Source: Blastopirellula marina DSM 3645 (GTDB taxonomy: Bacteria; Planctomycetota; Planctomycetia; Pirellulales; Pirellulaceae). Taken from it: a stretch of 64,000 nucleotides of DNA. Position numbers and translations under genes: made by a program. The DNA is taken from contig NZ_CH672376.1 in assembly GCF_000153105.1 (NCBI RefSeq), forward strand, positions 3,056,977 through 3,120,976, given 5' to 3'. Shown here one piece after another: positions 1 to 64,000 of the stretch; within the stretch, counting starts at the first letter, position 1, and each line of letters begins with the position of its first letter. A model generated the notes under the pieces. That model saw nothing but the letters and a program-made list of their open reading frames with translations. It was not told the DNA's origin and searched no databases.

Positions 1-940
1 ATTGCTTCGGCAGACCAATACGTTCGACGCGGCGATCGGCGACGTAGTGGACATAGTCGCGGAACAGGTCGCGATTCAGACCCAAGATGCCGTTCGGCAG
101 GCAGTCGCCGGCGTATTCGATTTCCAGCTCGACCGCCTGTTTGATCAGGTCGATGATCTCGGCCTGGAACTCAGCCGTCCACAGGTCGGGATTTTCGGCT
201 TTGATGCCGTTGATCAGATCGATGCCGAAGTTCAGATGGACCGTCTCATCACGCAGGATGTATTGGAACTGTTCGCCGATGCCGGTCATCAAGTTCCGGC
301 GATGGAACGACAGCACCATCACAAACCCGGTGTAGAAGAAGATCCCTTCCATGATGATGTAGTAGCCGATCAGGTTCTTCAGAAACGCCTGAAGACCTTC
401 GTAGCTATCGGTGCTGAAATCGGGGCTGAGGACTTCGGCCGTCAGCTTCATTTCAAACTGATCCTTGCGAGCGATCGCCGGGACCTCGTTATACATGTTG
501 AAGATTTCCCCTTCGTTCAGGCCAAGACTTTCGACCACGTAAAGGAAAGTGTGCGAGTGAACCGCTTCTTCAAACGCTTGACGCAGCAAGTACTGGCGGC
601 ATTCCGCGTTGGTGACATGCTTGAAGATCGCGAGCACCAGGTTGTTGCCAACCAGGCTTTCGGCGGTCGAAAAGAACCCCAGGTTGCGCATGATGACCAG
701 ACGCTCGTCGTCGGTCAGCTTGTCGCTGCGCCAGGTTTCGATGTCCTTGGTCATCGGCACTTCGGTCGGCATCCAATGGTTGGCGCACCCATTCATGTAG
801 TGCTCCCAAGCCCAATTGTATTTCAGCGGCATCAGCTGATTCACATCGACTTGCGAGCAGTTGACCAGACGCTTGTCGTTGGCCCGTACTCGTTGGCCGT
901 CTCCGGTTTCGAGTTGGTTCTCGACGTTGGGAATAGACAT
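1..940 (-). CDS. nrdB: Ribonucleotide reductase small subunit R2, class Ic type (partial, C-terminus outside window)
   Basis: Catalyses radical generation for reduction of ribonucleoside diphosphates together with NrdA. The minus-strand frame opens with ATG at 940 and stays open to the window edge, giving 313 residues of an expected 340-350. Dimetal ligands are visible: Glu94 (STAESLVG), Glu125 and His128 ([10 protein letters not shown]), Glu198 (IIMEGIFF), Glu232 and His235 ([10 protein letters not shown]). The residue four after His128, which is the radical Tyr in class Ia R2, is Phe132, and the first ligand is Glu rather than Asp. Both traits match the chlamydial Mn/Fe class Ic protein. 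It lies 225 bp downstream of nrdA on the same strand, with a long inverted repeat between them. The family assignment is secure; the metal type is inferred from residues. Confidence 0.95.
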
Positions 941-988
941 CGTATCGCTCCCTTGCGATTGTGTGCGAATAAAAAGCAAATCTCGACA

Positions 989-1093
989 CTAGCCCGAGGC
1001 GCGAGCCGAAGGAATGCGTTTGCAAAGCAATATAAGGATCAGCGGCCTCTCGCGAAGCGGCTGGGCGGATTCCCTCGGCTCGCGCCTCGGGCT
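989..1093. repeat. Long inverted repeat between nrdA and nrdB
   Basis: Two 26-bp arms (989-1014 and 1068-1093) pair with one mismatch around a 53-nt loop. The arm begins TAGCCCGAGGCGCGAGCC and ends in a GGAAT block. A related palindrome lies at 48861-48938. The transcript between nrdA and nrdB would fold here, so it may set the R1:R2 ratio, or it may be a member of a dispersed palindromic element family. Confidence 0.7.
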
Positions 1094-1165
1094 AATAATT
1101 AGCGACTAGTGCAGCCGGGCACATCGCGTGGCCGGCTGAGAAAATTACGTATGCGCGACGATCGC

Positions 1166-4015
<2,850 letters not shown>

Positions 4016-4337
4016 GACATCTGCTCCTTCGAAAGGTTCTTCCTGAACCGGCTGACGGCCGGATAAGGCGCGAGATTGAGATTCCATGGTTGGTGCTTCC
4101 AATGCGAATGTCGGGAAACTCAGGCTCGAACATCAAAGTTCGCTCCATGAGCAGCGGTCAGGATTAGGCGACGCCATCAAAATAGAAGCGCGCGTATCAA
4201 CGCACCGTCTTCCTTGACGCGAGGTCCTCTAGAGAGGACTGCCAGACTCCTTATCCGCATCCCCCACGCGAGTGGAGTTTTGCGGCCCATGACGCTAGCG
4301 ACGCCAGCATCATGAGTGCGAGGGCAGCATTCATTGC

Positions 4338-4353
4338 CCACAGCATATTGTGC
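4338..4353. promoter_or_regulatory. NrdR-box-like palindrome, proximal to nrdA
   Basis: CACA-GCATAT-TGTG at 4339-4352 matches 12 of 14 inner positions of the NrdR consensus acaCwAtATaTwGtgt, as I recall it. It lies about 320 bp upstream of the preferred nrdA start. Its centre is 32 bp from that of the second box. Confidence 0.6.
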
Positions 4354-4369
4354 CAAGGCTTCCGCCGAA

Positions 4370-4385
4370 GCACAAGATACTGTGG
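4370..4385. promoter_or_regulatory. NrdR-box-like palindrome, distal to nrdA
   Basis: CACA-AGATAC-TGTG at 4371-4384 also matches 12 of 14 inner consensus positions. The 32-bp centre spacing (three helical turns) is typical of paired NrdR operators, which supports repression of nrdAB by NrdR bound to adenine nucleotides. Confidence 0.6.
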
Positions 4386-4558
4386 CTGATAAAATTGAAT
4401 ATCGCCAGATCTTGGGTTCCGACAACATCAATTCCACAGCCGGAGGCCCAATATATCGTGGTAGCACTTTGCGTCAACCACAATCTCTTCACCTTTTCCT
4501 AACATACGACGCGCCAGTACTTAGCGTCATGCGAGATCGTCGTAAGTTCAAGGAACTG

Positions 4559-4581
4559 AAACGCTAGCGGCGCCAGCGTTT
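4559..4581 (-). terminator. Hairpin after the OYE gene
   Basis: Arms AAACGCT and AGCGTTT flank a GC-rich 9-nt loop, 22 nt downstream of the stop of the 4603-5718 gene. No long T-run follows, so this is a weak terminator candidate. Confidence 0.35.
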
Positions 4582-4602
4582 TGGCGATTTCCAAACGCAA
4601 AC

Positions 4603-5718
4603 TTAACGTGCCGCCGACGCTTCAGCGAAGGTCGGAAAGTCGGTGTAGCCATGCGCGTTGGGACCGGTTCCGTACCACAGCTGGGTGTCGGCGATCGGAG
4701 CGAGCGGCCATTGGTGCGCAAAACGCTCCGCCAAGTCAGGATTACTGATGAATGGTCGCCCAAATGCGATCAGATCGGCGTCGCCGCTGGTGATCGCCGC
4801 TGCGGCCATTTCTTGGTCGTAACCGCAATTGCCCATCAGCGGACCCGAAAAGACCTGTCGAAATTCCGCCAAGGTCATCGGTTTCCCCTTTTCATGAAAT
4901 CCAAACGCCAGACCGTCGACCACATGCAGATAGGCCAGCCCTAGCGGCGAGAGCTGCTGTGCCGCATAGGTGAACTGCTCGCGGAAGTCAGGCGAGCCCA
5001 TGTCGTTGTAAACGCCGTTGGGGGCCAAGCGAACGCCGACCCGCGACGGCTCGAACACTTCAGTTACCGCGGCGACCACTTCACCCAAAAAGCGATAACG
5101 ATTTTCGACCGAGCCGCCATACAGATCGGTGCGGTGATTGGTTTTCGATTGCAGAAACTGGTCGATCAAATAGCCGTTGGCGGCATGAATCTCCACCCCA
5201 TCAAAGCCGGCCGCTTGGGCGCGCTCGGCCGCGGCGCGATAATCGGCGACGATGCCGGGGATTTCTTCGGTCGCTAATGCACGAGGAGTCTCGTACGGCT
5301 GTTTTCCCTCGTAGGTATGCGCTTGTCCTGCCGATTCCGAGATTTTGATCGCCGATGCCGAGACCGGCGGTTGGCCGTGATGAAAACTGCTGTGCGAAGA
5401 ACGCCCCATGTGCCAAAGCTGCAGATAAATCTTCCCCCCGGCCTCATGCACGGCGTTGGTCACAGTCGTCCAACCGGCGACTTGCGCGTCGTTATAGATG
5501 CCCGGCGTATTGATCCAACCGATCGCTTGTTCCGAAATCACGGTCGCCTCCGAGATGATCAGACCGGCCGAAGCGCGCTGCGCATAATATTCGGCCATCA
5601 TCTCGGTCGGCACGCGATCTTTGCCCGCTCGCGCACGCGTCAGCGGCGCCATGACGACGCGATTCTTCAGCTTCAGATGTCCCAGCGTAAACGGCTGCAT
5701 CAGCGGTGATTGCGACAT
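4603..5718 (-). CDS. Old Yellow Enzyme family alkene reductase (NemA/XenA-like)
   Basis: FMN-dependent NAD(P)H reductase of activated C=C bonds, a TIM-barrel protein of 371 residues (usual for the family). The N-terminus has the standard PFTLGHLKLKNRVVMAPLTR opening. QLWHMGR lies on the FMN side, HAANGYLIDQFL carries the His/Asn pair that binds the substrate carbonyl, the LYGGSVENRYRF loop is present, and the C-terminal FMN phosphate site reads AFGRPFISNPDL. All expected residues are intact. It stands alone, about 500 bp upstream of nrdA on the same strand, with the NrdR-like boxes in between. The physiological substrate cannot be told from sequence. Confidence 0.93.
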   Translation of the reverse strand: MSQSPLMQPFTLGHLKLKNRVVMAPLTRARAGKDRVPTEMMAEYYAQRASAGLIISEATVISEQAIGWINTPGIYNDAQVAGWTTVTNAVHEAGGKIYLQLWHMGRSSHSSFHHGQPPVSASAIKISESAGQAHTYEGKQPYETPRALATEEIPGIVADYRAAAERAQAAGFDGVEIHAANGYLIDQFLQSKTNHRTDLYGGSVENRYRFLGEVVAAVTEVFEPSRVGVRLAPNGVYNDMGSPDFREQFTYAAQQLSPLGLAYLHVVDGLAFGFHEKGKPMTLAEFRQVFSGPLMGNCGYDQEMAAAAITSGDADLIAFGRPFISNPDLAERFAHQWPLAPIADTQLWYGTGPNAHGYTDFPTFAEASAAR

Positions 5719-5805
5719 AACTTCATCCTGCAGGAAACCAAGGAAACGGTCAGCGTTTCCCTTTCAGATGAAGCGAGTCCTCGCGGCGTTACTGCGGGAA
5801 TTTGA

Positions 5806-7329
5806 CTATTTCTGCGCCGCTTTTAGCTTGGCGTCGCTCAGGTCCAACCGATATAGCAATTGGTTGTAGTCATACCGGGGAGTCGGCGATTTGGCGGCCG
5901 AGAACATGGCCGTGTAGGTCCCCTCGAAGTAGATCACGCGCCCGCCGTCGGTCGAAAAGAACGGATGTTGCCGCGGGTTGTAGAACGAGTACTTGGGATG
6001 GGTCGCGATTTTGATGGCGCTGTTCCAAGGCCCGGTCGGTGACTCGGCTTCGGCGTACCAGACTTCGCCTAGATAAGAGGGCGCGTCTTGGTCGCCTGCC
6101 TGATTGCCGATCAGGATCCACTTTTGGCGAAAGTCATTCCACGCGATCGAACTGCCGTGAATCACGATCGGCTGATCGTTCTCGACGTCGATCAGGCGAT
6201 AGCGCGCCACGTCCGCCGGCATCGTGCCTGAGCGCTGCAGCTGTTGCTCCTCCTTCTGCCGCGTCGGCGGAACATCTCGTCGCCAGACATATTGTTGTTC
6301 GCCGGCGTCAAAGACCAGCGACTCGTAGGCGTGCTGGTCAAGGATGCTCTTCTCGTCTGCGGCGACGCGCGTATGAGCCAACGGATGGGCGAAGTAAACG
6401 CGCTGCACGCCGTCGGCGTCTTCCACCACAAACGCGTTCCCTTGCGGGCCGCGCCAAAGTTCGTTCAGATCAAAGTTAGCGACCTTCTTAAAGATGCCGG
6501 CTTCATCGTCAAATTTCATCACGCCATGTTCGACCACTTCAGAAAGAGATTTGTGACGTGTGAAATGAGCGTAGAGCGCCTCGTTGCCGTCGGCCTTTGT
6601 GATCGCGAAGAGACCGAACAACCAGACCGGGCCAGGTCCATCGAGCGGCGCCATGGGACGTAGCTGGCCGTTCTCTTGCGTGAAGTATTCAAACGGTACG
6701 CCGCGCTCAGGCGAAGGCAGACCGTCCACCGGCAACGACGAAGTCGCGCAGGTCGTTTGAAAATTGCCGAGCGGATAACTCGCGATGTTGGTGTCGCCCC
6801 ACAGCCAGAAGAGTTTGCCCTGGTAGGGAACAACTTGCACCGAGTCTTGCCCAGTGACGCCGGCGTTCAAGTTTTTCATTCCGGCCGGCAACGGCAATCC
6901 CAGCAAACCGCTGTCGCGGAAGATCCCCTCCCCTGTCAGCCGACACAGTCGCTGGGCGATGTTATGACGGGGCAATTCAATCGTCGCGCTGGCGCCGGCC
7001 TCGGGATGCAAGCGCACGCCGCGAAAGCCGAAACCATCCGGCTTGAACCAATATCCGGGACTGGCCACCTGAAAATAGACCTCTTGCCCCATCAGCCCTG
7101 GTTCCGCGAAAGCGACCCAACCGTTAGAGTCGGTCCAATAGGTGACCTCGTTATTGGTTTTCAATTCGACCAGCGGAACGCCTGCGCCGGTCGCCGGATC
7201 GACGACGTGAACGCCAAAGAAGGGTTCCTGGACTTTCGGCGCTTCCTCGCACTTGGCGAATGTCGGCAGCAGCCAAAAGGTCGCGATCAACGTGGTCAGC
7301 ACGCCGGCGAATGAGTGAGCGCATTGCAT
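5806..7329 (-). CDS. Secreted protein with N-terminal Ig-like and beta-propeller-like regions
   Basis: A 507-residue exported protein. Residues 1-26 form a signal peptide (hydrophobic ATFWLLP, then TFAK). Residues 35-125 read like a carboxypeptidase-regulatory/prealbumin-like beta sandwich (FGVHVVDPATGAGVPLVEL). The rest is rich in W/Y-G/D blade-like segments (LFWLWGDTN, VYFAHPLAHTR, WILIGNQAG, GEVWYAEA, GPWNSAIK), like five-bladed propellers of GH43-type or DUF4185 proteins. I cannot identify catalytic acids with certainty, so an enzymatic role is unproven. No operon partner is visible; the upstream neighbour is on the other strand. Confidence 0.7.
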   Translation of the reverse strand: MQCAHSFAGVLTTLIATFWLLPTFAKCEEAPKVQEPFFGVHVVDPATGAGVPLVELKTNNEVTYWTDSNGWVAFAEPGLMGQEVYFQVASPGYWFKPDGFGFRGVRLHPEAGASATIELPRHNIAQRLCRLTGEGIFRDSGLLGLPLPAGMKNLNAGVTGQDSVQVVPYQGKLFWLWGDTNIASYPLGNFQTTCATSSLPVDGLPSPERGVPFEYFTQENGQLRPMAPLDGPGPVWLFGLFAITKADGNEALYAHFTRHKSLSEVVEHGVMKFDDEAGIFKKVANFDLNELWRGPQGNAFVVEDADGVQRVYFAHPLAHTRVAADEKSILDQHAYESLVFDAGEQQYVWRRDVPPTRQKEEQQLQRSGTMPADVARYRLIDVENDQPIVIHGSSIAWNDFRQKWILIGNQAGDQDAPSYLGEVWYAEAESPTGPWNSAIKIATHPKYSFYNPRQHPFFSTDGGRVIYFEGTYTAMFSAAKSPTPRYDYNQLLYRLDLSDAKLKAAQK

Positions 7330-7728
7330 GGGGAGGCCCGGGAGCGAGGAACGGAACAGCTCTCACTATAGTTCAACGTGCGCTGGGCAAAAGAAGCAGA
7401 TAACACGCCAAATTCCGGAAGGTTGGGTGGCGATCGCCGTAAAAGCGCCTACTCTGGCACACGGACGTGTTCGACCCACCTGCGATGCGGCGGCTGGACG
7501 TCCATAAGCTGGAAGAGACCACGCCGGAGAGTTCTAGTAAGAAGTCGAAGTCGCTGCATTGCTTCTGAGATGTGCCGTGATAGAAAGAGAAGACACAGGC
7601 TGAAAGGGGCCCGTGGCACGCAGAAAAATAGAGTCGAACCGTGTCAACCAGCTCGTGCTGGTTAGGTGCGGCGAAAAATCGGGAGATGAGCCACGCGGTG
7701 ACATTGTCTTGTTTTCAGGAACATTGCT
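7330..7728. other. Intergenic stretch without recognised gene
   Basis: Divergent spacer between the secreted protein (minus) and the lipoprotein (plus). It presumably holds both promoters. The short frames inside have no recognisable features. Confidence 0.4.
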
Positions 7729-8568
7729 TTGGCGCGATTAAAATCATTCAGCGGGTTGGTGCTGGGCCTGTCGGTCATTTGCTGTATCACTGGGTGCGGC
7801 GCCCGCGCGAATCCGCAGGCGGACGCAACGCCGACGAAATCCTCCGCCAACGTGTTGCCAAATTCAGTATCGCAAGAGACAGCCGTCGAGAAGGCCCAAC
7901 CACGGGACGACGAAGTGCGTAAGCCGGCGACCACGGCTGAAGCTGCAGCCGCAATCGATCTCTCGACATTTCCACTCCTGCCTGGTGCTGAGGAAATTAC
8001 GACGAGAACCGTTGCCCTGTTAGACTATGAGGCTCGACACAAAACATTTGATGTGAAAAACGAGTATGAGTTTCAGCGTCGCAACCTTCTGGAGCGGCAG
8101 TGGAAGGAGTTGTCCGATTCCCAAATCTCGGCGGGATACGCCGAAGGAGAGTTCGTCTACTCGGGATTTCACCTCTATGTCACCGTCCAGTTACACGACG
8201 AGCCGGGTAAAGTCCTGGTGCGATTGCGGAATGATAGCAACGTCAACGTGAGCAAGTTGCCGGCGCCACCGGGTGCGAAACTTGTCAATGTGGAATATAA
8301 CATCGCGTCGTATGAAACGAGCGCGGGCGTCGAAGAAACCAGGAAGGCGGTTCGCAAGCTGCTGATCGATCAGGGTTGGCAGGATAGGGGCTCGCGCGGC
8401 AATCGACTAATTCTGAAACAAAACGCCGTTGAGCTGACCGCCGTCGTGGAGGCACGTTCAGCACAGCCTGATAAGACAAGAATTGCTTACTGGACGGTCC
8501 AGATGTCGACTGATTCGCCGACGCCTGCCGATGCAGGGGGCGACGCAAGGGAACGGGGATCATTTTAG
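7729..8568 (+). CDS. Putative lipoprotein of unknown function
   Basis: A 279-residue protein starting with TTG, preceded by AGGA about 9 nt upstream. The N-terminus is a lipoprotein signal (hydrophobic LVLGLSVICC, lipobox ITGC, predicted lipidated Cys about residue 24), so it should be anchored in a membrane facing the periplasm. A disordered stretch follows, then about 200 residues of alternating strands with a conserved-looking SGFHLYVTVQ segment. No known domain is recognised. It borders the rearranged IS-rich region that begins right after its stop. Confidence 0.75.
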   Translation: MARLKSFSGLVLGLSVICCITGCGARANPQADATPTKSSANVLPNSVSQETAVEKAQPRDDEVRKPATTAEAAAAIDLSTFPLLPGAEEITTRTVALLDYEARHKTFDVKNEYEFQRRNLLERQWKELSDSQISAGYAEGEFVYSGFHLYVTVQLHDEPGKVLVRLRNDSNVNVSKLPAPPGAKLVNVEYNIASYETSAGVEETRKAVRKLLIDQGWQDRGSRGNRLILKQNAVELTAVVEARSAQPDKTRIAYWTVQMSTDSPTPADAGGDARERGSF

Positions 8569-8647
8569 GGTTTCCTTGTCCACTACGCCTTCAAATGCAG
8601 GCGGCGTAAAACAAATGACCTCCTTCCCGAATGGCACGAGCTTAAGT

Positions 8648-8923
8648 CTAAGCGGCTGTCGCGTAACGGTTTCGGGGCGTTTGCAAATGAAACCGCGATA
8701 AAAGCGTTCTTAAGAGCGAAGTCTCGCCGGTCTTCTTGCCGGCGTACGGTCCCATCGCAAACATCGTCGCCGCTCCAGTCGCTAACGAAAAAACTTGCAC
8801 GATCCTCGCCAAGGAGAAGCCGCACCCAGGCTGCTGGCTTTTCATTTGCGGATAGGCGGTTTGATTCGCACGCGTATCGGCCATGCTCACCGTCGTGCCG
8901 TCGACAAGAACGACTTCGCGGCC
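8648..8923 (-). pseudogene. IS4-family transposase remnant
   Basis: The minus-strand translation contains the DDE core of an IS4-type transposase: VVLVDGTTVSMADT (first catalytic Asp), NQTAYPQ, GFSLARIV and GPYAGKKTGETSLLRTLL. Similarity stops abruptly at both ends. N-terminally it ends at about 8923, where an HTH gene on the other strand begins. C-terminally it loses the frame after LLSRF. No terminal repeats remain. This is a decayed fragment, not a functional element. Confidence 0.75.
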
Positions 8924-9115
8924 ATGAAACAGCAATCGCCGAACGAACTTCGAATCAGTCTCAGCCTTGCCTACAGTTTGATCGCCCGCGGCGAGATTCC
9001 GTGCTACGAAATCGCTTCGTGCAAACGGGTTTCGGAGAAAGATTTGCAGAGTTATTTGGAACGTCAGAAGAAAGAGTCGATGAAGCTGCCGCCGAGTGCG
9101 AGGCGGCATTTTTAG
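8924..9115 (+). CDS. Small excisionase-like helix-turn-helix protein
   Basis: A 63-residue frame (ATG 8924, TAG 9113-9115) whose middle reads like the HTH_17/excisionase fold: RISLSLAYSLIARGEIPCYE followed by KRVSEKDLQSYLE. These are the recognition helix, wing and C-terminal helix of small DNA-binding proteins that accompany integrases. The first helix (usually about LAERL before GIS) seems shortened by a few residues, so the gene may be a truncated joint with the adjacent IS4 remnant. No integrase is next to it. Confidence 0.5.
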   Translation: MKQQSPNELRISLSLAYSLIARGEIPCYEIASCKRVSEKDLQSYLERQKKESMKLPPSARRHF

Positions 9116-9842
9116 GAAATAGTTCGCCATCCAGCGTTCAGTATGCTGCTCTGGCATTAGTCGTGCCAACGCTCAATTTCAAGAAGGTGTGTTACCCGCG
9201 GAATGCCAGTTTCAGCGAAAAAATGTTGTCTCTCGGTCTCGAAAGGCAACATGATGAAAACTGCGGTGAGTCCGGATCTCTACCAAGTCGCATCACAACC
9301 AGGACAGAACACAAGGCATCCTATTCCGGAGGCAAAAAAGACCGATTGAAGTTCATTCTCACAGACGCCGCAACGCGTCGCTACATAAACATCATCAAGT
9401 TTGCTAGTCGACACATGCTTGGGGTCGAACGCGGGCATTTTCCGGGTATCGATGTTTGAGTCATCGTTCGCAACCAGATCTTGGATCGCTTAACTCGCAT
9501 AGCAACCTCGCGGAGTTCGGTTTGATCAAAGTGCTGCGGTCACACAAGTGGCTCGCTCTACTTCCTAAAGGCACTTCTCCCCTGAGCTACGTGCGTTTCT
9601 TGAGTGAAATCGAAGACTGCGTGTCTTGTGGAACATGTCTACGGTCGAACCGAGTCAGTGTTTGAGGCCGATGAAGTCATGAATATTCGCTTCAGCGATT
9701 GGATGAGAGTTCGCGGTTGCTTTACGACAACGGTGAATTCCTGAATGTGAAGTTTCCAAATAGCAGTCGCGGTAATAAAATTCGTTCATTCCCAGTTGTG
9801 CTGCCTTTCTATACATGGCGGGCGAATGTCACCAATCGCCGC
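9116..9842. other. Decayed stretch left of the ISAzo13-type element
   Basis: About 730 bp in which frames are short and none resembles a known family. The setting between an IS remnant and an intact IS end suggests decayed accessory DNA. Confidence 0.4.
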
Positions 9843-11165
9843 TAAGGAACCGCGCGGGTTTTAATTACCGGAATGGGGCGGCTTTCGGGGGTGGATCTCA
9901 TCGTTCCATTCTCCGTGAAAATCGTGTCTTTTTATGAGACATTCGGCGAGTGTTTCGTCGGAGACCTTGATCCTTTTTTCGTAGCTCGCTTCGTCCAGCC
10001 AGGCATGCGCCTCCAGCCCTGACGCAGTGCGCGTATGGCCGATGCTGGAAACCACAATCTCATGCGTCTCCAGCGGCACGCCTCGCCAATTCCGCGTGAT
10101 GTGGCAAAACACTCGGTGCTCGATCTTGTTCCACTTGCTGGTTCCCGGAGGATAATGGCACACTTCGATGATCACGCCCGTCTCGTCGGCGAACTTTTGC
10201 AGCTCCAACTTCCAAAGCCGATTACGAGAACTATTGCTGCCGCCGCTATCGGCTGTGATCAGCAAACGTCGCCCAGCGCCGTACTGCTTCCGGCCAAGCT
10301 TCCGCCACCAGAGTCGAATGGCGGCCACGGCGAACTGAGCCGTATCGTGGCTAATTCCCACCGAGACGAGCGCCTCGTCGCGATGAATATCGTACATGCC
10401 ATAGGGAACGGCCTTGCCTTTGGTTTTGTCGGGAAAGTCGTGCGTGTCAGTTTGTCGAGGACGGCCTTGGGGTTCGTATTCTCGCCCCACATTGCTCTTG
10501 TTTCCCAGCGTTTCCTTCTTTTTCGTATCCCACCGACAAAGCCGCTTCGCCGCGACGTTTTCGGGCTTTAACCCGGGCGTTGATGTACTGAAACTGGGCG
10601 TCGCGATCCGGATGCTGATTCCCTTCCCGTTTGTTGCGGTTGGCCTGAAGGCTGTAGCCCAATTCGCTGAGCAACCTCCGCACCGTCGACGTGCCGATTT
10701 GAAATCCTTGGTTCTGCAATTCCGCCGCGAGGTTCCGCGTGCTCTTGCATGTCCAACGGAGCGGACTTGTCGGCTCGCCGCGCGTGGTCGGAGAAATCAT
10801 TTTCTCCAGAGCTCGGATCAATTCCGGCTGCTCCTGCTTTCGTGAACATCGTCCTCCGCCCATCCGACGTTGCCGTCCTTCTGGCGGCTCGTCGCCTGCT
10901 TCCAGTTCTTTAACACCGGTTCGAATGGTGCGGTCGGACATGCCCGTCGCTTCGGCCACGGCGGCGACGCCGCCGCGTCCCAGCGACCGAGCTTCAATCG
11001 CTGCCCAACGCCGTCGTCCCCGCTCATCCAACGACGAGACGAGGTGAACGAATTTTTCGCGAATCCAGGCGACGACATTTGCATCCGGCATGCACGCCGT
11101 TATCCCGCATTTCGCCCGGCCGATGCAATATTAATTCCGGTAATTTATTGTTGCGCGGTTCCTTA
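9843..11165 (-). mobile_element. ISAzo13-type insertion sequence with 32-bp terminal repeats
   Basis: A 1323-bp element. The left end (9843-9874) and right end (11134-11165) are inverted repeats of 32 bp: TAAGGAACCGCGC, a variable 7-nt stretch, then AATTACCGGAAT, and the exact complement at the right. It encloses only the transposase. I see no clear target duplication. The right flank enters an RHS-like fragment, so insertion broke an RHS locus. Confidence 0.85.
9861..11091 (-). pseudogene. ISAzo13-family transposase, single-base frameshift
   Basis: The N-terminal part (11091 to about 10535) has the family opening with an HTH: RRWAAIEARSLGRGG, ATGMSDRTIRTG, and TSTVRRLLSELGYSLQANRN. The C-terminal part (to 9861) has the DDE region: VGISHDTAQFA, LLITADSGGSNSSRN, CHYPPGTSKWNKIEHR and FHGEWND. 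The frames join at 10529-10531, where the coding strand has GGG; with one G removed the frame reads SVDTKKKETLGNKSN, as in the family. So one inserted G inactivates a complete transposase of about 400 residues, unless programmed frameshifting rescues it. Confidence 0.85.
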
Positions 11166-11167
11166 TT

Positions 11168-11310
11168 ATCGACGTCCTTGCTGTTCGGTCGTAAAGAGAT
11201 CGTTCGCATCGCACATGTAGGCGCTCACTTTGTCGATCGTGCCGTTGAAGTTGCTGTCGAGCGTCTTGCGGAGGCAATTGCCGTACCTGCGTATTCAAAT
11301 TATCTGGTAC
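11168..11310 (-). pseudogene. Short RHS/YD-repeat-like fragment
   Basis: In one minus frame this stretch reads KTLDSNFNGTIDKVSAYM then CDANDLFTTEQQ, which resembles the D-x-N-x-D-G-x-I-D plus Y-DAN pattern of planctomycete RHS repeats. It is cut by a stop (at the IS border) on one side and by the SUKH-3 gene on the other. Probably a leftover of an RHS core downstream of the toxin/immunity pair. Confidence 0.4.
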
Positions 11311-11314
11311 ATTC

Positions 11315-11794
11315 CTATTCGCGTATCTTCCACACACTTCCTTCAATTACTCCGTCAACATTGTCACATCTCCAGCGATCAAGAAGCAGGCATTCTATCG
11401 CCCCATAAATGTCCAGCGCGTACAAACGAAGCTCGTCGTTCAGTAGGTAAATTCGGCCCTCAATATCAGCGACGATGTAAATGAAATCGCAACCAGAACA
11501 ATGGCCGATTGGGAATAGTTGCGTATCGACATGGGCTTCAAATTCACTACACTCTTCGATGCATTCTGGATCTGCTTCTACACCAATCCAAATGGTTTCC
11601 CGTGCGGTGGCGAGTTTCAGATTTCCAAACTCGGCAAAAATTTGAGTTATCGCAGGGAACATCAAATAAGATTTCGGCATATCGAGTTGGTTCAGCACGT
11701 TTCTATCCGCGCGCCACCCTGCCGCTAGCAATCTAGCCCACGTAGACCACCTCCACTTTCGAGAGTTTTTCGATATGTATGATCTTACGGTCAT
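11315..11794 (-). CDS. SUKH-3 family immunity protein
   Basis: A 159-residue cytosolic protein with the SUKH-3 pattern: an ARLLAAGWRADRNV opening, an FAEFGNLKL strand-turn, then an acidic block, LFPIGHCSG, IYIVADIEGRIYLL and a closing helix with AIECLLLDRW. SUKH proteins neutralise polymorphic toxins by binding them directly, and SUKH-3 genes often follow deaminase-type toxins. The ATG lies 3 nt after the stop of the RHS/deaminase gene, so they are cotranscribed and probably translationally coupled. The partner assignment is inferred from this arrangement. Confidence 0.8.
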   Translation of the reverse strand: MTVRSYISKNSRKWRWSTWARLLAAGWRADRNVLNQLDMPKSYLMFPAITQIFAEFGNLKLATARETIWIGVEADPECIEECSEFEAHVDTQLFPIGHCSGCDFIYIVADIEGRIYLLNDELRLYALDIYGAIECLLLDRWRCDNVDGVIEGSVWKIRE

Positions 11795-11797
11795 CTG

Positions 11798-13300
11798 TCA
11801 TCGATCTCCATCTGCAGTATCGTAAAACATCGAGTCGATGAGCAAATAAAGTGGAGCAAGATCGGGCTCGAACCCATCATTGATGCCAAAGTTTTTGAGC
11901 AGCGCACGGCATGACTTGCACGCCGGATACGGACGCCCATTCGCAATATCGACGACGGCGCTCCACGCGTTCTTTAAGCTCATCCCACCAATTCTTAGGC
12001 TAGATCCGGATCTAGGTTCAACGCAAGAACCGTGGTACTTGCTTCGTGAAATTGCGTCTAAGCCGTCAAGGAAATTCTGAATTTCTGGATCAACGGGTTG
12101 CTGTCGACCTCCATCGCGGGTACTGCGACCTGGAGCGCTTGCGCTTCCCTGATTCATGACTCCTGCCGCGCTTTTGTTGTAGCCTTCTTCTATCGCTGCC
12201 AGCCGCTCAGCAAGCGCTCCGGCATGGGCTCTTTGACGGAATGCGATATTCCGCGTGTCAATTCCTAGCCGAATTGACCCGAAGACTGCAAGACTTAAAT
12301 CAATCGTGGCAAATACTTTGTCAACAGGATCGTCTTTAGCCATCGCTGTCTTAAAATTGGCGATTGCAAATCCAAGCACTGTTGGTGCGAAAATAAGTCC
12401 CGTAGCCGTGATTGCGATTGCTTCCGTTGTTGCAAAAGCAAGCCCCGCCCCGATAGCAAAGAATCCTAAAGTCATAAGTGCAGCAGTCGCCGCACTTATG
12501 GAAGAGGCGATCAAAATCCGTTCAAGCGACCACCTCTTAGCTGCGCCGTACGCAGCGGTTAGACCGCCAGATATTGAAGCATTAATTGCCATTGCAACGC
12601 CAATTTGACCGCTCGTGAACATTCCGGTGGGATCAACTCCCGCAACTGGATTCCCATGAGTGTACAAATATTTATGGAAACTCTGCGGATCCTGGGAATT
12701 TCCCGCAAACGGATCGAGCCGATTGAACCGCCCGCTGTTCGGATCGTAATACCGGGCCCGCAGATACTGCTGCCCGATCCGGCTGTCAAACTGCTCGCCG
12801 CTGTAGAGGAGCGTCGTGAGCGCCGCTGATTCCGCGCTACTGACAAACGCCGCCAGGGCGTTGTGGATCGCCAACATTTGGCCGTGGGCGGTGAAGGTGA
12901 AGAGTTGCTGCAAGGCGCCGGCCATATCGTACAAGACGCGGACGCTACCGTGGCCGTCGTGGCCGAAGACGAGGGTTTCTTCGCTGGTGACGGCGCCGTT
13001 TTCGTCATACGTCGTCGTGGTCTGCGTGATTTCGTCATGGCCGAAGCCGTAGGCGATCACCTTCACCACATTGCCGTTGGCGTCGTACGTCGTTTCGCGG
13101 GTGACCTGTTGGTAGCCGGTGAAGTTGGCGGGGTCGATCAGGTATTCAGTGCGCGTTGACGATTCGTAAACGTCATCGAGATTGGAGTCTACCTCGTGCA
13201 GGCTGCTGATGCGGATGCCGGTAGCGTCGTAGTCGTAGGTGACTTGTTCGTTACTGGCGAGGTCGCCTGATGTAAAGGTCTTGGTGACGACCTGCCGCAT
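11798..13300 (-). CDS. RHS core fragment with C-terminal YwqJ-like deaminase toxin
   Basis: A polymorphic-toxin tip. Residues 1-160 are RHS/YD repeats (YDYDATG, TTYDANGNVVK, TTYDENGAVTSEE). The RHS core motif follows: GQQYLRARYYDPNSGRFNRL, then the cleavage-type HGNPVAGVDPTGM. After it comes a hydrophobic stretch (about 240-330), then a C-terminal domain with SCVEPRS and YPACKSCRALLKNFG, matching the Cys/Glu and PxCxxC zinc motifs of YwqJ-type nucleic-acid deaminases. The frame is open upstream to 13441 where a TAG ends it, so the N-terminal shell is missing. This is a displaced tip rather than a full RHS gene, though ATG 13300 could start translation. Confidence 0.8.
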   Translation of the reverse strand: MRQVVTKTFTSGDLASNEQVTYDYDATGIRISSLHEVDSNLDDVYESSTRTEYLIDPANFTGYQQVTRETTYDANGNVVKVIAYGFGHDEITQTTTTYDENGAVTSEETLVFGHDGHGSVRVLYDMAGALQQLFTFTAHGQMLAIHNALAAFVSSAESAALTTLLYSGEQFDSRIGQQYLRARYYDPNSGRFNRLDPFAGNSQDPQSFHKYLYTHGNPVAGVDPTGMFTSGQIGVAMAINASISGGLTAAYGAAKRWSLERILIASSISAATAALMTLGFFAIGAGLAFATTEAIAITATGLIFAPTVLGFAIANFKTAMAKDDPVDKVFATIDLSLAVFGSIRLGIDTRNIAFRQRAHAGALAERLAAIEEGYNKSAAGVMNQGSASAPGRSTRDGGRQQPVDPEIQNFLDGLDAISRSKYHGSCVEPRSGSSLRIGGMSLKNAWSAVVDIANGRPYPACKSCRALLKNFGINDGFEPDLAPLYLLIDSMFYDTADGDR

Positions 13301-13558
13301 ACGGCCTTGCAGATCATAAGCAAACGTTTGTTCGCTTGTCGTTTGGCTGGTCGAATTGTCAATGACCGTTTTCGACGTTTGCTGCGTCGCGTCGTACTCG
13401 ATCGTCTGGTCGACGACCTCGTTATGATCGGCGTAGCGACCCTAAATCGTCGCCGTGATACGGGAGAAGAACGACCGAAGCAATTTTCGCATGGCAGTCC
13501 ACACTCGCTGACACGCCAAATGAACAGTCAGGCGTTCTGTTGATGTGAGCCTGTCAAT

Positions 13559-14146
13559 CTAACGACCGAACCAAGGGCGGTTCACTTTAAAAATGCCAAG
13601 AATGGGTTCTTGGCCGCTATAGAAGAAATAATTAACTCCGATAAATGGGCTTAGCAACTCAAAGGCAAGCCTCTCAACGGTATCCCAGGTTCGAGCCTGT
13701 GAGAGCGTGACTACTAAATCTTTCCAGGGCGACAAGCCTGCCAACACACGGACGCTATCATGAAAGCTTGCGTCGTCACTATTCCCGCGAATGATCTCCT
13801 GAAAAACGCGTGCTTTGAATTCAAGGTGTTCTGATACGCCGGAAAGGGAAACAGAGAGGAAAATGTCCGCGTCGCAATTCGGCGGCAAATCATCGACGAT
13901 CAGTCTTTCCGGATCCAAGCAAAAAAGCATTCCTAGGCGAGAAGTTGCTGCAAAGTGATTTGCCTTCAATGTGGTCGCGTCATCGAATATGCAGTCCGCT
14001 TCATGACAAATGTTATTTAGCTTAGACGTGAACAAATTCTCGCTTGCAAACGGAAATTTAAAAAAATCATGAGGGACATCATCGGATTCGATCAAAGTCT
14101 TGTGGTGAATCCTGGCAAAAACGCGTATCTCCAACGTCCAACTCAT
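13559..14146 (-). CDS. Putative immunity protein of the second toxin tip
   Basis: A 195-residue soluble protein opening SWTLEIRVFARIHHKTLIES, mixed alpha/beta, with no motif that I can place in a known immunity family. Position is the evidence: it follows the nuclease-like toxin fragment by 50 bp on the same strand and precedes the next RHS tip, as immunity genes do in arrays of displaced RHS tips. The function is an inference. Confidence 0.5.
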   Translation of the reverse strand: MSWTLEIRVFARIHHKTLIESDDVPHDFFKFPFASENLFTSKLNNICHEADCIFDDATTLKANHFAATSRLGMLFCLDPERLIVDDLPPNCDADIFLSVSLSGVSEHLEFKARVFQEIIRGNSDDASFHDSVRVLAGLSPWKDLVVTLSQARTWDTVERLAFELLSPFIGVNYFFYSGQEPILGIFKVNRPWFGR

Positions 14147-14196
14147 AATTGCTCCTGTTTGCTTGTCTTTTCTACTTGCAATGCACCAGTATAAAG

Positions 14197-14573
14197 TTAT
14201 GGCAGCGAGTCGCTAAAACCATTCCATCCGTCGATCTGCAAGTCGATTCCGATTCTATCCCCGCTCCTGATTCCAAGCCCAGAGAGCTTGTCTGTTCTAA
14301 TTGTGCCTTGTTGCGTCCTCATCAATTCCGGGTAGCCAGTTCGCTGGTTAGGTTGATACTCCGCTGACGGGCCAAATTTTGACTCGATAAACCGAAGAGC
14401 GCCGGTGAAGAAGTTTCGAACCACCATATCAACGCGGACGCGAACGCCGCTATCTGTAACAATCGTAACTTCATCTGCGACTTTAACTTCACCACGCAAC
14501 GCAGCGGTAAACTCTGAAAGCCAGGTCCCCCAATTTTGCTTTGACTGCGGCACTAAGTTCAACTTTTGCACTT
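14197..14573 (-). pseudogene. Restriction-endonuclease-fold toxin tip, 5' truncated
   Basis: About 125 residues ending in a TAA at 14197. The pattern VRVDMVVRN, then ALRFIESKFGPSAEYQPNQR and GYPEL resembles the D...ExK core and following Gln of REase-fold nuclease toxins (Tox-REase type) found at the C-termini of RHS proteins. The N-terminal RHS part is missing; at about 14573 the sequence switches to a transposase that reads in another frame of the same strand. The frame is technically open into the transposase, so a chimeric product from 14778 is possible but looks accidental. Confidence 0.6.
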
Positions 14574-15515
14574 TTACACGGCAATTGCGAGCGTATGTTC
14601 CAGGAGTTGTTTTACTTTTCGCGAGCCTGGGCCATTCAGCGCGAGTGACAAAACCTTTTGTCGCACGGTTTGCCGGCGGAGCGTGCCTAGCATGTCGGCG
14701 AAGGAAGCGTCGGCTTTGGACGTGTACCAGGGGCAAGTCAGCGGTTGGTATTGGCGATGACCTGCGCGAGCGAACCACAGCACGACAAGCGAATACAACA
14801 ACATCGCGACCGGGGCGGTGCGTTCGACCGAGCGGCGGCTCCAGCCTTGCGGTTCTTCGAAACCAAGCTGTTGCTTGCTATCGTGAAACGCGACTTCGAT
14901 GCTCCACCTTTGAGCGTACCAAGCGATCACCTGCTCGGCTGTCGCTTCATCACGAGTCGAATAAAACGCTTGCGGTTTGCGGCCGCCGGTCAGCGGTTCG
15001 ACTGCCACGACTCGTAGCGGTCGGTCGGGAACGCTATGAACCCGTGCTTCGACATGGGCGACACGAGCCGTGTCAGTTCGCCCATAAATCTTGAATGACA
15101 ATCGCCGGCAGCGCCCCTCCAACATGGCCGCCGGCGTCGGCAACAGGTTGCCTCGCTTGCGTGGTCGACCGTTGGTTCCTGGCCGTCTCACAGGCGGCGC
15201 TTCGTACAAACGAGCGTCCATCAGCAATCGGCTGGTCAAATCGCAATTCGGCGGTAAATTGTTCAGCACGCTTTGACCGCCGTAGGCGCTGTCGGCCACG
15301 GCATGAAAACGCCTGTTTTTCCGGTGGGAACAGAGCGTGTCGAGCATCTGCACCGCCAGTTCTGGTCGGGTCCGATAAACGCGGCGATGTTGGTTGGCCT
15401 TCGCCTTGTTCAGATACAAACGAAACAAAACCGGCAGGCAGTAATAATGTCCCGGACGAAAGGGCAACTCGACGATTACTCCCAGCACGACCCAGCTATG
15501 CCCCCAATTCATCAC
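14574..15515 (-). pseudogene. IS4-superfamily (IS701-like) transposase, N-terminally truncated
   Basis: 313 residues of a DDE transposase usually about 430-450 long. WGHSWVVLGVIVELPFRPG, FHAVADSAYGGQSVL (second catalytic Asp), RTDTARVAHVEARVHSVPD, then AEQVIAWYAQRWSIEVAFHD (the Glu region) and the helix PVAMLLYSLVVLWF are all present. The first about 120 residues, including the first catalytic Asp, are missing, and upstream DNA does not continue the frame. It abuts the nuclease-like toxin tip, which it or its parent element decapitated. Confidence 0.8.
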
Positions 15516-15865
15516 CGCCTTGCGGCGGTGCGAGAATGCGTGAAGAGATCGCGGCGGAACTAAACTCGTTCATCGCGACTGGGCGTGCCGAACAGGATTG
15601 CCCCCGTCTCTCTCTTGATTTTTGACAGTGCCATTCGACCAGGTCCCCTTTTCTTTCCCCCGCGCGGGCTGGGGCATCCCCCTTGTCACCCAGGGTATTG
15701 CCCGAGACAAAGATTTTTCTCGTATTCCCTGTTTTTTTTGGCGAATTGACCTGACAACGCGCAGATAGATAGATAGAAATCAAGGCGTTCCTACGAGCCA
15801 GACAGGCAATAGGTCGTACTTAAACGCTTGTTAAATCTCGGTTTATGTAAGTGGAGTGAAGCCCG
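15516..15865. other. Spacer upstream of the ECF sigma gene
   Basis: No gene is recognised. It holds a C/T-rich stretch, a T8 run near 15730 and a short (GATA)3 tract at about 15763-15776. A promoter for the ECF gene should lie here, but I cannot define its boxes. Confidence 0.4.
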
Positions 15866-16390
15866 GTGGCGGACGCGGATCCTTCCCAATTTGTGCGGCT
15901 CTTGATGGAGCACCAGGATCGACTGCTGCGATACATCTTGCCGCTTGTCGGATCGAAAGATGATGCAGAGGACATCCTGCAGGAGACGGCTACAGCCATC
16001 TGGAAGAAGTTCGACCAGTTCGATACTACCCAGCCGTTTGTTCCCTGGGCGAAGAAGTTCGCCCACAACGAGATCCTCCGACATCACCGCAACAAGAAAT
16101 CAGTCACGTTCCTGACGGAGGAACTGGTGGAGGACTTGGCCTCTCGCTATGACCAACGCGAGGAACTGCGGATTTGCCGCTACGAGGCACTGATGGAGTG
16201 CATGGAGAAACTGCCGGATGGGGATCGGCAGATTCTGGATATCCGATATCGCAACCCGCAAGCCACGATTCAGTCGCTGGCCAACGAGGTCGAGCAATCG
16301 GCCAATGTGCTTTACAAATCGCTAGCGCGGATGCGCCGACAGTTGTTCAACTGTGTGAATCGGAAGCTGGAACGCCTGGAAACGACCTAA
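15866..16390 (+). CDS. ECF RNA polymerase sigma factor (planctomycete type)
   Basis: A 174-residue extracytoplasmic-function sigma factor with a GTG start. Region 2 spans about residues 10-80 (RYILPLVGSKDDAEDILQET, then FVPWAKKFAHNEILRHHRN), and region 4 about 110-165 (LPDGDRQILDIRYRN, then SLANEVEQSANVLYKSLARM). It belongs to the planctomycete/verrucomicrobial ECF group that sits beside FecR/LamG membrane proteins. The next gene starts 15 bp downstream and is the likely regulatory partner. Target genes may include the DUF1559/lipoprotein pair. Confidence 0.9.
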   Translation: MADADPSQFVRLLMEHQDRLLRYILPLVGSKDDAEDILQETATAIWKKFDQFDTTQPFVPWAKKFAHNEILRHHRNKKSVTFLTEELVEDLASRYDQREELRICRYEALMECMEKLPDGDRQILDIRYRNPQATIQSLANEVEQSANVLYKSLARMRRQLFNCVNRKLERLETT

Positions 16391-16405
16391 AGTAAAGTAG
16401 CCAAC

Positions 16406-18031
16406 ATGAATTCCGAATGGCAAAAAGAACTTCAAGACTTGCTCTCGGCACTACTGGACGAGGATCACTTGGAACCTGCCCAGCAAACTCGCCTGCGGGA
16501 ACTGCTGGAAGCACATCCCGAAGCGAGAGAGATTTACCTCGACTACTTTGAAATGCACGGGAACCTGACCGATGGGTTAGTGCCACCGGCACAAGTCGAA
16601 AAGATAAAGATATGGTCTTGGGGCAAATACCATTGGGCCGGGCTGGGGCTGCTCGCGCTGGCCGCGAGCTTGCTAATCACAGTGGGATTGTACCAAGGCA
16701 TTTTATTCAATAGCGGAACAGGCGAGCCGATCGCACAGAATTCGCAACCGCTATCCCAGCCGACCGAGCGGGAAGAAGCGATCGACGAAACGATTGCCGT
16801 TCTGCTGACCAGCGTCGGTGCCGTCTGGGATTCCGGCAGTGGTAAGCTCCAGCCAGGGACCACCCTCCTTCCAGGACGACTAAAGTTGGTGCAAGGGTTA
16901 GCCTGTATTCAGTTCTATAGTGGCGCCTCGGTCGTGCTGGAAGGTCCCGCCGATCTTGATTTGCAGAACGCCTATCAAGTTTATTGTTACCAAGGGAGAT
17001 TGCGGGCGATCGTCCCACCGCAGGCTAAGGGATTCGTGATTGAGTCTCCCCAGATGGACCTCGTCGATTTGGGAACTGAGTTTGGCATGCAAGTCGATCA
17101 GTTGGGGCAAGTCGAGGTCCATGTGTTTGACGGCAAGGTCGAACTCCACGAGCCAGGCACCCGCCACGTGGCTCCAGCACCTCGAGAACTGACCGACGGG
17201 CGGGCGATCGCTGTCGATATGGAAGGCACGGAGAAAGTAATTCCGTTCAACAACGACGCCTTCCCCGCGATGTCGGAACTTTCGAGTCGCTCGAATGCAG
17301 CGTTAAACGAACTTCATGAGTCTTGGAAGCAGTATGCGCAAACACTCACCAAGGATCCACGCCTCAAGCATTATTACAACTTTGAACCAAGCTCTTCCAA
17401 CCATCGGAGACTGGTCAACCAAGCTGAAAACTCGGATGGGACTTACGGTGGAGCGGTCGTTGGCTGCCAATGGACCGAGGGACGCTGGCCGAACTCGACG
17501 GCGTTTGAATGGAAACGCCCTGGCGATCGGGTGCGTGTCTACGTGCCTGGAGAATTTGATGAACTGACGTTGATGGCCTGGGTACGGATCGATGGACTCG
17601 ATTACCTATACAGCGGGCTGATGCTGACTGATGAATTCAAACTCGAGATGCCACACTGGCAGATCGACGAACAAGGTCGCATTATCTTCTGCGTGAAAGC
17701 CAGCGAATCGAGTTACTACATCCGTAGCAAGCCGGTGTTTGGGCCATCGAATTTCGGTCAGTGGACCCACCTGGTAGTCGTATATGACGGTCCAGGTAAA
17801 CAGATGAAGCTATTTGCCAACGGCCAAGTTGTGGCTGTTCTGCCGATTCAAGATCCTCCGAAGATCAAGATTGGCCCGGCCACCATTGGCAACTGGGGGA
17901 TTTCTACTCCTGGCAATCCAGCACCTATTCGCAATTTGAACGGACGCATGGACGAGTTCATGCTCTTTGACGCGGCCCTTTCCGATGAAGAGATTCAGAT
18001 GATCTACTCCACAGGTCAACCGAATCAATAA
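16406..18031 (+). CDS. FecR/LamG-domain membrane protein, putative anti-sigma partner
   Basis: 541 residues. The cytoplasmic N-terminus (1-70) is acidic and helical, as in anti-sigma proteins of this type. One TM helix lies at about 74-95 (AGLGLLALAASLLITVGLY). A FecR-like beta domain follows at about 125-255 (LKLVQGLACIQFYSGASVVL, VDLGTEFGMQV, VEVHVFDGKVELH). A LamG/concanavalin-like domain lies at about 345-540 (GRWPNSTAFEWKRPGDR, FGQWTHLVVVYDGPGKQMKL, GRMDEFMLFDAALSDEEIQ). It follows the ECF gene after 15 bp. The LamG domain probably senses an extracytoplasmic glycan or protein; the ligand is unknown. Confidence 0.85.
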   Translation: MNSEWQKELQDLLSALLDEDHLEPAQQTRLRELLEAHPEAREIYLDYFEMHGNLTDGLVPPAQVEKIKIWSWGKYHWAGLGLLALAASLLITVGLYQGILFNSGTGEPIAQNSQPLSQPTEREEAIDETIAVLLTSVGAVWDSGSGKLQPGTTLLPGRLKLVQGLACIQFYSGASVVLEGPADLDLQNAYQVYCYQGRLRAIVPPQAKGFVIESPQMDLVDLGTEFGMQVDQLGQVEVHVFDGKVELHEPGTRHVAPAPRELTDGRAIAVDMEGTEKVIPFNNDAFPAMSELSSRSNAALNELHESWKQYAQTLTKDPRLKHYYNFEPSSSNHRRLVNQAENSDGTYGGAVVGCQWTEGRWPNSTAFEWKRPGDRVRVYVPGEFDELTLMAWVRIDGLDYLYSGLMLTDEFKLEMPHWQIDEQGRIIFCVKASESSYYIRSKPVFGPSNFGQWTHLVVVYDGPGKQMKLFANGQVVAVLPIQDPPKIKIGPATIGNWGISTPGNPAPIRNLNGRMDEFMLFDAALSDEEIQMIYSTGQPNQ

Positions 18032-18439
18032 ACCTCATCCTCGATCTTCAACTCTTCTGGTTTCATTTGTTTTATAAAAGGATCCTCCTCCATGCGCATG
18101 CTCTCGAAAATAAGACGTGGCTTCACGCTCGTCGAACTGCTGGTCGTCATCGCGATCATTGGCGTACTGATCGCCCTCTTGCTTCCTGCCGTTCAGCAGG
18201 CCCGCGAGGCTACTCGGCGTATGAGTTGCCAGAATAACCTGAAGCAATTGGGACTGGCGTCGCACAACTTTTACGACACCTACGGCAACCTGCCACCAGG
18301 CATGCACAACGACGACAACAACAACATCGGTTGGGGTGTCTATTTACTGCCGTATATCGAACAGAACAATCTGTACGATCAAATTGTGACACAGATTACG
18401 GCCAAACAGAGTGCCGGGGCCATGGCGATGATTCCCAAG

Positions 18440-19896
18440 GGTGGCACGGAACGCCGTTGCGCATCTGGGTAGGCGACAAACTCTAAAATTGATCTAGCAA
18501 AGAACTTCGAGCCTGTGCTTCAAGGGAGTTGGACGACTTCCACAAGCAGCAGGGAGGCTCGAAGGTGGCCCGAGGACCACATCGCGTATGCTATCAGCGC
18601 GAGCTGACGGCGGCGATATCGCAATTCTTGCCGCCGCAATTTTTTGCGCGCTGGCGATTTCATGGCAACGCAAATTGGACGCCTCAGCGGTTGGCTTGGG
18701 CGGCATGCCTGATGAGTTGGAGCACCGATTCCACACTCACCGATCGACTGGAGAGCGTCGGCGCTTTACTGGGCGAACTCTTTCCGCGTTGGCGCGTCGG
18801 CTTGGCGTTGGGCGGATTCGGCCGCGCATGCATTCGTGAGACGCCGCGGATGCTTGACGAAGTGCGTCGCCAACTGCGCAGTTCGGTCGCTGGTTGGTTG
18901 GAGCAATATCGCGTGTTCGGTTGGGTGGTGATGGCGGTCGACGGTTCGCGCTTCGAGGCTCCGCGTACGCGCGCCAACGAAGCAGGCCTCGGCTGCGCAG
19001 GACGCGAGAAGACGACGCCGCAAATTTATCAAACCACGTTGCAGCATGTCGGCACGTCGTTGCCGTGGGACTTTCGCATCGGCCCCGGCACGGCCAGCGA
19101 ACGACGTCAGTTAGACGAAATGCTCCCTGATTTACCGGGTAAATCGCTGCTAATCGCCGACGCCGGCTTCATCAGTTACGATCTCTGTCGCGTGCTGCTG
19201 ATGGGGCGGCATGACTTTCTACTGCGCGTCGGCGGAAATACGCACCTGCTGGAAAAGCTCGGCTTCGCTTGCGAAACGCGCGAGCGAACCGTCTATCTAT
19301 GGCCGTTGAGATTTCATGCGATTCCGCCGGTCGTGTTGCGACTGATCGTGCTCCGCGACGCGAACAAAGAACCGGTTTATCTGGTGACAAATATTGATTC
19401 GGAGTCGCTTCCCGAAGAAATCGCGAGTCAAATTTATCGTCTTCGCTGGGGACTCGAAACTCACTTCCGCGGGTTGAAACAAACGCTTGGTCGCGATCGC
19501 GTGTTAAGTCGAACTCCAGCCACGGCGCTCGCCGAACAGGGCTGGCTCAACATCGGGGCTTGGTTGCTGCAGTTGATGACGACCGCCGCGCTGATCGCGG
19601 CGAACGAACAGCCGCGGCAATGGTCGGTAGCCAAGGCAAGTCGCGAAGTTCGCCGCACGATGCGCGGCTGTCCGTCACGCTGTATCCGCCAACCGCTCTG
19701 CCAACGCTTGGGCTGCGCCAAGATCGACGGATACCAACGAAAAGGCCCCAAACAAACCCGCCGTGGCGTGCAAAAGAAGCGAGAAAAGCCGCCAGGACCA
19801 CCGAAAATACGACAGGCTACGAAGAAGGAACAACAACTGGCCCAACAGTTTATGCGGCCGCCATAGCCCAGATGCGCAACGGCGTTCGGTGGCACG
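18440..19896 (+). mobile_element. IS4-family insertion sequence with 9-bp target duplication
   Basis: The element is 18449-19887 (1439 bp). Both ends start GAACGCCGTTGCGCATCTGG (inverted repeat of 21 bp). It is flanked by GGTGGCACG at 18440-18448 and 19888-19896, a perfect 9-bp duplication in the usual IS4 range. The perfect duplication and intact transposase indicate recent movement. Confidence 0.95.
18529..19866 (+). CDS. IS4-family transposase (intact)
   Basis: 445 residues from a TTG at 18529; GTG 18565 (MARGPHRVCYQREL) is an alternative. The DDE catalytic set is readable: MAVDGSRFEAPRTRANEAG (first Asp), LLIADAGFISYDLC (second Asp), and IYRLRWGLETHFRGLKQTLG (Y-(2)-R-(3)-E-(6)-K signature with the catalytic Glu). 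A basic tail PKQTRRGVQKKREKPPGPPK closes the protein. No frameshift or stop interrupts it, so the element may be active. Confidence 0.93.
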   Translation: MDDFHKQQGGSKVARGPHRVCYQRELTAAISQFLPPQFFARWRFHGNANWTPQRLAWAACLMSWSTDSTLTDRLESVGALLGELFPRWRVGLALGGFGRACIRETPRMLDEVRRQLRSSVAGWLEQYRVFGWVVMAVDGSRFEAPRTRANEAGLGCAGREKTTPQIYQTTLQHVGTSLPWDFRIGPGTASERRQLDEMLPDLPGKSLLIADAGFISYDLCRVLLMGRHDFLLRVGGNTHLLEKLGFACETRERTVYLWPLRFHAIPPVVLRLIVLRDANKEPVYLVTNIDSESLPEEIASQIYRLRWGLETHFRGLKQTLGRDRVLSRTPATALAEQGWLNIGAWLLQLMTTAALIAANEQPRQWSVAKASREVRRTMRGCPSRCIRQPLCQRLGCAKIDGYQRKGPKQTRRGVQKKREKPPGPPKIRQATKKEQQLAQQFMRPP

Positions 19897-20526
19897 CACT
19901 CGAACGTCGATGAGTCGCCCTACAACGGGTGCTTCAACTATTCCTCTTGGAATGACACCACGCCTGTGAAGCAATCACTAGATGCCTATCTGTGCCCGTC
20001 CAACGCATTGGCACAGTTTGATGACGATGGGTATGGGGCTTCAAGCTACTGTGGCAACTTCGGTGATGCACCACGCTGGGGACAGACCGGAGCCTCTCAG
20101 ACCGGCTTGTATGTCAACGCCTACAGTAATACGAGCACGTTCGTTACTAAATTCAGTAGCATCACGGACGGTACCTCTAACACGATTGCCTTCGGTGAAG
20201 TCGGTGAATCGGAAAACGTGACCAAAAGTAACAACGGTGACCGTACTTTCCCCGTGTGGATGGGGGGCAACAACGACGGTGTCTATGGCGATATTGACCG
20301 CGGGTCGGCTGCTCATATCCGGTTCGCCGGCCCCGATTATCCAATCAATTTCCGTATTGGCTGGAAAACGAACTTAAGCTTCGGAAGCTTCCACCCAGGC
20401 GGAGCTCAATTCACGTTCGCAGATGGCTCGGTGCAATTCCTGTCGGAAACCATCGACACGACCATGTATGGCTATCTCGGCAATCGTTCCGACGGAAATG
20501 TCGTCGCTCGTAACTAGGAATCCATC

Positions 20527-20949
20527 ATGCATCGATACTCTCATTTGAATAACACACAAGTTTGCCTTACGCTTCTGGTAGTTCTTGCGCTATCAGTAGT
20601 GGGGCAGGCGGGTTGTTCTGGCAGCACCCCATATCCGATGGCGCCTGTTACCGGGAAGGTCATGTATCAAGGTCAGCCTGTCACGGCGGGAACAATCATG
20701 TTCACGCCGATCGGATCTGGAGAGATGACGCCCGGTAAACCAGCCGGCGGAAAGATCCAGGAAGACGGAACGTTTTCACTGATGAGTTACAACCCAGGTG
20801 ACGGAGCCAAGATCGGCCCCTGCCGTGTAACTTTCTCACCTCCCCAAGTCAGCACAGGCCGAAACATAAACGGCCTGATGCCCAAGGAAAGAGAAGTCGA
20901 GGTCACCGAGGGGAAAAACGACATCACTATCGAGCTGGTGAAGTCGTGA
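20527..20949 (+). CDS. DUF1559-associated small lipoprotein
   Basis: A 140-residue lipoprotein. The signal peptide ends in a lipobox (VGQAGC, Cys about residue 29), followed by a linker and a single beta-sandwich of the carboxypeptidase-regulatory/transthyretin type (VTGKVMYQGQPVTAGTIMF, then GGKIQEDGTFSLMSY and a closing ITIELVKS). Such proteins follow DUF1559 genes in planctomycetes, here 9 bp after the DUF1559 stop. The IS in the DUF1559 gene may reduce its transcription. The exact function is not known. Confidence 0.85.
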   Translation: MHRYSHLNNTQVCLTLLVVLALSVVGQAGCSGSTPYPMAPVTGKVMYQGQPVTAGTIMFTPIGSGEMTPGKPAGGKIQEDGTFSLMSYNPGDGAKIGPCRVTFSPPQVSTGRNINGLMPKEREVEVTEGKNDITIELVKS

Positions 20950-20997
20950 TTGGGTCTTGAATCGGCCGGGCGCCACCGACGAACGGCTATTTTTTCG

Positions 20998-22477
20998 GGT
21001 GCCATTCAACGCTGGTAACGATTTCGTCTTTTCAGAAATAAGTCTTGATGCGGCCTGCGGTTAAGCAGTTCAATGCGGTCGACCAAAACCGTATGCACTG
21101 ACGACCAAGAAAGGATTCTTGGATGCCGCATCAAGACAGCACCGATATTCGCACGAATTTACAGGCTTTGAAAGCCGTCTTTCGGGAACTTTTGCCGGCG
21201 AAGTTTGACTTGCCCAAGTCGCACGGCAACGCTTCGCTAGAGCCGCAGGCGCTAGCGGCGATGGCGATCACTTGCTGGGGGTGGTTGCAAGGGACGCTCG
21301 AAGAGCGGACCGCGACAGCCCAGGCGATGACGTGCGAAGCGTTGCAACTTGACTTCACGGCGACGCGGCAAGGTTTATTGAAGGCGCTCGCTCGTCATGG
21401 CGAAGCGCTCATTCCGCAAGTCGTCGCGCACATCGCGGACCAGCTGCGCGAGCTTAAAGGCGACTGGACTCAGCGCGGCAAGGTGAATTTCGCCGTCGAC
21501 GGCGCCAAGTTTCTCGCTCCGCGCACCGCCGCGAATCAGCAGCAATTCGCCTCGAAGAAAGAGAAGCAGTATGCCTCGAAATCGAATCAGTCGAAAGCGG
21601 AAAGTGCGCAGCTGCTCGCGACCGTCGTATGGCATCTGACCGCTGGATTGCCGTATCGCTGGCGCATCGCCGGATCGAAAGGGAGTGAGCGTCACGCGCT
21701 GACCGACATGCTCGACGAGCTGCCGTCCAACGCGCGAATCATCGCTGACGCCGAGTATGTTGGATACCCGTTATGGTCGGCGATTCTCGACTCGAAACGC
21801 TCGTTTTTGGTACGGGTCGGCTCGAACGTCTCGCTGCTGAAGAACCTTGGTTCGCTGCGAATTCGCAATGGGTTCGTCTACTTCTGGCCGACCACGGCGA
21901 TGCGGAAACTGCAGCCGCCGCTGAAGTTGCGTCTGATCAAAGTTGATACCGGCAAAGAAACGATCTATCTCGTGTCGAGTGAACTCGACATGAGCGATCA
22001 AGCGGCCTGCGAACTCTACAGGCAACGCTGGGGCGTCGAAGTATTTTTTCGCACCGTGAAGCAGTCGTGTCAAAGAAGCAAGTTACGCTGCTGCACGCCG
22101 CGAAATCTGCTGACCGAAATCCACTGGACGCTGATCGGCGTCTGGGCGGCGTTCTACTACGCCAAGCAAGTTCAACGTGATCAGCCTGGCAAGCGAGCTC
22201 GCTTGAGCCCGGTGAAAATCATCCGAGCGTTCGCCGCCGCCACGACATCTGTCGCACTGAAAGCAAGAGCCGCCGCGCTGCTAATCAGCGAACTCACGCA
22301 AGCCGTCCTCGCCGACGAATCCAACCGAACGTCGAGCAAGAAGAGCCGCAGCTATCCCCGCAAAAAACGCCCTAAATCATGCGGCCCGCCGAAGATCGCG
22401 TCGCCGACGAAGTTGCAAATGAAATATGCGAAACTGTTTGAGGTGGGGTAAAATCGTTACAGGCGTTGTGTGCCACT
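20998..22477 (+). mobile_element. Second IS4-family insertion sequence with imperfect target duplication
   Basis: The element is about 21007-22468. The ends are CAACGC-TG-GTAACGATTT on the left and its inverted CAACGC-CT-GTAACGATTT on the right (two mismatches). The flanks GGTGCCATT (20998-21006) and TGTGCCACT (22469-22477) agree at 7 of 9 positions, so they look like an aged or imperfect 9-bp duplication. Confidence 0.75.
21123..22451 (+). CDS. IS4-family transposase (second copy, different subgroup)
   Basis: 442 residues, uninterrupted. Catalytic blocks: VNFAVDGAKFLAPRTAANQQ (first Asp), ARIIADAEYVGYPLW (second Asp), LYRQRWGVEVFFRTVKQSCQ (Y-R-E-K signature with Glu). It shares architecture and the basic Pro/Lys tail with the 18529-19866 transposase but little residue identity, so the two come from different IS4 members rather than from one duplication. 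Confidence 0.92.
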   Translation: MPHQDSTDIRTNLQALKAVFRELLPAKFDLPKSHGNASLEPQALAAMAITCWGWLQGTLEERTATAQAMTCEALQLDFTATRQGLLKALARHGEALIPQVVAHIADQLRELKGDWTQRGKVNFAVDGAKFLAPRTAANQQQFASKKEKQYASKSNQSKAESAQLLATVVWHLTAGLPYRWRIAGSKGSERHALTDMLDELPSNARIIADAEYVGYPLWSAILDSKRSFLVRVGSNVSLLKNLGSLRIRNGFVYFWPTTAMRKLQPPLKLRLIKVDTGKETIYLVSSELDMSDQAACELYRQRWGVEVFFRTVKQSCQRSKLRCCTPRNLLTEIHWTLIGVWAAFYYAKQVQRDQPGKRARLSPVKIIRAFAAATTSVALKARAAALLISELTQAVLADESNRTSSKKSRSYPRKKRPKSCGPPKIASPTKLQMKYAKLFEVG

Positions 22478-22495
22478 GGCCTTTTTCCGCCAGTG
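22473..22495. terminator. Hairpin right of the second IS4 element
   Basis: CACTGGC and GCCAGTG pair around a short T-rich loop immediately right of the IS. Before the insertion it lay about 60 bp after the lipoprotein stop, so it may have been that gene's terminator. No strong T-run follows. Confidence 0.35.
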
Positions 22496-23496
22496 TCTGT
22501 GAGCCTGCGACTGGAAACGGTCTTCTTTCCCACGCTGCACTCCCGAGTGCGACGATGGTGCTCTCGCCTTATCGAACAATTCGAGTGGCGTAAATGATAG
22601 TTTCGGCAGGCGAGGATCAACGATCCCACTGATCTGCTCGGCCAACCCTTCCACTCGGGGCAAAGATTGTCGGTTGACAAGGCGCACGGAATCGTGGTCG
22701 ATTGCGGTGTGACGAACCAAAAATCGAATGTTCCCGACGAGCCTGCCTGACTCGGAAACGTGCGCCAGGCAGTCTCTCTCTCCTCGCTTCGCTGCTCTTT
22801 GATAATTTTTCTAAACGCACTGGGATCCGGTCCGCTCCTTCCCCAGAAAAAAACGTCGCGGTCCAGTCCATATTGTGAATTTAATCACGAAGGTCGAAAT
22901 GCCCGAATCTTGAAGGAAGCTGGGATCAACGTGGTGACGATCTGGTCCACGGATCCACTCAGAAAAAAAACGTCGCGGTCCGGTCCACATCGTGAAACTC
23001 ATCACGAAGGTGGAAACCCGAGTCGAAGGAAGTACGAAATAGCGTGGAAACAGGTCTCTAGGGGGAATCGTGGCCCTATTTCCCTCGCCAGCTCACCTTG
23101 GGGCGATGAAAAAATTGGGGCGGTCCGGTCCGAGCGGCGACGCAGAAAAAAAACGTTGCGGTCCAGTCCACATTGTGAAACTCGTCACGAAGGCGGAACA
23201 GCCCGCAGGAAGCCGGGGCCGATGTAGAGCGGTTTCGTCCACACTTGCTCGCCCAGAAAAAAAAACGCGCTGCGGTCCGGTCCTGGGAATAACGAATGTC
23301 GAAACCAGAATGTCGAATGACCGAAAAGATACCGCAGTTTGATAATTCAAGCTGGCGTGCTTGATTCGTCATTCACTTGCAGCGGATGACGATTTTCGAT
23401 CCTGATCCGCCGAACCAACAACCGATGAGACGCCAATCGCGGATTACCGACCGGTGGTGGTTGGGCGAAATCGTGCAACTTCCAAACTACGCACGA
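22478..23496. other. Gene-poor stretch carrying the poly-A/GGTCCGGTCC repeats
   Basis: No protein family is recognised on either strand. Its main content is the five-copy repeat between 22844 and 23287 described separately. The minus frame 22457-22720 has no support beyond being open. Confidence 0.5.
22844..23287 (+). repeat. Cluster of five poly-A/GGTCCGGTCC repeats
   Basis: Copies at about 22844-22920, 22960-23030, 23105-23134, 23143-23215 and 23254-23287. Each has A5-A9, then about 3-7 nt, then GCGGTCCRGTCC. Three longer copies go on with a GTGAA...TCACGAAGG block, itself a small inverted repeat (GTGA/TCAC), and a GGAAG tail. Inverted copies recur at 36056-36225. Spacing is irregular (about 40-145 bp), and flanks between copies are unrelated. 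Confidence 0.8.
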
Positions 23497-24123
23497 TTAA
23501 TGCTCCTGGCCCGGCAGATGCGAATCGTCGAAGTGGACGTGCAATTGCGGGCGGCGCTCGATCAGCTTGGCCAGGCCAGGTTCGGTGATGTTGGTTTGAT
23601 CGAGGTAAAACGACTCGAGCGAGTTGATTTCGGCGATATGCTCCAGGGCGGCGTCGGTCAGCGGCGTTTGCAATAGGTGCAAAAAGCGGAGCGAAGGATT
23701 GTCTCGCAGCGCGGCGATTCCCGCGTCTGTTAAATGAGGACTGCCGATCCGCAGTTGGGTTAGCTGCGGCAGCTTGGCGATCTCGGCCAAGCCGGCGTCG
23801 GTGATATCCGCTTGAGGGAGATTGACAAATTGCAACTCGGGCAGCGCTCCCAACACGGCGGCGGCTGGATCGGCGAGCGGCGTTTGATCGAGACGAATGC
23901 GCTGCAGTTGGGTTGCCCGCGAGAGGAGCTGGAGCTCGGCAGGCGAAACGGTGCGGTCCGAAACTTCGATCGAATCGCTTTCACCGGCGATCACCTGGCG
24001 CAGCTGCTCACGAAACGACAACTCGGGGGGCAATTCTGACGGTGGGTTGGAATCGCCGCAACCGGCGATGAACAAGCATGCGACGAGAAAGTGACATGAA
24101 GCGTGGAAAAGTTTCATTTTCAT
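23497..24123 (-). CDS. Leucine-rich-repeat lipoprotein
   Basis: About 208 residues from ATG 24123 (an in-frame ATG also at 24117); the longer open frame upstream overlaps the zinc-ribbon gene and has no signal. The N-terminus is a lipoprotein signal (CHFLVACLFIAGC). After a Pro-rich linker come about six LRRs of the planctomycete type: LSRATQLQRIRLDQTPLAD, LPELQFVNLPQADITDAG, LPQLTQLRIGSPHLTDAG, NPSLRFLHLLQTPLTDAAL and INSLESFYLDQTNITEPGL. It is probably a periplasmic interaction protein. It lies 20 bp after the zinc-ribbon gene on the same strand. Confidence 0.85.
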   Translation of the reverse strand: MKMKLFHASCHFLVACLFIAGCGDSNPPSELPPELSFREQLRQVIAGESDSIEVSDRTVSPAELQLLSRATQLQRIRLDQTPLADPAAAVLGALPELQFVNLPQADITDAGLAEIAKLPQLTQLRIGSPHLTDAGIAALRDNPSLRFLHLLQTPLTDAALEHIAEINSLESFYLDQTNITEPGLAKLIERRPQLHVHFDDSHLPGQEH

Positions 24124-24143
24124 CCGAGGTATTTGCGTCCAAT

Positions 24144-24596
24144 TTATTTGCATCGAGGGCACCGCATTCGATAACGCGTCATTCCGCCGCCGCGACTGGT
24201 GGACAGGGACATGATCTCGCCGCATTTAGGGCAATAGTCGGGCGTCGCGTGATCGTCGGCGTTGTCCAGTTTTTCGCGACAGCCGACGCACGTATCGGCG
24301 TCTGGAAAGACTTCGAGTCGCTCGAGCGGAATCGGTTGGCGACAAACCTGACAAACGCGGCGCTGATCCCACTCTTCTTCGTCATCGCGAGGAAGATCGA
24401 CTTTCACGCCGATTCGACTGCAATCGCCGCACGACAATTTGCCGGCGCTGCGACGGAAGAGTTCGACGACGAGATCGGCGTTGGGCTCTTCTTCGCGGCG
24501 AAACATCCCGAGCGTCGTCAACTGACGAACCATCGCCAGGTGATCGCAGACAAGATGCCAATGGCAGTCTGGGCAGGAAATTTCAAGGCGTTCCAT
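24144..24596 (-). CDS. Zinc-ribbon protein with DksA/TraR-like finger
   Basis: A 150-residue cytosolic protein starting MERLEISCPDC; the open frame goes further up but into the divergent promoter region. Several Cys pairs form zinc sites: CPDC...H near the N-terminus, KLSCGDC in the middle, then RRVCQVCRQPIPLERLEVF with TCVGCREKLD (a C4 finger with the spacing of DksA/TraR proteins), and YCPKCG...RCPRC at the end. It lacks the long coiled coil and the DxxDxA tip of DksA, so an RNA-polymerase role is uncertain. Confidence 0.75.
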   Translation of the reverse strand: MERLEISCPDCHWHLVCDHLAMVRQLTTLGMFRREEEPNADLVVELFRRSAGKLSCGDCSRIGVKVDLPRDDEEEWDQRRVCQVCRQPIPLERLEVFPDADTCVGCREKLDNADDHATPDYCPKCGEIMSLSTSRGGGMTRYRMRCPRCK

Positions 24597-24777
24597 AAGC
24601 GTTTCAGAGATTCTCAGCGGTTGCGTGGGCAAGATTGCGGTTGGGGCGGCGAATTGACGATCCAGGACCCATTCGGGCTGACATCCGCCGATGGTGGGGA
24701 AATTCGGATTATACCAGCCGAGCAAATCGGCAATAATCTGGGAGACGCGATTTCTCGCTTCAGCAACAGGACCAGCG

Positions 24778-25422
24778 ATGATTGATTCGGCGATGCCAAA
24801 GCGCAGAGAAAAAGTGGCCCTCATCCATGGATTCTTTTCGTCCAGCTTGTGGATGAAGCGGTTGGAGCGGCAAATACGGGCCGAAGGCTTTGCGACGCAA
24901 TCGTACGGGTACGTCACCCTGATCGGCGATATCGAAGCGTACGCCCAACGATTCGCCCAGGCGTTGCGCCGGATGGACGAAGAAGAAGATGTGGATCGTC
25001 TGCACATCGTGGCGCACAGCATGGGGGGACTGGTGACGCGGCGAGCGCTGCAAATCTATCGTCCGAGTTGTTTAGGCCGCGTCGTTTTTATGGCGAGTCC
25101 GCATCGCGGTCTATACGCTGGGCGATTTTGGGGAACGTTCTGCCGGTTGTGGGATTGCCGCGCGGTGGGGCAAATGTCGGATGTCCCTGACAGCTATGTC
25201 AATCAAATGGCTCCGCCAGATTTTGAATTCGCCGTGGTCATCGCATCGCACGATCATCTGGTGCCGCCGCATTCGGCCATGCTGGACGGGTGCGCCGACT
25301 ATCGCGTGTATCCTGCTATGCATACGGCGCTGCTGCTGCGGCGGGATGTGGCCGAAGATGTTTGCAGCTATCTCGAACATGGACGCTTTCTCGACGCTTC
25401 TCTTACGAAAGCCGCAAGATGA
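24778..25422 (+). CDS. Alpha/beta-hydrolase, lipase/esterase-like
   Basis: 214 residues from ATG 24778. The alpha/beta-hydrolase fold shows VALIHGFFSSSLWM (oxyanion loop), the nucleophile elbow VAHSMGG, a likely acid in ASHDHLVPPHSAM and a likely His in AMHTALLL. MASPHRG is typical of PGAP1-like lipases. No signal peptide. Its stop overlaps the next start (ATGA at 25419-25422), so the two are translationally coupled. The substrate is unknown; a role on lipids in the membrane where the partner sits is plausible. Confidence 0.85.
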   Translation: MIDSAMPKRREKVALIHGFFSSSLWMKRLERQIRAEGFATQSYGYVTLIGDIEAYAQRFAQALRRMDEEEDVDRLHIVAHSMGGLVTRRALQIYRPSCLGRVVFMASPHRGLYAGRFWGTFCRLWDCRAVGQMSDVPDSYVNQMAPPDFEFAVVIASHDHLVPPHSAMLDGCADYRVYPAMHTALLLRRDVAEDVCSYLEHGRFLDASLTKAAR

Positions 25423-26222
25423 ACGAAGACCAACGCGAGCTATGGCGGAAGATCGAGCGCTTTTCGATCGACGAAGGAAATGAGCAATTAACATTTGCGC
25501 GGCGACTGGCGCGCGAGAACGGTTGGGCGCCGCGCTTCGCCGAACGCGTCGTGCAAGAGTACAAGCGGTTTGTCTTTCTCGCGATGGCGTCAGGTCACCG
25601 CGTCACGCCGTCAGAACAAGTGGATCAGGCCTGGCACTTGCATCTGGTCTACTCGCGCTCGTATTGGGAACGCATGTGTCAGCAGGTGCTGGGGAAGCCG
25701 CTGCATCACGGCCCGACCAAAGGAGGCGCGGCCGAAGCGGAGAAGTTTGAGGATTGGTACGAGCGAACCAAACAAAGCTACGCCGCGCTGTTTGGCGAAG
25801 CGCCGCCCGAAGACATCTGGCCCTCGTCCGCGGTTCGCTTTAATCCGTCGGTCCAGTGGCGAACGGTTGACGTCGGTTCGCATTGGGTGATCCCCAAGTT
25901 GTCGCGACGCGCGATCACCCTGGTGGGCGGCGGCGTACCGCTGGTGGTCGGCGCCGGCGTATCGCCCACGCTGCTGGCGGCGGGCGGCTTGTCGGTCTTG
26001 GTGAAAGTGATCCTCGTCGTCTTTGTGCTGATGTTCGTCGTTTGGTTGTTAGCGCTGCTATTTCGATCGGGCAAAGATTCCGGCGGAGGTTGCAGCAGTT
26101 GCGGGGATTCGACCGGAGGGGGCTGGTTCTTCTTTGGCGACTGGGGCTGTAGCAATGATTCTAGCTGCAGCAGCGACTCGGGATGCGGAAGTAGCTGCGG
26201 CGGTGGATGTGGGGGGGATTAG
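25419..26222 (+). CDS. Membrane protein with WHxH domain and Gly/Cys-rich tail
   Basis: 267 residues from ATG 25419. The N-terminal helical domain contains FAERVVQEYKRFVFLAM and VDQAWHLHLVYSRSYWERMC, the conserved Asp-x-x-Trp-His-x-His element seen in glycine-rich-domain (GRDP-like) and TIGR04222-like proteins. Two hydrophobic segments follow at about 160-185 and 190-212 (VKVILVVFVLMFVVWLLAL). The last 50 residues are Gly/Ser/Cys-rich (GGGCSSCGDS to SSCGGGCGG) with 8-9 cysteines. Coupled by overlap to the hydrolase gene. Molecular function unknown. Confidence 0.8.
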   Translation: MNEDQRELWRKIERFSIDEGNEQLTFARRLARENGWAPRFAERVVQEYKRFVFLAMASGHRVTPSEQVDQAWHLHLVYSRSYWERMCQQVLGKPLHHGPTKGGAAEAEKFEDWYERTKQSYAALFGEAPPEDIWPSSAVRFNPSVQWRTVDVGSHWVIPKLSRRAITLVGGGVPLVVGAGVSPTLLAAGGLSVLVKVILVVFVLMFVVWLLALLFRSGKDSGGGCSSCGDSTGGGWFFFGDWGCSNDSSCSSDSGCGSSCGGGCGGD

Positions 26223-26444
26223 GGAAAGCGGAAAGCGGGGAGCGCTGACGGATTGATCGAACGGCTGGGGGAAGAAAATTTGTTTTTTCTGCGCGTCTGT
26301 TCGCGCCAAATTGTTGTTCGTTGGCATGCAGACCGAAAAATTGGGTTTGCTTGTAGTCAGCCGCGCGATCGGGGGCTATTTTCAAATGTTGCGTATCGCA
26401 AACCTGATTCCCTCTCAATCTCTCTCCCGTCAAGGACCCGCCTG

Positions 26445-27098
26445 ATGAAACGCAACTTGCCGCTGTTGGTTCTCACCCTGATTGGCGCACTGGCCGGCGC
26501 TGCGACGCTGCACGCCGAAGACGAAGGTTTCACCACCTTGTTTAACGGCAAAGATCTGGATGGCTGGGTCGGCGCCGTCAAAGGTTACGATGTCGAAGAT
26601 GGCGCGATCGTTTGTAATCCCAAAGTAGGGGGGAATCTCTACTACGGCAAAGAATTCGATAACTTTGTGCTGCGGTTTGAATTCAAACTGGAGCCGGGCG
26701 CCAACAACGGTCTGGCCATCCGTTCGCCGATCGAAGGAAACTCGGCCTACAACGGTATTGAACTACAGATCCTGGATACGGAAGATGAACGTTACAAGAC
26801 GATCAAGCCGTATCAAGCCCACGGATCGGTCTACGGCGTCGTGCCGGCGAAGCGCGGTTTTTTGAAGCCGATCGGCGAGTGGAACGTGCAGGAAGTTATT
26901 GCTGACGGCAATCAAGTCAAAGTGACCCTCAACGGCGAAGTGATCGTCGACGCCGACATCAAAGAAGCGTCGAAGGACGGAACCATGGATGGCAACAAGC
27001 ACCCTGGGCTGTTGAACGAAAAGGGGCACATCGGCTTTTTGGGACACGGTACCAAGGTCTCGTTCCGCAACATTCGGATCAAGCCGATCGCCAAGTAA
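26445..27098 (+). CDS. Secreted DUF1080 (3-keto-disaccharide hydrolase-like) protein
   Basis: 217 residues from ATG 26445, with AAGGA upstream. Signal peptide 1-24 (LPLLVLTLIGALAGAATLHA). The single domain is the jelly-roll DUF1080: FTTLFNGKDLDGWVG, FVLRFEFKLEPGANNGLAIR, YNGIELQILD, VYGVVPAKRGFLKPIGEWN and HIGFLGHGTKVSFRNIRIKP. Members act on 3-keto-glucosides or bind glycans; planctomycetes have many copies. It is monocistronic here. Confidence 0.92.
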   Translation: MKRNLPLLVLTLIGALAGAATLHAEDEGFTTLFNGKDLDGWVGAVKGYDVEDGAIVCNPKVGGNLYYGKEFDNFVLRFEFKLEPGANNGLAIRSPIEGNSAYNGIELQILDTEDERYKTIKPYQAHGSVYGVVPAKRGFLKPIGEWNVQEVIADGNQVKVTLNGEVIVDADIKEASKDGTMDGNKHPGLLNEKGHIGFLGHGTKVSFRNIRIKPIAK

Positions 27099-27365
27099 GT
27101 GCTAGCGGTCGCCTGTTAAGTTCAGAGGAATGCGCAATTTGCGTGTCTCGCGGCAATTCTGGTAAATCCATCGAGACCGTCCGGTCGATTGCATAGATAT
27201 CGCAGTCGACCGTGGCGGTCTTTGCTTTTCTCTGCGTCCAAGTTGGCGGCGAGAAAATGCGGGCGAATCGCCCTGTCGCCGCTCTTCTGCGATCAGTATG
27301 ATTTCACCGGCTTCTAACGCGAACGAGCCGCAGCTCTCAAGGATTGAGACTGTACGCACAACGGA

Positions 27366-30320
27366 ATGATGCGAAAAACGAAGTTACTACTGACGCTGAT
27401 TCTCATTGCGACCTCGTTCGTGATGACTCGACCAGCTTGCGCCGATGGGGCGGCCGAATTGTATGCCGTCGCGGCGAGCCAATATGCTCGTAAGGACTGG
27501 GAAGCGGCGATCGTTGCATTTGATCGCTTTCTCTACGACTATCCAGATCATTCTCTGACCGGCGCGTTGCTCTTCTATCGCGGCGAAGCGCTGATCCAGC
27601 TGGAAGACTTTGCGGACGCTCGCAAGTCGTATCAGGATTTCCTGCAACGCGTTCCGACGCACGATAATCGCACGCAGGCCGAGTTTCGGGTCGCCGAGTG
27701 CTATTATCTGACCCACGATCTCGAAGCGGCCCAGACGCAGTTCGAGACCTTTATCACCGCCCATCCAGATCACGCGCTATACGCTCATGCGTTGCCCTAC
27801 TTGGGCGAAATCGCGCTGGCCGATCAAGACTATGACATGGCCGAACAGCTCTTCCGCAAAGCGAAAGCCGCCGCGCCAAGTCTGGCGATGCAGGGAGAAG
27901 CCGAGCTGGGATTGGCTCGCACGCTTCGCGACAGCGGTCAACTGCACGCTGCCCGAACGGCCTATCGCGCCGCGCTGAAACAAGAACTAACTGAAGCGCA
28001 CGACGCCAAGTTTGAGCTAGGCGTACTGGAATATCGCTTGGGCGAACATCGTGTCGCCGTCGAGCATTTGACCGAAGTCGCCCAAGCCGGCGATCGACAT
28101 AGCGACATCGCCAAGCTTTGGATCGCCAAAGCTTACTACGAAGTTCGTGATTGGCCGCAAGCCGAACAGCGACTGCAAGAGCTGGCCCAAGAGGAAAAGC
28201 TGAGCCAATATCGCGACGAGATCGACTATCTGTCGGCTCGTATCCGTTTGGAACAAGGGGAAACGAGCGAAGGGCTGACGCAGCTTGAACAGCTATTGGC
28301 GAACCATCCCGCGTCTCCTTGGTGCGACGAAGCGCTCTTCTATCTAGCCGAAGCCGCGGTGGTGACCGGCGACCTGGACAAAGCGACCACAACCGCTAAG
28401 CGTCTGATCGTCGAGTACCCCCAACGAGAAGCGACGCCGCAAGCGGTTCGCCTGGTCGTGCGGAAGCGGCTCGAGCGAGAGGAGTATGCTCAAGCGAACG
28501 AGTTGCTCATTTCGCCTGGGATCGACGAAGTCGCGCCGGAAATGGAAAAGACCGCCGCCGCTTGGAGCTTTGAGCTCCCCTACTTGCGCGGCGTCGCTCG
28601 ACTAGGCGGCGGCGATACAAATCAAGCGATGCGTCACTTGGAAGCGGCGGTCGTCGCGACCGACGAGCCGCAGCAACAGGGTTCGGCCTACTACGCGCTA
28701 GGCCTGGCCGCTGATCGAAGCGGCGAAGACGGTGACGCGGCGCGTCATTTCGCCAAGTACCTGGAAGTCTCGCCGAGCGGCGCCGAAGCGTCCGCTTCTC
28801 GCTTGCTCCTTGCGTCGTCGTTGGCCCGCATTGGGCAATTGGAAGACGCAAAGACAACCTACGCCCAGGTAGATCGCGCCCTTTGCGAAACGCGATTGTA
28901 TTGGCTCACCACGCGCCGACTGGCGGAAACAGCCTTGAAAGCCGGCGACAAGCCCTGGGCAGGCGAGCTGTTCCGAAAGCTGACGCAGGACGGCAATCCG
29001 GAAGAATTTGTCAAAGCCGGCGTCGCCGGGCTCAGCTGGGTGCAGTTGGACGCCGCGAGTGACGAAACTTCGACCGCGGCAATTGAACAGCTGATCGAGA
29101 AAGATCCGACCAGCACGCTGATTCCGGCCGTCTTGTCGGCCCGAGCGCAGGTCTTGCTCCAACGCAAGCAAGCCTCGGATGCGCTCACGATCTACCAACA
29201 GATCTATCGCGACTATCCCGAATCAGACGCCGCGCCGGCGGCGATGTTGTCAGCGGCTCAACTGCTGAACCAACGGCAAGAATATGGCCGCGCCGCCGAG
29301 CTCTATCGCTTGCTGATCCAGGCGCCCAGCAAAGACTTGCAGCGAGACGACCTCCACTATCACTTGGGGTGGGCGTTGCACGACCAAGGAAGCGCGGAAG
29401 CGGCCGCCGAACAGTGGCGCATCATCTGCGAGAACTATCCCCAGAGCCAGCTCTGGAGCGACGCCGCCTATCGTCGCGCCGAATACTTGTTGACTGCCCA
29501 ACAGCCGGCCGAAGCGAAGTTGCTGCTGCAACAGATCGTCGACAGCGGCGACGCCCAAGTCGCTCCGCACGCAACCTATTTGCTCGGACAGATCGCGGTC
29601 GGCCAGTCCGATTGGGAAGCGGTGGCCACGCAGATGGCCAAGCTCGCAGAGGGTAACAACGGCGAAGAGCTGCAAATCATGGCGAGCTTTTGGCACGCCG
29701 AGTCTCTCTTTCATCAGCACAAATTCAGCGAAGCGTCGAAGTTGTTCAACGAAGTTGAAGCGTTGACGCGGGGCCGCGAGTTAGCTTGGAATTCGACGGT
29801 AGCGCTGCGACGCGCACAACTAGCGGCGCACTTGGGCGACTGGGACGAAGCGCTGCGTCTGGCCGAGCTGGCGGCGGTGAGCCATCCCGATTTTGAACAG
29901 CGCTTTGAGCTCGATTATCTGCGCGGTCGCTGCTTGGCCCGTCAGGCCAACTTTGCCGGAGCTCGCCGGGCCTACCAACGCGTCATTGATTCGCGATTGG
30001 GTGGAGCGAGCGAAACCGCCGCGATGGCGCAGTGGATGATCGGCGAAACCTACTTCCATCAAAAGAACTACCAATCGGCGATTCAAGCTTACTCGCGGGT
30101 CGCCGCGCTGTACGACTTTCCCCGCTGGAAGGCCGGCTCGCTGCTGCAGATTGGCAAGTGCTACGAGATCTCCCGTCAGTGGGATAAAGCGCAAACGTAC
30201 TACGACGAAGTTTCGGCCGGCTACCCAGAGACCTTTTTTGCCGGCGAAGCGCAGCAACGGCTGAGCGTTGTCCGTCAACGTCGCGAGACGGCTGGAGCCA
30301 AGACAACGGAGCGTCGTTAA
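27366..30320 (+). CDS. Large periplasmic TPR protein
   Basis: 984 residues. Signal peptide 1-26 (LLLTLILIATSFVM, then PACA). The rest is about 20 TPR units of the YbgF/BamD type (AVAASQYARKDWEAAIVAF, YDYPDHSLTGALLFYRGEAL, FRVAECYYLTHDLEAAQTQF and so on), suggesting a long superhelical scaffold in the periplasm. It stands 82 bp upstream of an ExbB/TolQ gene on the same strand and heads the TPR-ExbB-ExbD-toroid row. In Tol systems a TPR protein (YbgF/CpoB) plays a comparable role, though much smaller. Confidence 0.9.
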   Translation: MMRKTKLLLTLILIATSFVMTRPACADGAAELYAVAASQYARKDWEAAIVAFDRFLYDYPDHSLTGALLFYRGEALIQLEDFADARKSYQDFLQRVPTHDNRTQAEFRVAECYYLTHDLEAAQTQFETFITAHPDHALYAHALPYLGEIALADQDYDMAEQLFRKAKAAAPSLAMQGEAELGLARTLRDSGQLHAARTAYRAALKQELTEAHDAKFELGVLEYRLGEHRVAVEHLTEVAQAGDRHSDIAKLWIAKAYYEVRDWPQAEQRLQELAQEEKLSQYRDEIDYLSARIRLEQGETSEGLTQLEQLLANHPASPWCDEALFYLAEAAVVTGDLDKATTTAKRLIVEYPQREATPQAVRLVVRKRLEREEYAQANELLISPGIDEVAPEMEKTAAAWSFELPYLRGVARLGGGDTNQAMRHLEAAVVATDEPQQQGSAYYALGLAADRSGEDGDAARHFAKYLEVSPSGAEASASRLLLASSLARIGQLEDAKTTYAQVDRALCETRLYWLTTRRLAETALKAGDKPWAGELFRKLTQDGNPEEFVKAGVAGLSWVQLDAASDETSTAAIEQLIEKDPTSTLIPAVLSARAQVLLQRKQASDALTIYQQIYRDYPESDAAPAAMLSAAQLLNQRQEYGRAAELYRLLIQAPSKDLQRDDLHYHLGWALHDQGSAEAAAEQWRIICENYPQSQLWSDAAYRRAEYLLTAQQPAEAKLLLQQIVDSGDAQVAPHATYLLGQIAVGQSDWEAVATQMAKLAEGNNGEELQIMASFWHAESLFHQHKFSEASKLFNEVEALTRGRELAWNSTVALRRAQLAAHLGDWDEALRLAELAAVSHPDFEQRFELDYLRGRCLARQANFAGARRAYQRVIDSRLGGASETAAMAQWMIGETYFHQKNYQSAIQAYSRVAALYDFPRWKAGSLLQIGKCYEISRQWDKAQTYYDEVSAGYPETFFAGEAQQRLSVVRQRRETAGAKTTERR

Positions 30321-30402
30321 GCGACGTTGGAAGCACGACGACAATATTTATGTCCGCCGGCGGCGCACCGCGGTGGTAATTTGAGATCGGGAGTCTACTG
30401 AA

Positions 30403-31221
30403 ATGGATGTCAGTCAGATGAAAACCGTTGGTCCACGCATTCGCCAATTGGCGCTGGTCGCCGTGCTTGGGGGCATGGTTCTAACGGCGCCGGCGTTTGC
30501 GCAAGAGGGCGCTGATGCGCTGGCCGCCGCGGCTGAATCTCCCATTCCCACAAAAAACATGCTGCAAGCGGTCCGCGACGGCGGGTTGCTGATGTATCCG
30601 ATCGTATTGTGCTCGTTTCTGCTGCTGGTCTTCGTCTTCGAGCGTGCGATCAGCTTGCGAACGGGGCGCGTGATTCCGCGGCCGTTTGTCAAACGGTTTA
30701 TCGAGCAGGTTCGCGAAGGACAAATCGATCAGGATCAGGCGCTCGCGCTGTGTGAAGAAAATCGCAGTCCGGTGGCCGAGGTCTTTTCGGCCGCCGTCAA
30801 AAAATGGGGCCGTTCTTCGGTTGAAGTCGAGCAAGCGATTATCGACAGCGGTGAACGCGTCACCAACGTATTAAGACGCTACCTGCGACTGTTTAACGGC
30901 ATCTCGACGATCAGCCCGCTGTTGGGTTTGCTCGGCACGGTGCTCGGCATGATCAAAGCGTTTAATGCGATCGCAACGGCCGATGCGATGGGCCGGCCCG
31001 AGTTGTTGGCCGCCGGCATTAGTCAAGCGCTGCTGACGACGGCGGCCGGTTTGACCGTTGCGTTGCCGGCGTTGATCGCCTATCTCTTCTTTGTCGGTCG
31101 CGTTGATAAGTTGGTGATGGAGATCGATTCGCTTGGCCAGGAAGTGGTCAATGCGATCGCGTCGGATGGTTGGAAAGAGCGAAAGAGCGGCGCCAAAAAA
31201 GCGGCCCGTCGCGCCGCGTAA
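30403..31221 (+). CDS. ExbB/TolQ/MotA-family proton channel protein
   Basis: 272 residues. N-terminal signal-like segment (LALVAVLGGMVLTAPAFA) followed by three TM helices: GLLMYPIVLCSFLLLVFVFE about 65-85, then LFNGISTISPLLGLLGTVLG about 165-185 and SQALLTTAAGLTVALPALIA about 207-230. The conserved PLLGLLGTVLGMI and TTAAGLTVALPA motifs that line the ExbB/TolQ channel are intact. Together with the ExbD/TolR product it converts proton flow into movement of a partner reaching into the periplasm. The Lys/Arg-rich tail is cytoplasmic. Confidence 0.93.
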   Translation: MDVSQMKTVGPRIRQLALVAVLGGMVLTAPAFAQEGADALAAAAESPIPTKNMLQAVRDGGLLMYPIVLCSFLLLVFVFERAISLRTGRVIPRPFVKRFIEQVREGQIDQDQALALCEENRSPVAEVFSAAVKKWGRSSVEVEQAIIDSGERVTNVLRRYLRLFNGISTISPLLGLLGTVLGMIKAFNAIATADAMGRPELLAAGISQALLTTAAGLTVALPALIAYLFFVGRVDKLVMEIDSLGQEVVNAIASDGWKERKSGAKKAARRAA

Positions 31222-31263
31222 CCGCAGGGTGAACGGAATCGCCCCCATTTAGGAGCCAGGAAG

Positions 31264-31695
31264 GTGCCTCTCAAAACGCATATCGACGAGACGCCGACGC
31301 TCAACTTGACGCCGATGATCGACATTGTATTTCTGTTGATCATCTTCTTCATGGTCGGCACCAAATTCACTGAGCTCGAACGCAAGATCGGGCTCGAAGT
31401 TCCGGCGGTCAATGACGTCGGCGCGCTGACCGCGGCGCCTGAACGGAAAGTGGTCAACATCTATCGGGATGGCCGTATCATGCTCGATCGGCAAGAGCTG
31501 ACGGTCGAGCAATTGCAAGCGTCGCTGGTCGCGGCTCGCGGCGAGTATGAAGATCTGGGCGTGCTGGTTCGCGGCGACGCCGAGATCCCGTTTCAGAGCG
31601 TCGCGTCGGTGTTGAACGCTTGTCGCAGCGCAGGGATCAGCGAAATGGGCATCTCGGTTCGTTTGGCGCAACAAACCACCACAAGCACGAGATAG
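31264..31695 (+). CDS. ExbD/TolR-family biopolymer transport protein
   Basis: 143 residues with GTG start and a purine-rich GGAGCCAGGAAG upstream. One TM helix (about 18-36) opens with the invariant NLTPMIDIVFLLIIFFMV, whose Asp is the proton-carrying residue of ExbD/TolR. A small periplasmic alpha/beta domain follows (VVNIYRDGRIMLDRQELT, EDLGVLVRGDAEIPF). It is 42 bp after the ExbB gene and 2 bp before the next ATG, so all are one operon. Confidence 0.93.
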   Translation: MPLKTHIDETPTLNLTPMIDIVFLLIIFFMVGTKFTELERKIGLEVPAVNDVGALTAAPERKVVNIYRDGRIMLDRQELTVEQLQASLVAARGEYEDLGVLVRGDAEIPFQSVASVLNACRSAGISEMGISVRLAQQTTTSTR

Positions 31696-31697
31696 TC

Positions 31698-33839
31698 ATG
31701 GGCCTGCTGGCGGACGCCAATTCGAGCTTTCTCTCGTCCCACGTGATCTGGAATGTCATGTGGGCGGGGCTGGCCGTATTGACGATCTCGCTGCTGGTGT
31801 TAATGCAAACTCGCTGGGGCCAAGCCAAGCCGCTGTCGAAGTGCGTCGTCCTCTCGATCTTCGCCCATTTGCTGCTGATCGCGTACGCTCACATGACGCA
31901 GTTGTTTGCGCCTGGCCCGGCTCGTGCGCCGGCGCCGGTCAGCTTCAAGCTTTCCAATGTCGCGTTTGAAGAGAAGGCGGATCGACCAACGCAGCAGGCG
32001 CAACAAGCGAAGCCTTGGGAAGTCTCCCCGACGGCGTCGCTTCCCGCGCCGCAAGCTGCGCCCCTGGCTCGCCGTGAAGACCCCAACGCAGCGGTCAGCG
32101 ATCCCGCTCACGATTGGCCCAGCGAAGATGCTCCCCTCAGCCAAACGGTCACGCCGCCGCTCGACGCCGCGGAAGAGGCCGAACTGACCGAGCCCAATGC
32201 GGCGCCGATCGAACCGTCAATCGCACCGCGGGGATCGATGATCGCCGCCGCCGAGATCGCACCGCTGGCGGCGGCCGCTGCGGCCGAAACTGCAGCAGAG
32301 GTCGCCGATGCAATGGGCAACACGCCGATGGCGCCCACCTTGGCCCGCCGAGATTCGACCGGTCCGCCGGCCGCCGAAACGACGCCGCCGCTGATCGAGC
32401 CGACCGAAGATGATCGCCATATGGACGATCAAATTCATCAATTGGCCGAGATGGCCTCCACCGCCAAACCGGCCGACGCGATCCAAAGCGAGATCGATCA
32501 GCTGCGCGCCGCCGACAATCGGATCGATGGTCCAACTGCGACGTCCGCGCGTGCCGAGAATGGTACGCCCGCGCAGTTGGCGGCGGCCCGCGCCTCGGGC
32601 GATCAAAAGAAGCTGGCGCAACTCGATCAACTCGGCGTCCCGGCCCCGGCGACCAATCGCCGCACGTTGGCCGCGTCGCCGTTGCCGTTGGCGATGCAGG
32701 CGCGCGTCGCCGAAAATCAAAAAGACATCATCCAGGCCCAAGGAGGCGATCCGCGGATCGAAGCCGCTGTCGACGCGTCGCTGGTGTGGCTCGCCGCGAA
32801 TCAGGAAGACGACGGTCGCTGGGACGCGAGCCGGCATACCGCTGGCGACGAACAACGCGTTCTCGGTCACGATCGCTACGGCGCCGGCGCCGATGCCGAC
32901 ACCGCCGTCACCGGGCTCGCCGTTCTCGCTTTCATGGCGCGCGGTCATACGCATCTCGAAGGAAAACATCGCGCCCACGTCCAGCATGGGCTCGAATTTT
33001 TGATCTCGCAGCAGGCCGAAACCGGCTCGCTGGCCGGCGAGGCTCGCCTGTTCGCCCAGATGTATTGTCACGGCATTGCGATGTTGACCCTCAGCGAAGC
33101 GTACGCGATGACCCGCGACGATCGCATTCGGCCGGCGCTTGAAGCGGCGCTCAATTACTCGTTTCAATCGCAGCATCAAACTTCCGGCGGTTGGCGTTAT
33201 CAGCCGGGCGACCTGGGAGACATGAGCCAATTTGGTTGGCAGGTGCTCGCACTGCACAGCGCCCAACTGTCGGGGATCGAAACGCCAGAGCGAACGCGGG
33301 ACTTGATGACCCGATTTTTGCGGAGCGTCTCGTCCGGCGACAACAATGGTCTGGCCGGCTATCGCCCCGGCGAGCGGACGACCCCGGTCATGACCGCCGA
33401 AGCGCTTGTCTGCCGCATTTTTATGGATGCCGAAAATAGCCCGGCCACGGTCGAAGAAGCGGCCAACTATGTCGCTCGCTTTGAGCCGGGCCCCGGCAAA
33501 CCGAATCTCTATTTTTGGTACTACGGCACGATCGGCATGCACCAGCTGCAGGGAGAGCGCTGGCGATCGTGGAGCGGCTCGCTGCAGCGTCAGCTCCTTA
33601 ATAACCAACGCGGCGGCGGCATCGAAGCCGGCAGCTGGGACCCCGACACCGTCTGGGGGTGCTATGGCGGCCGCGTTTATTCGACCGCGATGGCGACCCT
33701 GTCGTTAGAGGTCTATTTTCGCTATCTTCCCATCTATTACGATCTGCAGAACCGCCCAGCTCCGGTCGCCCAGGCGCCGGCGAGGATCCCCAATAGTGTG
33801 CGAATCTCGTCAAAACCGGAAAATCTGGCCCCGCGCTAG
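31698..33839 (+). CDS. TonB-like membrane protein with C-terminal alpha-toroid domain
   Basis: 713 residues from ATG 31698, 2 bp after the exbD-like stop. Two TM helices lie at about 16-36 (VIWNVMWAGLAVLTISLLVL) and 49-68 (CVVLSIFAHLLLIAYAHM). A long Ala/Pro/Glu-rich linker (80-330) resembles the span of TonB/TolA. Residues about 335-700 form an (alpha/alpha)6 toroid of the prenyltransferase/squalene-cyclase type (VDASLVWLAANQEDDGRWDA, HRAHVQHGLEFLISQQAETG, ALNYSFQSQHQTSGGWRYQP, TVWGCYGGRVYSTAMATLSL). No DxDD cyclase motif is evident, so it is probably not a cyclase. Inference: it receives energy from ExbB/ExbD. Confidence 0.85.
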   Translation: MGLLADANSSFLSSHVIWNVMWAGLAVLTISLLVLMQTRWGQAKPLSKCVVLSIFAHLLLIAYAHMTQLFAPGPARAPAPVSFKLSNVAFEEKADRPTQQAQQAKPWEVSPTASLPAPQAAPLARREDPNAAVSDPAHDWPSEDAPLSQTVTPPLDAAEEAELTEPNAAPIEPSIAPRGSMIAAAEIAPLAAAAAAETAAEVADAMGNTPMAPTLARRDSTGPPAAETTPPLIEPTEDDRHMDDQIHQLAEMASTAKPADAIQSEIDQLRAADNRIDGPTATSARAENGTPAQLAAARASGDQKKLAQLDQLGVPAPATNRRTLAASPLPLAMQARVAENQKDIIQAQGGDPRIEAAVDASLVWLAANQEDDGRWDASRHTAGDEQRVLGHDRYGAGADADTAVTGLAVLAFMARGHTHLEGKHRAHVQHGLEFLISQQAETGSLAGEARLFAQMYCHGIAMLTLSEAYAMTRDDRIRPALEAALNYSFQSQHQTSGGWRYQPGDLGDMSQFGWQVLALHSAQLSGIETPERTRDLMTRFLRSVSSGDNNGLAGYRPGERTTPVMTAEALVCRIFMDAENSPATVEEAANYVARFEPGPGKPNLYFWYYGTIGMHQLQGERWRSWSGSLQRQLLNNQRGGGIEAGSWDPDTVWGCYGGRVYSTAMATLSLEVYFRYLPIYYDLQNRPAPVAQAPARIPNSVRISSKPENLAPR

Positions 33840-34084
33840 GATTCCCGCAGTCGACAACTAGCGATTGCTCCCTTTACAGCTGGGGACGCCTGAGTAAAAT
33901 TGAGCGATGGATGTGGCAAGTCGCCGCACCCTTCGCGCATTTGGTTTGCGCAAAGGACCGCACGAGTATTGGTTCTGGTCAGGTCCCACAGGATGCGTCA
34001 TTCGCATTCGGGGGCGCCGACCCGCTTTCGCCTACTTGGTTGCGTGTTCTATCTCCGTCTTTCGTTTGACAACGAGGTAAGAAC

Positions 34085-34267
34085 ATGGGTTTAGGCTGGC
34101 AAGAATTGCTGATCGTGTTGTTCATCGTTCTTCTGCTGTTTGGATCTACCAAACTTCCCCAATTGATGCGCAGCCTGGGACAAGGCGTCGGCGAATTCAA
34201 AACGGGTATGAAGGAACCGCCGGTTCATGATGACGAGCATGACGAAGAAGAAACGAAACAGGCCTAA
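34085..34267 (+). CDS. tatA: Sec-independent translocase protein TatA
   Basis: 60 residues: the TatA/E fold with a short N-terminus, one TM helix (ELLIVLFIVLLLFGSTKLPQ), the FG hinge, an amphipathic helix (LMRSLGQGVGEFKTGMKE) and an acidic tail. Forms the pore of the twin-arginine export system. No tatC is in the window. 56 bp upstream of a second TatA/B gene. Confidence 0.9.
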   Translation: MGLGWQELLIVLFIVLLLFGSTKLPQLMRSLGQGVGEFKTGMKEPPVHDDEHDEEETKQA

Positions 34268-34323
34268 ACCGCCCGGCTCGTAGCTTATTTCTCACTTCAC
34301 GTCGCGAACAAAGGTCCCGTCGT

Positions 34324-34674
34324 ATGATGACTGTACCCATTTCCGTGCCGGTGATCTTCGGATTTCTAGGCGGCCTGGGGATGCAAGAGATGATGATTGT
34401 CGCCGTTTTGGCGGTGCTGCTGTTCGGCAAAAACTTGCCGGGAGTCGCCCGTTCACTGGGGCGCAGTTACTCTGATTTCAAAAAAGGGCTCAGCGATATC
34501 CAGTCTGAGTTCCATAGCGCCACCAAGGAAGTCGAAGACACCGTCAACGACCGAGGCTTCTCGTCAAAATCGTCGAGTTCCTCCAGTTACGATGACTATG
34601 ACGACTACGCCGAAGCGACCGCCCCCAAGTTCGAGCCCCCTCCGGCCGAGCCGCATAAGTCCGAAAACGGCTAA
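34324..34674 (+). CDS. TatA/TatB-family translocase protein
   Basis: 116 residues. TM helix MMIVAVLAVLLFGKNLPG with the FG-x-x-LP hinge, amphipathic helix VARSLGRSYSDFKKGLSDIQ, then an acidic Ser/Pro-rich tail. The frame opens 19 residues earlier (MMTVPISVPVIFGFLGG) than a typical TatA start; ATG at about 34381 (MQEMM) is an alternative. The longer amphipathic part hints at a TatB-like role next to tatA, but A and B cannot be separated by eye. Confidence 0.85.
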   Translation: MMTVPISVPVIFGFLGGLGMQEMMIVAVLAVLLFGKNLPGVARSLGRSYSDFKKGLSDIQSEFHSATKEVEDTVNDRGFSSKSSSSSSYDDYDDYAEATAPKFEPPPAEPHKSENG

Positions 34675-34764
34675 CTGCCGTCGCTTCCCCACGTTCCACC
34701 AATTTTGTCCCCCGCTCGATCGCAATATCCGCTAGTCGTGCCGGGACAAAACCGATAAACTGAC

Positions 34765-34815
34765 GAGCCTGGCAGAGAGAATTTCGCCCGCGCGAACTTT
34801 CTCCCTCCCAGGCTC
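34765..34815. terminator. Long hairpin downstream of the tat genes
   Basis: GAGCCTGG and CCAGGCTC pair at the base, with an inner AGAGAGAA/TTTCTCCCT and CGC/GCG stem. No T-run follows, so it is either a terminator of the tat pair or a structured RNA. Two further small hairpins follow before the tRNA. Confidence 0.45.
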
Positions 34816-34823
34816 CTCTCCTA

Positions 34824-34844
34824 AAATGCCTATCGCAGGCATTT
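34824..34844. other. Small perfect hairpin, second of three upstream of tRNA-Val
   Basis: AAATGCC and GGCATTT pair perfectly around a 7-nt loop. It lies between the long hairpin at 34765-34815 and the tRNA-proximal hairpin at 34862-34879. Confidence 0.4.
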
Positions 34845-34861
34845 GCAGAGAGAACCCGTAA

Positions 34862-34879
34862 GCTGGGTCCTAACCCAGC
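34862..34879. other. Small perfect hairpin just before tRNA-Val
   Basis: GCTGGGT and ACCCAGC pair perfectly around a 4-nt loop (CCTA), ending 8 nt before the tRNA. Might affect 5' processing of the tRNA precursor; function unproven. Confidence 0.4.
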
Positions 34880-34887
34880 AAACACCC

Positions 34888-34961
34888 GGGCGATTAGCTC
34901 AGCTGGTTAGAGCGCCGTCTTCACACGGCGGAGGTCGTTGGTTCGAGTCCAATATCGCCCA
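34888..34961 (+). tRNA. tRNA-Val (anticodon CAC)
   Basis: Full cloverleaf by eye: acceptor GGGCGAT/ATCGCCC with discriminator A, D-arm GCTC...GAGC, anticodon stem CCGTC/GGCGG around loop TTCACAC (anticodon CAC), variable AGGTC, T-arm GTTGG-TTCGAGT-CCAAT. CCA is not encoded. Confidence 0.96.
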
Positions 34962-34969
34962 CTCCAATC

Positions 34970-35004
34970 AAGGCGTCTTACTGACAAAGTAAGGCGCCTT
35001 TTTT
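34970..35004 (+). terminator. Rho-independent terminator of tRNA-Val
   Basis: A 12-bp stem (AAGGCGTCTTAC with GTAAGGCGCCTT, one G-T) around a 7-nt loop, followed by TTTT, 8 nt after the tRNA. Confidence 0.85.
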
Positions 35005-35032
35005 GATGGAATTGCCTGAGATTTTCCCTGTT

Positions 35033-36007
35033 CTACGCCTCCTCGATCAACTGACGTCGCTCATTTTCGAGTCGCTTGAGGTCTTGCTCGGTTTGCGTGT
35101 GTCGATGACGGCATTTGTTTAGCGCCGAAGTCACATTTTGGATGGCCGCATCACAGGCTGCCGCCGCGGTTTGAATTTTTGATTGTACGATCCAGTCAGC
35201 GATCAATCCGTCGAAAAAGTAATCGGCAAATGTCGAGAATCCCCCAATCTCATCCAGGGAAACATGGAGTCGCTGATCGGCGTCAGCGAGTTCCTTTTGG
35301 AATCGACGCAAGTCTCGTTGGGCGGTTTCCGCCTCCCTTTTGGCCGAGTCGATTCTGGTATGTTTGGCCCAAGTGGTCATTGTCCCACCGCCAAGCATGT
35401 CCCAAGTTCCCCAGTTCTCGGCGGCCTGAAGTTCCGAGCGGACCTGCTCTAGCGATCGCAGCGCCGTGTTGCCCGCGCTGATCGCCTCTTTCAGTTCTTT
35501 GCGGTCGGCTTCGAGATCGGCCAATTGGTCGGTTCGATTCAGGATTGCAGCAGCATTTGGGGCGCCGGACTGCGTGAGGAGTCGCCGTTTCTCTTCCATC
35601 AGTTGGTTGTAGTCATTCTCGGTATCCCCGTGGCCAGCGTACTCTTCGTACAGGCGCGCGACCTCCCGCTGGGCGTCACCAACTGCTTGGGTGCATTCTT
35701 CGTACTTGAGCCTGGCGGCGAGATATTCTTGCCGCTCCTTTTCGAGTCGCTCTGCTTTGACGCCGAGTATGGAGTGAAACAATCCCGTTAGGCTGAAGCC
35801 TTCCAACTGGTCCACGTCCCCTTTTTCTTGGGCGAGAGTGCGATCCATCCGACTGCGATCGTGCTGTAATTGTTCGAGTTGAACCTGCGCCGCGCCTAGC
35901 ATCGCGTCTAGCTTCTGTTTTCGGCGAAGTTTCGCCTTCGCGCTCGTCAGACGTTCACGAATGTCGTTTGGCACGTGCGGCCCCTTTTTCTTCGTTTTTT
36001 CAAGCAT
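35033..36007 (-). CDS. Coiled-coil protein with conserved WGTWDMLGGG motif
   Basis: 324 residues, no signal peptide. Residues 10-130 and 255-320 are long coiled-coil helices rich in E, K, R and L. Between them (about 200-230) is the short block NWGTWDMLGGGTMTTWAKH, which I recall from uncharacterised coiled-coil proteins, and which looks like a folded or membrane-touching hinge. Near 70 is a GFSLTGLFHSILG segment that is also glycine/hydrophobic. No enzyme motif is seen. It lies convergent to the tRNA terminator; upstream are inverted copies of the poly-A/GGTCCGGTCC repeat. Confidence 0.65.
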   Translation of the reverse strand: MLEKTKKKGPHVPNDIRERLTSAKAKLRRKQKLDAMLGAAQVQLEQLQHDRSRMDRTLAQEKGDVDQLEGFSLTGLFHSILGVKAERLEKERQEYLAARLKYEECTQAVGDAQREVARLYEEYAGHGDTENDYNQLMEEKRRLLTQSGAPNAAAILNRTDQLADLEADRKELKEAISAGNTALRSLEQVRSELQAAENWGTWDMLGGGTMTTWAKHTRIDSAKREAETAQRDLRRFQKELADADQRLHVSLDEIGGFSTFADYFFDGLIADWIVQSKIQTAAAACDAAIQNVTSALNKCRHRHTQTEQDLKRLENERRQLIEEA

Positions 36008-36473
36008 CGTTCACAGCTAAGTGTGGTTCGGCGGAAAAGGATAATTCTTTGGCGACCGGACCGGACCGCTTTCATTTTTTTGAGATCTCCCAGCTTACCC
36101 GAATGATAATCTGCGTGGTTTGCGGTCGACTTCAGCCGGTTGGATCGCATGGGACCGGACCACGTCGCATTTTTTTTAGGTGGCGCCCCAGCCCAGGACT
36201 GGTGGACCAGGCCCCTTCTTTTTTTGCCGTCAAAACCCTCGACTTGGCTGTGTGTTAGCTTGGGTGGTTTGTCGTTTCGATTGGTTCCTCGGAGAGGCTC
36301 GTCCTTGGCCGAACATCGATTTCCAACAGGCGCAGTATGGCCATTCGACAATCGACCTTAGGTGCGTGCGTTTTGTCGAGAGGCAATTTTGGGAAAGCGG
36401 GAAGCGGAATGCGGCTGTTCACTTGTTAAAATAATTCTGATCTAACGACGATGCACTGAACGGTGGGTGAAGC
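36008..36473. other. Divergent spacer with inverted repeat copies
   Basis: Spacer between the coiled-coil gene (minus) and the ACP-FGE gene (plus). No gene is recognised. It contains three minus-strand copies of the poly-A/GGTCCGGTCC repeat and presumably both promoters. Confidence 0.5.
36056..36225 (-). repeat. Inverted copies of the poly-A/GGTCCGGTCC repeat
   Basis: On the minus strand: A7 then GCGGTCCGGTCC at 36056-36082; A8 then a GTGGTCCGGTCC version at 36152-36178; a degenerate A7 with GGGGCCTGGTCC at 36204-36225. They match the cluster at 22844-23287 in core order and spacing but lack the GTGA/TCAC extension. Confidence 0.7.
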
Positions 36474-37748
36474 ATGTCGAACGGCGGTTGGCTTGACTTG
36501 AATTTGGTGGTTGAGCGCGTCGCGGATGTAGCGTCTCGGCAGCTTTGCATTCCGCGTGACGAAATTGACTCCACAAGTCGTCTGGTTGAAGACTTGCAAT
36601 GCGATAGTCTCGATTTAGTGGAATTGCTGATCGAATTGGAGGAGGAATTCCTGGTCACGATTCCGGATCGGCCCGAAAGTCCGGTTGGCAAGTCGATCTT
36701 TACGCGGCGGCCTTTTCGGATTTGCGATCTTGCCGAGTTGGTTTACTTGCAGCAAGGGACCGGCATGCCTGTTCGCCGTGGTTGGCGGCGGCAAATCATC
36801 GCCGACGAGACCAACGCAACGCCGTTCACTCAGCTCAGCGGGCGTTGTCGGGAGGATCTCTGCTCACCAAAAGTACCCCGCTTCGAGCCGCTTGGCTGCG
36901 TGCAGGGTATCCAGCAATACCGCCGCCGCAGCGATGGGATGCGTTGTGCCTGGATTCCGGCGGCGGAATTTACGATGGGCAGCGATGCCCTCGATGCGCA
37001 AACCGATGAACAACCGGTTCGTCAAGTTGCGTTGGATGCGTACCTGATCGATGCTGAGCCGGTGTCGACCACCGCGTATTGCCGGTTCTTGAATTCGGTC
37101 GTCGCGACTCCGGCAAACTTAGGCGATTGGTTTTTACTCGACCCGGCCGATGACCGCATCGCGCAGATGCCGATCCTGCAACGCGAAGTGGGTTGGAGCC
37201 CGGTCGCCGGAGCCGAGACCATGCCGATGGTGCTGGTCTCTTGGTATGGCGCCAACGCCTATTCCCTCTGGGCGAACGGATTCTCATTCGCCGATTATCG
37301 ATCGGAAGCCGGCTTTTTGCCTTCCGAAGCGCAATGGGAACATGCCGCCACCGGCGCCTATGCGACCGAAGATCCACCATCGCTCGACGCGTCGCTGGTC
37401 TATGGTCAGCACCACCGCGGCGCCGTGTATCACGCCGCCAACATGCCGATGGCTCCGGTCCACCTGTCGGCAGGAGTGTCAAAATTTGGCCTGCACCACA
37501 TGGCCGGAAATGTTTGGCAATGGTGCCGCGATTGGTACGCCGAAGACTTTTATGCGCGGGCAGAATCAGGCGCCGTGAATCCGGTCAACATGGTGGAGTC
37601 TGGCGTCCGCAGCGAACGAGGCGGAAGTTGGGTTGGCCCGCTCGATTTGTGTCGGACCTCGTATCGCCGCGGCCGTTCACCGGACGCGCGCGGGCGTTGT
37701 TTGGGATTTCGGTGCGTCAGCCCGGTTGCGCATCTTGCTTTGCATTAG
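36474..37748 (+). CDS. Acyl-carrier-like domain fused to an FGE-sulfatase (SUMF1-type) domain
   Basis: 424 residues. Residues 8-95 look like an acyl carrier protein: a first helix, then DSTSRLVEDLQCDSLDLVEL with the DSL phosphopantetheine Ser at about residue 44. Residues about 150-418 are an FGE/SUMF1-fold domain (IPAAEFTMGSDALDAQTDEQ, VDAYLIDAEPVSTTAYCRFL-like block, LPSEAQWEHAATGAY, GNVWQWCRDWYAEDF, SERGGSWVGPLDLCRTSYRR, CLGFRCV). In canonical FGE the strand after GGSW has two Cys; here the first position is Gly and only the second (DLCR) remains, so sulfatase activation is unlikely. The fusion may modify or recruit a carrier-bound substrate. Confidence 0.85.
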   Translation: MSNGGWLDLNLVVERVADVASRQLCIPRDEIDSTSRLVEDLQCDSLDLVELLIELEEEFLVTIPDRPESPVGKSIFTRRPFRICDLAELVYLQQGTGMPVRRGWRRQIIADETNATPFTQLSGRCREDLCSPKVPRFEPLGCVQGIQQYRRRSDGMRCAWIPAAEFTMGSDALDAQTDEQPVRQVALDAYLIDAEPVSTTAYCRFLNSVVATPANLGDWFLLDPADDRIAQMPILQREVGWSPVAGAETMPMVLVSWYGANAYSLWANGFSFADYRSEAGFLPSEAQWEHAATGAYATEDPPSLDASLVYGQHHRGAVYHAANMPMAPVHLSAGVSKFGLHHMAGNVWQWCRDWYAEDFYARAESGAVNPVNMVESGVRSERGGSWVGPLDLCRTSYRRGRSPDARGRCLGFRCVSPVAHLALH

Positions 37749-37765
37749 GTTGCGATTTTCGCTTG

Positions 37766-38437
37766 TTACGCACGTACCCACGGCATAAACGCGCGCAAAA
37801 ACTTCGCGCACTTCGGCGTTTGATCGGCGCCTGTTTTGTCGAGCGTGAACGTTTGGCCGATCACCACGTCCATCCAGTGCCAAGCGGTCGCCGTCCCATT
37901 TAGATTTCGCAGCGCGGCCATCAGTTCGTTGAGCGTCCCGCTTCGAGCGACTTCGATCAAGATGCCGTCGGATGCTTCGTACGCCGCCGGCTTCAACCGA
38001 GATCCATCGACATTCAGCACCACCGCGGCAGGCGATTGCCCGGGGATCGTCGCGGCGACATAGATCTGCAGATCCTTGTCAGTCGCTTCGCGGGCATCGG
38101 CGATCATTTCTTCCAGTTCGCTGCCGGTGAACGTCAAAAAGCTGTGCCAATACCAGCTGCTGTCCATGACGTTGCTGGCCTGCCAACTGCCGGGGTGCAG
38201 CAGACCCTTTTCGACATTCCAACCGCAGAACAGCTCGCCCGATTTAACCAGCACGTCGATCTGGGTCAGCATCAGTTTGCCATGCTGAAAAGCCGCTTTG
38301 GCGCCGGTCGGCGCTAACCACCAATGGGTCGAATCGGCGACGCGAAACCGATTGTAAGGCAACACATGCAGCCGCGGAAAATAGTGCTGCTTCAACTGCT
38401 TGGCGACTTCATGGGGCGAAGCGAAAGGGAGATTCAT
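37766..38437 (-). CDS. Conserved-looking hypothetical protein
   Basis: 223 residues, cytosolic. N-terminal LHVLPYNRFRVADSTHWWLA, a middle FCGWNVEKGLLHPGSWQASN and aromatic pair SSWYWHSFLTF, and a basic C-terminus. Strand-rich composition with many W and H residues suggests a compact single domain. I recognise no family. It converges on the ACP-FGE gene, ending 17 bp from its stop. Confidence 0.6.
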   Translation of the reverse strand: MNLPFASPHEVAKQLKQHYFPRLHVLPYNRFRVADSTHWWLAPTGAKAAFQHGKLMLTQIDVLVKSGELFCGWNVEKGLLHPGSWQASNVMDSSWYWHSFLTFTGSELEEMIADAREATDKDLQIYVAATIPGQSPAAVVLNVDGSRLKPAAYEASDGILIEVARSGTLNELMAALRNLNGTATAWHWMDVVIGQTFTLDKTGADQTPKCAKFLRAFMPWVRA

Positions 38438-38641
38438 GCAGCGACCTGAGAGACGAATGATTGGTTGTCGACGAGTGTAGCCCGAAAAGTAAAGTGCGTC
38501 GAGATGCAGCCGGCTCTGCTAGTCAATCCGGAAGAGAACATGCGTGGCGACGCGATCGCGATGTGGGGGGGCGTCACCACGTCCGTCAATTGGCCCACGA
38601 ACGGACACTTTCTTGGCGGTTCGACCGCACGCTTCTGGCGC

Positions 38642-38971
38642 CTACATTCTCATCTCGAGCACCACCGTATAAACGACTGCGATCACGATCGGCGCCGTGA
38701 GGACGCTCATTCGCAACCACCAGCCGGCGTTGGTAGTCTTTGCGGTGGACGGGCCAAGGTCGTTACGAAGCAGCCAGCCGACGGCATTCAATGACCCAAA
38801 GAAAATCGCGACATGCCGGGCCCATATTCCTCCATCGCCCGGCGACAGGAGCGTGACGATAACTACTTGCAGAAACAGCGAGCAGACCCATAAATCTCGG
38901 TAATTGGTCACCGCCAATGCCACAAAGGCGACGATGGAAAGCAGGATCAGAAATAGGAAGAAGGGAATCAT
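38642..38971 (-). CDS. Small integral membrane protein
   Basis: 109 residues with about four TM segments (PFFLFLILLSIVAFVALAV, LWVCSLFLQVVIVTLL, a central HVAIFFGSLNAVGWLL, and LTAPIVIAVVYTVVLEM). No known family signature. It stands alone, with promoter space to the nucleotidyltransferase pair. Confidence 0.65.
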   Translation of the reverse strand: MIPFFLFLILLSIVAFVALAVTNYRDLWVCSLFLQVVIVTLLSPGDGGIWARHVAIFFGSLNAVGWLLRNDLGPSTAKTTNAGWWLRMSVLTAPIVIAVVYTVVLEMRM

Positions 38972-39152
38972 CTTGGTCGCGTCGAATTGTTAAAGGACTG
39001 CATCGGAATCCCCATTGATATGTGTTGCGTTTATCATATTCTTTCGCCGTCCTTCAAGCGAATTCTTTACGCCGTGAACTTCCCTTGCTCTGGTCGGGTC
39101 TTTTCAGGCGTTATATTGAAATTACGCCTGAATCTTCCAAAACAAGAATGTT

Positions 39153-40100
39153 ATGCCCAAACCGGCCCACTACCATCCCAATCTGATCTTCTCGCCCGGC
39201 ACGCAAGTCGTCACGCTGCGCGAAGTAGTGGGTCAGAACGGGCGCACGCTGCATCCGCGAGGCGCGGTGGGCGTGGTGGTCAAGTCGCCGGCCGATTTGC
39301 AGCAGAGCTATCGGATTCGGTTTCCGGATGGGTATGAAGAGTCGCTCGCGCCCAGTGAATTGGCGCTGTTGGCCAAGCACAAAGAAGGTGCGATCGGCGA
39401 GCGGAGCGCCGCCGAGCATGGTGATCTGCTGCAGCGAGTTTTGTTCCAGTGCATCGTCGGCTCCCAAGCGTTTGGGCTGGCCGATGAGGACTCGGACATT
39501 GATCGCCGCGGTTTTTATCTGCCGCCGGCCGAGCTGCATTGGTCGCTGTACGGCGTGCCGGAGCAGTTGGAATTAGACCAATCGCAAGAGGCGTATTGGG
39601 AGATTCAAAAGTTTGTCGTCCTCGCGCTGAAAGCGAACCCGAACGTGCTGGAGTGTCTCTATTCGCCGTTGGTCGAGAAGGCGACTCCTTTGGCGCAGCA
39701 GCTGTTGGCGATGCGATCGATCTTTCTGTCGCGGTTGGTTTATCAAACCTACAACGGTTACGCGATGTCGCAGTTCAAAAAGATGCAGACCGATCTGCGC
39801 ACCCAAGGTCAAGTGAAGTGGAAGCATGTAATGCACTTGATCCGCTTGCTAATCAGCGGAATTCGCGTCCTGCACGAAGGAGAAGTGCCGGTCGACGTGG
39901 GTCCGCATCGCGATCGACTGTTGGCGATCAAGCGAGGCGAAGTTGCGTGGGCCGAGACCGAGCAGTGGCGACGGCAACTGCATGCCGAGTTTGACGCGGC
40001 GCTGCAAACGACCGCGTTGCCGGATCGTCCGAATTATGAACAAGCGAACGGCTTTTTGATCCAAGCGCGGCGTGCTGCGCTCTCGGAAGAATTGCCATGA
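39153..40100 (+). CDS. Polymerase-beta-superfamily nucleotidyltransferase (first of a pair)
   Basis: 315 residues. Residues 10-75 form a beta-rich N-terminal domain (FSPGTQVVTLREVVGQNG). The catalytic NTase region starts with CIVGSQAFGLADEDSDIDRR, containing the GS and the DxD metal pair, then RGFYLPPAELHW and the third carboxylate region about YWEIQKFVVLALKANPNVLE. A C-terminal helical region follows (VYQTYNGYAMSQFKKM, HVMHLIRLLISGIRVLHEGE). Such stand-alone NTases act on nucleic-acid ends or tRNA-like substrates, often in RNA repair settings. Its last codon overlaps the next ATG. Confidence 0.85.
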   Translation: MPKPAHYHPNLIFSPGTQVVTLREVVGQNGRTLHPRGAVGVVVKSPADLQQSYRIRFPDGYEESLAPSELALLAKHKEGAIGERSAAEHGDLLQRVLFQCIVGSQAFGLADEDSDIDRRGFYLPPAELHWSLYGVPEQLELDQSQEAYWEIQKFVVLALKANPNVLECLYSPLVEKATPLAQQLLAMRSIFLSRLVYQTYNGYAMSQFKKMQTDLRTQGQVKWKHVMHLIRLLISGIRVLHEGEVPVDVGPHRDRLLAIKRGEVAWAETEQWRRQLHAEFDAALQTTALPDRPNYEQANGFLIQARRAALSEELP

Positions 40101-40858
40101 ACATCGATCCCCGCTTGCACCGCCAAGTAGAGCAACATCCCTATCCCCTGCTCTTCGCGACGATCAGCGGCGCGCACCTGTATGGATTTCCCTCGCCCGA
40201 CTCCGACTTTGATCTGCGCGGCGCCCACTTGTTGCCGCTGGCCGAGATTGTCGGCCTGCGTGAAGCGGAAGAAACGATCGAGAAGTCAGGCGTGCACGAT
40301 GGTCTCGAAATCGATCTGGTGACGCACGACGCCAAAAAGTTCTTCCTGCTAATGCTGAAGAAGAACGGTTACGTGTTGGAGCAATTGCTTTCGCCGCTGG
40401 TCGTGCAAATGTCTTTGGAGCATGAAGAGCTGAAGGCGCTCGCGCCGGCCTGCATCACGCGACATCACTCGCACCATTATCTCGGCTTCGCCGCGACGCA
40501 GTGGAAACTGTTTCAAAAAGAAGATCCGCCGCGGGTCAAACCGCTGCTCTATGTCTATCGCGTGCTGTTGACCGGAATCCATTTGATGCGGACTGGGCGA
40601 ATCGAAGCAAATTTGATCCATCTGAACGAAGAGTTTCGACTACCGTACGTGCCCGATTTGATTGCCCGCAAAGTGGAAGGGCCGGAGAAGGGAACGCTTC
40701 CTTCCACCGACGTGACGTTGCATTCAACCGAATACGAGCGTCTGCGGGCCGAGTTAACGCAGGCGCACGAGCAAAGTCGATTGCCGGAACAAGCGACGGC
40801 GGCGGCCGCATTGAACGATTTATTGGTGCGCGTGCGGTTGCAGACCGCCTCTGCGTAG
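40097..40858 (+). CDS. Polymerase-beta-superfamily nucleotidyltransferase (second of a pair)
   Basis: 253 residues; ATG overlaps the previous stop (ATGA), so both are made together. The NTase motif is FATISGAHLYGFPSPDSDFD (Gly-Ala instead of Gly-Ser, then DxD), the third acidic region is LEIDLVTHDAKKFF, and the helical tail (RVKPLLYVYRVLLTGIHLMR) parallels that of the first protein. The two look like diverged paralogues with a common helical C-terminal domain; this one lacks the beta-rich N-terminus. Confidence 0.85.
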   Translation: MNIDPRLHRQVEQHPYPLLFATISGAHLYGFPSPDSDFDLRGAHLLPLAEIVGLREAEETIEKSGVHDGLEIDLVTHDAKKFFLLMLKKNGYVLEQLLSPLVVQMSLEHEELKALAPACITRHHSHHYLGFAATQWKLFQKEDPPRVKPLLYVYRVLLTGIHLMRTGRIEANLIHLNEEFRLPYVPDLIARKVEGPEKGTLPSTDVTLHSTEYERLRAELTQAHEQSRLPEQATAAAALNDLLVRVRLQTASA

Positions 40859-40883
40859 GGAGAAGAGCGATTTTGATGTACCG

Positions 40884-40918
40884 CAAAAAAAGAGGAGCAA
40901 GCCCCGGCGGCTTGCTCC
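40884..40918 (-). terminator. Rho-independent terminator of the large surface-protein gene
   Basis: Stem GGAGCAAGCC/GGCTTGCTCC around a 5-nt loop; on the minus strand it is followed by seven T. It lies between convergent genes and serves at least the minus-strand one. Confidence 0.85.
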
Positions 40919-40949
40919 CCTGCTCTTCTTCTAGATTGTCATTTAGCAA

Positions 40950-43900
40950 TTAGCTGAACAACAGATCGTCGAGCGATTCGGAATCGGCGAAGAATTCTTC
41001 GACCGATTCGGAAGGCGAGACGACGATGTCGAACGTGTCGACATCGGTTCGCGGACTGCCGGTGCCGGTGGCTCCTCGATCATTGGAATTGATCGTGAAC
41101 GTGTCGGTGCCGGTGTAGCCGTCATTCGGCGTGTAGACTAGGCCGTTCAGTAGCGACGAAATCTGCTCGAACGATCCGACCAGCATGATCCGCGTTGCAT
41201 TGAGCGAAGCCAATTGCAGCGTGCCATGTTGGACCGAAATCGTCACTTGGACAAAGGCGCCGTTCGCGTCAGGGTCGCTGACAGAAATAGCGTTGCCAGT
41301 GGCTGAACCAAAGGCTAAAGATTGTCCCGCGGCAATCGTCTGCGTGCCGGGGACATGGTTCAAAGGGGGCAGGTTCGTCCCATTGTCGGTGTCCAAACCG
41401 TTGATGGTCAGCACCACCGTCGCGGTGTCTGATCCTCCATCGCTGTCACTGACAGTATAGGTAAAACTGTCGGTCGCTAGTTCCCCATTGGCCAGTTCGT
41501 CGTACATCCCATTGGGATCGTAGTCAAAACTGCCGTCCGCGTTAAGCGTCAGCAAAGCGCCCGACGCCAAGGTGATCGGCGTGCCGACATCGACCGCGAC
41601 ATCATTGACGGCGGTGATCGCCATCGCTTGTCCCTCGGTATCGACATCGTTGAACATCACGCCCACTGGTACGATCGACAAGGCGGTCGCTTCGTCGGTC
41701 GAGAATTCATCATCATTGGCCACCGGTGCGTCATTCACGCCGTTGATCACGATTGTCACCGTCGCATCGGCTGTCGTCCCGCTACCGTCATCGGCAGTGT
41801 AGCTGAACGAGTCGAGCGTCGACTCGCCGCCGGGAAGCGTTTCAAACGATCCGTTCGGGTCATAGTCGAAACTGCCGTCGGAGTTGACCGTCAGCAACGC
41901 GCCGGAGGCCAAAGTGACCTGCGATCCCACATTGACCGCTTCGCCGTTGACGGAAACGACCGTCGCGGCGCCGGTGTCATTGCCAAGCAAGCCTGGGGCT
42001 GAGATCGACAGCGAATTGTCCTCGTCGGTGACGTACTCATCATTTTCGACAATGAGATTGGTCACCCCTTGAATGGTGATCGCGACGGTCGAACTGCTCA
42101 TCAAACCGCTGCTGTCGGCCGCGGTATAGGTAAAGCTGTCTACCGCGGTTTCTCCATCGAGCAGGTCGTTGAAGGCGCCGTTGGGATCGTAGTCGAAACT
42201 GCCATCGGCGTTCAGCGTCAGCAGGGCGCCCGATTCGAGCGTGATCTGCATGCCGATATCGGCCGTTTCTCCATTAACATCGACGATCGTAAGCGCGTCA
42301 CCATCGGCATCGGTGTCATTTTCCAACACGCCGGGCGCCGAGATGTTGAGCGCGGTGTCTTCCGCGGTCTCATAGGCATCGTCAATGCTGACCGGAGCGT
42401 TATTGACGCCTGCAATCGTAATCACGACGGTGGAAGTGCTCATCAATCCGCTGCTGTCGGCGGCAGTATAGGTGAAGCTTTCTTCCGCGGTTTCTCCTTC
42501 GGCCAAAGCTGCGAACACGCCGTTCGGGTCGTAGTCAAAACTGCCATCGGCGTTCAGCGTGAGCAATGCGCCCGATTCGAGCGTGATCTGCATGCCGACA
42601 CTGGTCGGTTCGCCGTTCACATCGACGATCGTAAGCGCGTCACCATCGGCATCGGTGTCATTTTCGAGCACGCCGGGCGTCGAGATGTTGAGCGCGGTAT
42701 CTTCCGCCGTTTCATAAGCGTCATCACTGCTGACCGGTGCGTTGTTGACGCCGGCGATGGTGATGACCACGGTCGACGTGCTCATCAATCCGCTGCTGTC
42801 GGCGGCGGTATAGGTGAAGCTTTCTTCCGCGGTTTCTCCTTCGGCCAAAGCGGCGAACACGCCGTTCGGGTCGTAGTCAAAACTTCCATCGGCGTTTAGC
42901 GTCAGCAATGCGCCCGATTCGAGGGTGATCTGCGTGCCGACATTCGTCGGTTCGCCGTTCACATCGAGGACGGATAACGCATCGCCATCGGCGTCGGTGT
43001 CATTCTCTAACAAGCCGGGCGTTGCGATGTTAAGCGCGGTATCTTCCGCGGTCTCATAAGCATCGTCGGTGCTGACCGGGGCATGGTCGACACCGGCGAT
43101 CGTGATGGTAACCGTGGAGGTACTCATCAAACCGCTGCTATCCGTCGCGGTATAGGTGAAGCTCTCTTCCGCGGTCTCTCCTTCGGCCAAAGCGGCGAAT
43201 GCGCCATTGGGATCATAATCAAAACTGCCGTCGGCGTTCAGCGTCAGCAACGCACCCGATTCGAGCGCGATCTGCATCCCTAAGTCGGCCGGTTCACCGT
43301 TGATGTCCACCACGGTCAGACTATCGCCATCCGAGTCGATATCGTTATCCAGAACCCCGGGAGCAGCGATATTGAGAATCGCATCTTCCGCGGTCTCATA
43401 AGCGTCATCACTACTGACCGGAGCGCTGTTGACCCCAGCGATGGAAATCACGACGGTGGAAGTGCTCACCAACCCGCTGCTGTCGGCGGCGGTGTAGGTG
43501 AAGCTTTCTTCTGCGGTCTCTCCCTCGGCCAAAGCGGCGAATGCGCCGTTCGGGTCGTAGTCAAAACTGCCATCGGCGTTCAGCGTCAGCAATGCGCCCG
43601 ATTCGAGGGTGATCTGCGTGCCGACATTCGTCGGTTCGCCGTTCACATCGAGGACGGTTAACGCGTCACCATCGGCGTCGGTGTCATTTTCGAGCACGCC
43701 GGGCGTCGAGATGTTGAGCGCGGTATCTTCCGCCGTTTCATAAGCGTCATCACTGCTGACCGGTGCGTTGTTGACGCCGGCGATGGTGATGACCACGGTC
43801 GACGTGCTCATCAATCCGCTGCTGTCGGCGGCGGTGTAGGTGAAGCTTTCTTCCGCGGTTTCTCCTTCGGCCAAAGCTGCGAAGGCGCCGTTCGGGTCGT

Positions 43901-45560
43901 AGTCGAAACTGCCGTCCGCATTCAGCGTGAGCAACGCGCCCGATTCGAGCGCGATCTGTGTGCCGACACTGGCCGGTTCACCGTTGATGTCCACGACGCT
44001 TAACGCATCGCCATCCGTGTCTGCATCGTTCTCCAGAACGCCCGGCGCCGAGATGTTGAGCGCGGTGTCTTCGGCCGTTTCATAAGCGTCATCACTGCTG
44101 ACCGGTGCGTTGTTGACGCCGGCGATGGTGATGACCACGGTCGACGTGCTGACTTGGCCGGTGCTGTCGGCGACGGTATAGGTGAAGCTTTCTTCCGCAG
44201 ACTCTCCTTCGGTCAAAGCGGCGAATTCGCCGTTGGGATCATAATCAAAGCTGCCGTCTGCGTTCAGTGTCAGCAGTGCGCCGGAGTCGAGGGTGATTTG
44301 CGATCCCACGCTTGCCGACTCGCCGTTGACTTCGACCACGTTGAGCGCGTCTCCATCGGCGTCGGCGTCATTTTCGAGCACGCCTGGCGCCGCGATGTTC
44401 AGTGCGGCGTCTTCCGCGGTTTCATAGGCGTCGTCTAGCGAAACGGGCGCTTCGTTCGCCATGACTTCGACAAAGAACGATTCGACGTCGGCCAGTCCGG
44501 CGTTGTCGAACACCAGGATCGAAATCTCAAACATGCCCGGCGGAACGTCCAGCCCCGGCGTCAGCAGCAATTGGGCGGTTCGCGTTCCGACCTCTTGAAT
44601 CAGCGAGACGAAGGAGGGGGATTCGGGATCGATCATAAACGAGAGTTCGTCGGCCGCGTTCGGATCGGTGGCCGAGATCTCGAACATCAATTCTTGGCCA
44701 GCGTCCACTTCCTGATCGGCGATCGACGTCAGGTTGGGGGGGAGATTGACATTCACCGTGCTGGTCGCAACGGCGCTGTCCGCAACGCCGTCATTGACGC
44801 TGAACTCAATCACGCGCGGCGTCGCATCGGCCGCGGCGTTCGAATTGCTGTAACGCACCGAGCGCAACACCTGTTGGTACTCGGCGATCGTCGCTTCCCC
44901 GGTCAGTTGCAACTCGCCGCCAGCATACTCGGCGGTGATGCTGGTCCCTTCCGTGTTGACGGACAACATCTCGGCGTCGCCATCGGCCAAATTGGTGATG
45001 GTCACCGTGGCCGACATCAGGGTTTCATTGTTCGGATCGGAGACGGTCATATCGCTATCGGCGACGACGACTGGCCCTTGGCCAAACTGATAAGTCGTTT
45101 CGAAATCGACCCCTTCCCCGTCTTCACCGTTCAGATCGACATTCGGCTCGCCCAGCGAGACTTCGATCGTGATCGACTCAAAGTCTCCTTTTTGCGGCGA
45201 ATCTTGGTTCATCGCGATGACGCGGAACGTGTGCGATCCGACCTGATCCATCGACGGAGTCCAATGGATTACCCCATCCTGAGAAATCGTTGCGCCCGAG
45301 GGGGTTTGATCGGGATCTGGATCGAGCACAAAGGTGAATTCACCCTCGGTGATTGTACCTCCGGCGGCGAGCAGGTCGAGCGAGTATTGGTCGCCGACAT
45401 AGGCCGTTTCGGCGTCGACGCCAGACAGGTCGAAGTTCGGCGCGGATGCATCCATCACGCGGCGCTCTTCCAGGCGTTCGGATCCCATACTAAAAGCGTT
45501 GCGACGTGTGCGAGATTTATTCTTCATCGTCATATCGAATCCTTCAAAGAGATATGGCAA
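40950..45560 (-). CDS. Giant secreted surface protein with cadherin-like/VCBS-type tandem repeats
   Basis: 1536 residues (1527 from the MTMKNKS start). The N-terminus is basic, then has the planctomycete surface-protein signature ERLEERRVMDAS near residue 30-40. Residues about 40-370 hold Ig/cadherin-like domains (VDAETAYVGDQYSLDLLAAG, VNLPPNLTSIADQEVDAGQE). Then come nine about 114-residue repeats starting DDAYETAED, with GVLENDTDADGD calcium-type motifs and SFDYDPNG; the first seven are nearly identical. A final Ig-like part and an acidic tail (EEFFADSESLDDLLFS) end it. Likely a calcium-bound extracellular fibre or adhesin. Confidence 0.93.
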   Translation of the reverse strand: MPYLFEGFDMTMKNKSRTRRNAFSMGSERLEERRVMDASAPNFDLSGVDAETAYVGDQYSLDLLAAGGTITEGEFTFVLDPDPDQTPSGATISQDGVIHWTPSMDQVGSHTFRVIAMNQDSPQKGDFESITIEVSLGEPNVDLNGEDGEGVDFETTYQFGQGPVVVADSDMTVSDPNNETLMSATVTITNLADGDAEMLSVNTEGTSITAEYAGGELQLTGEATIAEYQQVLRSVRYSNSNAAADATPRVIEFSVNDGVADSAVATSTVNVNLPPNLTSIADQEVDAGQELMFEISATDPNAADELSFMIDPESPSFVSLIQEVGTRTAQLLLTPGLDVPPGMFEISILVFDNAGLADVESFFVEVMANEAPVSLDDAYETAEDAALNIAAPGVLENDADADGDALNVVEVNGESASVGSQITLDSGALLTLNADGSFDYDPNGEFAALTEGESAEESFTYTVADSTGQVSTSTVVITIAGVNNAPVSSDDAYETAEDTALNISAPGVLENDADTDGDALSVVDINGEPASVGTQIALESGALLTLNADGSFDYDPNGAFAALAEGETAEESFTYTAADSSGLMSTSTVVITIAGVNNAPVSSDDAYETAEDTALNISTPGVLENDTDADGDALTVLDVNGEPTNVGTQITLESGALLTLNADGSFDYDPNGAFAALAEGETAEESFTYTAADSSGLVSTSTVVISIAGVNSAPVSSDDAYETAEDAILNIAAPGVLDNDIDSDGDSLTVVDINGEPADLGMQIALESGALLTLNADGSFDYDPNGAFAALAEGETAEESFTYTATDSSGLMSTSTVTITIAGVDHAPVSTDDAYETAEDTALNIATPGLLENDTDADGDALSVLDVNGEPTNVGTQITLESGALLTLNADGSFDYDPNGVFAALAEGETAEESFTYTAADSSGLMSTSTVVITIAGVNNAPVSSDDAYETAEDTALNISTPGVLENDTDADGDALTIVDVNGEPTSVGMQITLESGALLTLNADGSFDYDPNGVFAALAEGETAEESFTYTAADSSGLMSTSTVVITIAGVNNAPVSIDDAYETAEDTALNISAPGVLENDTDADGDALTIVDVNGETADIGMQITLESGALLTLNADGSFDYDPNGAFNDLLDGETAVDSFTYTAADSSGLMSSSTVAITIQGVTNLIVENDEYVTDEDNSLSISAPGLLGNDTGAATVVSVNGEAVNVGSQVTLASGALLTVNSDGSFDYDPNGSFETLPGGESTLDSFSYTADDGSGTTADATVTIVINGVNDAPVANDDEFSTDEATALSIVPVGVMFNDVDTEGQAMAITAVNDVAVDVGTPITLASGALLTLNADGSFDYDPNGMYDELANGELATDSFTYTVSDSDGGSDTATVVLTINGLDTDNGTNLPPLNHVPGTQTIAAGQSLAFGSATGNAISVSDPDANGAFVQVTISVQHGTLQLASLNATRIMLVGSFEQISSLLNGLVYTPNDGYTGTDTFTINSNDRGATGTGSPRTDVDTFDIVVSPSESVEEFFADSESLDDLLFS
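42065..44440 (-). repeat. 342-bp tandem repeats inside the surface-protein gene
   Basis: Seven in-frame units with a constant about 342-bp period (for example the DDAYETAED codons recur near 42370, 42710, 43050, 43395, 43740, 44080 and 44425). Near-identical DNA implies recent expansion or gene conversion; two diverged units lie at 41500-42065. Confidence 0.85.
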
Positions 45561-46245
45561 AGGAAAGTTGAGTAAAAATCTCCCATTCGCGCAGAGAGTC
45601 CCCCTGATGGCGATCTCGCAACATGCGAAAACGAGGGTTGGGCAACTAGGCGAATGGGCAAAGATAAAGCAGCTTCAGGCGGTTCATCCACGCTCGAAGC
45701 AGTTCATCCGACGGCAAAGAAACGCACGCGTTGCAATCATTCGCGAGAGTGCGCTGTGAACTGAATTTAGCGGTGAGCTCCTTCTTACTCTGGTCAGTTC
45801 GGCGCGGCGGTCAAAAGCGACAGCACGATCAAAATGCATCCGTTGCGATCGTCTGTGCTTTGGGTCTTTAAGCTGGCGCTGGCAGTGAAATCGTCGCTTG
45901 CCCTGTCGGTCTCAGTAGCGACTAGGTACGACGAAAAATAGGTTAATCATTGTGATATAAGGTTTGCAATAGCCCATCTCGTAAAAATGCACAAAGATAA
46001 TATATGCAGTGCATCTATATATGTGTTGTCGTTGTTCGGTCCGCTCTTTCGGTTGGTGTCTTCGTGGGGAGCGGTGCTGGGCGAGTCTCGCTGCGGTAAT
46101 CGTCGAGGAATGGTTTACGGTACGACGCGCCGCGGGATGCGGTTCAGCGGTATCGGCGAAGAATCGCAATGCGGCCGTAATCTCGAGAAAAAGAGGGGGT
46201 TACACGCATGGATGCGCGTAGATTTCGCCGCCAAGGGAGGTTATC
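45561..46245. other. Divergent intergenic region
   Basis: 685 bp without a recognised gene between the surface-protein gene (minus) and the DUF3500 gene (plus). It contains an AT-rich segment with a palindrome-like stretch near 46000-46023 and presumably both promoters. Confidence 0.5.
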
Positions 46246-47325
46246 ATGCATACGACTTCGCTCATGTATCCTCCCACCGGAAATCCCGCCATGCGACGAC
46301 CCGCCTATTTGTCGATGTCTCTGTTTCTTGCTCTTTCGATGTCCGCCGTCGGTTGGGCGCTGTTTCGCCCTGCGACCACCGGAACCGCAATGACGGTCGC
46401 CGCTAACGCGCTGGTGCAGTCGCTCAACGATGAGGAGAAAGCGACCGCCGTGCTGGACTACGATTCTCCCAAACGAGTCGATTGGCACTTCATTCCGAAA
46501 GACGCGCGAAAAGGATTGAAGATCGGCGACATGAGTGAGGATCAACGGAAAATGGCGTACGCGTTGCTTAAGTCGGCGCTCAGCGACGTTGGCTATGAAA
46601 AAACGACCAAGATCATGGATCTGGAAAACCTGCTGCTGCAGTTGCAGAAGAAAGGTCCGATTCGCGATCCGCTGCGTTACTATGTGACGATCTTTGGCGA
46701 TCCGAAAGTCGATTCGCGCTGGGGGCTGAGCTTTGAAGGACATCACTTGTCCCTCAATTTCGTGGTCGAAGGCAACAGCGTGATCTCCGCTTCGCCGCAA
46801 GCGCTCTGCACAAATCCGGCCGAGTTGAAAGAGGACTATTCCGACAAGTACCAAAAGGGCTATCGCATCCTGAAACTGGAAGAGACGTTGGCCTTTGAGT
46901 TGGTCAATAGCTTGTCAGCCGATCAAGCGAAGACGGCGTTGATCGCCGCGAAGGCGCCGGCCGAGATTCGCAATCCAGGACAGCCTCACCCGCCGACCGA
47001 CAAAGCGGAAGGACTCGCCGCGAAAGATTTGACCGCGTCGCAACAAGAGATGCTCCGCAACCTGATCGACGTCTACGTCTCGGCAATGCCGGCCGATGTG
47101 GCCGATAGCCGTCTGCAGCAAATCAACGCCGCTGGTTTCGATAACATCCATTTCGCCTGGGCGGGCGCGAAGAAACCTGGCGTGGGACATTACTACCGTA
47201 TTCACGGTCCCAGCTTTGTCATTGAACTGGTGAACACGCAACCAGATGTTGCCGGCAATATCGCCAATCATGTTCATTGCATTTATCGAGACATGACCGG
47301 CGATTTTGCTTTGCCGATCGAGTAA
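46246..47325 (+). CDS. Exported DUF3500 protein
   Basis: 359 residues; ATG preceded by GGGAGGT at ideal spacing. A signal anchor or signal peptide starts about residue 16 (LSMSLFLALSMSAVGWAL). The DUF3500 features are: LNDEEKATAVLDYDS, VDWHFIPKDARKGLKIGDMS, IMDLENLLLQLQ, YYVTIFGDPKVDSRWGLSFE, GHHLSLNFVVEGNSVISASP and a C-terminal GPSFVIELVNTQ...HVHCIYRDM. The family is of unknown function; the conserved His residues suggest metal binding. Monocistronic. Confidence 0.9.
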   Translation: MHTTSLMYPPTGNPAMRRPAYLSMSLFLALSMSAVGWALFRPATTGTAMTVAANALVQSLNDEEKATAVLDYDSPKRVDWHFIPKDARKGLKIGDMSEDQRKMAYALLKSALSDVGYEKTTKIMDLENLLLQLQKKGPIRDPLRYYVTIFGDPKVDSRWGLSFEGHHLSLNFVVEGNSVISASPQALCTNPAELKEDYSDKYQKGYRILKLEETLAFELVNSLSADQAKTALIAAKAPAEIRNPGQPHPPTDKAEGLAAKDLTASQQEMLRNLIDVYVSAMPADVADSRLQQINAAGFDNIHFAWAGAKKPGVGHYYRIHGPSFVIELVNTQPDVAGNIANHVHCIYRDMTGDFALPIE

Positions 47326-47534
47326 ACGTCGCGATTTTCAATCGCTTGATTTTTGAACAGCGCCGCAGTCAACTTCGACTCGCGGCGTTTTTTTTGCGAT
47401 TCAGGCAGAATCGGCAAGCCAGGGGACCCGTTAGGGGGCCTGTAGACCTGTTGGAGAAATGATTTGTTGCCTGATTCTTGGTGCGCCACTAACATGACGG
47501 TGGCCGTTGTCCTGAAATACCTAGCAAAAGAGGC

Positions 47535-48830
47535 GTGCGAATGCTCGCTGCAAACTCGCGTCCATTCTCCATCGCCTGCGGTGTCGGCATCCTGCTCTCG
47601 ATTCTTGCAATATCGACAAATGCGAAGGCCGCATCGTCTGGCGTCACCCAGGTTTTAGAAGAAGGCTGGGCGATTGGGCCTGATTCGCTGGCGACGGCTC
47701 GTCAGGCGCACGCTGCATTTGTGGGCTCGACCGCCGATCAAGCCGCTCTCGATACGGCGTTTGGCTTGGTTCTAATCAAGCATCACAAGTACGAAGAAGC
47801 GACCGCGCTGTTCGAGAGTCTCACGACCAGCCGAGAAGAAAATCAGGTCGCTTGGCGGGCCTTAATTTGGCTGGAAGTGCTGCAAAAGAAGCCGGAGTTG
47901 GCGCTGATGAAAGTCGATCACATGACAAACTCGATTCCTCCCGATGAAGCGGATGATGAGAGCGAAGAGGAAACCCGCGCCACGGCCCGTTTTTTGGGAC
48001 GAATTTTCGCCTATTTAGACGGACCCGCCGAAGCGGATGTTTCGCAAGGAGTGCGGAAATTGGTGCGACGGAAAGTTGATCGGCTGATGGTGGGAGCGCG
48101 TGCAGCCGACTTCAAGACCAATTATGACGAGGTCCTCCGCGAGTTTGAAAAGCTGACCGACAAGGGAGACCAGGCCCGCGATCAAGCCGTGGAAGATCAA
48201 ACTATGGCCAAAGAGCAAGAGAAGCAGAGTCTGGCCGATCTGCGCAAACGGCTCGAGATTGATCAAGCCGAGACGCAAGATCGCTTGGATACGCTGCGCA
48301 GCGAGCTCACCAAAGAGCTGGATGAATTCAATCGCATGGAGGCGCCGCTCAACGACGCGATCTCGCGGCTAGAGGTTCAGCTTTCAATCGTTCGCCGTGA
48401 GCTGCTCAATTTGACCGATGACCTAAATCGCCTGCAAGCGGATTACGACCAGACGAAAGATCCACGTCAGCGAGATCGTTTGCGTCGCGATATGGCCCGC
48501 ACCGAAAACCTGCTAGGTCAGTACGAGCGCGACAATCAGGTCATCTTGGGAGAAGGTAACCGCTTGACGCAGCGGCGTGACGCGCTGCGAGCAAGTCGCG
48601 CCGAAATGACGCGTCGTTTTGAATCCGAAATCAAAGAGACGCAGGATTTGAAGGCCAACTTGACGCGACGCGAGCGACGGACCGAACTGGATGAAAAACG
48701 GATCGGCCGACCGGCCACAGGCAACACGCCGCAAGTCCGCGTGATGAGCGCCAAAGCGACCAGCCTGCGGACCTACTTTGATTTTCCGTTAGAGCTAGAA
48801 CGGTACAAATTGTTGACCGCTGGATCGTAA
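47535..48830 (+). CDS. Exported coiled-coil protein
   Basis: 431 residues from GTG 47535 (ATG 47541 in frame). Signal peptide to about residue 33 (SIACGVGILLSILAISTNAK). Residues 40-130 contain TPR-like helices (DTAFGLVLIKHHKYEEATAL). Residues about 190-395 are a long coiled coil with many E, R, L and D. The C-terminus (SAKATSLRTYFDFPLELERY) is conserved-looking. No enzymatic motif. A periplasmic spacer or scaffold is possible. Confidence 0.75.
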   Translation: MRMLAANSRPFSIACGVGILLSILAISTNAKAASSGVTQVLEEGWAIGPDSLATARQAHAAFVGSTADQAALDTAFGLVLIKHHKYEEATALFESLTTSREENQVAWRALIWLEVLQKKPELALMKVDHMTNSIPPDEADDESEEETRATARFLGRIFAYLDGPAEADVSQGVRKLVRRKVDRLMVGARAADFKTNYDEVLREFEKLTDKGDQARDQAVEDQTMAKEQEKQSLADLRKRLEIDQAETQDRLDTLRSELTKELDEFNRMEAPLNDAISRLEVQLSIVRRELLNLTDDLNRLQADYDQTKDPRQRDRLRRDMARTENLLGQYERDNQVILGEGNRLTQRRDALRASRAEMTRRFESEIKETQDLKANLTRRERRTELDEKRIGRPATGNTPQVRVMSAKATSLRTYFDFPLELERYKLLTAGS

Positions 48831-48860
48831 GGTTTGTTCCTACTAGCTCTTCTTGGCCAA

Positions 48861-48938
48861 CTGCGCGGGCGAGGGAAAATCGCTCGGCAATTCCAATACG
48901 GCTCGAAATAGTCGGCCGCATTTCCCTCGCTCGCGCAG
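48861..48938. repeat. Imperfect palindrome between convergent genes
   Basis: CTGCGCGGGCGAGGGAAA (48861-48878) pairs with 48921-48938 (one mismatch), and an outer CTCTTC/GAAGAG pair extends it. The arm resembles that of the repeat at 989-1093 (GCGCGAGC then GAGGGAA). It may act as a two-way terminator. Confidence 0.6.
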
Positions 48939-48972
48939 CGGGCTACGAAGAGAAATGACGGCCTTCGGCCTT

Positions 48973-49809
48973 TTAAAGCATCGCGTGCAGGATTTGTTCT
49001 TGCGTTAGAACGCCGACCAAATCGTTCTGGCGATTCGAGACCACCAATGCTTGCAATTGCATGTTTTGCATCGTCCGGGCGGCGTTGCGCATCGTGTCGG
49101 TTGGCAAAATCGAGTGGGACTCACGAATGATGTCGGTTGCCCGAATTGATTTTGGGTCTTCTGACAGATACATCACGCGGGCCAAATCGCGACTCTTGGC
49201 GCGACGGATGTCGCGGCGTGAGATGACGCCGAGCGGAAAGTCGCCGTTCATCACGACGGCGTAAATGGCGCCTTCGGCCTCGCAGGCCATCTTCACTTCT
49301 TCAATGCTGGAGTCGAACGGAACCTGCACCGGGGTGAGGTCGAGATAGGTCGTCACTGCGGCGTGGCAAGCGTCATGCTCAGAAAACGAGAACTCGCGTA
49401 AGAAGTCGCTTGACGTGACCATCGCTGACAGGCGGTCATCTTCGGTAACCGGTAAGGAATTCACACCCTTTTCCAGCATCATTTGCAGCGCTGCTGAGAC
49501 ATCCGTATCGTAGGAGATCGCGTAGACCTTGGTAGACATGAACTCGGTAATGCGAATCGGTCCACGAGCATCGCGAAAACGGTTCGACATGTGCGCCGAT
49601 TCATGCATCGCCGCCGTGCGCACGACATCTTCGTCTGAAACGATCCCCACGACGCGGCGATCATCGTCGATCACGGGCCAGTGATGAAACCCGACCATGT
49701 AGACCTGCTCGAGCAGCTCTTCCAACGTCGTATCCAACGAAGCGCTCATCGGATTGTAAGTCACGATGGTGCTTAACGGTTGGCTAAGAATGGGCTTGGC
49801 GGTCGCCAT
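48973..49809 (-). CDS. Quadruple CBS-domain protein
   Basis: 278 residues with two Bateman modules and nothing else. CBS blocks: LSTIVTYNPMSASLDTTLEE with HHWPVIDDDRRVVGIVSDED; RITEFMSTKVYAISYDTDVS with NSLPVTEDDRLSAMVTSSD; a third with GVISRRDIRRAK; and ATDIIRESHSILPTDTMRNA with LVVSNRQNDLVGVLTQEQIL. Likely binds adenine nucleotides and regulates another protein. Stand-alone. Confidence 0.9.
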   Translation of the reverse strand: MATAKPILSQPLSTIVTYNPMSASLDTTLEELLEQVYMVGFHHWPVIDDDRRVVGIVSDEDVVRTAAMHESAHMSNRFRDARGPIRITEFMSTKVYAISYDTDVSAALQMMLEKGVNSLPVTEDDRLSAMVTSSDFLREFSFSEHDACHAAVTTYLDLTPVQVPFDSSIEEVKMACEAEGAIYAVVMNGDFPLGVISRRDIRRAKSRDLARVMYLSEDPKSIRATDIIRESHSILPTDTMRNAARTMQNMQLQALVVSNRQNDLVGVLTQEQILHAML

Positions 49810-50054
49810 GCGATTTCTATTGCAATGAGCGCGAAAAAATAAAATTGGCGGGTCTACTAAAACCTAGGTCGCTTCGCTCAAGCAAGTGAAGATTGCTCGA
49901 ATGAAACGACTGATTTCATTCGCCGTATTTGTGCGTTGGCGCAAAAAGAAGGGTCCTGCCGATCGTAACAACGACGGCCTGACGCCGCAGAACAGTTCAT
50001 TCGCGGCCAAAATGGGGGCGTTCGCTAGAGAAACGCCCCCAGGATGAAAGATAA

Positions 50055-50954
50055 CTACTTGCTGGCTTCCGATTTGGTCGAGAGCATCCCTTGTCCAGAG
50101 AGCCAGGCTTCACACAGTTTGGGCCAAGCCGACGTGCCGGGAATATTGGCGGCCAGTCCCACTCCGTGACGACCTTTGGCGAAGATGTGCATCTCGGCCG
50201 GAACTTTCGCTTTTTGCAACGCTTCATAAAAGACGATGCTGTTTTGCGGCGGGACGCCGGTATCTTCGCTGGTGTGGAACAAAAAGGTGGGAGGAGTATC
50301 TGAGGTCACCTGCGATTCATTCGACAGGCTCTTCACCAACGCTTTGTCGGGGTTCTCGCCCAACAAGTTCTTCTGTGATCCGCGATGGGTGAACGGTTGG
50401 TCTAACGCGATCACCGGATAGCACAAGATCGCAAAGTCAGGACGGCACGAGACTTGATCGATCGGATCGGCGGCTTTTGCATCGCCGGCGTCAAAATGGG
50501 TCGCCGCGGTTGACGCTAGGTGACCACCGGCCGAGAAGCCCATCACGCCGATTTTGTCGGGCGAAACTCCAAATTCTTCGGCTCGCGCACGAACGGTGCG
50601 AATGGCGCGCTGCGCGTCTTGGATCGGCGCCGGATGCGCGTATCCCCGACCGCGATGGCGGTACTCGACGACAAATGCGGAGACGCCGAACGAGTTGTAC
50701 CATTTAGCGATATCGACTCCTTCATGTCCGGTCGCCAGGTGACCGTATCCGCCGCCGGGAAGGACGACGACACCGCAGTTGGTCTTGTCGGCGCCATCCG
50801 CCAGATAGACGGTGATCGTCGGTTTGTCGTTGTCCGTATCGCCTTTGGCGTCGGGCGCTCCGGCAGGCCAGAGGAGTTCGCGCTTCGGTTCGGCAGACAT
50901 CGCGACCAAGGGGAGAAAACCGAGGAGTAGGAGTGTGAAAACGACTTTTGACAT
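50055..50954 (-). CDS. Secreted alpha/beta-hydrolase (esterase/BD-FAE-like)
   Basis: 299 residues. Signal peptide 1-20 (VVFTLLLLGFLPLVAMSA). Fold markers: ITVYLADGADKTNCGVVVLP, oxyanion GGGYGHLATGHEG, nucleophile MGFSAGGHLASTAA, acid TFLFHTSEDTGVPPQNSIVF, and His in GRHGVGLAA. It resembles polysaccharide-ester hydrolases (acetylxylan or feruloyl) common in planctomycetes. Substrate inferred only. Confidence 0.88.
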   Translation of the reverse strand: MSKVVFTLLLLGFLPLVAMSAEPKRELLWPAGAPDAKGDTDNDKPTITVYLADGADKTNCGVVVLPGGGYGHLATGHEGVDIAKWYNSFGVSAFVVEYRHRGRGYAHPAPIQDAQRAIRTVRARAEEFGVSPDKIGVMGFSAGGHLASTAATHFDAGDAKAADPIDQVSCRPDFAILCYPVIALDQPFTHRGSQKNLLGENPDKALVKSLSNESQVTSDTPPTFLFHTSEDTGVPPQNSIVFYEALQKAKVPAEMHIFAKGRHGVGLAANIPGTSAWPKLCEAWLSGQGMLSTKSEASK

Positions 50955-51150
50955 AAGGCGAGCTCGCGTTGAAGGGGGAACGGCTGGCGGTCCATGGGTG
51001 CGGTGCAGCTTTGGCGGACCAAGTTCTTAGGGTAACCTCCCCGGCGACGGAATCAATCTGGGGGGAGCGTATGGACTTGATTTTTGGATTTACAAAGGTG
51101 AAAACGAGGGTCTCACCCTATCCCTACTCTCCTTCCTTGGAATTTTGCCC

Positions 51151-52014
51151 ATGGCCGCCGATCTTTCGCACCAGCATGCTCCGATCTCCACGTCGTTTCA
51201 GAGCAAGTCCTCTGGCGGCGATTTCCGTCTATCGGACGAGCAAGTCGCGTTTTTTCATGAACATGGCTATTTGAGCGGCGTCAAAATTTTGGAAGATGAG
51301 CAGGTCGACATTCTTCGCGAAGAATTGGAGGCCTTCTTCCAGTCAGATCATGACGGACGCGAACTGTGGTACGAGTATCACACGAATGAATCTGCGACGC
51401 CTGACACGGTGCTATTTCATGCGTTGGGCGCGTGGCGCGTTTCGCCTGGTTTTCATGATCTGCTGTGGTCGCCGGCCTTTATCGCCGCGGCTGAACAATT
51501 GCTGGATGGCAAAGTCCGCTTTTGGCATGACCAATTGTTCTGCAAGCCGGCCAACCATGGAGGCGTCGTCGCCTGGCATCAAGATTACTCGTACTGGACT
51601 CGCACCAAGCCGATGGCGCATCTGACCTGTTGGATCGGCCTGGACGACGCCGATCGCGACAACGGCTGCGTGCAGTATGTGCCGGGAAGCCACAAATGGG
51701 ATCTGCTGCCGGTCACCGGACTGGCCGGCGACATGAACGCAATTCGGGAAGTTTTGACCGAAGACCAATGGGAGCAGTTCCAGCATCCCGTCGCGGCCGA
51801 ACTGAAGAAGGGAGAAGCGACCTTTCATCATCCGCTGACCGTGCATGGATCGTTCGCCAATCGAACCGACCGACCCCGGCGAGCGACGGTGATCAATGCC
51901 TTCCGCGATGGAGTCTGCAGCGATAGCGACGAAGTCCTGCTGCATGGAATTCCACCGATCCCGCAGGGGCGGAAGATGGAAGGCAAGTTCTTCCCGCTGT
52001 TATCCGCAGAGTAG
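51151..52014 (+). CDS. Phytanoyl-CoA dioxygenase (PhyH) family protein
   Basis: 287 residues from ATG 51151 (a TTG at 51145 is possible). Fe(II)/2-oxoglutarate dioxygenase fold: [40 protein letters not shown] with the HxD metal pair (WHQDYSYW), [18 protein letters not shown] and the distal metal His in [11 protein letters not shown] with the following Arg for 2-oxoglutarate. Residues complete. Natural substrate unknown. Monocistronic and divergent from the esterase. Confidence 0.93.
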
Positions 52015-52064
52015 CTATCCGCACACCCAGGGAGAGTCACCCTCTCTCTTGCATGATGAGGCTG

Positions 52065-53297
52065 CTACACCGCATTCGTGCTGGAGGATGGTTGCTGATG
52101 GCGATCCTGCGATTTTGAAATCGGTAGACGGACGATGAACTCGCTCCCCTCCCCTTCTCCTGCGCTGATGACGTCAATCTTGCCTCCGTGCATCTCGACC
52201 AGACGCTTGACTAAGGTCAGACCGATGCCGAGGCCGCCTTTGGAAAGATCCAGATGTTTATCAACCTGATTGAACATCTCGAAGACCTCGGAGAGCAATT
52301 CTGGCGGGATGCCGATACCGTTGTCTTTCACGCTGATCGCGACGAGCCCTTCCTGCAGCGCGACAGAGAGTTCAATGCGTCCGCCGTCCGGCGTGTATTT
52401 CGCGGCGTTGTTGAGGAGATTCGCAATCACCTGTGAAATTCGGACCGCGTCTCCAAAAATCTCGATCGGAGCGGAGGGCTGCTTGACCGAAAGTTGGTGG
52501 TTCGCTTCCGCGATGAGTGGAGTACTGGTTTCTACGGCGTTCTTTACGACGTCGCCCAGTTGAAAGATTTCACGTCGCAATTGAATCTTATCGCGGGAAA
52601 TCCGACTAATGTCTAGCAGATCGTCAATCAAGCGAACCATGTGCTGAACTTGTCGCTTTACGATGTCATATACTTCAATTTCTTCTTCTTTCGACAGCTC
52701 ACTGAGCCGAATTACTTCGACGGCGCTGAGGATTGGCGCAAGCGGATTGCGTAACTCGTGGGCAAGCGTGGCGAGGAACTCATTCTTGCGGCGGTCCGAA
52801 TTCTGCAGGGTCTCGGATTGTTTACGGCTTTGCTCCAACAGACGTGAGTTTTCGTGAAGCAAGACTTTCAGTTCGTCACGTTGGCGCGCGACCTCTTGGC
52901 GTTGCCGGAAGAGCTCGAAAAAAACCTCGGCTTTGCTTTTGAGGATGTCGGATTCAATCGGCTTGTGAAGGAAGTCGACGGCGCCGGCCTCATAACCTCG
53001 AAATCGCCGCTGGTGGTCCTCTGTTCCTGCGGTCAGAAAAATAATCGGGACGCGTTTCGTGCGTTCCGTACCGCGCATAAGTTCGGCCAGTTCGAATCCG
53101 TCCATGATCGGCATTTGCACATCAATCAACGCCAACGCGACGTCATGTTGCAACAGCGCTTCCAGCGCTTCGGGGCCGGAACGCGCCTTGATTAGTTCCA
53201 AGCCTTCCCGACGCAAAACCACCTCGAGAGCGAGCAGATTTTCTTCGCGATCGTCGACCGTCAGACAATAGACCGGAGACGGGGGAGAATCAGTCAT
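52065..53297 (-). CDS. Response-regulator/histidine-kinase hybrid (REC-HisKA-HATPase)
   Basis: 410 residues. An N-terminal REC domain (1-125: [14 protein letters not shown], phospho-Asp in [15 protein letters not shown], Lys in FLHKPIES), a coiled linker (130-170), HisKA with [20 protein letters not shown] (His about 184), and HATPase_c with [31 protein letters not shown] and [19 protein letters not shown] soluble kinase driven by its own receiver. Its start overlaps the CheB stop by 8 bp: last gene of the four-gene relay. Confidence 0.95.
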
Positions 53298-53871
53298 ATG
53301 TCCTCCCTTGATTTAATAAGTATTCAGCAATTTCTTCTAAGTTCATCGTGCGCGCTTCAGGACATGCGGCCTTGGCTGAATTGGGCATAAAAGGAGACGC
53401 GGCCTCGTTGGGGCATTGAACGATGGTTGCGCCGCCTAGCTGGGATATGCAGCGAAGTCCCGCCGATCCGTCATCATTGGAGCCTGTCAACACAATCCCG
53501 ATCAACCCCGCGCCATAGGCGTCGGCCGCCGTCTCGAACAGGACGTCGATCGCTGGTCGAGAATAATGCACAGGCTCTTCACTGGAAAGCGAGATGAGTT
53601 TTTCGGTTTCAATCATCAAATGGTAGTCGGGCGGAGCAAGGTAGACGCACGAGGGCTCAATCGGCTCTTTGTCTTCCGCTTCGCGAATATTCAAAGGGCT
53701 CTTAGCCTGAAAAACGTCGACCAGCGCACTAGGACGATCGGGAGGCACATGGACGACCACAAAGATCGGCAGCGGATAGTCTTCTGGAAGCCGCGTTAAA
53801 ATCGCGCTGACTGCTTCCACAGCGCCGCTGGATGCTCCAATTGCAATTGCTTCTCTGGGGGTGATTGTCAT
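53290..53871 (-). CDS. Stand-alone CheB-type methylesterase domain protein
   Basis: 193 residues with only the CheB esterase domain, no receiver. Catalytic triad: Ser in AIGASSGAVEAV, His in VVHVPPDRPSAL and Asp in VLTGSNDDGSAGL. YLAPPDYHLMIE is also typical. The gene overlaps CheR by 4 bp upstream and the REC-kinase by 8 bp downstream. Without a REC domain its activity is probably controlled by contacts within the same operon. No chemoreceptor is nearby, so it may act on other proteins. Confidence 0.93.
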   Translation of the reverse strand: MTITPREAIAIGASSGAVEAVSAILTRLPEDYPLPIFVVVHVPPDRPSALVDVFQAKSPLNIREAEDKEPIEPSCVYLAPPDYHLMIETEKLISLSSEEPVHYSRPAIDVLFETAADAYGAGLIGIVLTGSNDDGSAGLRCISQLGGATIVQCPNEAASPFMPNSAKAACPEARTMNLEEIAEYLLNQGRTYD

Positions 53872-54695
53872 GGATCACTCCGCTTTTGGTAAACCCTGGC
53901 TTCACGTGAGAATTCGTCAAACGCCGCGACGTGCTGGGTGAAACGCAATGTTTCTTTGGAGCCTAATCCCAAAAAACCGCGACGAATGAGCGAGTCTAGC
54001 ATCACTCCTATCGCGCGGTTTTGCAATTCGCGGTCAAAATAGATCAATACATTGCGGCACGAAACTAGGTGAACTTCTGCAAATACGGCGTCGGAGACCA
54101 AGCTATGATCCGAAAACACGACATTCTTGCGGAGACTCTTGTCGAATACGGCGGCGCCGTAAGCAGCGGTATAGTAATCCGAAAGTGATCCTTTTCCGCC
54201 GGCCAATTGATGGTTTTTTGTAAATAACGGCAGTCGATCCAGGTCATAGACGCCTGCTTCCGCTTTCCGAAGCGCTTGGGGATTTACATCGGTCCCATAG
54301 ATCATCGTTCGATCGTCCAGGCCTTCCTCACGCAGCATAATCGAGAGGGAGTATACTTCCTCGCCGTCGCCACACCCAGCGACCCAGATTTTTAGCGAAG
54401 GATAAGTACGCAAATGAGGAAAGACTTCTTCGCGAAGGACCCGGAAATAGTGGGGGTCACGGAAAAGTTCGCTGACTTGCACCGTTAAATACGACAACAG
54501 ACTAGCGAGAACGTCCGCTTCGTGAAGAACGCGACCCTGGAGTTGAGAAAACGTGTCACATTGGAATCGCGATTTGGCTTGACTTAGCCGGCGTTTAATC
54601 GACGCCATCGAGTAGCCGCGAAAGTCGTAGTGGTAGCGTTCAAAGATCGCCTGCAGCAGCAACCTTAGTTCGATATCTTCTACCTTGTCGCTCAT
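53868..54695 (-). CDS. CheR-type protein-glutamate methyltransferase
   Basis: 275 residues. N-terminal helical domain (LLLQAIFERYHYDFRGYSMA, IKRRLSQAKSRF), then a SAM-binding domain: LFRDPHYFRVLREEVFPHLR, LKIWVAGCGDGEEVYSLSIM (motif I with GCGDGEE), YGTDVNPQALRKAEAGVYDL, HLVSCRNVLIYFDRELQNR. Overlaps the upstream hybrid-kinase stop (ATGA, 54692-54695) and the CheB start by 4 bp. Confidence 0.94.
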   Translation of the reverse strand: MSDKVEDIELRLLLQAIFERYHYDFRGYSMASIKRRLSQAKSRFQCDTFSQLQGRVLHEADVLASLLSYLTVQVSELFRDPHYFRVLREEVFPHLRTYPSLKIWVAGCGDGEEVYSLSIMLREEGLDDRTMIYGTDVNPQALRKAEAGVYDLDRLPLFTKNHQLAGGKGSLSDYYTAAYGAAVFDKSLRKNVVFSDHSLVSDAVFAEVHLVSCRNVLIYFDRELQNRAIGVMLDSLIRRGFLGLGSKETLRFTQHVAAFDEFSREARVYQKRSDP

Positions 54696-57600
54696 AGTCC
54701 TGCTCCTTGTCGGGGCATCCAGACGCGAATCAAGGAGAGGAGCTTTTCGACATCCAGCGGCTTGGCCAAATAGTCATTCGCTCCAGCGGCGAGGCACGAC
54801 TGCTGATCGTCCTTCATCGCTTTGGCGGTCAACATGATAATAGGAAGTCGCTGGCACTGCGGACGCTTGCGGATTTCTTGGGTCGCGCTGATTCCATCCA
54901 TTTCCGGCATCATCACGTCCATTAGCACCAAGTCGACCCGGTTGTTAGGCTCCGCGATCGATTTGTCAATCGCCGCGACCGCTTCCAGACCATTTCTCGC
55001 AACTTGCAGAACGACGCCGCAGGGCTCCAAGATGCTGGTCAAAGCAAACACGTTCCGTACGTCATCTTCCACAATCAGAATATGCCGATTTTCTAACGCC
55101 GCATCTCGGCTGCGAGCTTTTTCAATCATCCGCTGCTGTTCTGGCGGAAGTTCGGAAACGACCTGATGTAAAAAGAGGGTGACCTCGTCCAAAAGTCGTT
55201 CCGGAGACTTGGCGCCTTTAATGATGATGGAGCTCGAATAGCGCCGCAACCGCTGCTCTTGCTCAATCGACAGGTCTCTCCCCGTGTAAACGATCACCGG
55301 TGGAAACGAATAGCTTTCTTCCTGACTCAGCGTTTCGAGCAGAGAATATCCTGACGCGTCGGGCAACGTCAGATCGAGAACCATGCAGTCGAACGTTTCA
55401 CTTCTCAACTTTTCGAGACATTCAGCGGCGCTTTGGACGCCGATTGTTTCGACATCGCGCGACCTGAGCAGCGCGTGCATGCTATCCAATTGGACGGGAT
55501 CGTCTTCGACGACAAGCACGCGCCTCATCCGCTGAGCGAGTCGAGTTTCCAGACCTTGCAGCACCTCGATGATTTCTTCTCGTTTGACCGGCTTGAGCAT
55601 GAAGCCGATGGCCCCCAGCGACAGGGCCGAGTCGTTGTAATCGTTGCCGGAGATGACATGCACAGGAATGTGCCGCACTCGCGCGTCATTTTTTAGTCGA
55701 TCAAGTACGGAAAGACCCGAATGATCGGGAAGTCCAACGTCCAGGATTACCGCACTCGGCTGGTACTCCAATGCGGCGGCATACGCTTCTTCCGCCGTGT
55801 TGGCGACAACGCATTGAAAACGCGTGTCATGCGCCAGGTTATAGAGGATCTGAGCAAAGTTCGGATCGTCTTCCACAACCAAGATAACGCGAGCAGTTCC
55901 TTGGAGTTGATCGCGGTCGTCCTCAATTAAACGAAACTCCGTCTGCTTTCTTGCAGGGCGCGCTTCGGAAATCGGCGGCGAATCGCTCTTTGTAGAAATG
56001 GCGATTTCTTTCGATTCTTCGCTGGCGATTGTCGGCGGCGACGCCGTGGGATCAAAATCGGCGGGAATAATCAAAGTAAAGGTGCTTCCATCGCCCGGCT
56101 TGCTTTCCAGACGCAGTTCGCCGCCGAGCAGTCGGGAAAATTCTTTCGAGATCGACAGTCCTAGCCCGGTTCCTCCATGTTTGCGGTGAGATGAACTATC
56201 GGCCTGACGGAAGGCTTCGAATACGATTTGTTGCTGCTCTTCCGAAATGCCGATCCCTGTATCGGAGACGGCCAATGCGAGTCGCTGATTGGAGAGCGGA
56301 GTGACGGAAAGTTTGACTTCTCCCTGTTCCGTGAATTTGATCGCATTGGATAATAAATTTTTGAGTACCTGTTCCAAACGCTGACGATCGGTGAAGATTA
56401 TTTTCGGGCAGTCGGGGGCGATCTGCGTCTCGAAACGGAGCTCTTTTTGCCTGGCGAGCGGCTGCATGGTGCGCGAAACTTCATCGATCAACTTCTGAAC
56501 CCGCAACTGCTCCAGACGTAACTCCATCTGACCTGCTTCGATTTTGGAAAGGTCCAAGATGTCGCTGATGAGATTGAGCAAATCGTTGCCTGCTGATTGG
56601 ATCGTTTTGGCGAATTTGACTTGCTCTTCGGAGAGATTTCCCTGAGGGTTGTCGGCGAGTAGCTTCGCTAAGATCAAGGAAGAGTTGAGAGGAGTGCGCA
56701 GTTCGTGCGACATATTGGCGAGGAAGTCGGATTTGTAACGACTGGCCCTTTCCAAGTCCGCCGCTTGGTGCTGGAGCGACAACTTGGTTCGGGCCAGATC
56801 GTCGCGCTGCGCTTCCAACTGTTGCGTCTGCTCCTCTAGTTGGGTATTCGTCTGCTCCAATTCCGCCTGTTGCAGTTCGAGGCGCGTCGCCGTTTCTTTA
56901 AGCGCATTCCCCTGCTCTTCCAGTTCCTCGTTAGCGACGCGCAGTTCTTCGCTCTGTGCCTGCAGCTCTTCCGATTGACGTTGCGTTTCTTCTAACAAAG
57001 TTTGTAAATGGGCGCGATAGTTGGCTGAACGAACGGCGATCGCGACCGACTCTGAAACTCTTTCCAGCAACAATCGCGTACGACCGTCGACTTCTGACAA
57101 AAATCCGATTTCCAGCACCGCGTAGGTGATGTCTTCGGCTGCCATTGGACAAATCGCCAGGTGCTTAGGCTTTCCATTTCCCAGGGCGCTGCCTAGAGTC
57201 AGATATCCATCCGGCACATCATCGAGCATGAAGATCCGATTGTCTTTCACTGCCCGGCCGAGCAGCCCATCTTCCAAAGTGAAATCATTTTGAATGTCAC
57301 TATTGCTGGGAACGCCGTAGCTGGCGATACGACGAAACTCTTTGCCGTCCCGAGCGAATAAAACGGCGACCTGGGCGCCAGTATATTCGGTGAGCAGTTT
57401 CAGCACGCTGTCCCCCAGGTTTTCGAGACTGGGATCGCCGATCATCGCTTTACTGAGACTGGTTTGTCCCTTTTGCAGCCAGCGCTCGAGATCGATCTCG
57501 AGCTTATTTTTCACAAAGAAATAGGCCACGATCGCCATCACCCAGATCGTAAAAATACCGCATCCACGATTGATCTGTGCAATCACAAGATTAAAGCCAG

Positions 57601-57829
57601 GTTCGTCAGACACAAGCGTGGCGAACATGAGCAGCGTCGCGACCGCAGCGACAGCCAGCGGAATCTGCGGACGCCAAGCCAACAAGGATAAAGCGATCGG
57701 GATCAGGTACATCACCCACACCGCTACCCCCAGCGGAGTGTAAATGTCCGAAAGAAAAACCCCGGCGATCGAGATTGCAATCGCGAGATGAAGCGCTAGA
57801 GACCGAGTATTTTGCAAGGGAAAGATCAC
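54692..57829 (-). CDS. Hybrid sensor kinase with GAF, HisKA, HATPase and three receivers
   Basis: 1045 residues. About four TM helices at 8-105 (MASE-like: ALHLAIAISIAGVFLSDIYT, VAVWVMYLIPIALSLLAW, PLAVAAVATLLMFATLV and IFTIWVMAIVAYFFV), a GAF domain at about 130-270, a long coiled coil at 280-365, HisKA with FLANMSHELRTPLNSS (His about 380), HATPase_c to 595 (GTGLGLSISKEFSRLLGGEL), then REC1 (about 650-765, VILDVGLPDHSG), REC2 (775-890, CMVLDLTLPDASG) and REC3 (918-1035, LVLMDVMMPEMDG). First gene of the operon; start follows a promoter gap. Confidence 0.95.
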   Translation of the reverse strand: MIFPLQNTRSLALHLAIAISIAGVFLSDIYTPLGVAVWVMYLIPIALSLLAWRPQIPLAVAAVATLLMFATLVSDEPGFNLVIAQINRGCGIFTIWVMAIVAYFFVKNKLEIDLERWLQKGQTSLSKAMIGDPSLENLGDSVLKLLTEYTGAQVAVLFARDGKEFRRIASYGVPSNSDIQNDFTLEDGLLGRAVKDNRIFMLDDVPDGYLTLGSALGNGKPKHLAICPMAAEDITYAVLEIGFLSEVDGRTRLLLERVSESVAIAVRSANYRAHLQTLLEETQRQSEELQAQSEELRVANEELEEQGNALKETATRLELQQAELEQTNTQLEEQTQQLEAQRDDLARTKLSLQHQAADLERASRYKSDFLANMSHELRTPLNSSLILAKLLADNPQGNLSEEQVKFAKTIQSAGNDLLNLISDILDLSKIEAGQMELRLEQLRVQKLIDEVSRTMQPLARQKELRFETQIAPDCPKIIFTDRQRLEQVLKNLLSNAIKFTEQGEVKLSVTPLSNQRLALAVSDTGIGISEEQQQIVFEAFRQADSSSHRKHGGTGLGLSISKEFSRLLGGELRLESKPGDGSTFTLIIPADFDPTASPPTIASEESKEIAISTKSDSPPISEARPARKQTEFRLIEDDRDQLQGTARVILVVEDDPNFAQILYNLAHDTRFQCVVANTAEEAYAAALEYQPSAVILDVGLPDHSGLSVLDRLKNDARVRHIPVHVISGNDYNDSALSLGAIGFMLKPVKREEIIEVLQGLETRLAQRMRRVLVVEDDPVQLDSMHALLRSRDVETIGVQSAAECLEKLRSETFDCMVLDLTLPDASGYSLLETLSQEESYSFPPVIVYTGRDLSIEQEQRLRRYSSSIIIKGAKSPERLLDEVTLFLHQVVSELPPEQQRMIEKARSRDAALENRHILIVEDDVRNVFALTSILEPCGVVLQVARNGLEAVAAIDKSIAEPNNRVDLVLMDVMMPEMDGISATQEIRKRPQCQRLPIIMLTAKAMKDDQQSCLAAGANDYLAKPLDVEKLLSLIRVWMPRQGAGL

Positions 57830-58073
57830 TATGAAGTCGTTGGTTGGTTGATTTTTTAGGAGAGTATCCGTCTTTTTACGGCGTTTCGAGGAGCCGATAA
57901 AAACTTGGCATCCCTTGAACGGATCGCGTTGACGGCGATCGCTCTTATCTTTCTAGGAGCCGAACATCGGGAGAGTCAAGTTTAGTTATTTAGTTGTAGC
58001 GAGTTTGCTCGCCTGCTCCCATGACTCAGATTTGCTTTCAAATCTTCAGAAACGGGAAAGCCGAAAAGCCGCT

Positions 58074-60890
58074 TTACAGCGTCAGCCCAATCGGCAGCGC
58101 TTCGCCAAAGACCTGATCCCGTTCTTCATGATCCAAGTTCCCGCCTGCGCGGACGATCCGGGCAAAGTGGGATGGGGCATTTTCGGTCTCTAGCCAAACG
58201 GCGGCTTCCTCGCGATCGACCGACGCGAGATCGCGATACCGATCGTCAGTCAGGCGAGCGATCTGCATCACCGCCAGCAGATCCATCGGATCGCGGTTCC
58301 GATCGCGATAGATCGCAGCGAGCCAACGTGTGGCGATCTCGGCTGAAATGACCGAGTTGAGCGGACCGTAGACCGGAGTGCGACTGGCCAGCCGGCCCAG
58401 CGTCCAGGCCATCGCCGAACGCGCGGAGGCCATCTTGGGTTTGCTCAGCAGATCGACGATCCAGCCGCCGATCTCCAGCTTGGTCGAGACGTCTAGCAAC
58501 TCTAGACCTCCCAACAATCGCCAGGCTTCGAGCGATTCTTGCGGAGTAAAGGTCGCGGTCCCCTGTCCTGTCATGACGCGTCGATGCAGCCCGCGAAACG
58601 CTTGGAGCAGCGGTTCGGCGACTGCTTTCTGTTGTCCGCGATTCAGTCCGCCGGCGATTCGACGCCATAAAATCCAAGACTGCACGCGGCAATTCGCGTC
58701 GTTGTGCACGACTTTGCCTTGCAGTGCTTTCCAGGTTTCGGAGACGCGCCAATCGTCGAGCGCCAGCCCATAGCCGGGGCGCAGCGCGAAGCCGACCAGA
58801 TTGAGCCAGCGTATTTCATGGCTGCTGCTGCGGCGCCGACCCGGCTCGAGGTCCAGCAACTCGCCCCAGATGCGACGTAGGAGCGAGGCCGGCCACTGGT
58901 TCCGGGCCATCTCGCTGGTCGTTTCCAACTCTTGCAGCAACCGTTGCGGCTTGAGCGTCGCCGTTTCGCCAAAGGTCGCCGTCAGTTGCGATTGGAGCGA
59001 AGACCAAATCTCTTCGTCCAACACGCCTTCCGCTTCTCGATCCGAGACGTGCGCCGCGACATCGGTCTGCGTGGCGCTGCGCACGTCAAACTGCAATCGC
59101 CAACGCCGATCGCTTTCGATTTCGTCGCACCACAGTTCAATCGTGCCGATCTCGGTCAAACGCGCGTGCAGCTTGACGGCGATCTCGGTCGCTTCGCTGC
59201 GACGCTTGGCTCGCAAGACCGTACGGATTGGCGGTAGCGAGCGAATCTGCTCTTGATCGACGCTGACGATCTCGCCGGCCTTGTCGATCAGGCGGATGCT
59301 CGAAACGAACAAGGGGAACTCGACCGGCTCCGAAACTCGCAGCCGAAACGTCCGCGCTTGCAGGTCGATCTCTTCGCCGGGCTGCGTTGTCGCCGGGAGG
59401 ATGCAAAGCGCCTGGGGTTTACCTTGCTCGTCTTGACCGACGCCAATGTAATAAGTGCGGGCCAAATTCGCGGCGATGCGCACTCCTTCGCCGCGTCGCA
59501 CCAAACCATAATAGGCGGCGCCGCGGGCGACCGCCAAATCGAGCCGATCATTGTCGAGAATTTGCAACTGGAACTGCGGATCCGTCGGCAAGAACCACGC
59601 GGTAATTTCGTCGATCAGCTTGCGGCGCAGTCGTGACGACTCAAAAAAGCCGCCGTTGAACAGCACAATGTCAGGCCGAACCGCGACGCTTTCTTCTTCG
59701 ACGACATGGTGATGATTTCGCAGGAATGCGGACAAATGACGCGTGATCGCGGGATCGTTGGCGAATGGAAGCCCGAACTCCTGAAAGCCGGAGCTTCGTT
59801 TTTCGAGCGGCGTATCGATCGTTCCAGCAGGCAAGAAGCCGTCGACCAGGACTTGCTCGATCTCGCTTTTGGTGAGCGTCGCCTGCCGACCGCCGCCGAT
59901 CAATTTCGAGCCGCCGCTCGGCAAGTTGATCGTGATCTCGTCGGGCGCGTTATTGGTCAACATCTCTTCTTTGGCGACCCGACAACGACGGACCAACGTC
60001 GACCAGTCGCCGGGAGATAGTTTGCCGCCGCTGGTCAGGCGTTGTTCGAGATAGGTCGCCAGGGTGAGGTCGAGATTGTCGCCTCCTAAGATCAAATGTT
60101 CGCCGACGGCGACGCGGTGAAATTGAACCTTGCCATCTTCTCCCTGACGGACGCGGATCAGCGTAAAGTCGGACGTGCCGCCGCCGATATCGCAGACCAG
60201 GATCGTCTGTCCCGGCGAGACGAGCGTCTCCCAGTTCTCTTGGTGCTTGTCGAGCCAAGCGTAAAACGCCGCTTGCGGTTCTTCGATCAGCACAACTCGC
60301 TTCAGGCCGGCTTCGGCCGCCGCGGCGACGGTCAACTCGCGAGCAATCTCGTCAAACGAAGCCGGCAAAGTCAGGACGATATCTTGCTGCTCGAGCGGAT
60401 GCTGCGGATGAGCGTCGTTCCACGCGGCCCGAATATGGGCCAATAAGCGAGCACTGACCGTCAACGGCGAGAGCTTTTCGAGGTCGGACGCGCCGTGCCA
60501 GGGCAAGAGCGCCGCCGTCCGATCGACGCCGGTATGCGAGAGCCAGCTTTTGGCCGAGTTGATGACTCGCGACGGAACCGTGATTCCATGATCGCGGGCA
60601 AACATGCCGACGCAGTAGTTGGCGCTCGGCTTGCTCCAAGGAAGCTGCAGAGCGTCCGCCGGAAACTCGGACTTGGCCGCTTCGTAGTGAAACGAGGGGA
60701 GCGTCGAACGGGCTTCGATTTGCTGTGGAGCGACGATCTGCGGAATCGAAAACGATTGCAGTTTGCCGGGCGCAGCTTCGGTATCGACGTATGCGACCGC
60801 CGAATTGGTCGTGCCGAGATCGATTCCTACGACATAACGACTTGGCGCATCTTCGTCACCGCTGGTCGCCGCTGCTTGATGTTTCACCAC
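58074..60890 (-). CDS. Large Hsp70-family protein with long C-terminal extension
   Basis: 938 residues against about 600 for DnaK. ATPase domain: VGIDLGTTNSAVAYVDTEA (phosphate-1), TVSARLLAHIRAAWNDAHPQ, TLPASFDEIARELTVAAAAE, VLIEEPQAAFYAWLD and ILVCDIGGGTSDFTLIRVRQ (phosphate-2). The substrate domain is replaced, and residues about 600-938 are an extra, mostly helical domain (QLTATFGETATLKPQRLLQE, RRSSSHEIRWLNLVGFALRP), as in DUF3731-bearing Hsp70-like proteins. It lies 12 bp after the shorter Hsp70, in one operon. Confidence 0.92.
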   Translation of the reverse strand: MVKHQAAATSGDEDAPSRYVVGIDLGTTNSAVAYVDTEAAPGKLQSFSIPQIVAPQQIEARSTLPSFHYEAAKSEFPADALQLPWSKPSANYCVGMFARDHGITVPSRVINSAKSWLSHTGVDRTAALLPWHGASDLEKLSPLTVSARLLAHIRAAWNDAHPQHPLEQQDIVLTLPASFDEIARELTVAAAAEAGLKRVVLIEEPQAAFYAWLDKHQENWETLVSPGQTILVCDIGGGTSDFTLIRVRQGEDGKVQFHRVAVGEHLILGGDNLDLTLATYLEQRLTSGGKLSPGDWSTLVRRCRVAKEEMLTNNAPDEITINLPSGGSKLIGGGRQATLTKSEIEQVLVDGFLPAGTIDTPLEKRSSGFQEFGLPFANDPAITRHLSAFLRNHHHVVEEESVAVRPDIVLFNGGFFESSRLRRKLIDEITAWFLPTDPQFQLQILDNDRLDLAVARGAAYYGLVRRGEGVRIAANLARTYYIGVGQDEQGKPQALCILPATTQPGEEIDLQARTFRLRVSEPVEFPLFVSSIRLIDKAGEIVSVDQEQIRSLPPIRTVLRAKRRSEATEIAVKLHARLTEIGTIELWCDEIESDRRWRLQFDVRSATQTDVAAHVSDREAEGVLDEEIWSSLQSQLTATFGETATLKPQRLLQELETTSEMARNQWPASLLRRIWGELLDLEPGRRRSSSHEIRWLNLVGFALRPGYGLALDDWRVSETWKALQGKVVHNDANCRVQSWILWRRIAGGLNRGQQKAVAEPLLQAFRGLHRRVMTGQGTATFTPQESLEAWRLLGGLELLDVSTKLEIGGWIVDLLSKPKMASARSAMAWTLGRLASRTPVYGPLNSVISAEIATRWLAAIYRDRNRDPMDLLAVMQIARLTDDRYRDLASVDREEAAVWLETENAPSHFARIVRAGGNLDHEERDQVFGEALPIGLTL

Positions 60891-60902
60891 GATGCCAACC
60901 GC

Positions 60903-62687
60903 CTAGTCGTCTTCGCGAACGTTGAACTCTAACTTCCAGCGTCCGCCGGTCCGCGGACTGACGCACCACAGCTCTAGCTGTCCCAGTTCGGTGATCTTCG
61001 ATTCAAACGTCACCGGCACCGACGACTCTTGAATCGCGTCATCCTTCGGCAGCAACGTCTCTAGCGGATCGGTCTCGGCGATCTCCTCTTCGTCCCAGCG
61101 ACTGAGGGCCTGACCGGGCTGATCGTCTTTGCGGATGGGGGACGAGAAAAATCGAAACTTGGCCGTCTCACCGACGATCAAGCCGACCTCTTGCGAGGGG
61201 ACGTGAATTGACGTCCCTTCTTCCATCCCGATCGGCACGACGTTGACCAGGTTCAACGGACGTGGTGCGCCGGGGATCGCCAGACCGGCTCGCTCGACGC
61301 CGATGTAGTACGCACGAGCCGTACCGCCGCGGATGCGAATGCCGCCGTGTCGTTTCGCCCAGCCATAGAAGGCGGCGCCGCGCGCGACGGCGTAGTCCAG
61401 ATCATGCGGCCCCGCCAAACGTTGCGGGGCTTCGGTGTTCCAATCGGCCAGCACTTCCATCAAGCGATCTTGGAACGCATCGCTCTTGAAGACGCCGCCG
61501 TTGAACAACACGTGCGTGACCGGTTTCTCCGCTTCGTCACGATGCGCTTGCAAAAAAGCAGCCAAATGGCGCGTGATCGCCGGATCCGATTCGTAAGGGA
61601 GCCCCAACTCTTGAAAGCCAGACGAGTGCCCACGCTCGGGATGCGCGTCAGCGCCGCACTTCGGGAAGAATCCGTCAAGCAGCAATTTCAAGGCGCGATC
61701 GCGCGGCACGTCGACTGTGACCGTGCCGCCGATCAGCTTGCTGCCGCGCCCCAAGACCGAGATCGGCTGCGCGTCGGCGTTCTCATCTTGCAGCAACGTC
61801 TCTTTGGCGGCGCGACACGAATGCCAGAGCGAAATCGACTGCCACGGGTCGAGGTTGACCCCTTTCTCGGCGAAGAGGGTCGAGACGTCGAACGCCATCG
61901 CGAGGTCCATGTTGTCACCGCCGACCAGCAGGTGATTGCCGACCGCGACGCGGCGGAGCGAGAGCTCGCCCCCTTCTTCATCTACTTGGACCAGCGTCAG
62001 GTCGGTCGTGCCGCCGCCGACGTCGCAGACCAACAGGCGATCGTTCACTTTCAGCTGCTTGCGCCATTTCTCGCCCCAGTGGTTTAACCAGGCGTAGACG
62101 GCGGCCTGGGGCTCTTCGAGCAGCACCAGCGTATCGGGCAGTCCGGCGCCTTGGGCCGCTTCACGCGTCAGCTCACGAGCGCTGGCGTCAAACGACGCCG
62201 GCACCGTCAGCACGACGGTTTGCTCTTGCAGCGACGACTCGGGGAACTTGGCGTTCCACGCGGCGGCCAGATGTTCTAAATAACGGCGAGTCGCTTCGAC
62301 CGGCGAGATCTGCGGCAACCCCTCGGGCGCATTCCAGGGCAAGATGTCTTGCTGGCGATCGACCTTGTGATGCGAGAGCCAGCTTTTCGCGCCGCCGACG
62401 GTGCGATCTGGCGCGTCGGCCGATTGCCGCCGCGCAATTTCTCCGACGGCAAAGTCGCGCTGATCGGCCCAGGGGAGATCGAGCGCCTGTTGCGACTTTT
62501 CGGCTTCGCCCCCCAGATAGACGAACGACGGCAGCGAATGGCGACTATCAATTGTGTGGGGCGCAATCAATTGCGGTAGTTCGAGCAACTCGACTTCGGC
62601 TTGCTCGGTTTCGAGCGAAGCATATGCGACGACGCTATTGGTCGTGCCGAGATCGATCCCTACGACATAGTTGGCAGGCATCTTCAA
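60903..62687 (-). CDS. Hsp70-family protein (second, DnaK-like length)
   Basis: 594 residues. Phosphate-1 loop YVVGIDLGTTNSVVAYASLE, catalytic-type VVLTVPASFDASARELTREA, LVLLEEPQAAVYAWLN, phosphate-2 LLVCDVGGGTTDLTLVQVDE, adenosine motif near VTHVLFNGGVFKSDAFQDRL. The C-terminal about 100 residues do not match the DnaK lid. With the larger Hsp70 it forms a fixed pair; both lack nearby DnaJ or GrpE. Start 34 bp after the DUF2760 stop. Confidence 0.93.
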   Translation of the reverse strand: MKMPANYVVGIDLGTTNSVVAYASLETEQAEVELLELPQLIAPHTIDSRHSLPSFVYLGGEAEKSQQALDLPWADQRDFAVGEIARRQSADAPDRTVGGAKSWLSHHKVDRQQDILPWNAPEGLPQISPVEATRRYLEHLAAAWNAKFPESSLQEQTVVLTVPASFDASARELTREAAQGAGLPDTLVLLEEPQAAVYAWLNHWGEKWRKQLKVNDRLLVCDVGGGTTDLTLVQVDEEGGELSLRRVAVGNHLLVGGDNMDLAMAFDVSTLFAEKGVNLDPWQSISLWHSCRAAKETLLQDENADAQPISVLGRGSKLIGGTVTVDVPRDRALKLLLDGFFPKCGADAHPERGHSSGFQELGLPYESDPAITRHLAAFLQAHRDEAEKPVTHVLFNGGVFKSDAFQDRLMEVLADWNTEAPQRLAGPHDLDYAVARGAAFYGWAKRHGGIRIRGGTARAYYIGVERAGLAIPGAPRPLNLVNVVPIGMEEGTSIHVPSQEVGLIVGETAKFRFFSSPIRKDDQPGQALSRWDEEEIAETDPLETLLPKDDAIQESSVPVTFESKITELGQLELWCVSPRTGGRWKLEFNVREDD

Positions 62688-62720
62688 ATCCTTTTCAGAG
62701 GGTGATCGCCGCGGGAAAGA

Positions 62721-63272
62721 TTAAACCTCGGCCTCGGCCGGGGCAAGAATCTTGGCCGCTTCCGGCTGACCGTTCCACTTGGGCAATTCGCATTTGGTCG
62801 CTCGCCAGCCGGCATGCACCAGGCGAGCCGTTTCGGGGGGAGTCGCGCCGACCGAGCCAACCAGCCGCAGTTCGAGCGGATTAAAGCCGGCCGGAACGGC
62901 GATGCTGGTCCCCTCTTCTTCGTCGCGCAAACGCTCGATCCCAAAAATCCGTTCGAGCGTCGCTTTGGTATCGCGGTGCACGTCGCGAACCGCGGCGCCG
63001 ATTTGAGCGTCTGCAAAGGAGCTGAGATCTTCCTGGAACAGATCGAGGAAGCGTGCTTCACGCTGCAGCGCCGCCAACAACACCAGCGCGTCAACGCCAC
63101 GCGGAACGGCCGGCTTCGGCGGCTCCGCCGGCTTGGGGGGCTCCGGCTTCGTCGTAGGAGCAGGCGCTTCGCCAGCGGCGGGCAACAGTAACACCGCTTG
63201 CGCTTTCTCCGCCGTTTCGCGATTGAACAGGATCTTAAAGAACAACGTCAGTGCTGTACCCAGGCGGCCCAT
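62721..63272 (-). CDS. DUF2760 protein, partner of the Hsp70 pair
   Basis: 183 residues from ATG 63272 (MGRLGTALTLFFKILFN); the frame is open upstream to 63353 but that part lacks conservation signs. A hydrophobic N-terminal helix, a Pro/Ala-rich linker (PTTKPEPPKPAEPPKP), then the DUF2760 domain: VDALVLLAALQREARFLDLF, EDLSSFADAQIGAAVRDVHR and LVHAGWRATKCELPKWNG. The DUF2760-Hsp70-Hsp70 order is recalled from several bacterial phyla; the function is unknown. Confidence 0.85.
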   Translation of the reverse strand: MGRLGTALTLFFKILFNRETAEKAQAVLLLPAAGEAPAPTTKPEPPKPAEPPKPAVPRGVDALVLLAALQREARFLDLFQEDLSSFADAQIGAAVRDVHRDTKATLERIFGIERLRDEEEGTSIAVPAGFNPLELRLVGSVGATPPETARLVHAGWRATKCELPKWNGQPEAAKILAPAEAEV

Positions 63273-63482
63273 GGAAGTTCGTATGTCCTCTAGTGCGGGA
63301 ATAAACGGCGTCGGCAGACTGTCCAACCTATCGAGAGTCGCCGCTGGCCGCAATTACCAACCGGCGAAGGGCAATCGACGCAACGTAAAGCAGCCATTAG
63401 GGAAACAGCCCTCACAACCTGCGATATCACGCCAACCCGCAGTCGAATTGGCGTATCTGACGAGCGCCGAGACCGTTAGGAT

Positions 63483-64000
63483 ATGAACTTTCCAGGACCC
63501 CATTTTCTTGAGAGCCAGATGGCCCCTGTCGCATCGCTAGAGCCGAAATTGCCCAAGGAGGAAAACCTCCCCAAGCCTGTGGAATCGAATTCTGCAGAGG
63601 GCGAGTTGCCTGCGGGTCGGCCTGACTTGGTCGTGCGTGCGGTTCCCTTCTTTTATGGTTGGCTGATTCTCCCGATCTCGATGGTCGCCCAGTTTTGCAC
63701 TAGCCCTGGTCAAACCTATGGCGTGTCGCTGTTCAATACGCACTTTACGACCGATCTGCAGTTGAGCAGTCTTGACGTGTCGTTCGCTTATATGTGGGGA
63801 ACGATTATCGCTTCGCTCCCGATGTCGCTGATCGGCGGATTCGCCGATCGCTTTGGTTTGCGACGATCGATGACAGCCGTGGTGCTGATCTTTGGCTGCG
63901 CTTGCATTTTTATGTCGCAAGTGGGGGGAGTCTGGAGCCTGTTTCTCGGGTTTCTGTTGATTCGGATGTTCGGCCAAGGTTCGCTGACGCTGCTGGCGAC
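63483..64000 (+). CDS. Major facilitator superfamily transporter (partial, N-terminal part)
   Basis: 172 residues before the window edge. ATG 63483 or 63519. A cytoplasmic N-terminus of about 50 residues, then TM1 (FYGWLILPISMVAQFC), TM2 (DVSFAYMWGTIIASLPMSL), the MFS loop motif GGFADRFGLRRSM, TM3 (TAVVLIFGCACIFM) and the start of TM4/5 (GGVWSLFLGFLLIRMFGQGS). Similar to oxalate/formate-type or monocarboxylate MFS. Substrate unknown. Divergent from the DUF2760 operon. Confidence 0.85.
   Translation, partial: MNFPGPHFLESQMAPVASLEPKLPKEENLPKPVESNSAEGELPAGRPDLVVRAVPFFYGWLILPISMVAQFCTSPGQTYGVSLFNTHFTTDLQLSSLDVSFAYMWGTIIASLPMSLIGGFADRFGLRRSMTAVVLIFGCACIFMSQVGGVWSLFLGFLLIRMFGQGSLTLLA

Follow-up and report, generated by a model that had tools for sequence, protein, structure and literature searches.

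What is the function of a protein that joins an acyl carrier to a fold of the formylglycine-generating enzyme (FGE) type, in which the first of the two copper-binding cysteines is replaced by glycine? The gene lies in a stretch of 64,000 nucleotides of Blastopirellula marina DSM 3645, here called the window, and the features discussed below are compiled in Table 1. We interpret its product as a holo-carrier/FGE-fold accessory of RNA repair, which is not a copper FGE and the chemistry of which we infer; the probability of this reading is in our estimate slightly above one half, roughly 55%.

Table 1. Positions of the fusion gene, its domains and key codons, and the RlaP genes in the window.
Feature	Position	Strand	Remarks
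ACP-FGE fusion gene	36474..37748	+	ATG start, 424 aa
Acyl-carrier domain, AcpP-like, four helices	36474..36758	+	aa 1-95; PF00550 27.6 bits; model helices
Ser45 codon, predicted phosphopantetheine site	36606..36608	+	invariant 35/35
Linker, partly disordered	36759..36890	+	aa 96-139; F118, L121, G123 invariant
FGE-fold (PF03781) domain	36891..37721	+	aa 140-416; profile match and model
Gly388 codon, at FGE first copper Cys position	37635..37637	+	
Cys393 codon, at FGE second copper Cys position	37650..37652	+	Cys in 31/35
RlaP nucleotidyltransferase 1 (RNA ligase-associated Pol-beta family)	39153..40100	+	315 aa; PF10127 154.5 bits
RlaP nucleotidyltransferase 2	40097..40858	+	253 aa; PF10127 178.6 bits; 4-base overlap with the first

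The sequence-only reading had described the protein as an ACP with a DSL attachment site joined to an FGE fold, and this description is borne out by profile matches above the cut-offs for both domains (PF00550, aa 14-65, 27.6 bits against 20.8; PF03781, aa 160-415, 127 bits against 23.3) as well as by the AlphaFold2 model (mean pLDDT 87.9), in which a complete four-helix carrier and an FGE-type fold are present. The former match, with the Ser of its D-S-L motif, places the protein among the phosphopantetheine carriers, the latter in the FGE-sulfatase superfamily. The carrier helices span residues 9-24, 45-59 (helix II, which starts at Ser45), 70-76 and 83-92, and residues 102-117 of the linker are disordered in the model. 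Scores for narrower groups remain below the respective cut-offs: 50 bits against 70.45 for the AcpP equivalog TIGR00517, 74.3 against 360 for the EgtB equivalog TIGR03440 and 44.7 against 500 for the PvdO equivalog NF051459 (the latter two from NCBIfam). None of the PADLOC models searched matched the fusion.

The four-helix fold, the D-S-L motif at helix II and the acidic recognition residues are shared with AcpP of type II fatty acid synthesis, from which the carrier differs in being fused, in falling below the AcpP equivalog cut-off and in an extra conserved segment (F76, R78) after helix II. Because the carrier is AcpP-like with a D-S-L motif and ACPS enzymes are encoded in the genome (three ACPS-family matches), Ser45 is probably phosphopantetheinylated, and it is probably a host AcpS-type transferase that would attach the arm.

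The fusion is not an isolated case. Full-length relatives with 47-77% identity, each covering both domains, occur in 29 of 397 genomes of the same class, and further members were found on named contigs of a Phycisphaerales MAG (50%), a verrucomicrobial MAG (45%) and three alphaproteobacterial contigs (43-44%). The survey of fusion conservation that the sequence-only reading had proposed comprises an alignment of 35 full-length members, all of which keep both domains together; D40, L41, L46 and E56 are invariant along with Ser45, and the D-S-L of helix II is fully or almost fully conserved. Since all 35 members keep both domains and the predicted phosphopantetheine serine, the fusion is no product of chance. 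In the comparison with the sister species, dN/dS amounts to approximately 0.18 in the ACP, 0.16 in the FGE domain and 0.46 in the linker, and both the carrier and the FGE domain are under purifying selection. The carrier-FGE fusion is a distinct, conserved two-domain family. In the viral contigs and plasmids searched for the whole fusion, only the FGE domain was matched. The copy at L145 (genome G259, family f96) groups with those of the genus in family f1 to which the window belongs (support 97/93). This grouping suggests that the fusion has passed from one family to another, and its presence on alphaproteobacterial and verrucomicrobial contigs likewise suggests transfer.

The copper site of FGE corresponds to the motif GGSW-V-G388-P-L-D-L-C393, in which G388 aligns to C336 and C393 to C341 of human FGE, as the sequence-only reading had stated for the glycine. 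Position 388 holds Gly in 32 and Ser in 3 family members, so that a restored cysteine pair, sought in the close homologues, is found in none (first-position Cys 0/35); the second cysteine is likewise missing in four of the 35. With the first copper Cys absent and the pair not restored in close homologues, the family does not possess the Cys pair that defines SUMF1 proper, and the protein is not a canonical copper FGE. That the fusion might nevertheless be a genuine copper FGE, with an added carrier, that generates formylglycine in sulfatases is suggested by FGEs being its best fold and sequence matches and by the wealth of sulfatases in planctomycetes. Given the missing cysteines, and sulfatases making up two of the 87 neighbours scanned, with none of them a common neighbour, we regard this explanation as hardly credible. 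The loss of the cysteine itself, which had been taken as a special sign, does not carry that meaning: among the other FGE-fold relatives covering both positions only 15 of 105 possess both copper cysteines, and because the pair is so rare its absence alone is unremarkable. More telling, judging from the alignments, are the residues characteristic of this family. E195, H313, H342, E381, R401, R408 and C409 are invariant in the FGE-fold domain, and these together with C158 are fixed or almost fixed in the family and rare in other FGE-fold sequences.

Comparison of the model with PDB folds, which included the FGE, EgtB and PvdO structures called for by the sequence-only reading, yields matches to T. 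curvata FGE (Z 27.3, rmsd 2.8, 240 residues), PvdO (Z 26.7, rmsd 3.2, 243 residues), TvpA (Z 24.6, rmsd 2.7, 227 residues), PorK/GldK (Z 24.6, rmsd 3.4, 246 residues) and EgtB (Z 22.4, rmsd 3.1, 235 residues). The fusion shares the fold and the PF03781 core motifs with FGE/SUMF1, but is distinguished by the lack of the copper Cys pair, the presence of a carrier, other invariant residues and an RNA-repair neighbourhood. PvdO, which works in a carrier-based siderophore pathway, has the same fold but no fused carrier and a siderophore setting, and the fusion scores far below its NCBIfam cut-off. The sulfoxide and selenoxide synthases EgtB, OvoA and SenA also carry the FGE-fold domain at the C-terminus; their N-terminal part, however, is DinB-like, with four helices and ligands for iron, whereas that of the fusion is an acyl carrier.

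Non-catalytic ligand-binding modules of the FGE fold are known as well, among them TvpA, GldK and the DGR variable proteins. It is conceivable, though less likely than not, that the FGE fold of the fusion is such a module and that the carrier reports the metabolic state or docks partners, the whole acting as a scaffold or sensor that assembles a repair complex and performs no chemistry itself. The non-enzymes TvpA and PorK/GldK among the close fold matches and the missing copper site agree with this, and the FGE-fold domains of conflict systems have been described as modules for binding (PMC7159879). The invariant, family-specific polar residues E195, H313, H342, E381, R401 and C409, by contrast, suit an active site, although they would suit a binding site equally.

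Indications of the biological setting come from the neighbouring genes. In the window, two RlaP genes follow 1.4 kb downstream of the fusion, and because two minus-strand ORFs separate them from it, this is a case of proximity and not of an operon. Locally built profiles, run against the entire window in search of more repair genes, recovered the two RlaP genes only. One of the intervening ORFs (37766-38437, minus strand, 223 aa) has no Pfam or NCBIfam match, and beyond the RlaP pair a minus-strand gene (40950-45560) encodes a protein of 1536 aa, most of which is a tandem array of similar units, each some 100 aa long and by eye cadherin/VCBS-like. The genome of the window possesses RtcB and lacks Pnkp and an ATP-dependent RNA ligase. 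Its sister G223 is without Pnkp, RlaP and ATP-dependent RNA ligase, yet keeps the fusion, and co-occurrence of the fusion with Pnkp or RlaP is consequently not obligate. Within the window's genus, the sister species G121 and G258 (loci L184 and L185) display a Pnkp/Hen1/RlaP cassette that includes an NLI-interacting-factor-like phosphatase, and no fusion; in the species of the window the RlaP pair and the fusion are present and Pnkp is missing.

About 9 kb on each side of the relatives were inspected, and in several of them the association is closer. The fusion is located inside Hen1/RNA-ligase/Pnkp/RlaP operons in three genera. In G476 (L151) a single strand encodes Thg1, RNA ligase, HD/AAA kinase, Hen1, RlaP, R2K ATP-grasp, RlaP, ACP-FGE and Pnkp, in this order; the fusion gene shares 10 bases with Pnkp and is 26 bases from RlaP, and Pnkp and Hen1 exceed their NCBIfam cut-offs. 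The order is Hen1, HEAT protein, ACP-FGE, RNA ligase, HD/AAA, Pnkp in G286 (L149), and Hen1, HEAT, ACP-FGE, Pnkp in G206 (L167). The HEAT-repeat protein, a typical scaffold, which adjoins the fusion in two genera, is a further point for a scaffolding role. In most members of one genus of family f3 the fusion is followed, at a distance of a few kb downstream, by RNA ligase, HD/AAA, Hen1, Pnkp, RlaP and RlaP; in the same genus it lies farther from the repair operon in G048 and is unlinked in G069, where both Pnkp and RlaP are absent. At L163:10469-16352 and related f3 loci, the interval from the fusion to the repair operon repeatedly contains PcfJ-like genes, Thg1 and an NLI-interacting-factor-like phosphatase. 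In G282 a DRB0094-type RNA ligase is found at about 3 kb and RlaP at about 14 kb from the fusion. The fusion is hence encoded with Pnkp/Hen1/RlaP in several lineages, as a component of the cassette would be, and the cassette is built of the same enzymes as the Pnkp-Hen1 and Pnkp1-Rnl-Hen1 systems with RlaP (PMC4411300, PMC7824862).

The association was compared with chance expectation. Among the 397 genomes of the class, Pnkp is present in 20 of 29 fusion carriers and in 88 of 368 non-carriers (Fisher p 1e-6), and RlaP in 23 of 29 and 141 of 368, respectively (Fisher p 2e-5), in tests that ignore phylogeny. Linkage within 25 kb is observed in six of 16 carrier genera (p ~6e-8 under uniform placement and with island structure ignored). 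All these p values are indicative only. Two further points strengthen the case for a true link. The linked members are dispersed on the family tree, with seven changes of state, and differ in gene order. Moreover, the seven linked genomes that were examined contain no other FGE-fold gene at a distance of 25 kb or less from Pnkp or RlaP.

Nevertheless, the fusion is unlinked to repair genes in about half of its carriers, and we have to consider that it may be a tailoring enzyme in the manner of PvdO or EgtB, which acts on a carrier-bound substrate in a dispersed small-molecule or lipid pathway and owes its closeness to repair genes to common variable islands. PvdO ranks among the best fold matches, several members stand alone among unrelated neighbours, and the fusion persists in G223. 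However, a scan of the neighbours of unlinked copies, incomplete and with poor ORF calls in some high-GC loci, revealed no common family, and among the 25 commonest neighbour families listed (some high-GC loci being poorly called) no PKS, NRPS or FAS genes appear near these copies. The biosynthetic setting suspected in the sequence-only reading thereby finds no support. In addition, the fusion occurs within repair operons of separate lineages with differing gene orders, while the remaining FGE genes of the same genomes are away from repair genes. On balance we consider a tailoring function distinctly unlikely.

We know of no role of carrier proteins in RNA repair. Neither carrier/FGE fusions, nor an FGE in RNA repair, nor a carrier-FGE protein as a described component of RNA-repair systems was found in the literature searched, which did not include the principal survey of these systems by Burroughs and Aravind (2016); the recurrent link of the carrier-FGE gene to RNA-repair genes is unreported in that literature. 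A named, conserved family with an odd domain pair thereby gains a concrete setting, RNA repair.

As an accessory of RNA repair, the fusion would assist in the repair of RNA, most likely of broken tRNA. Its arm might in turn carry a thiol-bound group and offer it to the pocket of the FGE fold or to a partner in repair, a step that we infer more weakly. In its full form, namely that the FGE fold is an enzyme which converts or hands on a group attached to its own phosphopantetheine arm and so modifies or protects broken tRNA during Pnkp/Hen1/RlaP repair, this proposal is rather unlikely. If true, carrier-protein chemistry would be seen in RNA repair for the first time, as a new kind of step in mending RNA that has been damaged in conflicts among bacteria, phages and toxins; if not, the family would still provide a widespread repair cassette with a scaffold or accessory.

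A candidate for loading the arm, or for transfer from it, is the R2K ATP-grasp enzyme, the gene of which is situated beside the fusion in two genera. For R2K enzymes an activity as amide-forming ligases has been predicted (PMC4431377). In G479 (L170) the fusion is preceded by EF-Tu, R2K and Macro genes, with two RlaP genes farther upstream; the Macro gene overlaps the R2K gene, and the fusion starts 21 bases after Macro. At L170:6469-9109 the EF-Tu gene, which directly precedes R2K and the DarG-like Macro gene, is complete, scores above the NCBIfam cut-offs and is possibly a copy linked to repair or immunity.
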